A stretch of 64,000 nt of DNA from Lepidurus packardi (taxonomy: Eukaryota; Arthropoda; Branchiopoda; Notostraca; Triopsidae), in contig JAKZAN010000146.1 of the NCBI GenBank assembly GCA_023053545.1, forward strand, positions 1 to 64,000, read 5' to 3'. Positions 1 to 64,000 of this stretch are shown piece by piece. The notes under the pieces are model-generated. The model did not search any database. It was not told the DNA's origin and saw only the letters and a program-made list of their open reading frames with translations. Position numbers and translations under genes: made by a program. How positions within the stretch are numbered: the stretch's first letter is position 1; each line of letters opens with the position of its first letter.

Positions 1-3000
1 TTGAGCAAGTACCACTCCACAAACTGCTGGAGCAGGGTGCCTTCGGTGAGGACTGCCTAAGCAGCGGCTGTATGGTTGAAGAAAAAAACCTGTAACAATT
101 AGGCAGCCCATTCCAAGGAGTCGAGTCCTTTCTGATGGAGGCACTTGGCACCTTCTAGCCCACCGAGATTGCAGGTATTCAGCAGATAGTTGGCAGTAAT
201 GTGTAAACCTTTAGATATCTTGGGCGAATCGAGATTGGCATTTCCATCGAGAAGAGACAGGTATGCCAGATTTATTTAGCTTGGGACCAGGCCTCCTTGC
301 AGAAGAGAGTCTACTACTAGTTTTGAGACCGGGTCATGCTGCATGCCTTTTCTTACAAACTATCTAAACTCCAATCTCAGACACTGATCCTGACTCATTA
401 GTTTTTTGGCGCCCAATAACATTATCTAGCCACTCAAAACTGTAGACGACGCAATTTAGATTATTGTTGCCCACATTGTCTGGACCTGAGAACTCTCAGA
501 CTTATCCATGAGTCGCAGTAGGTGTCGAATGCATACTTCCATGTTTTGTGTATCCTTAATCAAACTCGATCTTTCGAAAATCTCTGCTAGCAAATGCTCT
601 AAGGGCATCGTGAGGTGGCTTGACTTTTCTGCAGCATAGTTAAAGTAGAGGACGAGCCTGTCAGCGTCGAGCTGTCTGATTAAAGTCATAAATATCTCTA
701 TATTTTGAGAGCTCAGCTTTGTCATGTAGTCTTTGGCTAAGGTTCCGGAGCCCCAGTCGATTTGCGACAAGAGATCGGCGCATTAGTGGTGAAGACTTGC
801 TTTTTCAGCCAAAAAAAGAAGGGAGTCCGTAAAGACTTATGGATGAGGGTATGACTTGGCCAGTTTGATGAGTGCTGTAATATGCTGGCTTTCCACCGAA
901 TCAGATTTCTAGGTTATCTGTTCCAAATAAGACCGCAGAGCTTAGACATGGATATGCTTCTTGAAGGTGGACAACTGATCTTCGGAAAGCAAAGATAAAC
1001 TATGTTTATAGAATTGGGGCAAGTTGAACACTTTTTACATAGCCTTGGATTGAATGGGACCTGACTCCTCTAAGACGAGGAGTTTCAGGACTTTCTCTAG
1101 AATACTTTGGGGAAGCTCCAAATTCAAATCGAAGAGTTTCATGAGGAGAGTGTAGTAGTAGTCGAGCCCAATATGACCTTGACTGTTTTTTGCCAGACTT
1201 TTATGAATCTAGAGTGCTTTGTTCCAATCCCGCCCGGCAAGTGATTGCTTGAGCTCGCTAACTACGGTTAGGTGATCGAAGTTGGCGGTACTGGTGCTGA
1301 TTCCTTCATAATAGTGATAGTCTTTGTTTCCTAAGGAGACAGAGTATTTCTGGAACTCAGAAAGATGGTTGATGTTTATCTTGGTGATAAAATGATTGTC
1401 CTTGATTCTAAAGTACTTCGAATACTTTTAAACAGCTGGTAACTCTTTTTCGCCACTCTCAGCTGCTTGAGGTGCCACAGCCTCTCCAAAAACCTCAGGC
1501 ACAATTTCAATGAATGGAAGGTTCTAGATTTCTGACTCTTCCCCAGTCACGGGGAACACAGTATGCGAAATCTAGACAATCAAATAACGTGTAACTAAGC
1601 CATTCAGCACAATGCCCAGACAGTTAAGGCCAGACTTTATGGGATCAGAGAAGAGCCGCTTCATTTCCTTTGAGTATGGGTTTTTGGTGAGCTGCATCCA
1701 GCAATGATCCTGATAGAAGACACTGAAGAATAAGTTTTTGTTTTGGTCATATATGTTGATCCGCATTTTGGTCTTAAGCTAGGACTTCTCAAAGCAAAGA
1801 AGAAACCTATTGACTGTCACTGTTCTCTGAAGGTCTACCAACATGGTCCTGATAAACTTCTCCTTGAGCACCACAAAGTTATGGGGTAGGCGAGGAAAGT
1901 CGTAGATAGGCCTATTCTAGTTGGAAGAGGATTTCTCGATTTGTTCCAAGTAGTAATCAGAGTAGAAATGTTATTCACAGATCAGATGGGGGATCTTGGC
2001 CTTCTTCGCCTCAGCATAGAGGCTGTGCTCTTTTCTCAAACTTCCTACACGGTCGAGGATCGAGTTTACTATCCCTTTGTACATATCGACTGATAATACT
2101 GCATTTTTTATGACTAGATCAAGATTCTTGATGTCAGGAACTACGAAGTGAACCGCGTTTTCTAGCAGGGTTGCTAAGTAATCTCTAATATGAGGTTTGG
2201 CTTGGATCAGACGGCCCAGGACTCTTTAATTGATATAGTAGTTTGCCTTATTAGGAAGGGCAACACACAGCATGACATCAACCATCTTTTTGGCTTAGTC
2301 ATCAGTCATCTGAGCTAGATCATAGTGATCTATACTCTCCAAAATGGAGGAAGGTTGCTTTTTTGGAGGAACTGCACAGAATTCCTGAATAAGTGAAGAC
2401 AAGGACTGGGTCGGACTGATAGTTTCCTCGACGAGCCACTTTTTGGATAGGACTCTGTAAGGCCTAGCGATTTTGATTGTGTAAGGGTGGAGACTTGAAA
2501 GTTTAGCTTCTATTTTGATAGTGCCCTACTTTGTATATTCGAAATGTACCTGCGATAAGTCGACGGAGATTCCATTTTGTCTGATTTATATTTGTTTAGA
2601 AAGCTCAGAAATATTTCGTTGAGGAGCTGCCTGAGCAGGCTGGTCGAACACGTGGGCAGCTGGGGAGGTGACTCCCACGAAGCCGATCTCGAAAGGGAGA
2701 TTCTGGTTGGCTTTAGAAGGCTCGTATATTGGGAGGATAAAGAGATATTTTTTGGGAGATTGGCTGGGGATTTTAATGGCAACGCGATGTGATTCCGCTG
2801 GGAACTTGAATCTAAAGGAAACCTCAGGTTTGGTTTCCAGAGAGTTTCCTAGCCACACAAGGCCCTCCCTGACTTCCTTCACATTTTTATTCCTGCCGAT
2901 CCTGTCGATGACTACCGTTGACACTCTCAGCGGCTTGTCGTGCAGATGTTGGAACACCAGTTTATACGGGTAGTTGGCGAGAAACGCTTTTGTGCTGGTT

Positions 3001-5309
3001 GGGTACAGAATAGAGCAGATTGGATAGTTCATGTTGCAGCCTGGAGGCCCTTGGCTTACCAACAAAGGGATGTACTCTTCATTTTAGGGTTTTTCGGACA
3101 GGATTTCTGCCTCAATGTTCTGGGTTCCTTCGGCAAAGAGGATCTGCTAGATTTCGAGACAAAGTTTCTTCTGGGTAGCCAGCTGTGTAAGATTAATTTT
3201 ACTCAGAGGATCAGGTCTAATCGATGAAACCTACGAAGAAACCGGTTCGATCTCTGCAACGGATATTGATTGCAAGGACTGGTAAATTTTCTTGGGATCT
3301 ATCGTAATTGTCGTTTGAAAAAGCTTGTTGCTGGAGTCCAGAGTCCGAAGCACGAAATTGTTGGATTCCTTTGTACTCTCGGCATAAAGATCTACGAGTC
3401 CATTAGGCAGCGAATAGGTAGTCTGATCGATAAACCACCAGGGCACCCAGGAACTGGTTCTCGAGCCAAAGAAGTAGTCCAGGTAAGCTACTGATTCTCT
3501 TTCCAGCTCTGAAAGCTGTTCCAGGTATTCAAATCTCGTGAGGCTGATGAATCCCTTCTCCTCGATAAAGTACATTCTTTTGATTTCTTCGGGGTGAGGA
3601 GCTACAAGCAGGACCTTGATTTATTTAGAAGTTCCAATGCACACAATGAGAGGCGCAATAGAGTTCTTGCTGTTCTCGACTAGCGACACAAGGGGACGAG
3701 TAATGCCTTCCGAAGTTTACTGTATTCTTACCTAATCAGTCCCTTCTTCTTCGAACACAACATTATCAAAGGTTTTGGGGGATTCACACATTTCACAGAA
3801 CTCAGCTTCAGCCTCATTATGGAAAGAACATGTCTAACAAGGCCAGGGAACTTTCTTGACCTTAGACTTCTTGGTGGCATTGCTTCGTTTTGTCACGATG
3901 TAGGCTACGGCTTCGTATATGTCTTTATTTTTTGTCACTATTAGTGCTTCTTAGGATTCCTCTGCACTAAATCTGAAGTCCTGAATGAGACTCGCGAGCA
4001 GCTTAGAATTGGGTTGGATTGCTACTTGATTTTATTCTGTGCATTGGGCTCTGGAGTGATTTGGGTCATCTAAACAGTTTGCGAGCAGCTTGTAGATGCT
4101 GGGCCCTTCTGCTGCTTCGAGTAGGCCTGAGATAGCCGCCTACCTGACATTCTTAAGCATCCCGCTCTTATGATGAGGAGTGTTGAGATCTATGGTAGCA
4201 ACCTTGAAGACGGATAGTTCGCAATTGTACAAATGCAAAACAGAACCAGACATCAAACCAAAATAACGTTCACTATGGCATACAAAATATCCTTCGGGAG
4301 GCACCAGGGTAGTAGGTAAATAATTTGTAAAATCGGAAACGCTAGTAATCTCTTCAGTGTGAGCCTGAGCGAAGAAGGAGTGTTAGTTTGGCCGGCGCCA
4401 TTCAGCTACCCTGTTATACCCGCAAGCCAGGATAGGTTGGATTGTTTCCCCTATCAGATGCAGATAGGGTCTTAAGCGTTCAAGTAGAGCCAGTAGCAGA
4501 TGATAGGGGCTTTCTTCTCTTTAGTCCTGACTAAGAATGATCTGGTATTTGAGAAACTCGAACCAATCCCGGAGAGTGTGGGACAAAGTTACCTGGCCCA
4601 CGGGAGACTACCCGGTGACTTCCTACTGTTGAGTACTCCTTAGGAGTCTGTTAAGCTATTAGAACTGCGAAGCATTGATTGTAAGTTCTACTTTGCTACT
4701 GCCAGTCTATGGTACAGCAGAGTGCCAATCGAAGTCGAATCTCTCAGTTAAACTGTTCCTAGTGATTACTTTCATAGCTACTTAGTTGTAAAACAGAATC
4801 TGGTTTTCATTCAGAGACACCATTCTTAGCTACCCGCTACTCTTGCTGAGTTGATCGATATCACTAGAAGCTATCCGAGGGCTCCTGGGAAGACTGGGGA
4901 GCACAGCAGTATTGAAGGGATTGTTCGGACTTATAATTCCCTGGGGGTCGTTGGCGAACGGATTGAAAATAGCTGCGTTTCCCTTTCCCTTGATGGACAG
5001 ACAGGGATAGTAGGTAACATTATTCTGTAAGTCGATCTTGTGGTTTCGGGTCGGCACCGACTTGTTCACCCAAGCCGTAAGCACCTTCTCTTCCATGTCC
5101 AGTTTCAGCGAAACGGTACGGTGCGTGGACGCTGAAAACTCCAAAACCTGCTGTTCATTAGTATCTTTGCGAATCACTCCAAAGCTGAGCCCGTACAGAG
5201 AATTAGGGCAGTAAAACTACCAAAAATGCACTCCTCTGCAGTACCCCACAGTCGAAATCATTGTGCATGGTTTGTCCTGCGCGACGACTACGCGGCCGGA
5301 AGGGCTCAT
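1..5309 (-). CDS. Giant SPRY and RanBP2-type zinc finger protein, 3' end outside window
   Basis: With TAA/TAG as Glu, one unbroken frame runs from the ATG at 5309 to the left edge (1769 codons seen, no TGA met). The first ~150 residues look like a SPRY/B30.2 domain (GVHFWEFYC, then YGLSFGV). A complete RanBP2-type zinc finger starts near residue 489 (WPCETCSFHNEAEAEFCEMC); one of its residues is a TAG-coded Glu. RanBP2 fingers bind ubiquitin or RNA in other proteins, and SPRY domains bind proteins, so a ubiquitin-pathway role is possible but only inferred. The remaining ~1250 residues seem mixed alpha/beta, then helical, and I do not recognise them. No intron is needed in the part seen. The start is the first in-frame ATG before the SPRY block; an upstream exon cannot be excluded. 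Confidence 0.8.
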
Positions 5310-5858
5310 ATGCAAAGGAACCGATGAATCCAGGGGGACAAGAGTGGGTATTATATGAGACTTATGATGGAGTTATGACGAAGGAGGCACGAGGTGTGGG
5401 AGGGGTATTTTGTATGTTGAGGCCGGATTAGGGAGGGGACATGCGAATAGTTGGTCATTATGGAGGTAGTAGAGGAGGGCGTTAGGAGGGTCTATATGGA
5501 AGCCTGCATGGTCTGGAGGGAGATGATTCTAGAGAGGGAGAGGGCCCTGAGACATGGCGGTGGATATATGGTGATAGAGGTGGGAATATAAAATAGTGAT
5601 ATTACGAACAAGTATTCGGAAATGTGTAAATCGGAAGGGTGCACTGTTATATAAGTATTATAGACCCAGGGAGGGCCCCACGAAACATGCATCGTATTTT
5701 AATATGGCAACGTCTAATCATCTCTGATCGTCACTCCTTTTAAAAGACCAAACTTATATTCTTTTATCCCTCCTCACAAGACTCTAAACTTCCACCGTCT
5801 CTCCGAGCAACCCACTTTTGTCCATGATTAGCCGCGTTCTTATAGTTTGGCTCTTCAG
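5310..5858. other. Spacer and probable promoter region of the SPRY gene
   Basis: No gene is supported here. The + strand between about 5340 and 5540 is rich in G and A (runs such as gaggaggg), so the template side of the neighbouring minus-strand gene is pyrimidine rich, as is common in leader and promoter regions in this window. No clear TATA element, terminator or RNA gene was seen. Confidence 0.4.
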
Positions 5859-6254
5859 TCACTCTTGGATGGCTCTGGATTTGTTGGGCCATGATCTTAT
5901 TTCAGAAACAAGCCTCACAGAGGATCCCGAAGTACTGGGGGTTGCGGCTTCACAGTATTTGTGCAGATCCAAGGGAAAAGAGGCACCACTCAGGATATGA
6001 TGATGTTGTTCTGAGGTCAAATTCCATGATTTCGGATGATAAAAGTTGATTCTTAAGATACGGAGCATCAGAGAGCGAGTATAAAGAATAGGTGTGCAAT
6101 GGAGTATGACTCTGCAAAACAAATACCTCTGCTCTTGAACTGAAGTGAGCAACAGGAGCCTGGGATCGGCTTAGTACTTAGGAGAGATACTAGACTTAGG
6201 AATTCGCCGCAGAACTTGGTTCATGCACTTGACTTCCGAAGAACTATGACTCAT
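5859..6254 (-). CDS. Possible small hypothetical protein (131 aa)
   Basis: An ATG at 6254 opens a 132-codon frame ending in TGA at 5859-5861, with one TAA read as Glu. The product is Ser/Arg/Leu rich and has no motif I recognise. A CQHC-like stretch lies just upstream in the same frame, so a further 5' exon is possible. Because only TGA stops translation in this code, frames of this length also arise by chance, and another frame on the + strand (about 5824-6000) overlaps it. I regard this as weak. Confidence 0.25.
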
Positions 6255-6455
6255 ACTATTGGTATCTAACCAACAATGCTGACATTTACTATTTATTGAC
6301 TCCACCCAGATCGCTATGACTCAGTGGTTAATAATTCCTGACCTCTGGCTCGCCTAGGCCCACTATCTTAACATAGCTGGCACCATTCAGCAGAACACAT
6401 ACATGATTAAGCAACTTCAAAGTGTGATAAAATTAGGTAGATGTCAAATTATCCT

Positions 6456-7123
6456 TCAACCAATGCGCACTCCTGGGCCCTGGAATACTTCGAACATCTT
6501 CTTGTTGCTATTGGTGCTTGGTCCCGTCGCTGGCCTGGCATTATTAGCTTGCAGGTTGCCATAGGTAGGTCCAAAGTCCTGCGGGATATCAGGGTCTTGC
6601 TAATTCTGAGTGCGGGAAGGAATGGCTCCTGCAGAGTCTGGGTTGTTTGCGAAAAACTGGCGGTAGGCAGGGTTTTTATCATATGCGATGCCTTTGAATT
6701 CGCGGTAGATGTAGAAACAGATGATGGACACGGCGACGTAGAAAACGAAGTAGATGAGATTGAACACGGTCCTGGCTGAGTCCATTTCGCCCGGGAACAG
6801 GTTGGTGCCTTTTTGGACTCTGCGGACGGGTATAAGTATGAAGGGAGGGGGCGTTACGGGGTGAGGACGGTGACGAGGGCCTTGATGTACATGACGATGC
6901 AGAAGAAGAGGTAGAGCATGAGGATGCTGTACTGGAGACTGTGCCAGCTGCAGAAGAGGAGGAGCATGAAGATGATGGAGAAGATGCCGTTGGTGAAGTC
7001 TCCGATGATGAAGGACGTGATGGCGACGAAGAGTTGGAGGAAGCAGATGACTTTGAGGGCGATAATATATTTGGCGCACTTCTCGTTGGGAGGAGGGACG
7101 GCCTCTCCGAAACAGTTTCCCAT
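6456..7123 (-). CDS. Small multi-pass membrane protein, N-myristoylation-like start (209 aa)
   Basis: Two exons, intron 6820-6857 (38 nt, GT-AG). The product starts MGNCFGEA, matching an N-myristoylation plus palmitoylation signal (Gly2, Cys4). Long hydrophobic stretches follow: two or three between residues ~20 and 85 and one near 105-125 (IYFVFYVAVSIICFYIY), after the splice. The hydrophilic tail (~80 residues) is Asn/Pro/Gln rich and ends at TGA 6456-6458. The exon junction restores the frame exactly (phase 2). The arrangement suggests a tetraspan-type protein of endomembranes or plasma membrane. I cannot assign it to SCAMP, tetraspanin or another named family. Confidence 0.75.
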
Positions 7124-7601
7124 GTGTTTGCTGGTTGGATTATAGAATAATTTATGAGTTTTAAATCTCTATCAAAGACCATACCGAATTCTTCACTCTA
7201 AATCTGTTCTATCACTCCCACATTCAGATTAGTGCTGTTTCCTACAACCAAACTATCCTACCATCTTTATTCCTATCCACTCACCTCTATCGCTCTGCAT
7301 TGACCCCAACTTATTCCCCATTCTTTCCAACCTCGAAATGCCATCGCAAAATTCAGTCATAGCACCTGATTCCACAGTTGCCAGCCATAGACTCCTTAGG
7401 CCCTGGTTCAAATGCCTGGGAGCAGAGTCATTGGACAGAGTTTTATCACGATGGTATGCAATGATAGACATTTATAAATTGTGATTGATAATCCGGCATC
7501 ATGCCCTTGACAGACTGGACGCATTTTAAACTCCCTCCAACCTCACTTTCCCTTAATTCAATTAAATATCTCCCATCCAAATATATAAGTCACATATCCA
7601 T
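7124..7601. other. Intergenic region between divergent genes
   Basis: Separates the minus-strand tetraspan gene from the plus-strand esterase-like gene. No coding frame with recognisable content was found. It must contain both promoters; the only candidate element I see is the TATA-like box listed separately. Confidence 0.5.
7582..7589 (+). promoter_or_regulatory. TATA-like element upstream of the esterase-like gene
   Basis: TATATAAG lies 13-20 nt before the ATG at 7602, in an AT-rich leader. In a compact ciliate genome it could be a TATA box with a very short 5' leader, or simply AT-rich leader sequence. The transcription start is unknown. Confidence 0.3.
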
Positions 7602-8777
7602 ATGACTGCCACTCGCCTTGCCCTTATGGCCTTCCTGGTCGTGCTCGCCACCTCTGGCTCTCTCTTCACCAAATACCTCCTCCCCAGAACTTCCCCTGGG
7701 CTGTGTCTCGACGGCACACCCGCCGCACATTACGTCGCACCTGGTGACGGAGTCAATAAAACTAAGTTGCTTCTCTACTTCGAAGGAGGACTCGCCTGCG
7801 CTGGCGCTGACCTCTCCCAATCCCTCGAGAACTGCTATCAAAAGAGTCAGACAGACGAAGGCAGCTCCACAGGACTCGAACCTGAGTTCGATGGTGTTCG
7901 TGCCGGTATCATGAGCGGAGACTCTAGAATCAACCCCACCTTCTACGACTGGACTCGCGTTATCTTTGAGTATTGTGATGGTTCTCTCTACCAGGGCTAC
8001 AGAAACCTGCCCGTCTCTTACAAAGGTGTTAACCTTTATTTCCGTGGCCACAACATTACAGAAGAGCGTCTTTTGGCTCTGAATCTGAGTGCGGCTACTG
8101 AAGTCGTGTTGACAGGCAGCGAAGACGGTGCTATTGCAGCCATGCAGTGGGCAAACCATGTCAAGACGATGACCAAGGCTACCCTCCGAGTCATTGCTGA
8201 TTCAGGTATTCTCTTGGACATCCCCAATCCTACCACAAAGGTCAATGTCTACCGTCAGAACTACATCAACCTGCTGAAGTTGGCAAATGAGATCAACCCC
8301 CCTGCAGCTGAGTGTGTCGCTAAGTTCCCCACTGAGAAGTGGAGATGCTTCTTCATGGAGAACCTCTACTCCTCTCTGACAGTCCCACTCTACGTGGTTG
8401 ATACTTTGTACGATGAAGAGAGTTTCAGCTACAGCCTGGGAGTCGACTGCGTGGATTCGTTCGGATCCTTGGCAAGTTGTAATGCTACCGAAATAGCCGC
8501 TATTGAGGGTTATAAGACTGGAGTCTTTAACTTGCTCGGCAACATCGCACAGGGAGCCAACGGAGCCTGGGCACCAGCTTGTGTAAACTTCGAGGTCATC
8601 GGCAGAAAAACTTGGTATGATGGAAACTACAGAGTCCCCGCAGGCTCGGTGTACACATGCAATTACTCGGTGGGGAGATGGATGTCAGGTATTGCGGAAA
8701 GTCACAAGCACGTGGACACTGTGAGCTGGCCATTGAACGCAGCTTGCTCAGGAAAACACATGTTGTTGGAGATCTGA
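7602..8777 (+). CDS. Pectin acetylesterase/Notum family protein lacking the catalytic Ser (391 aa)
   Basis: Single exon with a hydrophobic signal peptide at residues ~4-22, so probably secreted or lysosomal. The family layout is visible: an N-terminal Cys-containing block (FEGGLACAG in place of GGGWC), the nucleophile-elbow region, ADSG..LD with the usual acidic residue, and a C-terminal His block (SHKHVD). Family members remove acyl groups from polysaccharides or, as Notum, from Wnt. Here the elbow reads TGSEDGA where the family has (S/T)G(C/S)SAGG: Glu174 sits at the nucleophile position. It is therefore probably inactive as a serine esterase or uses other chemistry. Unlike its neighbours it contains no TAA or TAG codon. 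The start is the first ATG, directly before the signal peptide. Confidence 0.8.
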   Translation: MTATRLALMAFLVVLATSGSLFTKYLLPRTSPGLCLDGTPAAHYVAPGDGVNKTKLLLYFEGGLACAGADLSQSLENCYQKSQTDEGSSTGLEPEFDGVRAGIMSGDSRINPTFYDWTRVIFEYCDGSLYQGYRNLPVSYKGVNLYFRGHNITEERLLALNLSAATEVVLTGSEDGAIAAMQWANHVKTMTKATLRVIADSGILLDIPNPTTKVNVYRQNYINLLKLANEINPPAAECVAKFPTEKWRCFFMENLYSSLTVPLYVVDTLYDEESFSYSLGVDCVDSFGSLASCNATEIAAIEGYKTGVFNLLGNIAQGANGAWAPACVNFEVIGRKTWYDGNYRVPAGSVYTCNYSVGRWMSGIAESHKHVDTVSWPLNAACSGKHMLLEI

Positions 8778-8907
8778 AGGCTGATTTATGGATGTTGTAA
8801 TGCTGTAGTAGCTGAGATATGTTCAGAGAGTATAATTCTTCTTTTTTCCGTAGTTGATAAGACGTAGAACGCCAGCGAACAAACAAAAACTCTAAAGATA
8901 CCAATAC

Positions 8908-9897
8908 ATGTTTCGGTCCATACCCATGGCTAACAAGCTCTGCTTCGATAAATAACTCAAACGCTCCTGGGACATCCACGAACACAAGCTACGCTCCCTC
9001 AAGTGCTCCCTCGACCTCAAGAAACCCCAGTAGTTTGGTTTCCTCAACTCCAGGCCCAAGAAAGAAGTCCTCAAATAGCTCCGCAACATCGAAATCGGCC
9101 GCGAAAACAGAGTTCTACTTGACAAGATGGGTAGCATCGCCACCGAAGGTATATCCTGCCTCACATCCCCTTTACCCTGCAGGCGATCTCACCAAATATT
9201 TCAGAAAACAGGATCGGACAGCCCCTTTTCTGCACCACACACTGAACGAACCATTCCGGAAGCGAGAACTAATCAAGATCGTGGAGGAGAACCAAGCCAT
9301 GCTCAGTCGCATCCAGCAGAAAAGGAGCTGCTACAATATCCGGAAACTTGAAAAGTAGCGGCAGGGGGTCGAACAGAACATCAATCTGATCTCAGCATAC
9401 CCATACAAAACCCTCAAGCGCAACAAGACTCAAGTGAATGTAAGACTCCTATGATGACTATGGCTTAGTTTTGGATGACTGACCAGCCGCCGAAGAGCCC
9501 TTCTTCTTCGAAGGACTCAAGACATGAGCCGAAAGAGGTAGTGCAGGCGACTTTGAACCTGGACTCGAAGAAGACGAGGAGGATCGGGAAGTCGTACTAC
9601 TTAATTAGTTCTGAGACGCGCGGGAAGAAGTTTGTGATCAAGATTGAAAATCTGGAGATCTAAGAAGAAAAATACTCTCTGGAGATGGACGTGAAGCAAG
9701 CCAGACACTTCGTCCGCAACTACTTCAACAACTAGGTCGAGAGTCTCCTCGATTGTCTGTGCATCGACGAAATCGAAAAGCGCTGTTATCTCCGATACGC
9801 CATCAAACAGGGTCCCGGCCACAAATTCCAGAAAATCGGCGAGGCAGAGGGCGAAAAGGACGAGAATCGCACCACCACGGGAGAGCAGGAGGCGTGA
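8908..9897 (+). CDS. CFAP97/hemingway-type domain protein (308 aa)
   Basis: Three exons with introns 9149-9182 (34 nt) and 9440-9468 (29 nt); both junctions keep the frame. The N-terminal ~150 residues are rich in Lys/Arg/Glu and carry the IERENR..LL and VEENQAMLSRI blocks typical of the CFAP97 (KIAA1430/hemingway) domain, found in proteins of motile cilia and flagella. The C-terminal half is acidic/basic with a FVIKIENLEI block and is not recognised. A ciliary role fits a ciliate but is inferred. The ATG at 8908 is the first; an alternative ATG lies 6 codons in. Confidence 0.7.
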
Positions 9898-10082
9898 GGA
9901 CTGGCTGATGATATGTGTGAAGCACTTGGTGTCGAGAACTGGGTGATGGTTTTCTTCCACTAATAGAATATTTATTTTTCGATCGCTGCAACGAAGTATT
10001 GGGCGAGTGCAGTCAATAGCCTGTCCCCACTTCTTGAATAATAATCAAAGTTTTATTAAACTATATTCAACACCACTAAACT

Positions 10083-10638
10083 ATGGTAACAATCCCCCAT
10101 TCACCCCTCTCTTCATCACCCACTCACGTAGGCTACCCAAGGCAAAAAAGGCAAACAGCAGGAAGACCCTCTCAACGCTGAACAGGGCGAAACTGAAAAG
10201 GCTGCCGACAAAGCCCTCATCGCCAACCTCGGTCCCCAGAATGTCCCCGCCGGTGAACAGGTCTTCGCCGTGTGCCACATTCTCGCTACCTTCAACGATA
10301 CTTTCATCCATGTGACCGATCTCACCGGCAGGGAAACTCTCGTCAGAGTCACCGGTGGCATGAAAGTCAAGTCCGACAGAGAATAGTCCTCACCCTATGC
10401 TGCTATGTTGGCTGCTATGGACGTCGTCAACAGACTCAAGCAACTCAAAGTTACCGCCCTTCATATCAAACTCAGAGGCAAAGGAGGCCACGATTCAAAA
10501 ACTCTTGGTCCTGGCGCCCAAGCAGCCTTGAGAGTGTTGGCCAGGTACGGCATGAAGATCGGACGTATCGAGGACGTGACACCCACCCCCACAGATAGTA
10601 CCAGAAGAAAGGCTGGCCGCAAAGGAAGAAGACTCTGA
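10083..10638 (+). CDS. RPS14: 40S ribosomal protein S14 (uS11)
   Basis: Clear uS11 family member: [57 protein letters not shown] and the basic end GRKGRRL. It belongs to the small-subunit platform. The first exon is only the ATG (10083-10085), followed by an intron 10086-10131 (46 nt); the rest (168 codons) is one exon ending TGA at 10636. A TAG falls in the DRE-E-SSPYA block where other eukaryotes have Glu, which supports the code. The extra ~20 acidic residues at the N terminus vary between species. Confidence 0.95.
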
Positions 10639-10996
10639 GAGTGTTCAGACCGTATATTTAAACAGAAACCTATTCGCTTTCTTCAGTGGCTCAAATTGGC
10701 AGATTTGTAGTTAGTCAGAATTGAATACATCGTCAGTGATTTGCACAGACAATCAGCTGTACCGCCTGTACTAGACTTTACAGATTTGCTGGTCTATGAA
10801 CCATGCATATGCATTCAGGAATTTCAATTCGCAGGGAAACATAATATTGGTCATTGGGCAAGCGATATTGGGATAGAGGGGTTGTCGCGATGTAGAATCA
10901 GTCCAGAGAATGCAGTTTCCAGAGAGGTCTGAGACCTGTATGATGTAAATCGGGCGACAACTTGCGAGCCATACACGCATTATTCTAATCTTGCGT
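10639..10996. other. Intergenic spacer downstream of RPS14
   Basis: Contains the S14 3' region and the promoter of the next gene. No recognisable gene or RNA was found. Short frames on both strands have no family features. Confidence 0.5.
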
Positions 10997-11821
10997 ATGA
11001 CTACAAAGACCACAATTAAAAAAGAGAAAACCAGCAACCCAGTCAACAAGACTGATCTGATCTTCAAGTTCTTCAAAGATCGGCAGATCGGGGATCCGGA
11101 AGTCAAATCAATCTTACTCTCCAGCAGTTCTCCCGCAGACACCCTCTTCGAGAACAAACTTAAAAAGTCAGTATCCTTCCGCCTGAACTCACAGCAGCCA
11201 CTACTATCGCATGCCAAAACTACAATCACTAAGAGCAAAGGTGTAAACACCCCAGTCTGGGACACCCCTCCTGCGCTACAGGTTCCCTCTGAACACAGCA
11301 GGAAAGTGGCAAAAACACTCAAAGAGTAGAAGAATCCTGAACCTAAACTTAGGTTCAAAGGAGTGCACGAAGAGATCGCCAGTATCCAAAGAGAATTCGA
11401 AATGAAGTTCGGGTAGATGAAAGTACGGTCTCAATCGCAGATCGTCCTACCTCAGCACAGCTACTCCAAGTCAATATATACAGTATCTCCAGTTAGCCTA
11501 TAGTAGAATGTAAACCTTAAGGTCTCGCTTCCTCCAGAGCCGCGCTTTGCCTCTTTGAATGAGTATAGGACTAATCAAATATAGCCTGTTGCCCCATTTT
11601 CGCGGAGCAGTACTATAGCATTCCTAAACAAATAACATGTAAAGATTGGAAACAGTGGAAGAAAAGGAATGAGAGGTGCTGTGGAAGGGTGGGATCGCAT
11701 GGAGTTAGTTGTTAAGGAGCAGAAGAAACCAGAGATATGTTTTCCAAGGTCGGATGCGCGACATATGCTTCGATAAAGCATTCTGCGGCTTTCGATCCAG
11801 CAGAGGTTGCGATTCAAGTGA
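10997..11821 (+). CDS. Hypothetical basic protein (274 aa)
   Basis: Single open frame of 275 codons from ATG 10997 to TGA 11819-11821, with several TAA/TAG codons as Glu. The product is rich in Lys, Ser and Thr, probably largely disordered, with a short charged helical stretch (EEIASIQREFEMKFGEMK) near the middle. No signal peptide, membrane segment or known domain was recognised. Its length and regular codon use support a real gene, but the function is unknown. An intron near the start cannot be excluded. Confidence 0.6.
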
Positions 11822-12054
11822 CCTTATTAATTTTGTATCTGATATAGAATTGGGTTTCGATTTTGGGAGGTAGATGCAGGGATCGGATGTTAGTTCTACA
11901 GGAGAAGCCTAGGAAACCAACCGTTAGATGGATAATTTTGTTTATGCAGCCGCGAACATTGTTCGGCTGTCTGTGGGAGTAGTCTTGTGGTTAGTCAGAC
12001 TCAGCAGCAACTACCCGATTATACATTTCTAATTTAACATTTGGGCATCCACTC

Positions 12055-13269
12055 ATGGAGAATAACCCCATTAGGCCCCTCTATTGGACCGAAAAAATCA
12101 AGAACGTCGGCTATAACGTCAAGTTCGCGTTCCTCTCCTATATCGAGGAGGTCAGTTCTACCAATATCGTCCCTAACTACGAGACACATCACTTCCTCGG
12201 TGTTCCCTACCACGCAGTGCCAGAAACCTTCTCCCAAGTCAATGCACGCATCTACTAACATTTCGCACGCACCATTTGGTTTACTTACCGCTCCATCTTT
12301 CCCTCCCTCACCCACACGGGAGACGGCTACATCACTGACACTGGATGGGGCTGCATGGTCAGAGTCGGCCAGATGTTCATCGCGTAGGCCTTGTGCCGCC
12401 ACTTGGCCATCACGCAGAAAGCCGACATGCACAAAATCATCGCTCTGTTCACCGACTATGATGAGGATGCCGTTTTCTCGATCCAAAACGTTGTCAAAAT
12501 TGCTAAGAGGGATTACGATATCGAACCTGGCAAATGGTACAATCCTTCACAAATTGCCTACATCATGGCTGATCTGTTGCGGAGCTCCCAAATCCAAAAC
12601 TTGCCAGGATGTCAAGACTTTGACATGGTAGTGATGAACAACGCTACACTATTTTTCGACCAGATAGTGTTTAGGATGACTGGCCGGACGTAACTGTGTA
12701 GCTGCAACGACAAAGCCGCACTAGTGTGCTATCAGTGCTACAAGCTCCAGAAATCAGTTTCGATTGTGCTACTGGGTAGAATTGGGCTCGAACATCCAGA
12801 GAAAAAGTATCTAAGGGTCGTCAATAGGCTGATGGAATTTCCTCAGTTCCAGGGAATGATAGGGGGAAAACCAGAAAAAGCGTTGTATTTCATGGGGAGG
12901 CTGGGAGATAACTACGCCTATCTGGATCCTCACACAGTTCAGCCCGGAGTTAGCAAGTAGACCTTAAGTCAGTACTACAATTCCTACTTCTGTAATTCAT
13001 ACCGCCGCTGTCGGAGTTCCTCAATTGACCCGAGCATCGGGATCGGGTTCTATATTCGAAATCTGGAGGAGCTGGATAGCTTTTACAGTCTTGTTTGCAA
13101 AGCAAAAGAGGACTACCCGCACGACTTTTTCCTTTTCACGGCTGTGGACACTCCGGAATACATGAAGGAAGAGTCCAGACCTCAGGAAACCGAGAATGTG
13201 GAAGCTTCTGGATTCGTTAATATCGACGAGGCATTTAACCCTCCGGGGGAAGACGAAGAACAGCAATGA
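12055..13269 (+). CDS. ATG4: ATG4-type autophagy cysteine protease (404 aa)
   Basis: Peptidase C54. The catalytic Cys100 lies in DTGWGCMVRVGQM, and the Asp291/His293 pair in YLDPHTVQPGV. Other family blocks are GGKPEKALYFMGRLGD and DPSIGIGFYIRNLEELDSF. ATG4 cleaves the tail of ATG8 after a glycine and removes ATG8 from lipid; ATG8 is encoded at 39577-40031. A C-terminal GFVNIDEAF resembles the LIR-like F-x-x-I/L motif with which ATG4 binds ATG8 in animals (inferred). Single exon, stop TGA 13267. The codon after MFIA is TAG (Glu here); many ATG4s have Gln at this spot, so it does not help decide the code. Confidence 0.95.
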
Positions 13270-13394
13270 CTGGCTAACTTGTCTGCCAAACCCTCCTTCT
13301 ATATATTCCTTCTTTTCGTTCGGTTAGCAACCTCCCTAGTTTATATCTGCCGTCCAATATTGCAATCATACTTATAAATACCGTTTAGCTGCAA

Positions 13395-14795
13395 TCATCC
13401 ATCTTTGTTCTTCTTTTAGAATTCACGCGCTTTCGACCTTGTCACTATGCCTCCTGCCACGGAAGCAGACCCTTGAGGCTTGTTTTGGAGTTTCTCCGGC
13501 TGAGTCTATGCTTCTGACTGTTCCACTTGTTTTTCCTTCGCCTGCGCGGCCCTCAACGAATTTTCGCTTTCCCACAGTTGTGTTTTTTGACTCTCCATTT
13601 ATAGGAGATCTTTGTTAGCAAGCACTGGCCAATGAGTGACGTGAACATCAATAGTTTATCTGACAGCCTGTATAGCAATTTGGTTTGGAGCGTATCCCTG
13701 TTTGAGTTTTTTCACACTTTCAATTAACTCTTGGTTTCTGCACTAGGCTAAAGTGTTTACTACTGCATGAGCCGCCCATCCCAGGGACTCTAGATTGTAG
13801 CCTCCTTCCAGGATTGCCACTACGTTCGGACATATCTACTTCAGTTTCTCAGTCATGTAACTGTAACCTGCAGCCGTAACTTTCATGCCTCCCAAAGGAT
13901 CGTTCTAAGCAGCATCGAAGCCAGCACTGATCAGGATCAGTTATGGCTTCCATTCACTGAAAATCGGGACAAGCACTCTTTCGAAGGCATAAGCATACTA
14001 GTCATTCCCACAAGTATTATGCCGAGTCAGCACAGGATTCTTCTTGTCGATGGAAGTATTCCAGGCGATGTTGATGTTGAATCCAGTACCTTTGTCGGCC
14101 CCTTTCATTTTACAGTCCGACTCCTTCATATTTGGGAAAAAGGTGCCCTTGTCGTATCGGTGTAATGAGGCATACAATACTTGTTCACTGTTGTAGAAGA
14201 TGTTCTGAGTGCCTTCCCCATGGTGGGCGTCCCAATCCATTATCAGAATACGCTTCAACCCGCACTCCTTTAAAGCATAGTTTGCCGCAATAGCCGCGTT
14301 ATTAAAAAAACAGAATCCGTGGGGCTGGTTTTTCAGACCGCTATGGTGGCCAGGTGGTCTTACCAAGGCGAATCCAGATGCCCATCTCTTCTCCTTTAAT
14401 ACTTTCTATACGCAGACAATGGCAGCATTGGCAGCAACTTTAGCACTTTGCATAGTATCCTTCATAAAGTACGTGTCCACATTGATATAGATTTGTTTCC
14501 GTTTGGTCTCTTCTTCAGGCCACATGTTCAACACGAACTCAGTATAGTCGTGACCATGAGTGGCCATAAGAAGTTACTCAGAAATAGGGGGGCAGGCAGT
14601 TATTTGCTCGATATGGGGATTGTTCTATAGTGTCTACGCGAGTGCTGAGAGTATGGAAGTGATTCTGTCAGGGCATTCGGGGTGGGATTTGGCAGGTTTG
14701 TGAAGAAGAGTGGTTTTATCATGAAGAAGACCTATTTTGGGACGAGAAGGTGTATCGATGGAGAGTTTTTTGAGTTCTTGGACCAGGTCTTCCAT
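13395..14795 (-). CDS. Class II histone deacetylase (466 aa)
   Basis: Zn-dependent deacetylase fold with all hallmark blocks: HPECPDRI, RPPGHHS, GFCFFNNAAIAA, MDWDAHHGEGTQ (zinc/catalytic region near residue 180), LILISAGFDAAENDPLGG and LEGGYNL. It is closest in pattern to HDAC6/HDAC10 domains, with one catalytic domain and a ~90-residue charged tail. Two TAA/TAG codons fall at positions that are commonly Glu (KPELILI, AAENDPLG). Substrate may be histone or tubulin; the sequence does not decide. Start ATG 14795 is followed by a short helical segment before the domain. It is divergent from the CHAT-STAND gene, 177 bp away. Confidence 0.93.
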
Positions 14796-14972
14796 GCGGA
14801 GTAGAAGTGCTCGGGATGTTTCAAATCTACGGGAGCTTAGTGTTTGTGCAGAATGCTATGTTTTAAAGCATGGGATTAAATCAGATGAAGCAAAAAAAAG
14901 GAGGGAGCTACACTTTATACTCGAATCCCCAAATCAAACTGCAAGACAAGTTATACCCACCTAAGTCTCAAA
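14796..14972. promoter_or_regulatory. Divergent promoter region between HDAC and CHAT-STAND genes
   Basis: This 177 bp is all that separates two start codons pointing away from each other, so it should hold both promoters. No specific motif was identified; the segment is AT rich around 14860-14910. Confidence 0.5.
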
Positions 14973-17900
14973 ATGGGCAAAAAGGCCAAGGAACTAGTCA
15001 TCACCATGTTCTTCTCTCGCTACGGCGAAAACTGCTATGAGGCTTCCTACACAATTGAACGCTCTTACTACGCTGCAGGCATCGACTACCAAGTCATACT
15101 CGAACATAAAAACTATTTCGTCGCCTAATTCAACATCACCTCAGAGGTTCGCATGAGCTACATTTCTGAAGACGATATCATCCCTCTCACTGAAGGGTTC
15201 CAACTCGCTCTTCGTCAGCTCGAGACTGAATATGAAGGCTCTCTTGTCGTTCTCCTGCGCGCAGAAGTCGACATCCTGGCGAGTCGAGTTGAGGAGGTGG
15301 AGGAGAAATTGTAGAAGATGATGAAAGATATTGATGAGATCAAGGCATCAGTGGCGCAACCCGTACTGGAGGAGGGGTCTCTTAAGAGGCTAATGTCGGT
15401 GCCGGAGAGGCTGGTGCGGGGAGCGTCGAGCCTGAGCAACACGGTAGAACACAATATCGACGTGGGGATTCTGTTCAGCGAGCCTCTGGTGCAAAAGAAA
15501 GACGAGAAGGAACCATTGAAGCGTTCGCCGTAGCCTGTAAAGTTTCGGGAAGAGATTGACCGGTTAAAAAACTCTCTGAAAGTAAAGAGTATCCAGACAA
15601 TAGTCTGATTTTATTCCTATTTCCAGAGAACGAGTCGAGGATAAATATTCCTCAAATGCTCCATAGCCACCGTAGAGAAGCTGGAGAACCTCCTCAAACA
15701 GAAGGTCGGCATCCTCCATATCATCTGCCACGGAACCATCTAGGTCGAGAGGAAAACTGGCCTCGAAGAGGGAGTTCTCTGTTTCGAGCAACTCTACAAC
15801 ATCGGGCTGATGGACAAAATCTACGGACGCCAGATCCCGGATCTCATTAAGGTCATACCGCCCCATCAAAGACCCAAACTCGTGTTCATCAATGCTTGCC
15901 ACTCAGAACTTATTGGTGATGCATTCCTCAAGTCTGGAATTCCTTTCGCAATCGTTGTTCAATCTTCATAAAAGATTGAGGACTCAGCCGCTCAGATTTT
16001 CGCATAAAAATTCTATAACTCTCTCTTCAATGGGACATCAGTCCGCAAGAGCTTCCTGGATGCGAAAGACTCTTTGGATCGCCAGAAACGTCCAGTGAAC
16101 TCCAACATTTGCTGCTGCTTCCACGCCAACAACCACAGCCGAGGGTGCCTATGGAAAGAGCTCGTGGTGTAACTCGGACAATAGCGCGTAATGCTCCTCC
16201 TAGACTTACTTTTTTTAATCCAGATCACTTTACGCAAACCACTAGTGCCACGATTTGTATCATATACCAGTTTGTCATTGCGCGAGGCGCCACCTCAACC
16301 TACACGAGCGTGAATGCCAGTGGGCTATCGACACACTCTTCACGATCAATCAAGATTTCAGAGTAGGCGAGGGGGAGCAGGCACGACGTCTTACCCAGGA
16401 GGAATTGCAGACATATACCTAGCTTCTTATCTGTTGCTGCTCGACACCTAACCGCATGATTCCTCATGACGAGAGTGAGAAATTTAAATTCAAATACAAT
16501 AAGGATACTGACCCCGAGACTGTGCTGTTCCCGCCTCAAATCACAGACATGGAGTCTGAGGTTTATGATGAAACTTCGATGTAGTTGTTGAACGAGTTCA
16601 ACAAAGACATCAACCTAGCAGGGAGAAATATGGAGGTGTACAACCTGATGGTCAGCATGAAGGACAAGCCCCGTGTGTTGTTAGTTCATGGGGGAATAGG
16701 TTCGGGCAGAAGTGGAGTGGTATCCAACGCTGCTATCTATTTGATTGAGAGGAGTTACTATCGAGATGGGTACTACCACTTGGACCTTTCAAATTGCAGT
16801 AAGACCATAGACTTCGAGTTCACCTTCCTTAAGATGGTGAAAGGCTTAAAAATAGCCGGCCTGGACGACCTGCTGAGATTTCTGAGCAACAAAGACATGA
16901 TCCTGGTGCTGGATAACTGTGATCTCTTCTTAACTTCTTCGACTGATGAGTTCGTACGCACAGTTAACACTCTCATTTATGCCCTTAAGAACGCGAAGAT
17001 TGTACTAGTTTTGAGCGACAGAGTAGCCAAACAGTTCGACTCATCCATTTTCGGGTAACGCAGGATCAACTTAGAGCCCCTCAAGAAATTCGCAGCCGCT
17101 GACATGTTCTTGATGAATGTGCGCGAGTACTTGGCAGACATTAATATGGTGGACATCTGGAGGGTTTTTGAGGAGGAGAAGTTGAGAAGCCCCAAAACTA
17201 TCCTAGACATGGTCCACTACATCAGAAACCAGTATTCCCCCTCCCGCAGAGTGACTATCTAGGAACTCAATAGTTATGCGGATAGTATCCGTGATGGCAG
17301 AACATCCCACGAAAAATTCCTAGAATAGAACCTAAAACAATTGCGCACAGATTCAGAAGTCTATCAACTCTTCCTATTTCTGGCCCAATTTCCCGCTGGT
17401 CTGACGGAACTGGACTTTGCCATTATGAGCAGCCAGCCCTCTAACACTGACCTCGACCCATCCACTTTGTTCCTACCTAAGAACTGGAAGGATCTAGTGA
17501 CCCGTCTTTTGGCAGAAAAGGACACGCCCTAAGGGGTATTCAGCGATAACCTTCCATCGAAGTTCAGCTAATATTATTACTGCAGCGTGGACGGAACATC
17601 AGGGTGTAGACGAATCCGCGTCAAAAAATATATTCTGTAGTACATACAGAAGCATGAAGAGTATCAGAGAGGGTCAGACTTGACATTCAAAGCTGTGGCT
17701 TACCTGTCTAACTACTGTTCTTTACTGGTCAAAATCGTGAAGGACAAATATCACTACCACTAACATCTATTGGAATGCTCAACTATCTCTGAGTGTGGAG
17801 TCTTCCAGTTCGAAAAGGTGAGTCGGTACTACTAGCTGTTCGATCCAGACGACTACTTCCCAGATATGTTTGTAAACTTGACCAGCAGTGCTAGTCGGGG

Positions 17901-20589
17901 CCACTAGCTTGATACTCAGATCAAGTCTCTATTCGCCAAAAACGAAGACCTCAAAATCGATCCTATACAGTCCATATTGCAGCACCAAGATAACTTCATG
18001 CAGATCTATAGGAATGACTACGAAGAGTACTATAAAGGACTCGTCTCAGAGAAGTCTAAACTATTCAAATACTACTACCAGAACCTGCTGCTCAACATAC
18101 CAACCGTGATCAAACTGGCACGAGACAAGGTCAATCAAACCTTCCTCAGATTTTGCATCGATTAAAGTGAAAAAAGGATCCGCCTCTTGGAACCAGGGAA
18201 GATCAACAAGACTCTCAACATGTACTTGATCAAGCTCGACTATACTAGATTGGTTTTCTAGATACAGAATATGCCTCTGCAGGAAATTGGAGGCTATCGA
18301 GCCTTCATTTAAAGCATCAAGAGAAGACTGATCTGGGATTAAAAATCTGAAATGACCAAGGTAGAACTGTTGTAGTTCCGATACATCGATATCTTCATTT
18401 ACTTCGAAAACCTGAAGCGCAACGGTCGTCCTGAGAACTATGCACAGATGCTCAAGGAAAATTCTAAGTTCAAAGCAGCTCTAGCATAGGTTGACACAAA
18501 CGCTTTAGGTACACGCATCCTTATCGCAAAGAGGAACCTGTTACTCGCGCATGGCTACTTCTGGATCCTTGAGAAATCTGAGAGCGACAAAGGCAGCAAA
18601 GGGTTTGAAGAGTACAAGAACAGTTATGACTACAGCAAGAAGGTTAGGCTGTTGATAGAAGCAGTGGAGACTTTCAAGATGGCCAAACTGATTCTGCTGC
18701 AGATCGACGCATCGATCGGAGTCGCAAAGATGAAACTGGCGCATTACAAGAAGAAAGGGGCCGAAGTTTCTGAATACTTCTAGATTCGGAAGACTTATAT
18801 CCAGCCTTGTAGACAGTTGCTGAGCAGCTAAACATTGAGAGTCAACTCGAGAGACAGGTAAAATACTATGACTGAACTCGAAGAAAAACTCAATAAGAGG
18901 GTCTGGCAGAAGATCAAAAACTTGATAGTCTTTGTGAAAGCCTGCCCATTCATTTCAGAACAGGGTGAATCTATTCCCTACAACACAATCCGCCGGTCAC
19001 ATAACTTCAAGTTCCTCGTAGAGTCTACACTTAACGTCTAAGATTATCCTCGCAAGAATCTACGCCAGAAGTAGGTCAGTGTTCGGTTTGAAATCCTGAC
19101 CAAACAAAGGCTTTTCGATATCGTTTCTCAAGGTTGTTCTATTATGATGCTACGTATTGACTCCCGAGTCGAGGGGGGGAGAGTACTCCTACAGTTCTAG
19201 AACTAAGGACAGCCAACTGAAGAGAGAGTTGATATAGATTCATTATTTCGTGAAGTGAGCTGGAAGAATGTTAGTACCATTGTTATTTGTGGCTAAAATG
19301 CCCAAGCGGTCGCGGAAAGACTCAAGGCGATGGAGAGGTAAGACCTTCCTACAGTTGTAGCAATCAACTTTGCCACCCAGACTTAAGTAGAGGGGGTCGG
19401 GTTCGATGTTGCTTACAACGACTACTCCATGCGCTCCCTGCAAAGGGTGGCTTCTAACTACTTCATGGTGAAACTGAGTGAGGATGTGGTCTACGGAGAA
19501 CCTGTTTCTATCAATGATTTTAGTAGGGTAGTCAAGTAGGCCAAGGCGAGTACTGTCTTATATATGATTGGATTCTCAAAAATCACACATTGCGAAGAGA
19601 AGCTAAACTCTCTGCTTCAGTTTGAAGTATTTGAAGGCAGAGACGGTTCAAAATTGCAGTTCGAAAACGGACACTTCCATGATGTCTCCAGCAGGAAGAT
19701 CACTCTCCACAATCTAAAGCGCACAGCCACTACCTTCGTGGGTCGAGAAAAAGTCTTCACTTCGATCATTCAGCGGTTACAACAAAATTAGGCAAAACAG
19801 GAACCGATCTATGCCAATGTCTTCGGACTCAAAAACTGTGGGAAGACTGCCTTTATACATGAATTGGCAGAAACTCTGCTCGAACGGGGCTACTTCAAGA
19901 GCGGGATTTACGTCCTAAATGGGTGGGAGATCGAAGCTGAGCACAAGGGCAACATCCTAGCGTATCTGGAGAAAAACAAAAATAGCATCTTCCCCGCCAA
20001 CTATCTCGCCGAGAGCCAGAACGCTGAGACAACACCAATGCTGCTCATCATTGACGACTTCCACGCTCTGAAAGATCGGACTCATCTGCTTGAGGACTTT
20101 TTCGCGAATGTCTACAAACGCGGTGTGAGCCTCATCTTGACGAGCAACGATAAGCTGGCAACGTCTATGGTGCCTTGGTTCGCCAAGAACTGTCTAGTGG
20201 ATTACGAGATGAAAAGGTTTACTTAGGAGGAGGCGCAGATACTAGTTTTATCGAATGTTCCACTTTATGACTTCGAAGAGTATAGGGAGCACTTCAAAGT
20301 ACTGTTTTTGAATCTTCGAAAAAAGTTGTCTAATCTGATGCCCAAGGTGTTGATCGATGAGTTCCGACGACTTTGGCACACGGCGAATCAGAAGTCTACT
20401 GCCCTGAAGTACGGCAACTACCGGGAACACGTAGAGTTGCACGAACGCAGACACCGGACTCAGCACGAAGGGTTGCAGAAAAAGAGTGCAAAGAAGATTT
20501 CGATAACGGTGGAAGGAGATGGAAAAGGAGGAGGGATACCGTTGAAGCTGAAAAGACTATCGCGGGTCGAAAGTGTGCATCCGCCTTGA
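14973..20589 (+). CDS. CHAT caspase-like domain plus two STAND-type NTPase domains (1845 aa)
   Basis: Three exons; introns 15603-15626 (24 nt) and 16169-16223 (55 nt), both restoring frame. Residues ~1-130 are unknown, with a coiled coil at ~105-130. CHAT domain ~165-350: ILFSEPLV, GILHIICHG (catalytic His245) and VFINACHSE (catalytic Cys301), then GDAFLKSGIPFAIVVQ. Next come two Cys/His motifs of form H-x3-H-x3-C-x-W. First P-loop NTPase: GGIGSGRS at 547-554, with Arg553 replacing the Walker A Lys, and MILVLDNCD near 616. A long helical region (~650-1330) follows, then a CHAT-like block without His or Cys. The second NTPase has FVGRE, GLKNCGKT (1592-1599, intact) and LLIIDD (~1664). CHAT is a clan CD protease fold (separase/caspase relatives), and STAND ATPases are signal switches. 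The combination suggests a regulated protease in cell-death or defence signalling (inference). Confidence 0.85.
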
Positions 20590-20724
20590 GTTGGGTCGAT
20601 ACTTTAATATAACTTATATATGACCGAAGGAGGGTATTAGGTTTGGTTGGTTTACATTTTCCTATCCACGACTATATAGAATACCAGACTTAACTTCATC
20701 TAATTCTTCGCCTAATCGAATACC

Positions 20725-23215
20725 ATGAATATCTTAAAGTCCATTCTAGAAACCACTGCCACCTCCAATACCCTCCACTCTAAGGTCGACACCAACCTCT
20801 TCAACACCCTCTTTAGGCACTCCAACGACAACTGGGACTTCGAGGAGGCTCTCTGGTATGGCAAGAAGCATCAGTTCCTGAGTGCGCGGAACAAGGAGTA
20901 CAAGGCGACCTGCTATTTGCTGGAACACTACTGTGGTTTACTAGTGGTGCTGAGGAATGATGGTCGTAGCAACATTCTGGACATCCGCAACCTGAAACTA
21001 AAGTAGGATGTGATGAAGGAGGCGAGATTGTCGAAACTCAGAAATCGGGAGTATATAGTTCTGAAGGAAAGAGGGGACTAATTAATTTTACTGTTCGACA
21101 ACTCTGCAGAGAAACAGACATTTGTCAGGGACATGAGGCTTTACAAGGACAGGCTGAACAGCGACTAGCCCTACGACGAAGAATTCTCCCAGGCCAACAA
21201 ATTCTTCGAAATGTACAAGATCGACTATTACCTCACCTGGCCCACCTTCAACTCAGTCCTTTCCAAGCTCAGCTTCACAGACAAAGATCGCAATTAGTAC
21301 CTTATTCGGTTGGTAAAGCACAAACTACGCGCCACCACAGCTTCCGGAATCACTCATCCAGAATTTATGACCTTTTTGAGGGTCTCCTTTTGCACTCAGG
21401 AGATCCATGAGATATTCAACAAATATTGCTCGCAGACCATCCCCTTTGATCCACGCAAACCCAAGCTGGAGGTTCTCGAGGATCGCATGACGCTGTAAGA
21501 GTTCGATCGCTTTCTGACTGAGTAACAGCAAGAGAAAAACAACACTAAAGAACATTGTAAGGACCTATTCCCATTGCCAACGAACAGAATCAGCCTCTAC
21601 AAATTCGGCAGATACATCTACTCTAATGAGAACAGTGCATTCGACAAGCATATGCGTCTCCAACACCACCAAACCAACCTCCCTCTCACCCACTATTACT
21701 GTTTCAGCTCCCACAATACCTACCTCACAGGGAACCAGCTCACCAGTGATTCCAAGGTCTAGCGCTACATAGAGGATCTGGACCGAGGGGTGCGATGCGT
21801 TGAGCTGGATGTACATGACAATGGTCACACTCCCATCATCAAACACGGGTACACTGCGACCAAACCCATCAATTTCGAGGATGTAATCAAGGCGATTTCG
21901 AAGTACTCTGAAAATCACCCCCAGCATACTCCGATCATTCTATCGATCGAGAACCATTGCAATGGCAACAACAGGGAGAAGATGAGTTCCATTTTAGCAG
22001 ACGAGTTCAAGGATCGTATCTACATGATCTAGAAGAAGTCCACGAGATTCGGGACTCTCGAAGAACTCAAAGGCAAAATCATCATCAAGACAGATAGCAA
22101 GCGAGAGACGACAAAACTCATGGACTTCGACTTCAAAGACAGCGAAACACCTGCTCCCTTCCTGAAGCATTTGGTCGAGCCAGACAGAATCGACTAGAGC
22201 CACATCGCCCGACTGCATTACAACTTCACGCTGTCCTTATTCGATATCAAAAAGCGAAGGTTCTTGCAGTGGACTCAGTAAATGAAGGAGAACAGAAAAA
22301 ATACCTTCCTTGAAGTTAAAAAAGCGATTTTCGTAATCCAGGACGAGAACATGAAGCTGGCTAAACTGACAGCCCTCTTCAAAGGCTCTATCAATCCCAA
22401 TAGCTCCTTCTGCGAGACTTTCAGTCTTTCGACGAGCAAGGCAATGCAGAAGTTTAACAAGAACCTAATGCAGATAGTAAACTTCACAAGCAGAAGTTGG
22501 CTCAGAATCTATCCATAAGGAACTAAGGTCAATAGTGCGAACTATAACCCTATTCGTAAAAATCCTTATCTTCTGATCCTGCTTTGTTATAGCTTTATTA
22601 TAAATGGGGGCACAGATTGTCGCTCTAAACACCCAGCAACGTGACGTCTTCATGACAATCATGTTCGGTCATTTCCAAGAGAACGGGGGGTTCAACTCAG
22701 GGTACGTGCTGAAGCCGGAGTACCTGCGGTAAGGGCGCCTGGCTCCGTAGTACTGGCCGATGAGGGTGACTGTGCGCGTGGTGAGCAGCCTGAACATCCG
22801 AGACCTGGCGCGGTTCGGGAAATTCACGTACTGTGTGAAGATGGGTTTTTTCGGTAACTAAACATCTCCTGACATGATCATTTCTTATGAATAGTTTAAG
22901 TAAATACGATAAAGTACAGGAAGTATCAGCGATAGCATCCCCGCTAATAAAAATGCAGCACTCGAGCAGGCCACCGAGTTCGTCAGCCAAGAGGATGCCT
23001 ACTTCAAACAGTCCTTCCCCCGGTCCTTCCTGATCAGCAAGCCGTACTTCGCATTCATCTACTTCTAGGTCGAGCGGTTCGGTCGGGTGGCGCTGCCAGT
23101 GCGAATGGCGCGACAGGGCTACCGAGTGCTGCGACTACTAGATACGAACTACTAACCGATCGGGTCAGCATTCATATTGGTGCATCTCAAAATCGAGAAG
23201 TAGCAAAGAGCGTGA
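20725..23215 (+). CDS. Phosphoinositide-specific phospholipase C, PLC-delta-like (817 aa)
   Basis: Two exons, intron 22556-22592 (37 nt), phase-correct. Layout: N-terminal PH-like region, EF-hand-like region, X domain (YYCFSSHNTYLTGNQLTSDSK with His330; CVELDVHD; KHGYT second His; LSIENHC; ELKGKIIIK with the paired Lys), Y domain (SWLRIYPEGTKVNSANYNP, GGFNSGYVLKPEYLR) and a C2 domain ending LPVRMARQGYRVLRLLD. All residues known to matter for catalysis and Ca2+ binding in PLC-delta appear present. It hydrolyses PI(4,5)P2 to diacylglycerol and IP3 at membranes. A TAG codon sits at the Glu of the SKVE-RYI block, supporting the code. A possible intron around 22855-22895 was rejected because reading through keeps the frame. 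Confidence 0.95.
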
Positions 23216-23273
23216 GTCTCATTTGTATTGGCACTTCGAGTCTTTAACAATTAAATATGCAAACTATTTGTAT

Positions 23274-24569
<1,296 letters not shown>

Positions 24570-24918
24570 GAAGTCTGATGCAGGTTGCCAGTAAATTTGG
24601 AGGTGGAAGCTTTGGGATCAAAGTTTAGCTTAATTTTTAAAGGATGTAGAGTGCTGCCTTTTATTTTCGAGGACTCTTCTAAATGGACCACGCGTTCCCA
24701 GTCTACTCTGCTGAAAGGAATAGGATGTATGCGCCAGAAATATTAATGTCTCGTGCTTTTTCAAAATCAACACCCAACTCATTCCCAGCTGGGATATTCC
24801 CCGTCATTAAATGACCCGGCAGGCCTTAAAATTGATGTAGTATGTTTTATGTTGCATATTTTCTGTAACCTTTAGAACATCAAACCAATAAAACATAAGT
24901 CCTATTAGTTATCCCTCA
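24570..24918. other. Intergenic region between kinase and lipase genes
   Basis: Divergent genes flank it, so two promoters must lie here. The stretch near 24840-24900 is AT rich (including tgttttatgttgcatatttt). No gene or RNA seen. Confidence 0.5.
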
Positions 24919-25740
24919 ATGCTCACTCCTCAAATCTTACCACTCCTTATCTGCTTGACCGCAGTCCTCGCTGCAGCATCCTACAACCAGGAAAAAGCTC
25001 GTGTCCTCGCAGCTTTTTCTGCCATCACTAAGTGTGACAGAGACGCCGTCTAAAACTGGTCCTGCAAAGCCTGCCATTCACTGAACCTCAAGCTGCAAGA
25101 TGTCGTTTACATCGACAATACTCTTAGCAAAATTGTGGGGTATATTGGCTACAGTCCCGAATGGAACAAAATCGTGGTGAGCTGGCGTGGAACTGACAAC
25201 GTAGTTAATTGGGTCGAAGATGCTTACTTCGACAAGATGCCCTACCTGCGATGTCTTGGCTGTGAAATGCATGCTGGTTTTTATTTTTCCTACCTATCAG
25301 TGCAGGAGGCTGTGCACAAAGCTCTAGACCACCTCCTCGTCAAGCACCCGGACGCTAGACTTATTGTAACGGGGCACAGTCTGGGAGGAGCTCTAGCCAC
25401 GCTCTCGGCTCTTGAACTGCAGATCAAATACAATCGTGTAGATTCTCTAGTTAATTTCGGGTGCCCACGAGTGGGAAACGCAGCCTTCGCGCAGTTTATC
25501 AACAACAAGATCCCGTAGCACTTCCGAGTCGTGAGGAACAGGGATCTTGTTCCTCATGTGCCTTTCGACTTCATGGGGTACCATCACATCAACACCTAAG
25601 TCTTGTACGACGAAAATCAGACTGCCTACAAAATCTGCGACGAGAGTGGCGAGGATCCGACCTGCTCCAAAAAATACTTCCCTGACTACTCCGTCAGCGA
25701 CCACCACAATTATCTCGTTGAAGGAGTAGAGATTTGCTGA
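24919..25740 (+). CDS. Secreted class 3 lipase (273 aa)
   Basis: Single exon. A signal peptide occupies residues ~1-21 (LPLLICLTAVLAAA). The alpha/beta-hydrolase of the lipase_3 family is evident: VSWRGTDNVVNWVED, the nucleophile elbow TGHSLGG with Ser154, VNFGCPRVGN, RNRDLVPHVPF containing the catalytic Asp, and a C-terminal DHHNYL containing the His. Several paired cysteines suggest disulfides of an extracellular or lysosomal/food-vacuole enzyme. Expected to hydrolyse acylglycerols. Three TAA/TAG codons are read as Glu. Stop TGA 25738-25740. Confidence 0.95.
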
Positions 25741-25850
25741 TAGTCTATCCAATTATAAACAGAATGTAAGATTTTAGTGAATCAAGGGAATGTTTCTCAA
25801 GTCCGTGAGGGGGAGACACAGCTCAAATAGGGGTTGGATCATGAGCTATC

Positions 25851-25968
25851 GCTGTCGGCCACACTAAGCCAAATGCACCGGATCCCATCCGAACTCCGAA
25901 GTTAAGCGGCTTAAGGCGTGGATAGTACTAAGGTGGGGGACCGCTTGGGAAGTCCACGTGTCGACAGC
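25851..25968 (+). rRNA. 5S ribosomal RNA, copy 1
   Basis: 118 nt. The ends pair (GCTGTCG with CGACAGC, helix I). It contains the eukaryotic 5S core CCCATCCGAACTCCGAAGTT and the internal promoter region around AAGTTAAGCGGC, and is followed by CCCTTTTTTT, a pol III terminator. Confidence 0.95.
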
Positions 25969-26031
25969 CCCCTTTTTTTATGTTGGAGTGGGGGAGACAC
26001 AGCTCAAATAGGGGTTGGATCATGAGCTATC

Positions 26032-26149
26032 GCTGTCGGCCACACTAAGCCAAATGCACCGGATCCCATCCGAACTCCGAAGTTAAGCGGCTTAAGGCGT
26101 GGATAGTACTAAGGTGGGGGACCGCTTGGGAAGTCCACGTGTCGACAGC
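26032..26149 (+). rRNA. 5S ribosomal RNA, copy 2
   Basis: Identical to copy 1 by eye, 181 bp downstream, same spacer and T7 terminator. Confidence 0.95.
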
Positions 26150-26212
26150 CCCCTTTTTTTATGTTGGAGTGGGGGAGACACAGCTCAAATAGGGGTTGGA
26201 TCATGAGCTATC

Positions 26213-26330
26213 GCTGTCGGCCACACTAAGCCAAATGCACCGGATCCCATCCGAACTCCGAAGTTAAGCGGCTTAAGGCGTGGATAGTACTAAGGTGGGG
26301 GACCGCTTGGGAAGTCCACGTGTCGACAGC
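26213..26330 (+). rRNA. 5S ribosomal RNA, copy 3
   Basis: Identical to copy 1 by eye, same 181 bp period and terminator. Confidence 0.95.
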
Positions 26331-26393
26331 CCCCTTTTTTTATGTTGGAGTGGGGGAGACACAGCTCAAATAGGGGTTGGATCATGAGCTATC

Positions 26394-26511
26394 GCTGTCG
26401 GCCACACTAAGCCAAATGCACCGGATCCCATCCGAACTCCGAAGTTAAGCGGCTTAAGGCGTGGATAGTACTAAGGTGGGGGACCGCTTGGGAAGTCCAC
26501 GTGTCGACAGC
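26394..26511 (+). rRNA. 5S ribosomal RNA, copy 4
   Basis: Identical to copy 1 by eye, same 181 bp period and terminator. Confidence 0.95.
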
Positions 26512-26574
26512 CCCCTTTTTTTATGTTGGAGTGGGGGAGACACAGCTCAAATAGGGGTTGGATCATGAGCTATC

Positions 26575-26692
26575 GCTGTCGGCCACACTAAGCCAAATGC
26601 ACCGGATCCCATCCGAACTCCGAAGTTAAGCGGCTTAAGGCGTGGATAGTACTAAGGTGGGGGACCGCTTGGGAAGTCCACGTGTCGACAGC
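26575..26692 (+). rRNA. 5S ribosomal RNA, copy 5
   Basis: Identical to copy 1 by eye, same 181 bp period and terminator. Confidence 0.95.
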
Positions 26693-26755
26693 CCCCTTTT
26701 TTTATGTTGGAGTGGGGGAGACACAGCTCAAATAGGGGTTGGATCATGAGCTATC

Positions 26756-26873
26756 GCTGTCGGCCACACTAAGCCAAATGCACCGGATCCCATCCGAACT
26801 CCGAAGTTAAGCGGCTTAAGGCGTGGATAGTACTAAGGTGGGGGACCGCTTGGGAAGTCCACGTGTCGACAGC
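26756..26873 (+). rRNA. 5S ribosomal RNA, copy 6 (last of array)
   Basis: Same sequence as the other copies. Its terminator has T6 rather than T7, and unique sequence starts right after at about 26884, only ~46 bp from the stop of the convergent hydrolase gene. Confidence 0.95.
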
Positions 26874-26929
26874 CCCCTTTTTTACGAAATGCATATAAAT
26901 CGATAAATGCTGAATTCAATTAGACATGT

Positions 26930-29396
26930 TCACAAGTTGATATCATAGACATGAGGGTGGTTGATCGTGCTGGCGTCCTCGACTAAGCTGCGATCTACCA
27001 TGCCGGTCGCATTTATCGAGAACTCTACCTCCTGCTCTTTTGGTCTGTCGCTTGGCTCGTTCTACGGCTCGGATAGTACCAAACCCTCCTTGTTCTTTAA
27101 TATCCGTGGCGTTATCTCTTTCTAGCACATAACAAACTTTCGCAATAGTGATATTTCATGAGGCTTGAGTTCACCATTATGCCCACATCTGACAGGTAGC
27201 AGGGTGCCCACTTTTCGGTAGGGCTAAACGTGAAGAGTCTCGGAAATCAGCAACCCGAGCTTGGCAAGTTGGGCTGCGATAGCTTTTAAACATCCCGATG
27301 TCTCGCTTTCCGAACGATCCAGGCAGACATTCGAGAGGAACTCTAGCTTTCTAACTGCTTCGTAGATTTTGACCTGCGTTATTTAGGAGAATATAATCAT
27401 GGGGGATTACGATTGTTTGTTCGCGAGGTTTCGAAGAATCCATGTATTCCTCGAGATACGGCCTGTAGGATCCAAAAACCAGCAAGTCCTGCAGGTAGGT
27501 TGTGATCTCATCCTGAACCCTCTCATCTTCGGATGCGTGCGAAAGGAAGTGGTAGTTTCCCGAAACATTGAGGAGCCCTGCTGCGTCCAATTTATCCATG
27601 ACTTCATGGAATTCCTCCTTGAGGGCAGGGTAGATCCGAGAGCGATCCAATACCACTTTTCTAAACTGTTATTTGTCCTGGCTATTGCCGTAGGTGGATA
27701 GCAGATACGATACTGCTTCCTCCATTGTTGTTGTCTAAGGTATTCTCAAGTGGAAAGTCTCAGTTAGTCTTGTAAAAGAAGACTGCTCCGCCTTCTTCGA
27801 GGTCCTGGCGAAGTTCATCGTATTAACAGCAAACGCTTAACAGAAGTCATCGCTCAAAATTCTATTATGTGCCTGATTGCTAGCTTTGATGACGCTCGTC
27901 TTGCTTTGCTTTTTAATGAGAGGCGCTGACGACTTCTGGTAAAGTTGGGCAGACTCATCAATAAGGGTGACGGAGACCTCGCGGAGCTCATTGGGAGGAG
28001 AGCCCAAAGCTGCGATGGAGGATGCTACGCCAGATTTGATCGAAGAGACATTCTTGATGACCTCGTCATAAGGATCACAGATCATGAATTTATCGGAGTG
28101 GACAGACAGATAGAGTTCTGCGTAATTCCTACGATCTCTGAAGAAAAGAATTTTCATCAGGAACGTCAAGAATTTCCCGTAATCTCTGGCCATCGAATCC
28201 AGAGCGTAGAAAGTGCGATCCACCACGAGTTTGGGAATTTGCGCTGCAGAAGCCACATACACTGCTGCCGGACCTCCGATCGAGTAACCGTGTACGACCT
28301 CGATTTCGTATCCGTTTCCACTGAGATATCCGTAAACTGCCAGAGCATCCTTCTAGCTGCTGGAAAGGCTTGGGGAGCCCGTAGAGAAGCCATATCCTCG
28401 GTAGTTCCACAACGCAATTTTAAAGCCCTGTACACATGTGTAGAATTACTTGTTACGTTATCAATGTAGAAGGGAATGTAGCGAGTTTCCAGAGCGAACA
28501 ACTGCATGAATGCGCCGTTGGGGTTGCAGATCAGCACTGTCTTCTTACTTGCGAGTGGTTACCGACGCTTCGATCCTTCAATAACGGTCCTGTAAAAGCA
28601 TCGCAGATTGAATCAGAAAATATTACAGTTCGAGCTTCTCGCCGTCGGCTGTCAACACGGTATGCTGCGTATAGTGGAATAGGGAATCGTAGGCGTAGTA
28701 CCCGAAGTTCAGTTCGTAGAGCTTCTCGCCCCAAGTCTGGAACTTAAAACTATCCCAATAGCCTTGAGGAGGCACAAACTCCAACAACACCCCTTCTAAC
28801 TCAGTCAAGAGCGTCATAAACCGTGCGAGTTTGTTGCCTGAAGGCAGTGCGATTTCGGCGGTAGCACTATAGCCGTTGAGGAAATTGCTTATGGTCATTT
28901 GTCCTTCAGTAACTTTCTCGTACTAGTCGAGCACTGATCGAAATAAGGCTAGCAAACGGTGCTTTTTTGGAGATAGCTGTCCTGAATGTTAATATTTGGA
29001 ATACATGCCAATGAACTGTGCTATGTAATGCTAGAAGCCGGCCAGGTGCGAACGATCGTTCGGGCGGATTCCTGTATGCAGATAGCCGTGTAGAGACTCA
29101 AGGACACCAACAATGCATGCGTCTGTGCTTTTGAGCATGTCAGACGAATAGCTGAGCTCAACGCTACCTTTGAAATACTTAAAGGCGCCTGGATACATGA
29201 GAGCAGTGCCGAAGGTGTGGGCGAGCTTGAGAAAGCCTGCTAGCATGAGCAGGATGACTATGGTAGAAGAATCGATCAGGAAGTAGATGGCAGCGTAGAC
29301 ACTGTAGATGGCAAGACAGAGGAGGGCAAGGAGGAGGAGACGTATGATATAGTATTGGGAAGATTTCTCGAGGGGTTCGCGGTGTAGTAGCTTCAT
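26930..29396 (-). CDS. Membrane-anchored alpha/beta hydrolase (787 aa)
   Basis: Four exons; introns 28590-28626 (37 nt), 28428-28456 (29 nt) and 27374-27410 (37 nt), all phase-correct. The N terminus has about three hydrophobic segments (residues ~17-75, e.g. LLLLALLCLAIYSVYAAIYF), then a ~200-residue unknown domain. The hydrolase core follows: VLICNPNGAFMQLF, ALWNYRGYGFSTGSPS, VVHGYSIGG with nucleophile Ser350, LVVDRTFYALDSMA and CDPYDEVI, a likely catalytic Asp. The CNPN..., YRGYG and DRTF blocks are shared by a BEM46/ABHD-like group common in ciliates. A helical C-terminal third is unrecognised. Substrate unknown; probably acts at an internal or plasma membrane. Confidence 0.85.
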
Positions 29397-29545
29397 GGCG
29401 GAAGAGGGAGTCCTGACTTTTGTTTGGTTTAAACGATTATTAGAATGGTTTAGGTAGATTCATGAAATGAGCTGTCGTCAATATTCTGGCTGCACACCAT
29501 AGCAATCTGACCCTATATTTTTAATCGGTATTTGCCTGGAGACCA

Positions 29546-31786
29546 ATGAGTGCCCGTCTTTGCCTACTATTCTGCCTCCTCGCCGTCGTCTTCTCTGCCT
29601 AATTTCTCGACTACACCGTATAAAACACCCTCCGCTGCCAGAAGGTCGATGTCGCATCTTAGGAACAGATGTGGTAACTAGCCCCCTTCAACTATCTCAT
29701 TACTCCTCTAGGAAGATACTAATTCTCCACAAAATCGACCAGTACTGGTTCATCATCGTTGGCCCCATTTCTCTGTTCTTCAGTCTGTCTGTGATGTTGA
29801 GCTTCCTCGTCCCCGATACCAGGACTGCCCCTGCAGACATCATATTCGCCATTGCTTTCTTCGACTCAGTCCTAATAATCAGTGTCATAACACAAGGAGG
29901 TAAGCCTTGTTCATTCCATAATTAAGCAAGCATACTTTTACTAGCATGATTAAACTCAAGTCCCCTCCGACTTCTCCGCATTCTGTCAAGCATCGGGGGT
30001 GCTTAACGTTATTGGGCTCGCAGGCCTCACTCTCTACGATATAATTTTCAGTGTTTTTCTCGCCTACTCGATCCGTCACACGCTGAAAGGCCGGTTTTTT
30101 ACCAAGACCCAATACCATGCCTTCAGCCTGTTTTGCATAGTACTGACTGTATCGTCCATCAGTCTATCCAACAGCACTGGCCGAAGCCTGGGAGGAGTTT
30201 GTGCATTGCGGTATTCGGACGCGTCGCCTTTTCTGTATCTAGCTGGAGCGATTGTGCTAGGGCTTATTGCAACCATTTCTGTGACGATGTTCAGAAAAGG
30301 TATCCCGAAGAACAGCTTCTTCCGACAGCAGAGTGTATACAAGTACTACTACTTCTATGTTGGCCTAGTGGCTACTGTCCAACTACTGATCAGTTTCTCC
30401 TACTTCATCGGCTATGCAAACTGCAGCTCCAACAACCCTGACCCGATGCTCATGATCTCGGTGACCATTGGCAACTGCTTCCAGACAGTGCATCCTTTTC
30501 TCCTGGCATTCATCCGCTACAAACATCCAGGCATCAAACGAGCTGTTAGAGATTTGTTTAAAAGGAAACGCCGGCTCTAAGACTCGGATATTGATGCTAT
30601 CATTGCTATGGACTCCCCAAACAAGACCCAGCCAGTCGAATACAATTGGTTGGGGTCACTTCTGGAGTCCATCAGAGGCAGCCAGGTTTATTCCTTCCTC
30701 ATTGGTATCCTCATTGCACACTCAGAATATGAGCCCTCCCTCATGTTCTCTTAGGTTAACTTCTCCACCCACTATTCATTCAGGCTCGATTAGTACACTG
30801 CAGACCTCTACTTATAGCGATGCAGGTCCAACCAATAGAACCGAGTCGTCACCCGCGAATTAGGTGGTCTCAAACCCCTCGACTATGAGGTGACAAGCTA
30901 CTGCCCCGGCATTTTCAGCTACTTACTTAAGGCTACGTAGCCTGACGTGCGGATGGAGAAGTCTCTGAACATCAAGTAGAACAGCGAAACTATCAAGAAG
31001 GTGGCTGAAGTGGAGGGTGGGAAAAGTGGTGAATTCTTCTTCTTCTCGTACGATCACCAGATCATATTCAAAACAGTGAAGAAGCACGAGGCTGACCTTT
31101 ACCTAAGCCGTATCCGAGACTTCGTTTAGCATTTCCGCGAAAACGAGCACAGTTTGATAGTCAAGCTACTCGGAGTCTACCGGTTCAGGAGGTTGGACGT
31201 CCGAGAGGAGGACATATACATGATTGTCCAAAAGAACATGGCTATGTGCGAACGCACCTACATCGAGAGGATTTTCGACCTCAAAGGATCCAAGTACAAC
31301 CGATAGGTCCTCAAAGGTCCACAGATTAAGGAACTTACCCATCTGACTCTGATGGATGTGGACTTTATGAAGACTGAAAAGAGCCTGGACATATCTGCCC
31401 TCGCGGCGAGGAATGTGGCACGCATCTTGGAGCGAGACGTCAAGTTCCTGAGCAGTCTAGATGTGATGGACTACTCTTTCCTGGCCATAAAAATCGACTG
31501 GGGGAACAGAGCTTTCGCGGAGGAGAAAAGCATTGAGCAGATTCTGCCAGAAAATGTGGATATGTTTCAGGTGGTGGCCTCGGAGACACAGCAAGGCATG
31601 TACTACCACTTCGGGATCATCGACTATCTTCAGCAGTGGAACTTCGTGAAGAAGACAGAGAACCTGATCAAGAAGATCATAACGACGGAGTTCGAGCAGT
31701 CGATAGTGACTGTGGAAGAACCCAAATATTACGGCGAGAGGCTGGTGTCCTTCATCCGGTCGATCCTGCCGCTAGCCAACTAGTGA
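29546..31786 (+). CDS. GPCR-phosphatidylinositol phosphate kinase fusion (713 aa)
   Basis: Three exons; introns 29674-29711 (38 nt) and 29900-29960 (61 nt). A signal peptide (residues 1-18) is followed by seven hydrophobic segments to about residue 310, ending in a basic tail (RAVRDLFKRKRRL). The C-terminal PIPK domain has SGEFFFFSYDHQIIFKT (~459), MYMIVQ-like strand, IFDLKGSKYNRE (~543) and MDYSFLAIKID (~607). A TAG gives the Glu of the NRE block, conserved in PIP kinases. The GPCR-PIPK architecture is known from amoebae, oomycetes and other protists; the kinase would make PI(4,5)P2 or an isomer under control of the receptor half. The final codons are TAG TGA. Ligand unknown. Confidence 0.92.
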
Positions 31787-32039
31787 TTTTCGTATATCGG
31801 CTATACCACAAAGGAGAGTTGAGTTTTGTTTTGCACCGGTTCCCGCAATTTTATTCAAAGAGAACCAGGCGATAACCTTTGATTTTATTATTTTATTTAG
31901 TTTAGAAATTGCAGGAAAAACAGACCCGACCTCAGTCCCAGCCCAACTGCCGCTCGACTGCCTGTCTCTCGACTGGCCATCCGCCAGCACCGAGCTTAGC
32001 ACCCACAACCTCCGTCCGGTCTGCCTGCATATTAGTATT

Positions 32040-33127
32040 TCATGAAGAGCAACCGAACTATAGCAGTTCGTCGATTGCTTGGAGATAGCTCTGTTTGCTC
32101 TCGAACTCTGCATGTTGAGAAACAGGGTGTGACTCTCCGTGGTCGCTCAGGCCAGTATCAACTGTCTTCTCCCAGGCTGAGGATTTGGCTGCGTCATAAC
32201 ATTGACTCTCGTCCGACCTGTGCTTATCCATCCGATCATTTCCAATTGAATAAGTGAATACCTTTTGAATCTTTTGCAAGGCAACGAGTATTCCTCCTCG
32301 CCGATTGGCTACAAGGGTCGGAACAGAGTCCGCATCAAGTCTTCGTGCTCTTCTTTGAAGGGGTTGAACATGGAGGGCTTAGCCTCAGGTTCGGGTTGGC
32401 TGTGTGGAGCAGGAACAGCGATAGATACTTTGTTTAATTTTTTGGGGGCGACCTTGCGAGTCTTCTACTTGGCGAAGTCCTTGCATGCTTGGGCGATGAG
32501 GCCGGTATACTTGTTCTTTTGGACTTTCTGTTTGTGGGCAGGGTGGTTGATGTGCTTTAAAGTAGGAAGAAGCAGTTATAAAGTAATGGGTTTAAAAGAG
32601 TGAAGAGTACTTCGAGGTAGCTGTCGTAGGAACTGCTGCAGACACTGCATTTGTTTCCTTGCGTGGAAGGTTTCGGAATATACTATCGGGCCAACAAAAC
32701 GGACATAAGAATGACAATCTCATACCAGTGTCGTGACTTCTGCGGTGGCCATCTGCACAGCTTCCTCGAAGTGCCTGCGGTACTCACTGTCTTCTTTGCA
32801 AAGCTCCGCCTACTCCAATCAGAACATGAACCTCAAAAATAACGTACAAGGTCGCAGGCAGCCACGAAGAGTGGTGTGTAGTGCTTGCCGTCGGAGTTGA
32901 GCTGCGGGTGTCGGGAGAGGACGCATGCGGCTTGGGCCCTGGATAGGAATTCGAAAGGCGATAGGGAAGGAGAGTGTGAGGGAGGGATGTTACTGGCTGG
33001 GGAGGCAGAAAGTCACGGGATGACGGTAATATACATTATTTTATATTGGTTTTAGGGAGAAGACAGCCCGGCCCTGGTCACCTGTGAGGGTGGCGGCTAG
33101 TGGGTCAGTGTCTGCTTGGCCTTTCAT
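32040..33127 (-). CDS. Dbf4-type zinc finger protein, candidate CDC7 regulatory subunit (283 aa)
   Basis: Six exons with five introns: 32939-32993, 32810-32847, 32683-32725, 32555-32610 and 32218-32261 (38-56 nt). With all removed the frame is open for 284 codons. The central motif NKCSVCSSSYDSYLEHINHP..H fits C-x2-C-x9-H-x5-H exactly, the zinc finger of Dbf4, and is split by the fourth intron. Dbf4 activates the Cdc7 kinase at replication origins. No convincing BRCT or motif M was seen, so the protein may instead be another CCHH finger protein. The first exon boundary is the least certain part of the model. Confidence 0.65.
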
Positions 33128-33630
33128 AAAACTAATATAAAAAATGTATTATTATTATCGTCATAAACAGAATTTCTCACTATTTTGTCTCACAACGAAT
33201 CTCGATCCCATTTCGCTTTTGCTTTGCCGCCTTTCAACACTCCCACCCTCCCTACTAGCCCACATTCCCGGACTTTCGACGGCTTCCCTGGCTTCATTTG
33301 CGAGCCAGCACCAGACCCGTCAGCAGATAAGGGCTCCCCGTATTTCTGATCATTTTGGATGCCAGCGGGTTATATGTCTTGGAGAAGGGGAACTTGTATT
33401 TTAATTTAGCATGGCATACTCTGGAGGTGTATAGTGCAAGATACTGATTAGTAGTACAGGAAAGTCCTACCTGTGCTCTATAAAATGTACCGACTGCTAC
33501 AATGCAGCTTCAAAATTAAGGATGTGCATGCCGTTCTCCCAGATTTAAGTGTGCCTATTACAATCCTTCGATCCCTTTCAATCCAAGGCAGTCGATTGAC
33601 TCATTACATAGAATACGTACTCGCCTAACA
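33128..33630. other. Intergenic region, no supported gene
   Basis: A 151-codon frame on the + strand (about 33144-33599) is open in this code but has no recognisable domain and a composition like non-coding DNA. A (TAT)n-like AT-rich run at 33144-33160 probably belongs to the promoter of the Dbf4-type gene. Confidence 0.4.
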
Positions 33631-34053
33631 TCATAGTAGCCGCATCAGCCTCCGATGGACCAGCTGCATCCCTTCACGGTCCATCCCCTGTTCCTGCCGC
33701 TAGATTGATCGTCTGATCCGCCTTCCCAACTCTACATAATCTTCATCGTTCTTCTGCCGCTTCAAGTCCATCCGATTCTTATGTTCCTTCTCCCTGATGT
33801 CCTTACTATTTACCTCTTCTTTTCCATCAACACTCACGTCTTCAGGCATTTCTCTGTTCGACTACCCTCGTCTCGTGACAATTATTTCTGGCAGAGATGA
33901 CTTCCGAACAATATCACGAACTGCATCTCTCGATGACTTCACATCAATCGAAGGGCGGAATGACCGGCTGACTTTTCCGACTAGGCGAGCAGGTCTGAAG
34001 GTGGCTCCGGCAATTATCTTGAAATTAGGCGAGACGCGGACGGGGTCGAACAT
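33631..34053 (-). CDS. Hypothetical basic protein (140 aa)
   Basis: ATG 34053 to TGA 33631-33633, 141 codons, two TAG codons as Glu. The N-terminal half is Arg/Ser/Val rich (possible beta strands); the C-terminal half is highly charged and likely helical (EKEHKNRMDLKRQK). No known domain. Amino-acid composition and the clear helical segment favour a real gene, but no homologue is recognised. Confidence 0.45.
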
Positions 34054-34363
34054 CTACTAGTGCTTCTGGGTGATTGAAGGCAGGAGGAAGGGTATCTTAT
34101 GGGTCGGGCGTTGGGAGGAAGGGTTGTCATTGGGGTGTGGGTCGTGTGAAATATACTTGGGTACTCTGTTTCTGGTCTTCATGGAGAAGGGTTTATTGGT
34201 GAGTTTTTATTGAGCATATAAAATTGGTGGGGCGGGGATGGCTGATATGATTATGGGGTATGGTCCTGTCAATACCAGTATGGATTCAGGAGTAAGTATT
34301 TGAATCTGGCAACCAAGTTAATACGTCGATACCCTGCTAACAATCATCCTTTAATTTTTAATT
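34054..34363. other. Intergenic region between divergent genes
   Basis: Holds the promoters of the minus-strand hypothetical gene and of the NAD(P)HX dehydratase gene. A gcatataaaattgg element near 34215 is TATA-like. No gene seen. Confidence 0.4.
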
Positions 34364-35317
34364 ATGAATCAGGAACTCGCCCGCAAACTCCTCGCAGTCA
34401 TCCCCAAGCTCTCTTCCAAATCCATCAAGGGACAGAATGGCAGGATCGGCATCATTGGAGGCAGCTTCGAATTCACCGGTGCTCCTTTCTACAGTGCTAT
34501 CAGCGCACTCAAGGTAGGCGCAGACATGGCTCACATATTCTGTGCTAAGTCTGCTGCCCTGCCCATCAAAGCCTACTCCCCCGAATCCATCGTGCATCCC
34601 GTCTTCACCCTTTCTGATGACATAGACCATGAAGCCTCAGAAGAAGAACTGCGAAAGATGCATGCCCAGTGGCTCGACAAAATAGGTGCTTGGAAGAATG
34701 CAATCACAGGATGGGTCATTGGCCCAGGGCTTGGGCGCGATCGACACATGGACACTTTCTTCCCACACCTCGTGGAGAGCTTCTCAGACAACACTCTTCT
34801 GGTGTTTGATGCTGATGGGATATTCTACCTTTGCCAGCACCCCCACCTGCTAAAGACTCTGAAACGATTCCGAGTTATACTGACCCCAAATCACAAAGAA
34901 TTCAAGTACCTAAATAACCACCTCAAAATAGAGCTAGGTGAAAACCCCCCTGTCCCTGGGTAAATCGTATCTCCTATTCCCAGCATCGACTACCATGAAG
35001 ATTTCAATATGCTCGTCAAGGGAGAGTATGATTACTTCCTCACAAATAAATAATGTTTTGGCATCTGGGTGCCTGGGGGCAACAAGCGCTGTGGTGGTGT
35101 AGGAGATCTAGTTGCAGGAGCAACAGTAGCCTGCAGTGGCTGGAACTTTGAGTATGGGCCTATTCTGGCATCACTCGTGATAAGGACTGCAACAAAGGCA
35201 GCCTATGAGGAATAAGGACGTAGTTTGACGGCCCCTTCGATCGTGAAGCACATCGGGAAGTCATTCACAAAGGTTGAGAGTATGCTGGAGGAGATAGCGA
35301 GGGAACAAAAGGAGTGA
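34364..35317 (+). CDS. NAXD: ATP-dependent (S)-NAD(P)H-hydrate dehydratase (317 aa)
   Basis: Carbohydrate-kinase-like (YjeF C-terminal) fold. Family blocks: GRIGIIGGSFEFTGAPFYSA, ALKVGADMAHIFC, AYSPESIVHPVF, WVIGPGLGRD, DADGIFYL, VILTPNHKEF and GNKRCGGVGDLVAGA, which forms the nucleotide-binding end. The enzyme repairs hydrated NADH/NADPH using ATP. The product is cytosolic or mitochondrial; no clear targeting peptide was seen. Single exon, three or more TAA/TAG read as Glu, stop TGA 35315. Confidence 0.95.
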
Positions 35318-35474
35318 GAGAAGGATAAGAACCAATTAAGCAGAACATCCAATTTCTGAGAGAGAACACCAAAGGTTTAGTGATTTCTGTGTTCTCCTTA
35401 GAGAATTTTTGAAAGTCCGCAGTGCTTTATTTAATATTAGCCAATCCCAAAGGACAACTTGCATTCACAACTCC

Positions 35475-36326
35475 ATGTAAGAGATTTCATCAGTCATTAA
35501 CGACATCGTCGCCAATCCCGACAACTACACCAAGAAGAGTCGTCTAGACTCCCAGCTCAAGGCCATCGAAGACATGTATTCTCTCTCTTTTTACTCCCAA
35601 TATCATGTTACGCGTCCGTAACGACTTAAGACTTTTGAAGAGAGACATCGATGCCCTCAATGCAACATTACTCCCTTAATTAAGGCTCAACCAGCTCACT
35701 CCCGATTCTGTTTAGCGCAAACCCTTCCCTAATCTCTACCTCGATACCAATCCAAAGTAACAAATTCTCTCGAGGACGATTCCCGAATGGATTAATATAG
35801 ATCTTATGTCAAGCAGACCAGGCTGCCGAGCCCTGAAGTTGAGTCAGTCAAACACCCTCCATTCGTATCGCAGAGAGACAATACCTGGGACATCAATGCC
35901 AACACAAAGGGAAATGCCGAACCTCAGAATATCTTGATTAGCGAAACTTCTACCAACTTTGCACACATGCTTAATAGTACAAAACAGAAAAACTTCCTGG
36001 GCGAAACCAAAGCCACATTCCCCACCATCGTCTATGAAGGGAAGCAGGAACATCCACTGTTAGGTTGCTTCTCGACCAATCAGAACAAATTCGAGACCAC
36101 GATGCAGTAGCTAGGAGGGATCAAAGACATCTTGCAGAGGTCTGGCATGGACGGAACACTGCTGGAGCAGAAACGCAGATTATACGAGGAGTCATTCAAG
36201 AAGTACGCCAGTTTCGTAGAGAGGCCTCTCCTGAAAAGCAACACCCGGAACGTAGTAATTTAGCCTCCAAAGGTGGAACCAGTCGTGGAAATGAAGAACC
36301 CCTTTTTGCCCCGACATCTGCAGTGA
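35475..36326 (+). CDS. Hypothetical protein (250 aa), three exons
   Basis: ATG 35475, introns 35576-35630 (55 nt) and 35757-35800 (44 nt, branch-like TTAAT near the end), TGA 36324. Removing both introns gives one open frame of 251 codons. The N terminus is helical (SRLDSQLKAIED...), the middle polar, and the C terminus contains two Lys-rich helices (GGIKDILQRSGMDG, RRLYEESFKKYASF). I recognise no family. The splice signals and frame continuity make the gene itself likely. Confidence 0.6.
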
Positions 36327-36384
36327 CAATTCGAGTATTGATTGACTATAGTTATTTAGGATGTGGGTCATGCAGTCTATGAAC

Positions 36385-36700
36385 TCATCCGCCGTGCAGA
36401 GTGGAGATGAAACTGATTTTGTTGTTATGTTCGAGTTCGCTTTTTTCCTTGCCGAGTAGTTCCCAGTCGACTTCATCCACCAACACCAGGATTCCTGGAC
36501 GTCTGATAAGATTGCCAAAAAGAGTATTACATTTTGTTGTTGGCCCAGAACATATCAACTTTGTCCTTGGTGGCGTGCTATTTGCCCAGTATATCGATGA
36601 GTTGGCCGAGGCAAGTCCCTTCCGGCACTTCGAGTCTGAGTTCTTTCTGATTGGAGAAGACGAGGTCGAGCCCTCCGCTAAAATCTACAACGATTTTCAT
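36385..36700 (-). CDS. URM1: Ubiquitin-related modifier URM1 (95 aa)
   Basis: Two exons, intron 36503-36530 (28 nt). The product starts [15 protein letters not shown] and ends [19 protein letters not shown] ... [10 protein letters not shown] with the terminal Gly-Gly. These are the signature blocks of URM1. URM1 is the sulfur carrier for 2-thiolation of wobble uridine in tRNAs and can also conjugate to proteins. Length (95 aa) matches the family. The stop TGA directly follows the GG, so no processing is needed. Confidence 0.95.
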
Positions 36701-36855
36701 GTGTTATTCTCTTATAGTCTACAACGTTGCGTTAATATTAGGAGCCATACATCATCGCCAATCTCTGGTTGAGTTCTTTCTAAGTAAATATAACCCTTCG
36801 TCATGACTTGATAATCACTAAATATCTTTATTTCTTAGGCAACATCTCCATTTCT

Positions 36856-37888
36856 ATGCTTTCCAAGGTCCTCAAGAGCTGCTTCTCCACCGCCCCCTAC
36901 GTCTGGGTCAACAAACACACCAGAGTCATCTGCCAAGGCATGACTGGCAACCAAGTACGCACCAACCATCATCCGACTTCTACCTCTCCATATATGTTGA
37001 TCACAGGGAACCTTCCAAACTGACCAAGCTCTCAAGTACGGCACCCAAATGGTTGGTGGAGTTTCCCCCAAAAAGGCTGGTAGCACCCACCTCGGACTTC
37101 CCGTCTTCAAGGACTGCGAGGAAGCAAAGAAGCACACCAAATGCAACGCAAGTGTCATCTACGTACCACCCCCCGGAGCCGCCGAGGCTATCCTGGAGGC
37201 TGTCAAGGCTGAAATAGAGCTTATTGTCGTCATCACTGACGGTATTCCCCAGCACGATATGGTCAGAGTTAAACACGCTCTTCGATCGCAAAATAAATCC
37301 AGGGTTATTGGTCCCAACTGCCCTGGCATCATCAAGCCCGATGAATGCAAAATCGGCATCATGCCCGGTTATATCCACAGACCAGGAAAAATTGGCATCG
37401 TTTCCCGTTCAGGCACTCTCACCTATGAAGCTGTCGATCAGACAACCAAGGCCGGCCTCGGTCAGTCTACCGTGGTGGGTATTGGAGGTGATCCTTTCAA
37501 CGGCACGAACTTCATCGATGTCCTCGAGAGGTTCATGGTGGATCCTGAAACTAAAGGTAAAGACTTAGAATTCTAATTTTGTGTTCTATCTTCAATCACT
37601 AAAGGTATCGTTATGATCGGTGAAATCGGAGGCGAAGCTGAGGAGATGGCAGCTGACTGGATTAAGAAGAACAACAAGCAGAACAAACCAGTGGTGGGCT
37701 TCATTGCTGGTATCACTGCTCCTGCTGAAAGGAGAATGGGCCACGCAGGTGCTATTGTGCAGAAGGGAAAGGGAGATGCTCCCAGCAAGATTAAGGCCTT
37801 GACTGAGGCTGGCATCGTGGTGTCTTCCTCCCCTGCCCAGATCGGCAAGCACATGCTCGAAGAAATGAAGAGACACCATCTGGCTTGA
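36856..37888 (+). CDS. Succinyl-CoA ligase alpha subunit, mitochondrial (310 aa)
   Basis: Three exons; introns 36955-37006 (52 nt) and 37557-37604 (48 nt). The N terminus ([13 protein letters not shown]) looks like a mitochondrial presequence. Family blocks: [40 protein letters not shown]-type [65 protein letters not shown] and GHAGAIV with the phospho-His. It forms the CoA-binding part of the TCA-cycle enzyme that makes ATP or GTP from succinyl-CoA. No in-frame TAA/TAG is present. Confidence 0.96.
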
Positions 37889-38010
37889 TGAATATTATGG
37901 CGTGATAAATGTTTTCCTCGAGGAGGTTTAAAGCTTTAGAAGTCATTACGCAGAGTTTAATTGTGATTTAGCAAAAGTAGAGGAGACTTGTGGCATAAAG
38001 GGATAAACTC

Positions 38011-39319
38011 TCATCTGCGGTAAGGGGCAAAAGTAGGCATCATGTGGTAACCCTGTATGTTCGGGGGAGCCACTAAAGGAAAAGTAAACACTGGCGCAAC
38101 AGTCGGGGCTTGGACTCTAGGTGCCATTTCCGGTTGCTGGTATCTTCTGGTTGCTTTGATGAACTGATTCCTCTCATTTCTATCCAAATAGATGTTCAAG
38201 TGAGGCTTCCGATCGATAAACAGCGACCTCAGCACTTGATTGCTGTTGCACTCCGAAATCGCCTCATTTATGCTTTCCTTCTGTTTAAAAACTATGATGG
38301 CTTTTAGAGATCGAGTTTTGAAGTCTCCACGCATCAACTGCACAGACTTGATTTCCCCATAAATGCTGAACGCCTCCTGCAACACCTCGGCTGTCATACC
38401 CTCTTCTGCGAGGTGCGACACGTAGAGCTGTCCGACTAAATCCCTGTCTTTTTTGGGGATGAAGGATTCGATCTCAAGCACATGTTCGGGGCCAAAGAGT
38501 TGCCTGTTGAATCGAGTACGGGCATCTTCGGCAGACTTGGGATTGTTGTAATAAACGAGGGTGTGATACCACTCCTGGTTCTCTCTCTTTTCCAGCTGGA
38601 CGGGTTTGATGAGTCTCCCGAATGCTGAGAATTATTTCTAACAGGGTCAAAACACTGTAAATTGGAAGGTGTATACTGTGAGGAGCTCTTCTAGTTCCAA
38701 TTGGCTGGACAAAGGAGGAATTCTGCGCACAATAAGCCTGTGATAGTCGTCACGCCTATCTTCTTTCCTGATGAAGTGCTAGGCCCGCACCCAAATCCCA
38801 TCAATGTTGTGGTTAGGCTGTCTCAGCACCACATGACTCGTCATCGGGTTATTGAACCTTATGAGACATGAATTACTGAGTCCTTCCTTGCTGTAGATCT
38901 AAACATGGTCTACAGGACCATATTTCTAAAAGAAGGCACGGAGAGCCTCTGGAGTCAGAGTGCCGATATCCTTGATGTACAAATGGTGGTCTTTCTCCTC
39001 TGCCTTCTTCTCTATGGCTACGATTGCGTCCTTAATCTTGATCGTTTGAAGAGACAAAACTCGAAGACCTTCAGAAATTCAGCACAATCATTTTCTGGTG
39101 ATATATCGTACTTTGCTATTCAGTCTCCATTCTGAGAAGCGCAAATATCGAGGATTTTCCGTCTTTTTCGCGTTTGTCCATGATTTTACAATCCAGAATA
39201 TTGAGGGATCGATCAACAGTGTGGAAGGCATGTTGCAGGAAGTCCTGGATTTCCTCGAAGTCAGCCATCGAGGTTTCGGTGAAGGGCAAGTTGCCCAAGT
39301 ATAGGATGGTAGGTAGCAT
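38011..39319 (-). CDS. Four-RRM RNA-binding protein (408 aa)
   Basis: Three exons; introns 39069-39111 (43 nt) and 38638-38676 (39 nt). Four RNA-recognition motifs in tandem: ILYLGNLPF (residue ~4), HLYIKDIG (~105), RLIVRRIP (~175) and QLYVSHLA (~275), each followed by a second, RNP1-like strand. The tail is Pro/Val/Ala rich and ends at TGA 38011. The layout recalls poly(A)-binding proteins, but the RRM sequences are divergent and there is no MLLE/PABC domain, so I do not give a name. Probably binds mRNA. Confidence 0.8.
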
Positions 39320-39576
39320 TTGTTAGGGTTTGTGCATTGGCTTGGGTGTTAAAATTGGGGGGCTTGATAGTATGATATTGATGGTAAACAATACAAGAAG
39401 GTATTAAGTATGGGACTGAGGTCTGAGAGTACAGGTTAAATTTTAACAATCATGCCGGACTAATAGGTGGAGACTGCCTTCAGTGTAATTGGGGCGTATA
39501 TAGGAGTTGGAAAGTATGGGGGTATTATTCAATCGATAATCACGCTGTCATACTCGCAAGATTAAGTGCAGCATTC

Positions 39577-40031
39577 TCATCCCTCTGGACCATGGTTCCC
39601 GAATGCCTCAAGCGTACCGTAGATGATATACAGAAACCCGTCCCTGTCCTTGTGGATTTTATAGATATCGCTCATGAGTTTCTCTGCACCCAGTATTTAA
39701 CTATGTGAAAGAAGGCTTACATCCGTTTTCGATGACTCTGCCCGCGACGTAGAAACAGAGAGTCTAGGACTTGCGAACTCTGCCTACGAATTTCTTCTTG
39801 ACGGTTTCCACGAACTGGTACAGGGTATAGCTTGGATTAGCGATGTATTTCTTCTTGGCCAGGGGTTCCATCTGGCACAGGGGGTCTTTTTCCAGGATGA
39901 TTGGAATCATGTCGGGGGTTCTGCAGCGTGGAGTCGTTCGTTATGCATGAAGTTTACCTTTCGATCTGTTTTTTGTAGAGGTCAATGCGTTCTTCTTCGG
40001 TGTACTTCTCCTTGAAGGTTTTCTCTATCAT
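39577..40031 (-). CDS. ATG8: ATG8-family ubiquitin-like protein (126 aa)
   Basis: Three exons; introns 39921-39957 (37 nt) and 39684-39720 (37 nt). The second junction creates a TAG codon read as Glu (T|AG). Family blocks: FKEKYTEEER..., DMIPIILEKDPLCQM, LAKKKYIANPSYTLYQF, LCFYVAGRVIENGEKLMSDIY and DGFLYIIYGTLEAFG. The C terminus is FG followed by NHGPEG, so ATG4 would have to cleave after the Gly to expose it for coupling to phosphatidylethanolamine. Function: autophagosome formation. ATG4 is encoded at 12055-13269. Sequence divergence from canonical ATG8/GABARAP is moderate. Confidence 0.9.
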
Positions 40032-40247
40032 GAGTGAGGGAGTAGAGTAGTTCGGCTGCGAGTGGCTGAAACGGGGCACAGGATTGTATAGTATAAACAG
40101 AAATATATATTATGGCTCATACCCACCACACTTCCTATTCATCGCCAACCTCTCCTTATTTAAATGTAGTCTAATTCATGCAACCTGAACAATAACAGCT
40201 CACAAATAGATTCACTAGATTCGAATAGGGTCTCCAGATGTCCATCT

Positions 40248-41375
40248 TCACAATGCGTCGTCTGTTTGGTGCCGCCTTGATCCCCGAGCTAGGTTTTCCG
40301 AAAGACCGTTGTTCATCTGCCTTCGTCTGATCTGTGCAGGGTCATCCATGCACACTGACCTCTCGCTCGGCCGTTCGAACACTGACTCGCTCTTCTCCGT
40401 CATCTTATCCTCGTAATGCTTTCTCCCATTCTCCATCATCTGCTTCAGCATGTTCCGACGCTCTTCCTCCGTCACCTGATACTCAGTCTTGTATTTTCGC
40501 TTGAACCGACTGAAGTCTGTCTTCAGAGACCCGTCCTCTTCCTCCTTTAAGAGTGGGCCATAGCGTTCTCTTAGAAACTCCTTGTACTTCTAGCTTTGCG
40601 ATTTAGGCTTCACTGGCTTTACAGTTGGAGCCGGATTGATTTTGAGCTTCTCACGGCTTCTGCTTCTCTCCTTCTCTTTGGAGCTTTCACTGGAGGATCT
40701 GCTAGAAGAGGAGGAAGAGGATGATTAGGAAGAAGATCCACGTCTCTTCTTGGATTTCTTATCCCTTTCGTCAGAAGAGTCCCTGTTTCTTCGATGCTTC
40801 TTCTTTTCTTTCCTTTCTTTGTCTTTTCTTTTATCTTTCTTTGCTTCTTTGCTCTTGCTTCGATCCTTTTCTCGAATTGAGGCTGAGGGTCTTACGTAAG
40901 TGAAACCATCTATCGAATCGTAGATCTCCTTCATCTTGATAGGGTTATCTTTGATCACTCCTCTCGCCTTCTTCTCCTCCAGCTTGACCAAGAACAGAGG
41001 ATCTTCATGGGTGAGGGAGTAAGCTTCGCATCTCTTGTTGGTGGTGGCTTCTTGGACAACCTGTTTGGAGTCCTTCTTGGCTTTTTCGACAACTTTACCA
41101 GTGAGATGGTCCTCAGCGTTCTTCTCTTGCTGCTGGAGTTTGTTGCCCCAGTCATACATCCACTCCATGCGATCGAGGTGGGACTTGGGGATGAGCCCTG
41201 CCTGGACCTGCAACAACTTGAGTTCGCGATTGTGTCTTTCATCGATGAGTTTCTTTTTCATCTCCTTCTGCTTCCGATCGATTTATCGCTGGCGTTCTTC
41301 GGCCTCCCAGACTCGTTCGATGTTCTTCATCGAGCCGGTATGCCACACCTTCTTCATAAGATAGTCGAGTCCCAT
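40248..41375 (-). CDS. CWC25: Pre-mRNA splicing factor CWC25 (375 aa)
   Basis: Single exon. The N terminus (MGLDYLMKKVWHTGSMKNIERVWEAE) matches the conserved CWC25/Cir N-terminal domain, followed by a charged helix, LDRMEWMYDWG and a Lys/Arg/Ser-rich RS-like region (SSSSSS, RSRSREK). CWC25 joins the spliceosome for the first transesterification step. Internal TAA/TAG codons are read as Glu (e.g. in AEERQRE). The charge-rich C terminus may be disordered. Stop TGA 40248. Confidence 0.9.
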
Positions 41376-41768
41376 TTGTTCGTGTCACTCAAATTCTCTT
41401 TTAAATTGCGTTATTAGGAATACTCTGAATATTTGTGATATGAATTATAAGCTGTTCTACCTCGGTAAAGCCATGCAGATATAACGATACAATCCCATAC
41501 AATCTTCAACCCTTAATATTGTGAGGCTGTTTGACGTGAAACGACACCTATTTATCGTATAAATGAAGTGCGGGCGAATAGCAAGGCAGGGAGGGATAGG
41601 GTTCAGAAAGCAGCCAAGACACTTTTGATTAGGACAAAGAAATACAGGGGTACTGGGATATCTTTTTGAAGACTAGCCGCTCCGATCATACGGACTCCAA
41701 TTAATCTGCCAAAAAGATTTGTTAATAACTTCAAAAGAAGCACAATCCAAATCCACTCTAATCACAAC
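41376..41768. other. Intergenic region between CWC25 and the IP3-receptor-like gene
   Basis: Divergent spacer of 393 bp with both promoters; no gene, RNA or repeat recognised. Confidence 0.5.
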
Positions 41769-44700
41769 ATGTCCAAAGACGAATACGACACCCACCTCCG
41801 CTTCGGGCAGGGCATCCAGATCTAGGGCTACGTCGACTAGGAAGACCGCGGCTTCCTCACCGCCAAGGGTTTCGCAGATGTCAAGGCCAAATACGAAACC
41901 TACGACAACTTGCTCTTCTTCCAGAACTACAGGGATGCAATCTTCCAAATCATCCCTGCCGGCAACTTCGAAATCCATGACTAAATCAGCAAGCCCGACC
42001 TCTCCCCTGAAGTCAAGGAAAAACTCTAGAATCGAGCCCGCACCGAGCTTGAGCAGTTCAATGCAAACATTGAAAAGTACCCTATCCTTGCATCTATATT
42101 CTTAGTAAAATGAAATAACCCATCATCTTCGGCAGCAACGTCATGTTTAAGCACATCGACTCTGAGAGCTATCTGACTGGCACGATCAAGCCTAGCGAAG
42201 GCGACCAGGGTGCCTTTGCAGTCGAAGTTTCGACCACACTAACTTCGAACTTAATTTTTCAGTTGTTGCCTTACCGGAGCTTCGAATTCGAGGGCATGAA
42301 GATCCCTTTGCTCTCACCAGTGCTGGTGAAGAACGTCAAAAACTCCACATACTTGACTTTCGAGAAGTTCTCTAAGACAGAAGCGATCATTCGAAGTAAC
42401 ACCTTTTCCATCTATATGGACTTCCCCATCTATAGAACTCGACCAAAAGCCTATCCCTTCGCGCCAATCCTTCAGTATCCCGATCAAGAAAAAATCGTAG
42501 CATTCTAAAGTCTACAACTGTGTCTCTTACAGTGGCGGACTCTCCTCCCCCAATAACTAAACCCTCACTCCCTGGAAATTTAAGCTTCACATGAACGACG
42601 TCGTGAATGACAAACTCATTCAACATGATATCGGGTATCTGCAGCACACTGAGAACCAAGGTGTTCTCACGGCTTTTAGAAACGAAGTCGCTCTTAAAGA
42701 GTTGAAAAACTCTGATTCGTCTACCCTGTCGAGCTATGATTGTCTTTGGGAAATCGAGAAACATGACGGAGAGAACGAGTACATCTTTAGGCATTTGATG
42801 TCAGGAATGACTCTCGAGTTTGTTGACAAGGAAACTGAAGGTGTAAGGCGTACGGTGCCTGTCCTCAACGATATTTCGCAAGGCGATCATCTCGGCTCCA
42901 TCGAAATGGTCATCGCAAAAAAATAGGGTGGATAGATCTCATCAAAGTCATTCGTGCATCTGTGTAAAGGCGAAAGATGTCTGGACATATCCAAACACAC
43001 CAAGCTGGAGTAGAGAGAAGTCAGCAAGGGGGACATGAACGATCACTCTATAGCAGATGAGGCGTTCACAAGCCTCGTAGAAGAAGAACTGGACTACGTA
43101 AGAAGAGATATGGAACTTTCGGAAGAGTTCCCAACCCATTGTTTTGTAATTGAGGAGATTGATGACGAGACCAAGAAAGAGGTGCTGTTCGCTCTTTCCT
43201 TCCACCAAACGCTGATAAATCTGATCGATGAGTTGCGATGGGGGACAGTCTATGCTGAGAAGCGCATCACCTATCATAAGATGATCCACATCAACAGATC
43301 CCTCAGGGAAATTAAGGGATTCATCAAGAACTGCAAAGTTGAGGAGGCAGACAAGTAGGAGATCCTACCTATCCAGAAGAGACAAGCTATCTGCAAGGAC
43401 TTAGGCATGAGCGAACTCTTGTTCGAACTTCTGCACTACATGAAGATAAACAACAATGAGAAGATCTTCGCTAATAGTCCCAACGAGCAAGACAAGTTCA
43501 ACGAACTCTACAACACGTGCTACGAAGTCATCGAAGTCATGATCAAGGACAACTATCTGTTCAAGATCCACGTCTCCAAGTGGATTGATTTTGTCATTGA
43601 AGACGTGATTGAAAAGGATGAGGAAGAACCCCGACTCAAGGCCTTAGAGGAAATGTTACGCAACAACACTCTTCTTGTCAACAACTGTATCAAAGAAGGG
43701 CTCATCAATTACCTCGCGTAGAAATTTCAAGAGACGTCTGACAGGACCAAGTATATGAAGATATTCCGAGGTTTCTGCATTGTTGGAGATCAGGCTGTGA
43801 CACGGAACCAGACCATGATCCTCAATCAGTTTATCAAGAGACTGGAGGGTAGCCCCAACGCCTTCAACATGCGCGTCTAAAAAGGCAACGCCTAAATCTA
43901 AATAGTTGTACCCAAAAAGCCCAGCAAGTTTAAACTCTTCGGCGACTTCTACAAAACCGCAACTGATGACTACTCCACCGATTGGAGCTACTTCCTATAG
44001 TACATGCATCTTCTGGCAGACTTATGCTACGGAAGAAACAAAGTTGTCAAGTCTTATTTTTAGAAACTGTATGACCTCCCTGTCCTCATCGCTCTTTTGA
44101 AAGATCCTGCTATCCATGACGCTTTCGTGCCTGTCCTCAGACTAATCCAGCATCTCCACATTGAAGGAGCCTACTACTATCCCGTCCTTAGGACACGCAG
44201 TATTGCCCTTTATACTAACCTGGACAAAAAACCAGAAATCAGTACGAGCGATGCTGAAGTGAAGCCCTCAGCAACACACATGAAACACCTCATGGATTTC
44301 TTGTTAAAAGAGCTTTCTGAAAATGATAAGCTTCATTGTCCTTACACCATAAGCACGAAAGAAAACAGAGCCTAATGGATCGCTAATGCCGAAAAAGGCT
44401 ACCCTAAAAACCTTAAACTGCTCACTATCTTGAAGGGCTTCCTTAAGACTATCGAACTAGGTTTCTGGGAGAGCATGGAAGACCTGACCAAAATCCTGCG
44501 ATACTCCCAGAACATCCTGAAGAATGACTCGGCAGCTATCACCGGACGACTGGAGAAGACCGAACTTGTGGACCTGAAGGAAGCCTATTCGATCCTCAAA
44601 AAGCAGATGGAAATTCCGACAGCCTTCAATTTACTCATAATAGAGTGTAAACTGCTGGCTACTAAGATCATCGAGTATATACTAGATTTCTAAGTGGACC

Positions 44701-47700
44701 TCAGAGTGAGCGAGACTAGCCGCATCTTCAAGAATCTGATCCTGGAAGAAAATAGGCCTGACAAGTCAGAACTCCCTGATTTAAGGGAGATCCTGGAGGA
44801 GGGTGAGAGCAAGTCAACGTCGGACCTCATGGAAAAATGGGTCAAAAACCTACTAGAGCTGAAGAACCCCAAGTAAAATTGCTTCATCGAACAAATCAAC
44901 ACGATCTTGCTGGAACTCTCGCAGTATGGCGACGCCCAGCTCCTGAGCCAGTCCCTCCTCATCATGAAGAGACTATACGATCAGCGCAATGAGAACATCA
45001 ACCATTTCTATAATGTATGCTTCGTGGGACATAAAGAGTATCTGGACCTCGCTCTCTTTACCCTGAACCGGAGACCCAAATTCTACACTCTACAAGACCA
45101 AAACATTCTCCACGTGACCAAATAGTCTCAATCTCTGAGCTACTACAATATCTGCAAGTAGTCCTCGGACCCCAGGGAGTCAGGTATCATGCAGGATCTA
45201 TACACCTTCTGGGAACTCATGAAGAACGAGAAAAGCATCGCGAAGCTTAACAACCTCCCCAATCTGACTGACTCTGGCCTGCTAGGCCAACTCGCTACAG
45301 ACCGACTCATTAACCTCTCCAACGAGAGAGAATGCAATAACAAACTTTCGCAGAAAATAATAAAGTCATCTCGCATCCACGAGCTCGTAGTAGGGTATGT
45401 GATTTCCTGTCCTACGCGGCCTGCTGAGGATCTAGCTGCCAAATTGCTGCACCTGTGTTATATCTTCCTGACGGGGATTATCACGAACAACCAGGAGAAC
45501 AAGCTAGAGCTGGTGCGATACTTGGAGGCGATGAAGCCTCACTTGGAGTTTAACTTGGGCACCGTTGATTTCCTGAAGGAGATGTACGACAACAACAAAA
45601 ACATGCTGTACAATGAGAAGTAGATCCAACAACTCACAGTCCAGATCTGTGGCATCATCAATAAACTCGACGTGTCCAGCTTCCATCGGTCCAAACTCCT
45701 CGATTTCTTCAGAGCCTTGGTGTACTTCAACGAGAAGACCCTCAAGGACAACCAGATACTCATACTCAAAATTATGCAGGACGACGAATATCAGAACATC
45801 ATGCTCAACGTCGAAGACACCCAGATCACTGAACTCGTCAAGGAATACATCAACATGAACCCTATCCCCGTCGATGAAAATGACCACATCCCAGAAATCC
45901 TCAAAGTCACTCCTGAGCTCACATACTTGACTACATTTTTCCAGATCATGGCTGCCATGATCGAAGATCACAATACAGTCAACATCGGTAAGCTCACCAA
46001 GAGACACCCTTTCAACAAACTCGTCGACTTCATCTCTGCGAGCGAGAAATTCTGGCCTCTTAAGAGACACCTCAGAACTTACATCAACAAGCTGTACTAC
46101 ACTTTGCCAGGCCTCGAATGCTATCTTAACGTCATTGTGGACAAGGAGCTTGATAACATCATTTACGATCTGAATCTTTTCATTGAGCTTAAGGTTACCA
46201 CAAGACGAGAACAGCACGAACAGCGCAAGTTCTAGAACCCTGTTCGTTTCAGCTATCTGGAGTCGTATCTGTACTTGAATCTGGAAGAAGTGTTGGTCAC
46301 CCTCAACGAGATATTCATCCACGATAAGATTCAACTAGAACTGAACACCATCATCGCCAATCTAGTCAACGAGAAGGGAGACAAATAGCTAGCACGTAAA
46401 GTTCTCAGAATCCTGGAGAGACTCGGTTGTATCAGGACTTACTTCACGGAACAGAAGAATACCTACACAGTATCACTGATCAGGTATATCCAGTCGCACA
46501 TCAAATCTATGGTGGTCGAATGGCCTCACACAGTCTTCGAGGGCAATATGGGATCAGTCTCTGTGGCTAAAAAGTTCCAAACCAAAACCGAAAATGACTC
46601 CCTTCGAAACAACCTCATTGACAAGATCGTGCATGGAGAAATCGAAGCCATTTTCAGCCGCAACACCGAAGAACAGTGGAAGAACTTCCCTCTAACCTAT
46701 ATATTACCTGATAAAGCCATCAAGAAGGAAGAGAAGAAGGGTCAGGGTGAACCCAAGGACACCCGTCCATTAAAGGAAAGACTCCTCCAGATCTTCCAGC
46801 GAAAGAAGGATGGCTCTGGCGATCTGAATGTTGACTACAACAAGAAGCTGGGACGCATGTTAGCTGTGATGAAGTTGTCCGAGACTTTCAAGAAGTACAC
46901 CCAAGTGGAGTTCATACAGGTTGCTAACAACTTCTCCTGTATTGATGAGCTGAGTAGGGCTGTGTATCGAGTGGAGTACATCTCAAGAGAGCAGTATATC
47001 ACCACCATAATCAACATGAACAGCAGGAACCCGCAAGCCTTGTCCTCGGAGCTTAAAATATTTTTCCTGAGGTTGCTGACGAGATTCATAAGTGAAAAGA
47101 ATAAGAATGATAAAGAGGGCAAACCTGTCGACGAGTGGGATGCTATCTACTGGGATGGCCAGGAGAAGGATATAGAGGAGTAGCAGCAGTTGCTCAAAAA
47201 ATGTGGGCTGGCCAAGTACCTCTGCGAACTCATGAGCGAGGACATCGTCAACAATATCGAGCTGGCCAACGAAATCCTGATTTGTGGGATCGCCTTTATG
47301 CTGGGCGGATATACAGTCAGTCAGAAGAGTATCTTGGAACTAATGGAGAACGACGAGGACAACAAAGTGCTGTGCAGCATCCACGGGCTGATCGTGAAGC
47401 TGGGCGATCTGATTTTCAAGAACAACGACAAGAAGAAGTCGACGGTCTAGACCAACCGAACTTTCTCAACGACTATTATCGACACATACGACTACTACAG
47501 TTCTTCAGAGAAAAGTTGCTTGCGGAAGAATGTGTTTGAGCCTGATGACGCCAAGGAGGAGGAGTACAAACGCATCTGCATGTCGACGTACCGGAGAACC
47601 TACAAGTTCATCCAGCTCTTGTGCGAGAACAATAACGTCGACGGCAAGAACTTCATCAGAGAGCAGAAGAACAAGGAGAACGGAGAAAAGAAGATCAACA

Positions 47701-49625
47701 GTGTAGACTTCATCACGGTAGCTACCAACGAGCTGAGGCAGATGTTCCTGATTCTCTGCAAGGAGATCATCGAAATTCCCAAGTTCATTCTGGACTTCAT
47801 TCTGGAAGTCACCCAGATCCCAGTCGACAAGAACCAGATCGTGCTCATGCGGTCCACATTCTTCGAAGACCTTTGCCAGACCGAGACCTTCTTCAGCAAG
47901 GAAGCCAATATCGAGGAAAGAGAGTTCGGCCCCGCAGAAATGGAGACTCTCTCCTAAATATATTCGAAGTGCGTCACGATTGTACTCAGCTGCTTCGAAG
48001 GAAACGCAGATGAGACCTTCTCGTCTCTCGACAACAAACTCAAGGCTCGTTTCTTGACCAACATTATCGACAAGAATATGGAGAAAGAGGGCCTAACTTC
48101 CAAAGAAGCGTTGGACAAATACCTATCTGAACACAAATAAGCCACCTTCGACGAAGTGATAACCCGCATGCTCGATGTCATCATCATCTTGAAGAAGATG
48201 AAGGAGAAGGTGCCCGACGGAAACCTCATTGGCTCATACGAAGAGTACAAGAATAAGTACAAGGATGATCCCAAGTACGAGGTCATCGAATTCTTGTAGA
48301 ACTGTCTCATCAACATCGAAATCGCAGACAGCAACGGGACCAACCAGATCCTGTACTTCCCGAAACACCCGGTGTTTGGGTCTTTGTCAGGTCAGTTGCG
48401 CGATGAGGTTATGTACGACGTGGTGCGGGACTCCAGGCGTGACAAGCTGGTCTCTCTCTTTAAAGAGTATAACCGCATCAGAGACAGCATGGAACACTCC
48501 TACAAGATGCAGAATGAGCGGGGTCTGACTGAGGAAAAGCTGCGAAACGTGAAGTACATCGCGACTGCCATCAGCTTCATCATCACTATCTACATCTGCC
48601 TGACGTACTAAGTGTTCGTGGAGTACCAAGACGTCGACTACTATGCTGACAAGAAATCTCTGGTCCTGCTCAAAGCCCTCAGCTACATCCAGCTCCTGAG
48701 CTCCAGCTATTACGGGTATCTGTGGTACCAGAGCCAAGTCAAAATCGATATTGCGTCGTCATTACAGGTGGTGACATTCATAGCAGTTTCTTTCCTGGGA
48801 ACTTTCTGGAAGCCGTCGATGTTCACCCTCCATATCCTGGATGCCTTCTCGATGATAGAGATTCTGAAAGATATTTTCGCAGCCATCGCCTACAGTCTAC
48901 CAAGTCTCGCAACAGTGTCAATGATGGGAGTGGTGTTCGTCCTGATCTTCTGTGCAGTGACGTTTGGAAACTACGTGAAAAATGTCTATGAGCCTGATGA
49001 ACCCCTCTCGGACCGTTGTGTGTCTATGACTTCGTGCATCATGGACCTCTACGTTTCAGGAGCCATCGGGTAGACGATGGAGGAGTTTGAGACGCAGAGA
49101 TTCACCTACGATTTGATATATGGTGTCTTCTTCGGAATGCTCTTCTCCAACATCATTTCAGGGATCATGCTGGATGCTTTCGGGGCTTTGCGTGAAACCA
49201 AAGACTCTTTGAACGCCGACAAAAAGAACACGTGCTATGTTTGCGCCCAGCCGAGAGACGACATCGAGAAATCGGGGGGCACCTTCCAGAACCATATCGA
49301 AGAACACCACTTCCTCTGGAACTACATCTTCTACAGGTATGTGCTCAGAAAGAAAGACCCCACCGACTACACCGGCATGGAGTATATCATTTCAAGCAAG
49401 TTGAAGATCAAGACAGACGCTGCCGAGGACGACATGGACGAGGAGATCGAAGTGGACTGGATGCCAAATGCGGCGAGCGCCGAATTCGATGCAGACGAGA
49501 AGGCTGACGAGATCCTGGGAGAGCTGGAGGCCTTAAAGGCGTAGGCAGAGGAACGGGGGAGTGAGTTTAGCGAGAAGGCAGCATAGTTCAATAAAGCGGT
49601 GGAAGAGGCGATGGGCCGTGATTGA
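41769..49625 (+). CDS. IP3/ryanodine receptor-type intracellular Ca2+ channel (2589 aa)
   Basis: Three exons; introns 42077-42105 (29 nt) and 42475-42532 (58 nt). The N terminus has the Ins145/MIR region of IP3 receptors (LRFGQGIQIEGYV, SNVMFKHIDSESYLTG, TPWKFKLHMN, GDHLGSIEMV). A long helical solenoid follows (RIH-like). The C-terminal channel has about six hydrophobic segments from residue ~2250, a pore loop SGAIGE (filter region, Glu2406 coded by TAG at 49071-49073) and a final CYVCAQPRDDIEKSG....NHIEEHH zinc-binding block diagnostic for IP3R/RyR. The length is close to that of animal IP3Rs (~2700). It should release Ca2+ from internal stores (alveoli or ER). Whether it binds IP3 cannot be judged by eye. 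Confidence 0.93.
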
Positions 49626-49938
49626 GGGGGATTAAGATGAATAGATAACTCGATTAACTATGTTAATAAACTGCTGGGAAATAGAAGAATATCGTGATTT
49701 TATAGAAATAATCCAGTATTCTGAGAATTGCAAGAAGTAGAATAGGGATTTGGCAACCTGGAGAATCAGGTATTGGGTGCAGCCGAGACTCGAGTTCCTT
49801 CCTGTAAACCCATACTACTCCCCCATTAGTCTCCACTCCCTTTAAGATAACTTTTCCCCATCATTTGCACTCGTGTTTTAAGATGCACATCCCCGTATAG
49901 ATATGCTATATTTATCACCCTATCCACAAAACAATCAC
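49626..49938. other. Spacer between the channel gene and the EF-hand gene
   Basis: 313 bp; no gene recognised. It contains the 3' region of the channel gene and the promoter of the EF-hand gene. The in-frame codons just before the ATG at 49939 could extend that protein by 12 residues. Confidence 0.5.
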
Positions 49939-50409
49939 ATGGGCAAAACTCTATCCAAAAAGCAAGAGCCAACTCAGGATAAAGAAAACCTCGACCTCTC
50001 TATTAGCCTAAACCAAAAGGATATCATGAATCGCTCTGCCTCCAGCGAGAAGACTATTCCGAATACAGCAGGTCGTCGGCGCAGCTCCGTCTGCCAGAAA
50101 ACTAAAACTCGGTTTTCAGGCAATACCTTCGATATTGTCAACTCGTGGTTCTCGTACTTCGACAAAGACGGCAGCAACTACCTCGGGAAGACCGAGTTCG
50201 CAGCTCTCCTGACGCGCATCGTCAAGGACATGGGAGGGTAGGAACCCAGTTTGGCAGACATCTAGGATATTCTTTACGAGTTGGACTACAACGGAGATGG
50301 ACAGATTTCAAAGCAGGAGTTCGTGCCAGTGGTAGACGCTGTGGTGCAGCTATTAGGAGCCAAATCTTGTTCTGCAAGGTTCATGACGAAGGCTGAGCAG
50401 AGGATTTGA
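49939..50409 (+). CDS. EF-hand protein with N-myristoylation-like start (156 aa)
   Basis: Starts MGKTLSKKQ (Gly2, Ser6: N-myristoylation pattern). A ~50-residue polar linker is followed by two EF-hands: DKDGSNYLGKTEF (residues ~73-85) and DYNGDGQISKQEF (~116-128), both with the usual Ca2+ ligands. A Ca2+ sensor on a membrane is likely. It lies directly after the Ca2+ channel gene on the same strand, though this does not show co-regulation. A GTG/ATG further upstream would lose the Gly2 signal, so I prefer ATG 49939. Stop TGA 50407. Confidence 0.85.
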
Positions 50410-50685
50410 GGAAGGAGTAGAATTTTATGAAGGAATGGTATGGAAGGTTGACTTTTTGAGGATGAATACATCAGGCAAAGATCATTTTTATGATTTTTGG
50501 GTAAGTTGTGGAGTGGGGGCTGCTGGGAGTATGTGGGGCGTTAGGCAGCGAGAATACAACAAAAATAGAAGAAGGAGCCGCAGAAGAAAATAAATAGCTC
50601 AGCGAATAGAAATATAGGCACCAGATCAGCCATTGGCAAGTATTTACGAATTTGAAATAAAAGAGTGCCATAGTTATCTCAGCCA

Positions 50686-52225
50686 TCATTAGGTCAGCAA
50701 CAGTTGTCGCTCCTTCACGTTCAGCATGTTCATATCAAAAAATTCCGCCTCGTTCATCCACGCGTGCCGCAATCCCTCCTCGATGTCCATCCGTTTCCGA
50801 GGGTCGAACTCCAGGAACCTCAAAATGAAATCCTGTGCGCTCGCACTCACATGACTAGGGAAATCGATCTCCTAAAACTCTACAACCAATTTCTGCTTAA
50901 AAGGCACCAGCCCCGTGAGCATCTCGAAAGTCAGTACTCCCAAGGCCCAGCAGTCGATCATGTGATCATAGGCGACGCCCTTGGAGACTTCAGGAGACAC
51001 GTAGTCGAAGGTGCCGCAGAAGGTTTTGCGCATATTTTTATCTTCGAGGCCGGTGTAGACGGACCAGCCGAAGTCACAGAGTTTGAGGACCCCAAAGCAG
51101 TTGAGGATGTTTTCTGGTTTGATGTCGCGGTGGATGATGCCGTGGGAGTGGAGGTAGGCGACGGCTGACATAACCTGTCTGATGTACTTGCGGGTTTTGT
51201 CCTCAGCCAGAAATTTCTAAACATCGTGATCGGAAGACGGATGAGTTGCAAGTTGGTGGTCTAAGATATTGAAGGGTCTTTACGTTCTGGCGTATTTCGC
51301 GGAACATGTTGTGCATGCACAGCTCCATTATCAGGTAGATGTTCTCCTTATCGTAGTTGATCCCGTACAGCTGCACGATGTTCGGGTGCTTCACGAAGCT
51401 GTGAATCCTCACTTCCTGCATAAACGATTTCATGTGAATCGCAGATTTCTTGAAGGTCTTCAGGGCTGCCATGAGCCCTACCTGCCTGATCCGCGCCAAA
51501 ACAACTTCCCCATTGATGCCGTTCCCCAGCTTCTTGACTACCTGGAACTTTCGCAGTTACAACTGCTTCAAACATTTGTTAATGCCTTCGTTTATGTTAT
51601 TGATGCGGGCTGTGATGGGCTGTACTCGGTCGGTTATTTTTTTAGAACTAAAAAGCTGGGGTTTGCGATTTGCTGTGCTCGAAAGCATCGAGGAGTTTGT
51701 GGGGTTGGCGTGGGGCGTCAACTGAATCTGCAATGCCTTAGGAGTGCTGATGATAGTGGGACTGTAGATGGCGTTGAGCGGGGTCCATTTAGGGTTCATA
51801 TACTGGTTAACAGCGGCTGTACTACTAACATAATTGCTGCGTGTGAGTTATTTTGTTGTGTTCACAGCTTGTTTCTGGTGAGGGTTACGAGTGTGGTTGG
51901 AAGAGGACGAGTGCAGGAGTTGTTTGTTATGCTTATACGATCGACTGGAGAGCAGCTTGTCTTCAAGTCCTTGGATGGTTTCTTTGAGGCGTTGCGAAGG
52001 CTGTTTGGCGATTGGAGAAGGGATCTGGTAGCGGGAGTTCGTTGGGGAAGGCTTTGTGAGAATTCGGGTGGTTCGAGGATTGGAGTAATATGGCAAGGTG
52101 GAGGAGGGGGAGTCGTGGCGGTGTTTGGAGGTGTTGGTGGGGGCAGGGACGAATTTGATTTTGTCGAGGGAGCGTATTTTGAGGTGTTTATTACTTCGGG
52201 ACGGAGGAGAAAGAGATTTATTCAT
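50686..52225 (-). CDS. Aurora-like Ser/Thr kinase (490 aa)
   Basis: Two exons, intron 51217-51283 (67 nt). A ~220-residue basic, Ser/Asn/Pro-rich N-terminal extension precedes the kinase domain: LGNGINGEVVLA, AALKTF lysine, HPNIVQLYG, IHRDIKPENIL, LKLCDFGWSVYTG, KTFCGTFDYVSPE, DCWALGVLTFEMLTG. DFGWSV and the T-x-CGT-DY-PPE-like activation segment are typical of Aurora kinases, which act in mitosis and in cilia. The C-terminal lobe is complete. The gene ends TAA TGA (Glu then stop). A long antisense frame covers the same DNA and is rejected. Confidence 0.88.
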
Positions 52226-52323
52226 GCTGTTGGCCGTTCTAATATAACCCTATTATCCCATCAAATGACAAACTTAGAAAAGCCAGCATGATTGTGGTAT
52301 ACAAATGTATCAGCCTATCCGCA

Positions 52324-53829
52324 TCACTGTGCCGGGAACTTGTCCAAGCTCAGCAGGAACATGTCGTTGAAACTCATCATGTGCCTGTCTCCTCCGAAAA
52401 TCACAATCGTGTTTTAGTTCACCAGATTCGCAGAGTGCCCGTCTCTCGCACAGGGTTTCTTCTTGTTGTTCTTTCTTATCAGATTGCTCGCAGCCCAGAC
52501 GCTGTTGCTCGCACTCGCAGAACCATTAGCGTTCGCATTGGCATCTCCGATGGGTTTCTTTTTGGCCGCAGGGTTGAACGAACTGCCGTTGATTGCTTTG
52601 ATGCTGCTTTTTAGTGACTCCAGCGTGGGGGACGGATTGCGGTATGTTTCCTTCTCCTCATTTGTCAACTCAAACTCGCTTAATAACTGTAACTTCTTCA
52701 CATCCTGCTTAGATTTCTGTTCCTTCTGCGTGTAGACCTGACCCGGTGAACTGGCATGGTAGTTGTTCTCCTTCAGCTGCCGATATTTGCGGTGGCTTCG
52801 ATCGTTTTCGTTGCGGTCAGCCTCGGTCGTCTTTTTGTGATGATGGTTGTGGTGCACATTGCTGGAGTGTGTGTTCTCGGAGGTCTCCTTGGTGCGGAGT
52901 TCCTGAGGTGGCTCGTTCTGCGATTCGTCATCGATCAATTGCCAAACTTCAGCCACAGTGTCAAACACATAAATGTCATTCTTCTCATGAGTAATATCAT
53001 GGATGCCTCCGAAAAGGAGCAGCTTGGTTGCGCTAAAAGCCAGAAGTGAATGACCGTCCCTGCTGTCAGGGATGTGCTCTTGTTGTTTGATGATGATTTC
53101 TTGCCACTCCATGGTCGTCAGGTTGAGCTTCCAGAGATCTTTGAACTTTTGATCGAGATTAGAGCCTCCAAATAAGTAAACAGTGGACTAGTTAATGACT
53201 ACGGTAGAAGCATTTGCTCGGGGCACAGGACAAGCAGGTCCTGCCATTTTGACCTCAGTCCATATGAGAGTGGTTAGATCGAGAGAGTACAGAGTGTTGG
53301 AATACTTTCCGAGCTTACCGCCGAAGAAACCTCCAAACACATACATTTTGCCTTTTGCAATAATTGCTGAATGAGAATCAATTGTTGGGATCACATTCTC
53401 ATCGTAAGAGGTGCCGGTAATCCATTCACCCGCGTTAAAGTCGTAGATGTTCAGGTTGTTGCTGTTATTGAGGCTGTCCACCTTGCCTCCGAACACATAC
53501 ATCTTGTTCCCGTCTGATACTGCGCTATGGCAGTACCTAGCTCCTGGGTAGTTCTTGCCTTTGGTCTACAGGCTAGTCCAACGAGGACAGAGTTCTTGCA
53601 GGTCGATCTTATGGAAGTCAGTCATAATGCCAGTGTTGATGTCGTAGCCGCCATAGACATACAGATGGGAAGCATGGATGAGTGCGGAGTGGTAGCTTCT
53701 GCGAGGGATATTTTTGTGGGCGATCTTGATTTCGGACCAGAAGGAGTCGACAGGCTCTGGGGTGGGTTCGGGCTGAAGGGCGGAGTCTTCGAGGATAGTG
53801 GTGGGGATTTTGGAAGAAGACACCTTCAT
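52324..53829 (-). CDS. Kelch-repeat protein (501 aa)
   Basis: Single exon. At least five kelch motifs with the G-G / Y...W spacing: LYVYGGYD (~55), MYVFGGKV (~110), MYVFGGFF (~165), VYLFGGSN (~220), LLLFGGIH (~275) and VIFGGDRH near the end (~478). A 170-residue Asn/His/Ser/Lys-rich insertion (with the HHNHHHKK run) separates the last repeat from the rest, so the propeller would close with the terminal blade. No other domain. Likely a protein-binding scaffold; partner unknown. Stop TGA 52324. Confidence 0.9.
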
Positions 53830-53996
53830 GGTTGATTAGTGAGATTTCTATAATCTATTTTGGTGAGATGCAGAGTTTAACAGGTTGCTAACACTGTTCT
53901 TCTTTTCTTCGATATTGCCTGTTGCAATTTTCCCCAACTCCTAATTAAACAAGCCACTCCATAATTCAAATTCAAACATTTGAGTCTCTTTGTCGC

Positions 53997-56253
53997 ATGG
54001 AGTGTCCTAACTGCAGATCCACCTACAACCACTCCGATAAAATACCCATCGTCCTCATCTAGTGCGGCCACACCATCTGCCAACTCTGTCTCTTCCATAA
54101 CCACAAAACATCCCTCATCGTCTGTCCCGACTGCCATAAACTCAACTTCGGCTCTCTCGATGCCTTCCCTAAAAACCTATCCCTACTCCAAGTCAATAAG
54201 TCGACTCCTGCCACACAGAATAACCACGTCCAAGACCCCATCCTTGAGCAAAGCCTTTGTCTGATTCATAACAAAAAGTATGAGGCTTACTGCGAGGTGG
54301 AGAGTTAGCTTTTGTGCGTAGGGTGCATTTTGGACGACAAGCATAAGGGCCATCCAGTGAGCTCCATAATGAATGTAAGCAACACAGCATAATCTAGTTT
54401 GCGTTTAGGTAGTGAAAAAAGAAAAGGAGACTCTGAGGCAAGCGCATATGCGTATCACATCGAATATCAACCAAATCGAAAAGGCGCTGGAAGTACTGCA
54501 GATCACGGAAGGCTAGATCAGGGATAGAAGTTCAGGAGTATTGGTAGAAGTAGCCATGTTTTACGAGAAGGTCAAGAAGATTATGAGTACTAGAGAGGAT
54601 GAAATCAGGGCAAGGATTCAACAAATCACATTCGGAGATCTGGACAAACTGGCCTCGCTCATCAATACTCTGAAATAAAAACAGGACTTCTTCCAGGAGT
54701 TGAACCAAATCTATAACGAGCTATCCGGACTGAGAGAGCTCGAGTATTTGCACTAGAGCAACAAAAGAGTCTTCATCATCGAAAACAGCCAGTTCAGGCT
54801 CCCAGACATTGACGTCAGGGCTTCCCCTCACCTCTTTTTCAACCAAGGGGATTAGGCCAAAAGACTGCAGCAAAGTCTGGTTACTCTCGTGTAGGTAGAG
54901 AAGCAGCAGTGCAGGCATAACAGGGCAGTGAACCAGCAGCTAAGCTAGGCTTCTTCAGGACTCAAGAACATGAAGAGAAAGGTGAGCAAAAATGAGTACC
55001 CTGCGTGCCAAGGGAGGTCACCCGTGGTATTCGAGCTAGATCTGGCAGAGAAACGAAAGAGAATAATCAAACAGAAAATCCTGCAGTAGAAATCCAAACT
55101 GCAGGACCTAGAACAAGCTGCATAGAGTTCTCCTGTCAACAGAATGCTCGACCCGAAGCCAATTAAAAATATTACTATTGATGTCGCCAGTTCCCTTTCC
55201 CTTTTCGAGGAAGACAAAGTCAATCTCAGCGAAATCAAACTTCAGGGCTCCCGAGTCTCCCTCAGCAACAACAGCCTCACCATCGACGATCTCATCTACA
55301 AATCAACAACCCGAGAAGCATCGAATCTGAGCATGCGCGACCGCGATGTCACGATCAAGGAACACGACTAATTCGTGTTACATGTAGGGGGAAGCCCTCA
55401 TGGCAATTTATAAAGGTTTGTCCTTCACGGCGCACTTACACACGAAGGCTCTAAGCATGTTACCGTCAAAAGAGTTGATTTTCAAGCGATAGCACTTCCG
55501 AACTCCGAAAGAATACTGGTCATAGGAGGAGCATCTAGTGATTTTGGGGAAAGACTTGCTACCACTCTGGTAGTCGAGGAAAGCGGGACCTATTAGAGCG
55601 AGTTTCAACTAAGTAGTGCAAGGTCTAGCTTTGGAGCTCTTTTGCGGGGGGACAAACTAATCATCGTAGGAGGTTCAGACAACAATTCTAAAGTTCTAAA
55701 TCTAGTTTAGGAGTATGACTTGACGTGTGCGAACTCGAGGAATAGTAGGCGTGCATTGTTTCCGATGAGCGCCGCTCGTGAGAAGCACGTAGTCATCCAA
55801 GGATGCGATGGGTATCTATATGCACTTGGGGGAGCAGGACCCAAAAACTCTGTCCTGTCAAGCTGCGAGCGGTACGATTTCCTCAAAAATAAATTTGAAC
55901 GTATCAACTGCATGCGTGAGGCTAGGAAAGACTTTTGCGCCATCGCATATCCTGATGGCCTTTACATAATGGGGGGAACAGATTCACGTGGAAAAGTCTT
56001 GAACGGCGTGGAGAAGTATGATTACGCAACTAAAACTTGGAAGTGTGTAGCGCCCATGCTGGTGGCCCGAAGTCATTTTTCAGCAGTGCGGAGCAGCGAC
56101 TTACAGATGATATGGGTGTTTGGAGGACTTGATGGGTCGGGCTCAGCAACGCGGTCAGTAGAGATCTATTGGATAGAGGAAGACAGGTGGAGCCCAGGGG
56201 AAGATTTGAAGTGGGAAAGGTATATGCATCATTCGGTGATTTTCAAGCGCTGA
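53997..56253 (+). CDS. RING, B-box, coiled-coil and kelch protein, TRIM-like (740 aa)
   Basis: Two exons, intron 54375-54408 (34 nt). N terminus: RING finger (CPNCRSTY...IECGHTICQLC...CPDC, residues 3-43), where a TAG gives the Glu before CGH. B-box zinc finger at ~85-120 (CLIHNKKYEAYCEVESELLC..C...HKGH). Coiled-coil region ~130-260. Kelch propeller from ~465 (VLHVGG-like FVLHVGGSP, ILVIGGAS, LIIVGGSD, YLYALGGA, LYIMGGTD, WVFGGLD). The order RING-B-box-coiled coil is the tripartite motif of E3 ubiquitin ligases; kelch at the C terminus would bind substrate. Function inferred. Stop TGA 56251. Confidence 0.88.
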
Positions 56254-56387
56254 GTGGCTCTGATAATTCAATAGGATGTAAATTAAGAGTTGTAAGTTTG
56301 AGCGCAGTGTTTGAATTTCTGCTTAAAATTTAGTGATCACTGATAGTAACCCTAGTTCCGATTGACCATTATTAACTAGCACAGACC

Positions 56388-58079
56388 ATGTTCGGCAGCC
56401 GCGTCAGTTAAGCCTCAGATGTCGACGACTTCTTCTCATCCAACCAGATGGCCTCCATGTTCGATCAGGATGACCAGAATGACAACGGCTACAAGATGTT
56501 TCAAGATCACGGAGTCTCATCACAACGGGGCAACAGTCCTCAGCAAAGTGGACGACAGCTTCGGACTTCAGTGGTCTCTTCCACAAGGAATCTGAAGTTC
56601 CCAGAATCAAGGACTGGTGATATGTCGCAGATTTCGGAGATAGTATTCGATACAGACTCATCATTCACACAGTATGAGTTTAATGAAGCAGAACCCAAAG
56701 TGCCCCCAAGCCAGATAGAGGCAATTCCAGAATAAGATGGAATGTGCCAAGAGGTCAGCGTGCCATAGTCAACAAGGGGCAGGTCTGCCCAAACTAAGCG
56801 TCCCTAAAAGTAACTGGTGTCTGTAGCAAGAGAAATTAAGAACGCTACAGTTCAGCCTAAAAACGTGGCTTCAAATCCTCTGAGAATTAGCCGTGTTGAA
56901 CCGAAGCGTCCTGAGTTTGATTTCGAACAGAGGAGTAAGTCTGCTTTATTGCCTTTGCCTGAGGTTCCCGAACGATTACCCCTGAAGATCCTGCATGATG
57001 CAGGTGCCTCAGCAACTAAATAAGCCGCATAGCCTAAGTTAAAGCAACCGAGTGGCTTTTCGCAAATAAACAAGAACACCTCAGCAGTCCCTAAAATCCA
57101 GCTGGAGAAGCCTCCAGGGTTAGACTTGCGAGCCTCCAGGACTCTTTTTAGCAACTTCCAGCTGAGCACGAACACTAACCCAGTCGACTTTCTCAGTAAG
57201 AAAAATGTGTCTGCATCGCTAATAGCGCCCAAACAAAACTCCTCTCTAAGTCTTCTTAATTTTTCCAAACTAGACCTCCTTTCCAAACTCAAAACTACTC
57301 TAAACTCTCCTTCACCCACTGCATCTGCTCCAAAAGAAGAATCACAGCCCCGTTCATCTTAGACTCTCGGCTCACAGAGTCTGATAAAGCCATAAAAGTA
57401 ATAGAAGCCAGAGAAAGTCGTGAGTTTGGACAAAGCTGGTGGACTCCAGGCGCAGAAGCCAATGAATTCGTTGCTGTCTAAGTTCGAGAGCTTACGACCG
57501 AACAACTCGGGTCTGCCACCCATGTTTCCGAAGCCACTGCCAGCACAGAATCTACAGATACAAAACACGGGTGCCCACAAAACCTCTCCTATTGATAAGA
57601 TAACCGAAATCAACAATACCTCAAATGCACCCCTCAAACCAGCACTAGAGCTGAGGAAAAACCCAACTCCGAACAATTCTGTCGCCATCAGCCAGCCTCA
57701 GAACCAAACCATCCTGAAGTCCTCATTGTCTAAACCTCTACTAGATGCACCGAAGAGCACCCGACAGAATCTGGAGGATCGAAAGACTACTAGTACACCC
57801 TTTGGTGTTAGCTTGAGGAACACAGTGTCAAAAAATGAAGTGGCCAGCAGTTCTGTGAGCAAGGTTGAAAGTAGTTATAGAGCGAACATGCCCTAAGCGA
57901 AGAATCTGGGCCAGAATATCCTGGTGAAGTACAGCGAGTAGTTCATCAAGCTGAAGGCTGCGGCGACGGAAATCAAGCAGAGGAGTATGAGAATATCGCT
58001 GCACATCCTGGAGGATTAGTACAGACTGAACTCGCTGTCACGGCTGCTGCGTGGGTACAGAGAAAAACAGCAAGACTGA
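56388..58079 (+). CDS. Long disordered Ser/Pro/Asn-rich protein (563 aa)
   Basis: One uninterrupted frame of 564 codons from ATG 56388 to TGA 58077, with more than a dozen TAA/TAG codons as Glu. Low-complexity composition (Ser, Pro, Asn, Lys, Gln) through residue ~510, then a helical, basic C terminus (FIKLKAAATEIKQRSMRISLH). No recognised domain. The length of the frame and its consistent composition make it a real gene; it could be a cytoskeletal or phosphorylation-rich scaffold, but this is a guess. Confidence 0.65.
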
Positions 58080-58266
58080 GAACTTGATACGAATAGACAT
58101 AGGATGCATTTGATCACAATTCTGAGTGATATCATGCCAGCTTACCAAATTTTATGATAAAATAAAAACTTCGCAGAGACTCGCTCACTGGCTGGCTGTA
58201 TTTAGATTAATCATACTGGTCCCAGTTGCATAGAAACCGAACCAACTTATTTAGACACGCCCATCT

Positions 58267-60345
58267 TCAGGACTGTCTCAACTTCTGCGCGAACTGACGT
58301 AGCTGTCTGTTCCGAGACTCTCGCTTCTCGTGTTTCGACAGTGTCTAATTGTTCAGGATGTCCCGTCTGATCAGCTTAACGCTACCATTCGTAGATGAGT
58401 TTTTCAGTTCAGAATCATTGTCATCAGTTGCATAACCCGAGTCCTGGTCATCCCCAGCCATCATCTTCTGGCTACCCTGGATATGATTGAATGGCAGCTG
58501 GATTTAAGTTTAGAGCAGGTGTTCCCAGTCGATCCCGTTGAAGAATGCATGGTCTTTGATGTCGTCGACATGCTGGCCGAGGCGAAGTACTGGGTCCAGT
58601 TCTAGAAGTCCATCGATGAAGCCCTTGGCTTAGGGGGTGATTTAGTCTTATGCATAGCCGAAGTTTATGCAGTCGGGCCAAACTATGTGGTCAAATACCT
58701 TTTCGCTAATTTCATTAAGGTTGTTTCCTGCGAAAGGCACGACTCCGACCAGAATGTGGAATACGAAAATGCCAAGACTCCACCAGTCAGACATGAATGT
58801 TGCGTGTTATCCTTTTAGAATCTCAGGAGCCATGTAATAAGGAGAACCTACTATCCCACCAGCTTCTCCCTTGTTGGTTTTGCTTCTCTGCCCCAACTCT
58901 TCAAGCATGAACTTACTCAAGGTTCTGTTCTTGACCTGTTACCTCTTGCGTTTTAGGAGTCCGGCCTCTGATAGCCCATAGTCTGCGAGTTTAAGATGCT
59001 TTTTCTCATCGAACACCATATTTTGAGGCTTGATATCGCGATGGATAATGCCATGAGAATGCAAATACTCGAGAGCAGCGACCACTTCAGCGATATAAAT
59101 TCTGGCATCCTGCTCTTAGAGTCTAGCATCCTTTTCCAGCATGTCTGCACAGTCCCCATTGGGCATGTATTCCATCACGAAGTAGTGGTAGTTTCCTTCG
59201 TTGAAGCTGTAGATAGCTTTGACGAGGAAGGGGCTTGAGATGACCGAAAAGATATTGTTTTAGTTATGGAGACTCTCGGTGTAATCGGCTGAGTTCTCGA
59301 TGAAGACCTTCTTCATGGCATAGCGGAACCCGGTGGTCTTCTTGATGACTAGCGAGACTTCGCCGTATTTGCCCTGTCCCAGCATTTTGATTTTTCGGAA
59401 GTCCCTGGTGCAGACTTCGTTCTTTTCTTGGGAACTCGCTCTGGGACTGGTCTCTTCCTCAGAGTAGCAGCCGTCGTCCTTGCCGAATTTGAAACGATTC
59501 CTGTTGTTTTTGAGATTCTTGTTCTTCTGCTTGTGGATGTGTTCGTACTCGTTCAACATCCCCGCCAAGAGGGATTCCCGATCATCATCGTTTTCTGCCT
59601 GCTTTTTGAGCTTACGTTCTTTCTACATCAAGTCCATCCGAGATAGGAACAAACTAACAAGCACCTTCATTTCTTCTGAACTCACCTTCAGTTCCTCCAG
59701 TTTCGGCGCCACCGAGTTTTTAATGTCCTTCAGGTCTTCCACCAACTCCAAGGATGATGTTCGACGTTGGCTCTTAATTTTCTTGCCCACAAGTCTCAAT
59801 TGGTCAATTAGACCCATATATCGTTTTAGTTCCTGTGGTGACAATTAGCTTATCTGGCGGTGGGGGCCGCAGTGGGAGCAGCGGGTCGAGCTCAAGTCTG
59901 AATCCGAATTAGAACTAGTGTTTTCGTAGGGATTCTTGCCGTAGATGTTGGACTTGGAGAGCCCCTTGTTGTAGACAGGTTTGGGCCTGGCTGCCTGGGG
60001 TTCGGAATGCCGAAGTTTTTCGTGTACTTTTTTAATTTAGACTTATTTTTCCCTCTGTATTTTTTTAACCTCTGCTATGTGTTCTTTGATGTCTTGCAAT
60101 TTGGCCTCAATTTCAGCGTCCGTCTGTTCGATCGACTCCAGAATATCGAACCCCGCCTTGCAGAACAGGATGTGCTTGCCCAATTTCTGCGATGCCACCA
60201 TCTTCTCGCAACTTAGACACACCTCTAACTCCCCTTACTTCGCTTTCACATACCCCTCTATCAAGTTTCCAAGTTCCCGTTTCACAAAAGAGTAGGTCGG
60301 GGCCGTACCCAGATTTTCTTTTCCTTCGCTAAAATAGAGTTGCAT
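58267..60345 (-). CDS. AGC-type Ser/Thr kinase with N-terminal zinc-binding motifs (692 aa)
   Basis: Single exon. N terminus: a C-x2-C-x11-H-x3-C finger ([20 protein letters not shown]), a coiled coil and a CSHC motif. Kinase domain ~310-610: [17 protein letters not shown] lysine, [35 protein letters not shown] (DYG instead of DFG), [42 protein letters not shown]. The pattern and the long insert before GSPYYMAPE resemble LATS/NDR or MAST kinases. The C-terminal ~80 residues are Asp/Asn/Lys rich without an obvious FxxF hydrophobic motif. Many TAA/TAG codons as Glu (e.g. ITPEAKGF). Confidence 0.88.
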
Positions 60346-62496
60346 ATGCCGGGCGAGCCGGATAATACGGCTGAAGACGACGTAGAAAAAGAGGGTAGCT
60401 TGGTGGAGAGGAGTTGAAGAAAGAAGATGGGGGGAGAAAGACTTGGAGAGTTGTAGAAGTTTGGGGAGGGGCGATTAAAAAGCGAGTATAGTGGAGGGGC
60501 CGATGCAGAGGAAGGGGGTGAGAACGTCGAGGAGGTCTTCAAAATATTTTTTCTGATAGGCAAAAAAGGACAAGGTTGGAGTAAACGAAACAATGCAGAA
60601 AATATAAGAAAGGAGGATGCAACAAGTTGACTTGAGGATGTAAGGGCAGGGGAATTACTTCGACAGCAGTCGTGAGAGGGCAGTCTGGGCTGCACACTCG
60701 GTTTAAGAGCCAGCTAAAACACCGCAAGTAGTCACAGTAAACCGCTAGGAATTAGCAACAGAGTCGCTCTACTGGACACTTCGATTAAATTCCATGGCTC
60801 TATTGTGTCGGGCACTCAGCGATTAGGCCCCGTCGCATGTGGGAACCTTACCATGGGAGGGTCTGGTGTACGTTGAGGTAGTGTCGAATGTGGTTTGAAG
60901 GGATGAAAGCCTGTGAGCCTGTTTTCAAATATTGATGCCAGAGAGAGAGGCAGGAGTGGATATGGAGTTTGAATGCCTGATTGTTGTGGTAAATGAGATA
61001 ATTGCGGAAGGATCGATCAGAGAAGGGGTTGCGGATAGAGTCCATGAAGAGGACTGACGAAAAGGGAGAGGGGGCTCTAAAAAGGCTGAAAGGGAGATAT
61101 AATGGTTATTAAGAATGTCTATTTAATCAGTTTGGGCTGTTTCCCAGGCAATCTATACCTGATCTCTGGGACTGATATTGTCCAATTAATTTCCACATCA
61201 CCCCTGTCCACAAAAACAGTTGACTTTTATTATCCACGCCTGAAAATACACTACGCTCCCGACCATTTCTCACGCCCTTGGATGAGTTGGGTTAGGATGA
61301 GGGTCGAATGGCTGGGTCAATTTCAGGATACAAAAGTATGACTCGAGGTGTGCACCGATCACTAACGTTTCCCAGGCTGTAAAAGGCTGAGCAGTAGGAT
61401 GGGTCGGGTAGCTGTAGGACTCATAAACTATTTGTCCTTACTCCTTCCCATTCGATAGTTGTCTTGCACTAATTGTTGTGAAGTACCGAGTGATTGATCA
61501 TTAATTTCTCAAGATTAATGGCAATTTCCCCCTGATTAGTACAGCTAATGCTGTCCACATCTTTATGCGATCTAGACCCCCTTTACCCAAATATCTGTTT
61601 ATGGAAGTTCCACACATAGATGTTATTCGAGTCGATCTAATACAATTTGATCCAAATACACGGCTATTGCCTTGCATAGCTCCAGAGTTTACGGTCACAC
61701 CGGTTCCTGCTGCAGAACAAAAGAGTCGGCAGTGAGGGATCCAGATGACTGTCGGGTTTTGTCGATTTTATCAGAAACTACACACGCATGGTGAAAGAAA
61801 AGTTAATCATAATGTAGAGGGGATGTCCGTAAGAAAAGTGTGGGTTCGCCTCTATTAGGTAAAGATACGTTCTCTAATACGATCGGGAAGAGCTATGGAG
61901 CAGAGATCCAGTATAAATTTATTTAGCAGTCCACTCTTATCTTTACTCAATAGTCCTCACAACGTATATATGACGATATCCTATGATTTAAGACTTCTTG
62001 CATCCTTGTCTGCATTTCGGACATCAATTCTATGCTAACATCAGTTTTTGTAACTTTGACCCAACCCCCTTTCACCAACAGATCACCCCTTCCCTCCAGA
62101 GCACAAACACTATGCACCAACTGGCTGCCTCGCTCTGTTTTCCTCTAGTCAATGCTGCCCATAATCCTCCTTCTCTAAATAGGCAACACGATATCGTCTG
62201 TACTTTATCGATCCCTCGGAACTCCCCTCTGTTGTCGATTTACAAGTAACAACCCAATTTCGCAAAGAAACACCCGAGGACCCCGTGAGAAATAGCAGAA
62301 CGAAATCTGGCTATTTCCTGAACATACTCGACCCTTGCGACTAGCCTTTCCACGCATAATATCCTGCAGCAAAAGCACCAATCTTTCTAAGAATCCCAAT
62401 CAATATTTCATGTCAAGTGACTTGCATGCAAATGATCAATATCTGATTCTGTATCTGATTCTGTCTGATCTTCTACGTAATGGTTATTATGCCGTC
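60346..62496. other. Gene-poor 2.1 kb stretch
   Basis: The longest interval without a convincing gene. It holds weak open frames on both strands (one listed at 60539-61045), several purine/pyrimidine-biased runs near 60400-60500 and 61030-61080, and nothing recognisable as an rRNA, tRNA or mobile element. It may contain fast-evolving or spliced small genes, a non-coding RNA or a regulatory/replication region. Confidence 0.45.
60539..61045 (-). CDS. Possible hypothetical protein (168 aa), doubtful
   Basis: ATG 61045 to TGA 60539-60541 is open in code 30. The first 65 residues look protein-like (MDSIRNPFSDRSFRNYLIYH, aromatic and basic), but the later part reads like non-coding DNA, and a GT at 60851 could start an intron. 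No family recognised. It may be only a first exon or a chance frame. Confidence 0.25.
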
Positions 62497-62895
62497 TCAT
62501 TTTGGCTTTACACCCAAAACCTTCTCGCACAGCGATACGAATGCCTTTTCGTCGATTTTGTCAGGCATGGCTGCTAGATCTACCTGCTCAAACTCAAACT
62601 CGTTGTTGGCCATCGTCTTCAGGGCCTCCTTGCACCGCTCCTTGTCGATAAAGCCATCACGCTTCAGGTCGAAGAGTGAGAACACATTAGCAATCTCCTC
62701 CTTGGCGAAGATACCCGTCTTGAAGCCTTGTTTCTGCTTGAGCTTGAGACGTTCGATGATGAACTCCTCGATATTTTTGGGCTGCTCAAAGCATACGTCG
62801 GAACAGAGATCCTCCATGAGTTCGACGATCCTGTGTTTGCGGAGGTACTCATCTGCGGAGTCTTTGAGGGGATTGGCTGGCGAGGCTTTGGCCAT
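62497..62895 (-). CDS. EFCAB10-like RIIa/EF-hand protein (132 aa)
   Basis: Single exon, no internal TAA/TAG. Residues ~12-48 resemble the RIIa/Dpy-30 dimerisation-docking fold (YLRKHRIVELMEDLCSDVCF, then PKNIEEFIIERL), followed by an EF-hand-like DLKRDGFIDKERC (~75-87) and a helical end. This combination matches EFCAB10, a small protein linked to cilia in animals. Ca2+ binding is uncertain because the loop starts DLKRDG. Stop TGA 62497. Confidence 0.8.
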   Translation of the reverse strand: MAKASPANPLKDSADEYLRKHRIVELMEDLCSDVCFEQPKNIEEFIIERLKLKQKQGFKTGIFAKEEIANVFSLFDLKRDGFIDKERCKEALKTMANNEFEFEQVDLAAMPDKIDEKAFVSLCEKVLGVKPK

Positions 62896-63013
62896 GAGGG
62901 TCTGGGAGTGTGGGGGTTATATTTTTAAAGTTACTATTTTCTATTTTGATAATACATAAGTTCGTATTCTTCGAGGTTTAACTTATTGGATGGGATCAAT
63001 AAAGAATCGCTAA

Positions 63014-64000
63014 TCATTTGGGCACGTACACTTTGGCCTCGCCGTCGCTCAGATAGATCTGGAACCCGCTCGAAGTCACAGTGATGCAGTCCGTCGCAGG
63101 GTAGAAGATGTTGCAGATCACTTCTCCGGCACTGAACGGGTGGTACGTGATGTACTTCGACACGTTTCTCCCCACCTTGCTGGTCACCGCAGTGAACAGC
63201 TTCCCTCTGCTGAACGCGAAGATCTCAGCATCGCAATAGCGCTCGATCTGGTCAAACTGCCAAACGGTGTACTTCTTTCTAGCTGCCACCAACTTAGCGA
63301 TGTATTGGTACATATCAGAGTTAGTATCCATATGTCCCCAGAGGACTTCTCTGTTCAAAGGGTCGTTGCCTCCAGAGAATAGCTGCTCGGAACCATAGTA
63401 CACCATGGGAATACCCACGCTGGTCAGCAGGAAAGCATGAGCAGTCTTGTAGATTTTAACCTTCCAGCTCCAGTCGCCACCGTGATTCAGGAATCTGGAA
63501 TTGTCGTGGTTGTCAACGAAGTTACCCATGTAATTCAGGTTAGAGGGTTGGGTTTTTTGTGCCCAGTTATTGTAGTAGTTTCGCAGGGCATACATATCTC
63601 CACTGTTGAAGAGCACGTCTCTCACGGCATAGTACATGGGATAGTTGAGGATGGAGTTGACTGTGCCGATGTAGCCACCGACATAGCCCATATTTCCATT
63701 GAAGACCTCTCCGACGGTATAGACTCCGGCACTTTGAGCGAACTGGGTCCAGAACCACTTGGGCACTTCGGGAATGGTGTCCACTCTGAGGCCATCAATA
63801 TTGTATTTGGTGACAAGATTCTTGACCCAGTTAAGCAGGTAAGTTCTGACGTAGTCGTTTTCTTGCTTGAGGTCGGCAAGTGCAGCCAGACGGCAATTCT
63901 CAATACGCCACTGGTTGTAGGTATTGAAGTCGTTGTCAGTGATATCACAGTAATCATGATAATGGTCGCGACTGTTAAGGTCAGTGTTTTGGGAGAAGTT
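63014..64000 (-). CDS. Secreted-type GH13 alpha-amylase, 5' end outside window
   Basis: The C-terminal 329 codons run from the right edge to TGA 63014-63016. GH13 blocks: DGLRVDTIPEV (catalytic Asp), YTVGEVFNGN (acid/base Glu), FVDNHDNSRF (third Asp) and GIPMVYYGSEQ. The C-terminal beta domain ends KVYVPK. The pattern is of fungal/bacterial-type alpha-amylases, which split starch and glycogen. Eukaryotic digestion in food vacuoles is the likely role. The missing 5' part should hold a signal peptide and the first catalytic-barrel strands. No in-frame TAA or TAG in the visible part. Confidence 0.95.
   Translation of the reverse strand, partial: NFSQNTDLNSRDHYHDYCDITDNDFNTYNQWRIENCRLAALADLKQENDYVRTYLLNWVKNLVTKYNIDGLRVDTIPEVPKWFWTQFAQSAGVYTVGEVFNGNMGYVGGYIGTVNSILNYPMYYAVRDVLFNSGDMYALRNYYNNWAQKTQPSNLNYMGNFVDNHDNSRFLNHGGDWSWKVKIYKTAHAFLLTSVGIPMVYYGSEQLFSGGNDPLNREVLWGHMDTNSDMYQYIAKLVAARKKYTVWQFDQIERYCDAEIFAFSRGKLFTAVTSKVGRNVSKYITYHPFSAGEVICNIFYPATDCITVTSSGFQIYLSDGEAKVYVPK

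What the first reader, a model, noticed from the sequence alone, without database searches (positions are those of the whole stretch)
14973..20589. CHAT caspase-like plus duplicated STAND NTPase protein, an NLR-like switch in a ciliate
One 1845-residue protein joins a CHAT protease domain with an intact His/Cys dyad, a P-loop NTPase, a second CHAT-like block and a second NTPase of STAND type (FVGRE...GLKNCGKT). CHAT or caspase-like effectors joined to STAND switches are known from bacterial defence systems, fungi and animals and act in cell death. The duplicated effector-switch order in one chain, hidden by reassigned stops, is unusual. This is the best candidate in the window for an undescribed regulated-protease or self/non-self system.
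Basis: partly seen in the sequence, partly recalled or inferred. Interest (0 to 1): 0.88.

Follow-up and report, generated by a model that had tools for sequence, protein, structure and literature searches.

The report
Twin caspase-like NLR-type protein of ciliates
A ciliate gene encodes one long protein built of two protease-plus-switch modules, the first with a working-looking protease and the second with a dead one, a layout also seen in distant relatives and resembling the immune and cell-death receptors of other organisms; what it does is untested.

Summary

The layout is not unique: P0002 has the whole order, P0030 most of it. Single-CHAT STAND proteins occur in Paramecium and Euplotes, and one lies on a telomere-capped ciliate chromosome of the same assembly. 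The window gene belongs to a separate 'twin' subfamily. In it the live protease sits beside an altered P-loop (GSGRS), the dead one beside an intact P-loop (CGKT).

Best reading: an NLR-like protease whose C-terminal pseudo-half controls the N-terminal active half. This is inference. Self/non-self use is unsupported: two CHAT loci were found on ciliate contigs (a lower bound).

The parts
14973..15581 (+). Exon 1: N-terminal region (aa 1-160, coiled-coil-like by eye around aa 95-130) and start of CHAT1
   Evidence: code-30 frame, ATG at 14973; only weak sub-cut-off Pfam matches
15453..16103 (+). CHAT1 (aa 161-362), interrupted by intron 1
   Evidence: Pfam CHAT E=2.8e-10, 40.5 bits, cut-off 24, on the exon-2 part; alignment to P0001 and P0002
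15582..15626 (+). Intron 1, 45 nt GTAAAG...TTCCAG (alternative: 15603-15626, 24 nt)
   Evidence: removes the in-frame TGA at 15606
15627..16168 (+). Exon 2: core of CHAT1 and first part of the Cys/His block
15729..15731 (+). Dyad His238 of CHAT1 (ILHIICHG)
   Evidence: present in 4 of 4 twin-subfamily CHAT1 domains; coordinates
15897..15899 (+). Dyad Cys294 of CHAT1 (FINACHSE)
   Evidence: present in 4 of 4 twin-subfamily CHAT1 domains; position
16104..16500 (+). Cys/His-rich block, aa 363-476 (CCC...H...CLW...CHC...H...C.WA...CCCS), possible metal site, spans intron 2
   Evidence: same Cys/His columns in window, P0001 and P0002; a profile made from these 3 finds no other convincing match among 45 proteins; degenerate version by eye in P0030
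16169..16223 (+). Intron 2, 55 nt GTAACT...ATCCAG
   Evidence: joins the exon-2 frame to the exon-3 frame, one of many candidates; chosen because the joined Cys/His block fits the relatives
16224..20589 (+). Exon 3, stop TGA 20587-20589
   Evidence: open in code 30
16573..17172 (+). NTPase1 (aa 501-700), motif LAGRN, altered P-loop GGIGSGRS at 16690-16713, Walker B MILVLDNCD from 16897
   Evidence: aligned to P0001/P0002 NTPases
17173..18918 (+). Winged-helix-like and helical-repeat-like region (aa 701-1282)
   Evidence: alignment to P0001/P0002; mostly helical in the P0001 model at low to middling confidence; no Pfam TPR hit in the window protein
18919..19572 (+). CHAT2, pseudo-protease block (aa 1283-1500), dyad lost
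   Evidence: hhalign to CHAT1 95.0%, score 56.9, best of 200 shuffles 26.7; dyad table; its only His is at aa 1310
19717..20292 (+). NTPase2 (aa 1549-1740), FVGRE from 19735, intact P-loop GLKNCGKT at 19825-19848, Walker B MLLIIDDFH from 20038
   Evidence: Pfam AAA 21.9 bits (cut-off 21.2), AAA_16 E=7.6e-06 below its cut-off; hhalign to NTPase1 98.1%

Best explanation
It is an NLR-like regulated protease made of two effector-switch modules in one chain. Shown by sequence: an N-terminal CHAT domain with its dyad, a Cys/His block, NTPase1, a long region aligned to relatives, a CHAT2 without dyad, and NTPase2. Inferred: at rest the chain is closed, with nucleotide held mainly by NTPase2, whose P-loop is intact. 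A signal sensed by the helical region opens the chain. The dead CHAT2 then serves as a built-in partner of CHAT1, the way the pseudo-caspase FLIP(L) pairs with and activates caspase-8, and CHAT1 cleaves a cell substrate. The dead half would thus be the regulator and the first half the effector. Whether the result is cell death, development or stress response is open.
Confidence: 0.45

Rival explanations
1. An ordinary NLR-like protease in which only CHAT1-NTPase1 works; the second half is a decaying duplicate kept as scaffold or sensor.
For: CHAT2 end branches are very long (window 4.6 changes per column). In P0030 no NTPase2 was detected, but the same profiles also missed its NTPase1, which is visible by eye.
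Against: NTPase2 keeps P-loop and Walker B in the window and in P0002, where NTPase1 is the more altered one. The frame is open and the order is kept in a distant relative.
Confidence: 0.25
2. A housekeeping regulated protease (cell cycle, development), not immune or cell-death related.
For: Two CHAT loci found on ciliate contigs (lower bound). Neighbours look ordinary: HDAC6-type deacetylase, MAP kinase, phospholipase C, PIP5K and a RIH-domain channel. No gasdermin match at E<=0.0001 in the 10 window ORFs scanned, of 91 listed.
Against: CHAT on NLR chains is described from fungal cell-death receptors, and CHAT proteases from bacterial gasdermin defence (passages of PMC10197012 and PMC12881547).
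Confidence: 0.25
3. A diversified self/non-self (allorecognition) receptor.
For: Architecture like fungal CHAT-bearing NLRs (passages of PMC10197012).
Against: One twin copy and one single-CHAT paralogue found in the assembly. Hypervariable repeats were not looked for and there are no population data, so this is not excluded.
Confidence: 0.05

Closest known systems
Single-CHAT STAND proteins of ciliates (P0012 Paramecium primaurelia, P0014 P. bursaria, P0015 P. sonneborni, P0020 Moneuplotes/Euplotes crassus; paralogue P0007 on contig C97)
   Same: CHAT with dyad followed by a STAND-type NTPase; NB-ARC above Pfam's cut-off in P0007, P0012 and P0020
   Different: one module, GK[ST] P-loops, no match to the Cys/His block profile; in the CHAT tree they fall outside the 7 twin-subfamily domains (branch 95/92). 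P0024 of Stylonychia lemnae is a near case whose CHAT-like block lacks the dyad and gets no Pfam CHAT hit
[quoted passage not shown] passages seen)
   Same: caspase-like CHAT on an NLR chain
   Different: no gasdermin match in the 10 window ORFs scanned; the passages seen do not mention a second, dead CHAT
SAVED-CHAT (8tl0) and the caspase regulator TPR-CHAT of Craspase (7zoq), bacterial
   Different: other sensing parts in place of NTPase modules (from entry titles and recall)
FLIP(L)-caspase-8 pair (PMC7586951, passages seen)
   Same: an active caspase regulated by a dead paralogue; analogy only
   Different: two separate proteins; no NTPase modules (recalled)

Membership tests
CHAT peptidase (PF12770), first domain | Pfam score above the curated cut-off | tested here: met
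   40.5 bits vs 24
CHAT peptidase (PF12770), first domain | His and Cys catalytic dyad | tested here: met
   CHG and ACHSE, invariant columns
CHAT peptidase (PF12770), first domain | caspase-like fold | tested here: inconclusive
CHAT peptidase (PF12770), first domain | proteolytic activity | not testable with these tools
   needs protein
CHAT peptidase, second domain | Pfam score above cut-off | tested here: not met
   no CHAT hit up to E=5
CHAT peptidase, second domain | His/Cys dyad | tested here: not met
   lost in window, P0002 and P0030
CHAT peptidase, second domain | homology to CHAT | tested here: met
   hhalign 95.0%, shuffles and reversed control (14.9) far below; placed beside the twin CHAT1 domains, with long branches; fold model unusable
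STAND / NB-ARC NTPase | Pfam NB-ARC, NACHT or nSTAND above cut-off | tested here: not met
   window: only AAA passes (21.9 vs 21.2); AAA_16, NACHT and nSTAND are below; the paralogue P0007 passes NB-ARC (37.6 vs 23.5)
STAND / NB-ARC NTPase | NB-ARC-type fold rather than another AAA+ fold | tested here: inconclusive
   P0001 matches plant NLR, Apaf-1, CED-4, TnsC and ORC/Cdc6 entries at similar Z
NLR (tripartite receptor) | order effector - nucleotide switch - repeat region | tested here: met
   CHAT1, NTPase1, then a region that is helical in P0001; nature of the repeats unproven, see next row
NLR (tripartite receptor) | recognised repeat domain (LRR, TPR, WD40, ANK) | tested here: inconclusive
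   no Pfam repeat in the window protein; helices at low confidence in P0001
NLR (tripartite receptor) | ligand-triggered oligomerisation | not testable with these tools
   experiment needed
Self/non-self recognition locus | expanded or clustered gene family | tested here: not met
   two CHAT loci on ciliate contigs, C97 and C135 (lower bound, completeness unknown)
Self/non-self recognition locus | high polymorphism between individuals | not testable with these tools
   no population data

The most novel reading that the evidence does not exclude
Ciliates keep an old single-chain switch in which duplication and reciprocal decay split one NLR-like module into two complementary halves: a live protease on a weakened NTPase, and a dead protease on a live NTPase that holds, senses and then activates it by pairing within the chain. 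It would be a self-contained counterpart of the caspase-8/FLIP pair with its own nucleotide switch.
Probability: 0.25. Interest if true: 0.75.

Novelty: new variant of a known kind. Interest (0 to 1): 0.52.

Why it matters
Caspase-like proteases on NLR-type chains are being studied in fungi and bacteria. Full-text searches for 'CHAT domain' with 'ciliate', 'Tetrahymena' or 'Paramecium' returned 0 papers each (open-licence library only), so I found no study of them in ciliates. A chain that carries a live and a dead copy of the same module would let one ask how a pseudo-protease controls its active twin without a second protein, and some of the single-CHAT relatives lie in laboratory ciliates such as Paramecium.

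Tried and rejected
Structure of CHAT2-NTPase2 from a 3-row alignment: mean pLDDT 38, not used for a fold search. NCBIfam: nothing above its curated cut-offs for the 5 proteins given. PADLOC: weak matches only, SAVED_CHAT E=5.2e-4 on P0001, mad8 E=2.3e-8 on P0002 and 0.0028 on the window. NTPase tree: does not resolve NTPase1 from NTPase2. Two broad literature searches gave off-topic listings. PMC7159879: 0 occurrences of CHAT or ciliat. PMC10907252: one CHAT passage, bacterial. Separase as a twin caspase-like precedent: the passages seen say no second inactive domain was detected (PMC4626109), so not used. Two separate genes: rejected because no in-frame TGA lies between the halves and P0002 has the same order; no RNA data. 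Rows left out: P0021, P0023, P0033, P0034, P0035, P0038, P0039 and P0042 from the CHAT tree, as fragments or weak or partial matches; nt1 matches with i-E above 1e-8 from the NTPase tree. The Cys/His, CHAT1, CHAT2 and NTPase profiles match the proteins they were built from by construction; the independent test of the CHAT2 profile is P0030 (37.8 bits). The telomere pattern's reversed control is the same repeat and says nothing.
Full report
Gene model. Under table 30 the + strand is open from 16099 to 20589. Two short GT-AG introns (15582-15626 and 16169-16223) join it to two upstream exons, giving 1838 residues from the ATG at 14973 to the TGA ending at 20589. Intron 2 is one of many candidates that keep the frame open; it was chosen by fit to relatives. 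Relatives have Glu opposite TAA/TAG as often as opposite GAA/GAG (17 of 56 and 58 of 196), and Gln in 0 of 56.

Where it lies. The window is contig C135 (87,925 bp) of a 108.6-Mb, 344-contig assembly. C135 shows no telomere in the first 180 or last 3,926 bases. C97 (98,033 bp) has CCCCAA runs at both ends. C73 and C74 have them at their starts and again near 142.6 and 95.2 kb, so the assembly holds ciliate chromosomes. It also holds multi-megabase contigs such as C5 (12.5 Mb): in the 9 kb of C5 fetched, the longest open frame is 572 codons by the standard code and 575 by code 30, against 163 and 1557 in the C97 stretch. C5's CHAT gene reads like an animal TTC28 (recalled from the translations, not tested). 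The simplest view, an inference, is an animal assembly with a co-sequenced peritrich.

Domains. CHAT1 passes Pfam's cut-off. In the 3-row alignment of window, P0001 and P0002, the dyad and the listed Cys/His-block columns are invariant. Pfam finds no CHAT in the second block. The profile of CHAT2 (window, P0002) matches that of CHAT1 (3 rows) at 95.0%, score 56.9; the best of 200 shuffles is 26.7, the reversed profile gives 14.9, and five pairs of unrelated domains give 11.9-13.9. NTPase1 and NTPase2 match at 98.1%, 89.3 against a shuffle maximum of 19.7 (all). Against the reading: with the CHAT1 HMM alone, the CHAT2 of the window scores 4.7 bits (i-E 0.058), of P0030 10.5 and of P0002 28.9.

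Relatives. The first protein search found 2 proteins up to E=10, P0001 and P0002, at 29% identity over 94 and 97% of the CHAT1-NTPase1 stretch. The second found 4 up to E=1, none a new twin protein. The third, led by the C97 paralogue, found 37 up to E=0.01, with only the 7984 candidates sharing most words scored. They include three Paramecium species, Euplotes, Stylonychia and the oomycete Aphanomyces; most are unnamed. These searches reach only relatives sharing exact words and do not show how far the twin form extends. Of the 45 proteins then held (P0001-P0044 and the window), the CHAT2 profile finds a second CHAT block in the window and P0002, from which it was built, and independently in P0030 (37.8 bits). 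It also scores on CHAT1 of P0001 (24.7) and P0002 (19.9), as expected of kin. P0001 ends at residue 1189, before that point. The Cys/His profile matches only its three source proteins convincingly (next i-E 0.6); P0030 shows a degenerate block by eye.

Tree. Among 37 CHAT rows, the 4 CHAT1 and 3 CHAT2 domains of this subfamily form one side of a starred branch (95/92); on the other are the single-CHAT family, with the paralogue of the same assembly, and the bacterial rows. The 3 CHAT2 rows group at 80/89, not starred. The program warns of long branches (P0002 and P0030 CHAT2 meet) and of odd composition in P0030. A duplication inside the gene before these lineages split fits, but is not proven.

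Active sites. CHAT1 keeps His and Cys in 4 of 4 twin proteins; CHAT2 lacks both in the dyad columns in 3 of 3, though a Cys lies a few residues ahead in the window and P0030. P-loops: NTPase1 is GGIGSGRS (window), GSEGVGKN (P0002), GEKEIGKQ (P0030) and GIEGVGKS (P0001, intact). NTPase2 is GLKNCGKT (window) and GEPGSGKT (P0002). In P0030 no NTPase2 was detected, but the profiles missed its NTPase1 as well. Among P0007-P0025, 18 of 19 have GK[ST], some nearly identical to each other; P0025 has GRS, and P0004 has GKD. Walker B of NTPase1 is intact in the window and P0001 and altered in P0002 and P0030 (by eye).

Function. Neighbours are an HDAC6-type deacetylase, a MAP kinase and a phospholipase C. 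Of the 10 further ORFs scanned, 7 had hits: class-3 lipase, PIP5K, pectinacetylesterase, a RIH-domain channel, two kelch proteins and a kinase. No gasdermin appeared at E<=0.0001 (10 of 91 listed ORFs). Fungal CHAT-NLRs and gasdermin partners come from passages of PMC10197012 and PMC12881547, and pairing of a dead with a live caspase from passages of PMC7586951. The mechanism proposed here combines these by analogy and is not demonstrated.

Literature. 'CHAT domain' with 'ciliate', 'Tetrahymena' or 'Paramecium' gave 0 papers each. 'NB-ARC', 'NACHT', 'ciliates', 'Paramecium' (3 of 4) gave 6 listed, none read. 'CHAT domain', 'STAND', 'NTPase', 'eukaryot' gave 3, of which passages were seen in all 3. 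The library lacks most subscription papers and all bioRxiv preprints.

Noticed in passing
L008:3923-8596 (-), contig C97: Single-CHAT NB-ARC protein, 1557-residue open frame in code 30, same assembly, on a 98-kb contig with CCCCAA telomeres at both ends.
   Followed up: yes
G000 contigs C73, C74, C97 against C5: The assembly mixes telomere-capped ciliate chromosomes with multi-megabase contigs that look animal; probably a host assembly with a co-sequenced peritrich.
   Followed up: partly
window 20620-22644, 29801-31786, 42357-49625: Phospholipase C, PIP5K and a RIH-domain (IP3/ryanodine-receptor-like) channel lie within about 30 kb on one contig: parts of one signalling path. May be chance.
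   Followed up: no
window 16104-16500: Cys/His-rich block with a CCC motif near each end, shared by the twin proteins and without a Pfam family above cut-off.
   Followed up: partly
P0030 residues 1-200; P0001 residues 1-100: N-terminal parts of the twin proteins look alike by eye and could be ubiquitin-like; the P0001 model is low in confidence there.
   Followed up: no
P0004, P0022, P0025: Other CHAT proteins with an NTPase match; P0022 (Aphanomyces) and P0025 also list protein-kinase families in their precomputed Pfam domains.
   Followed up: no
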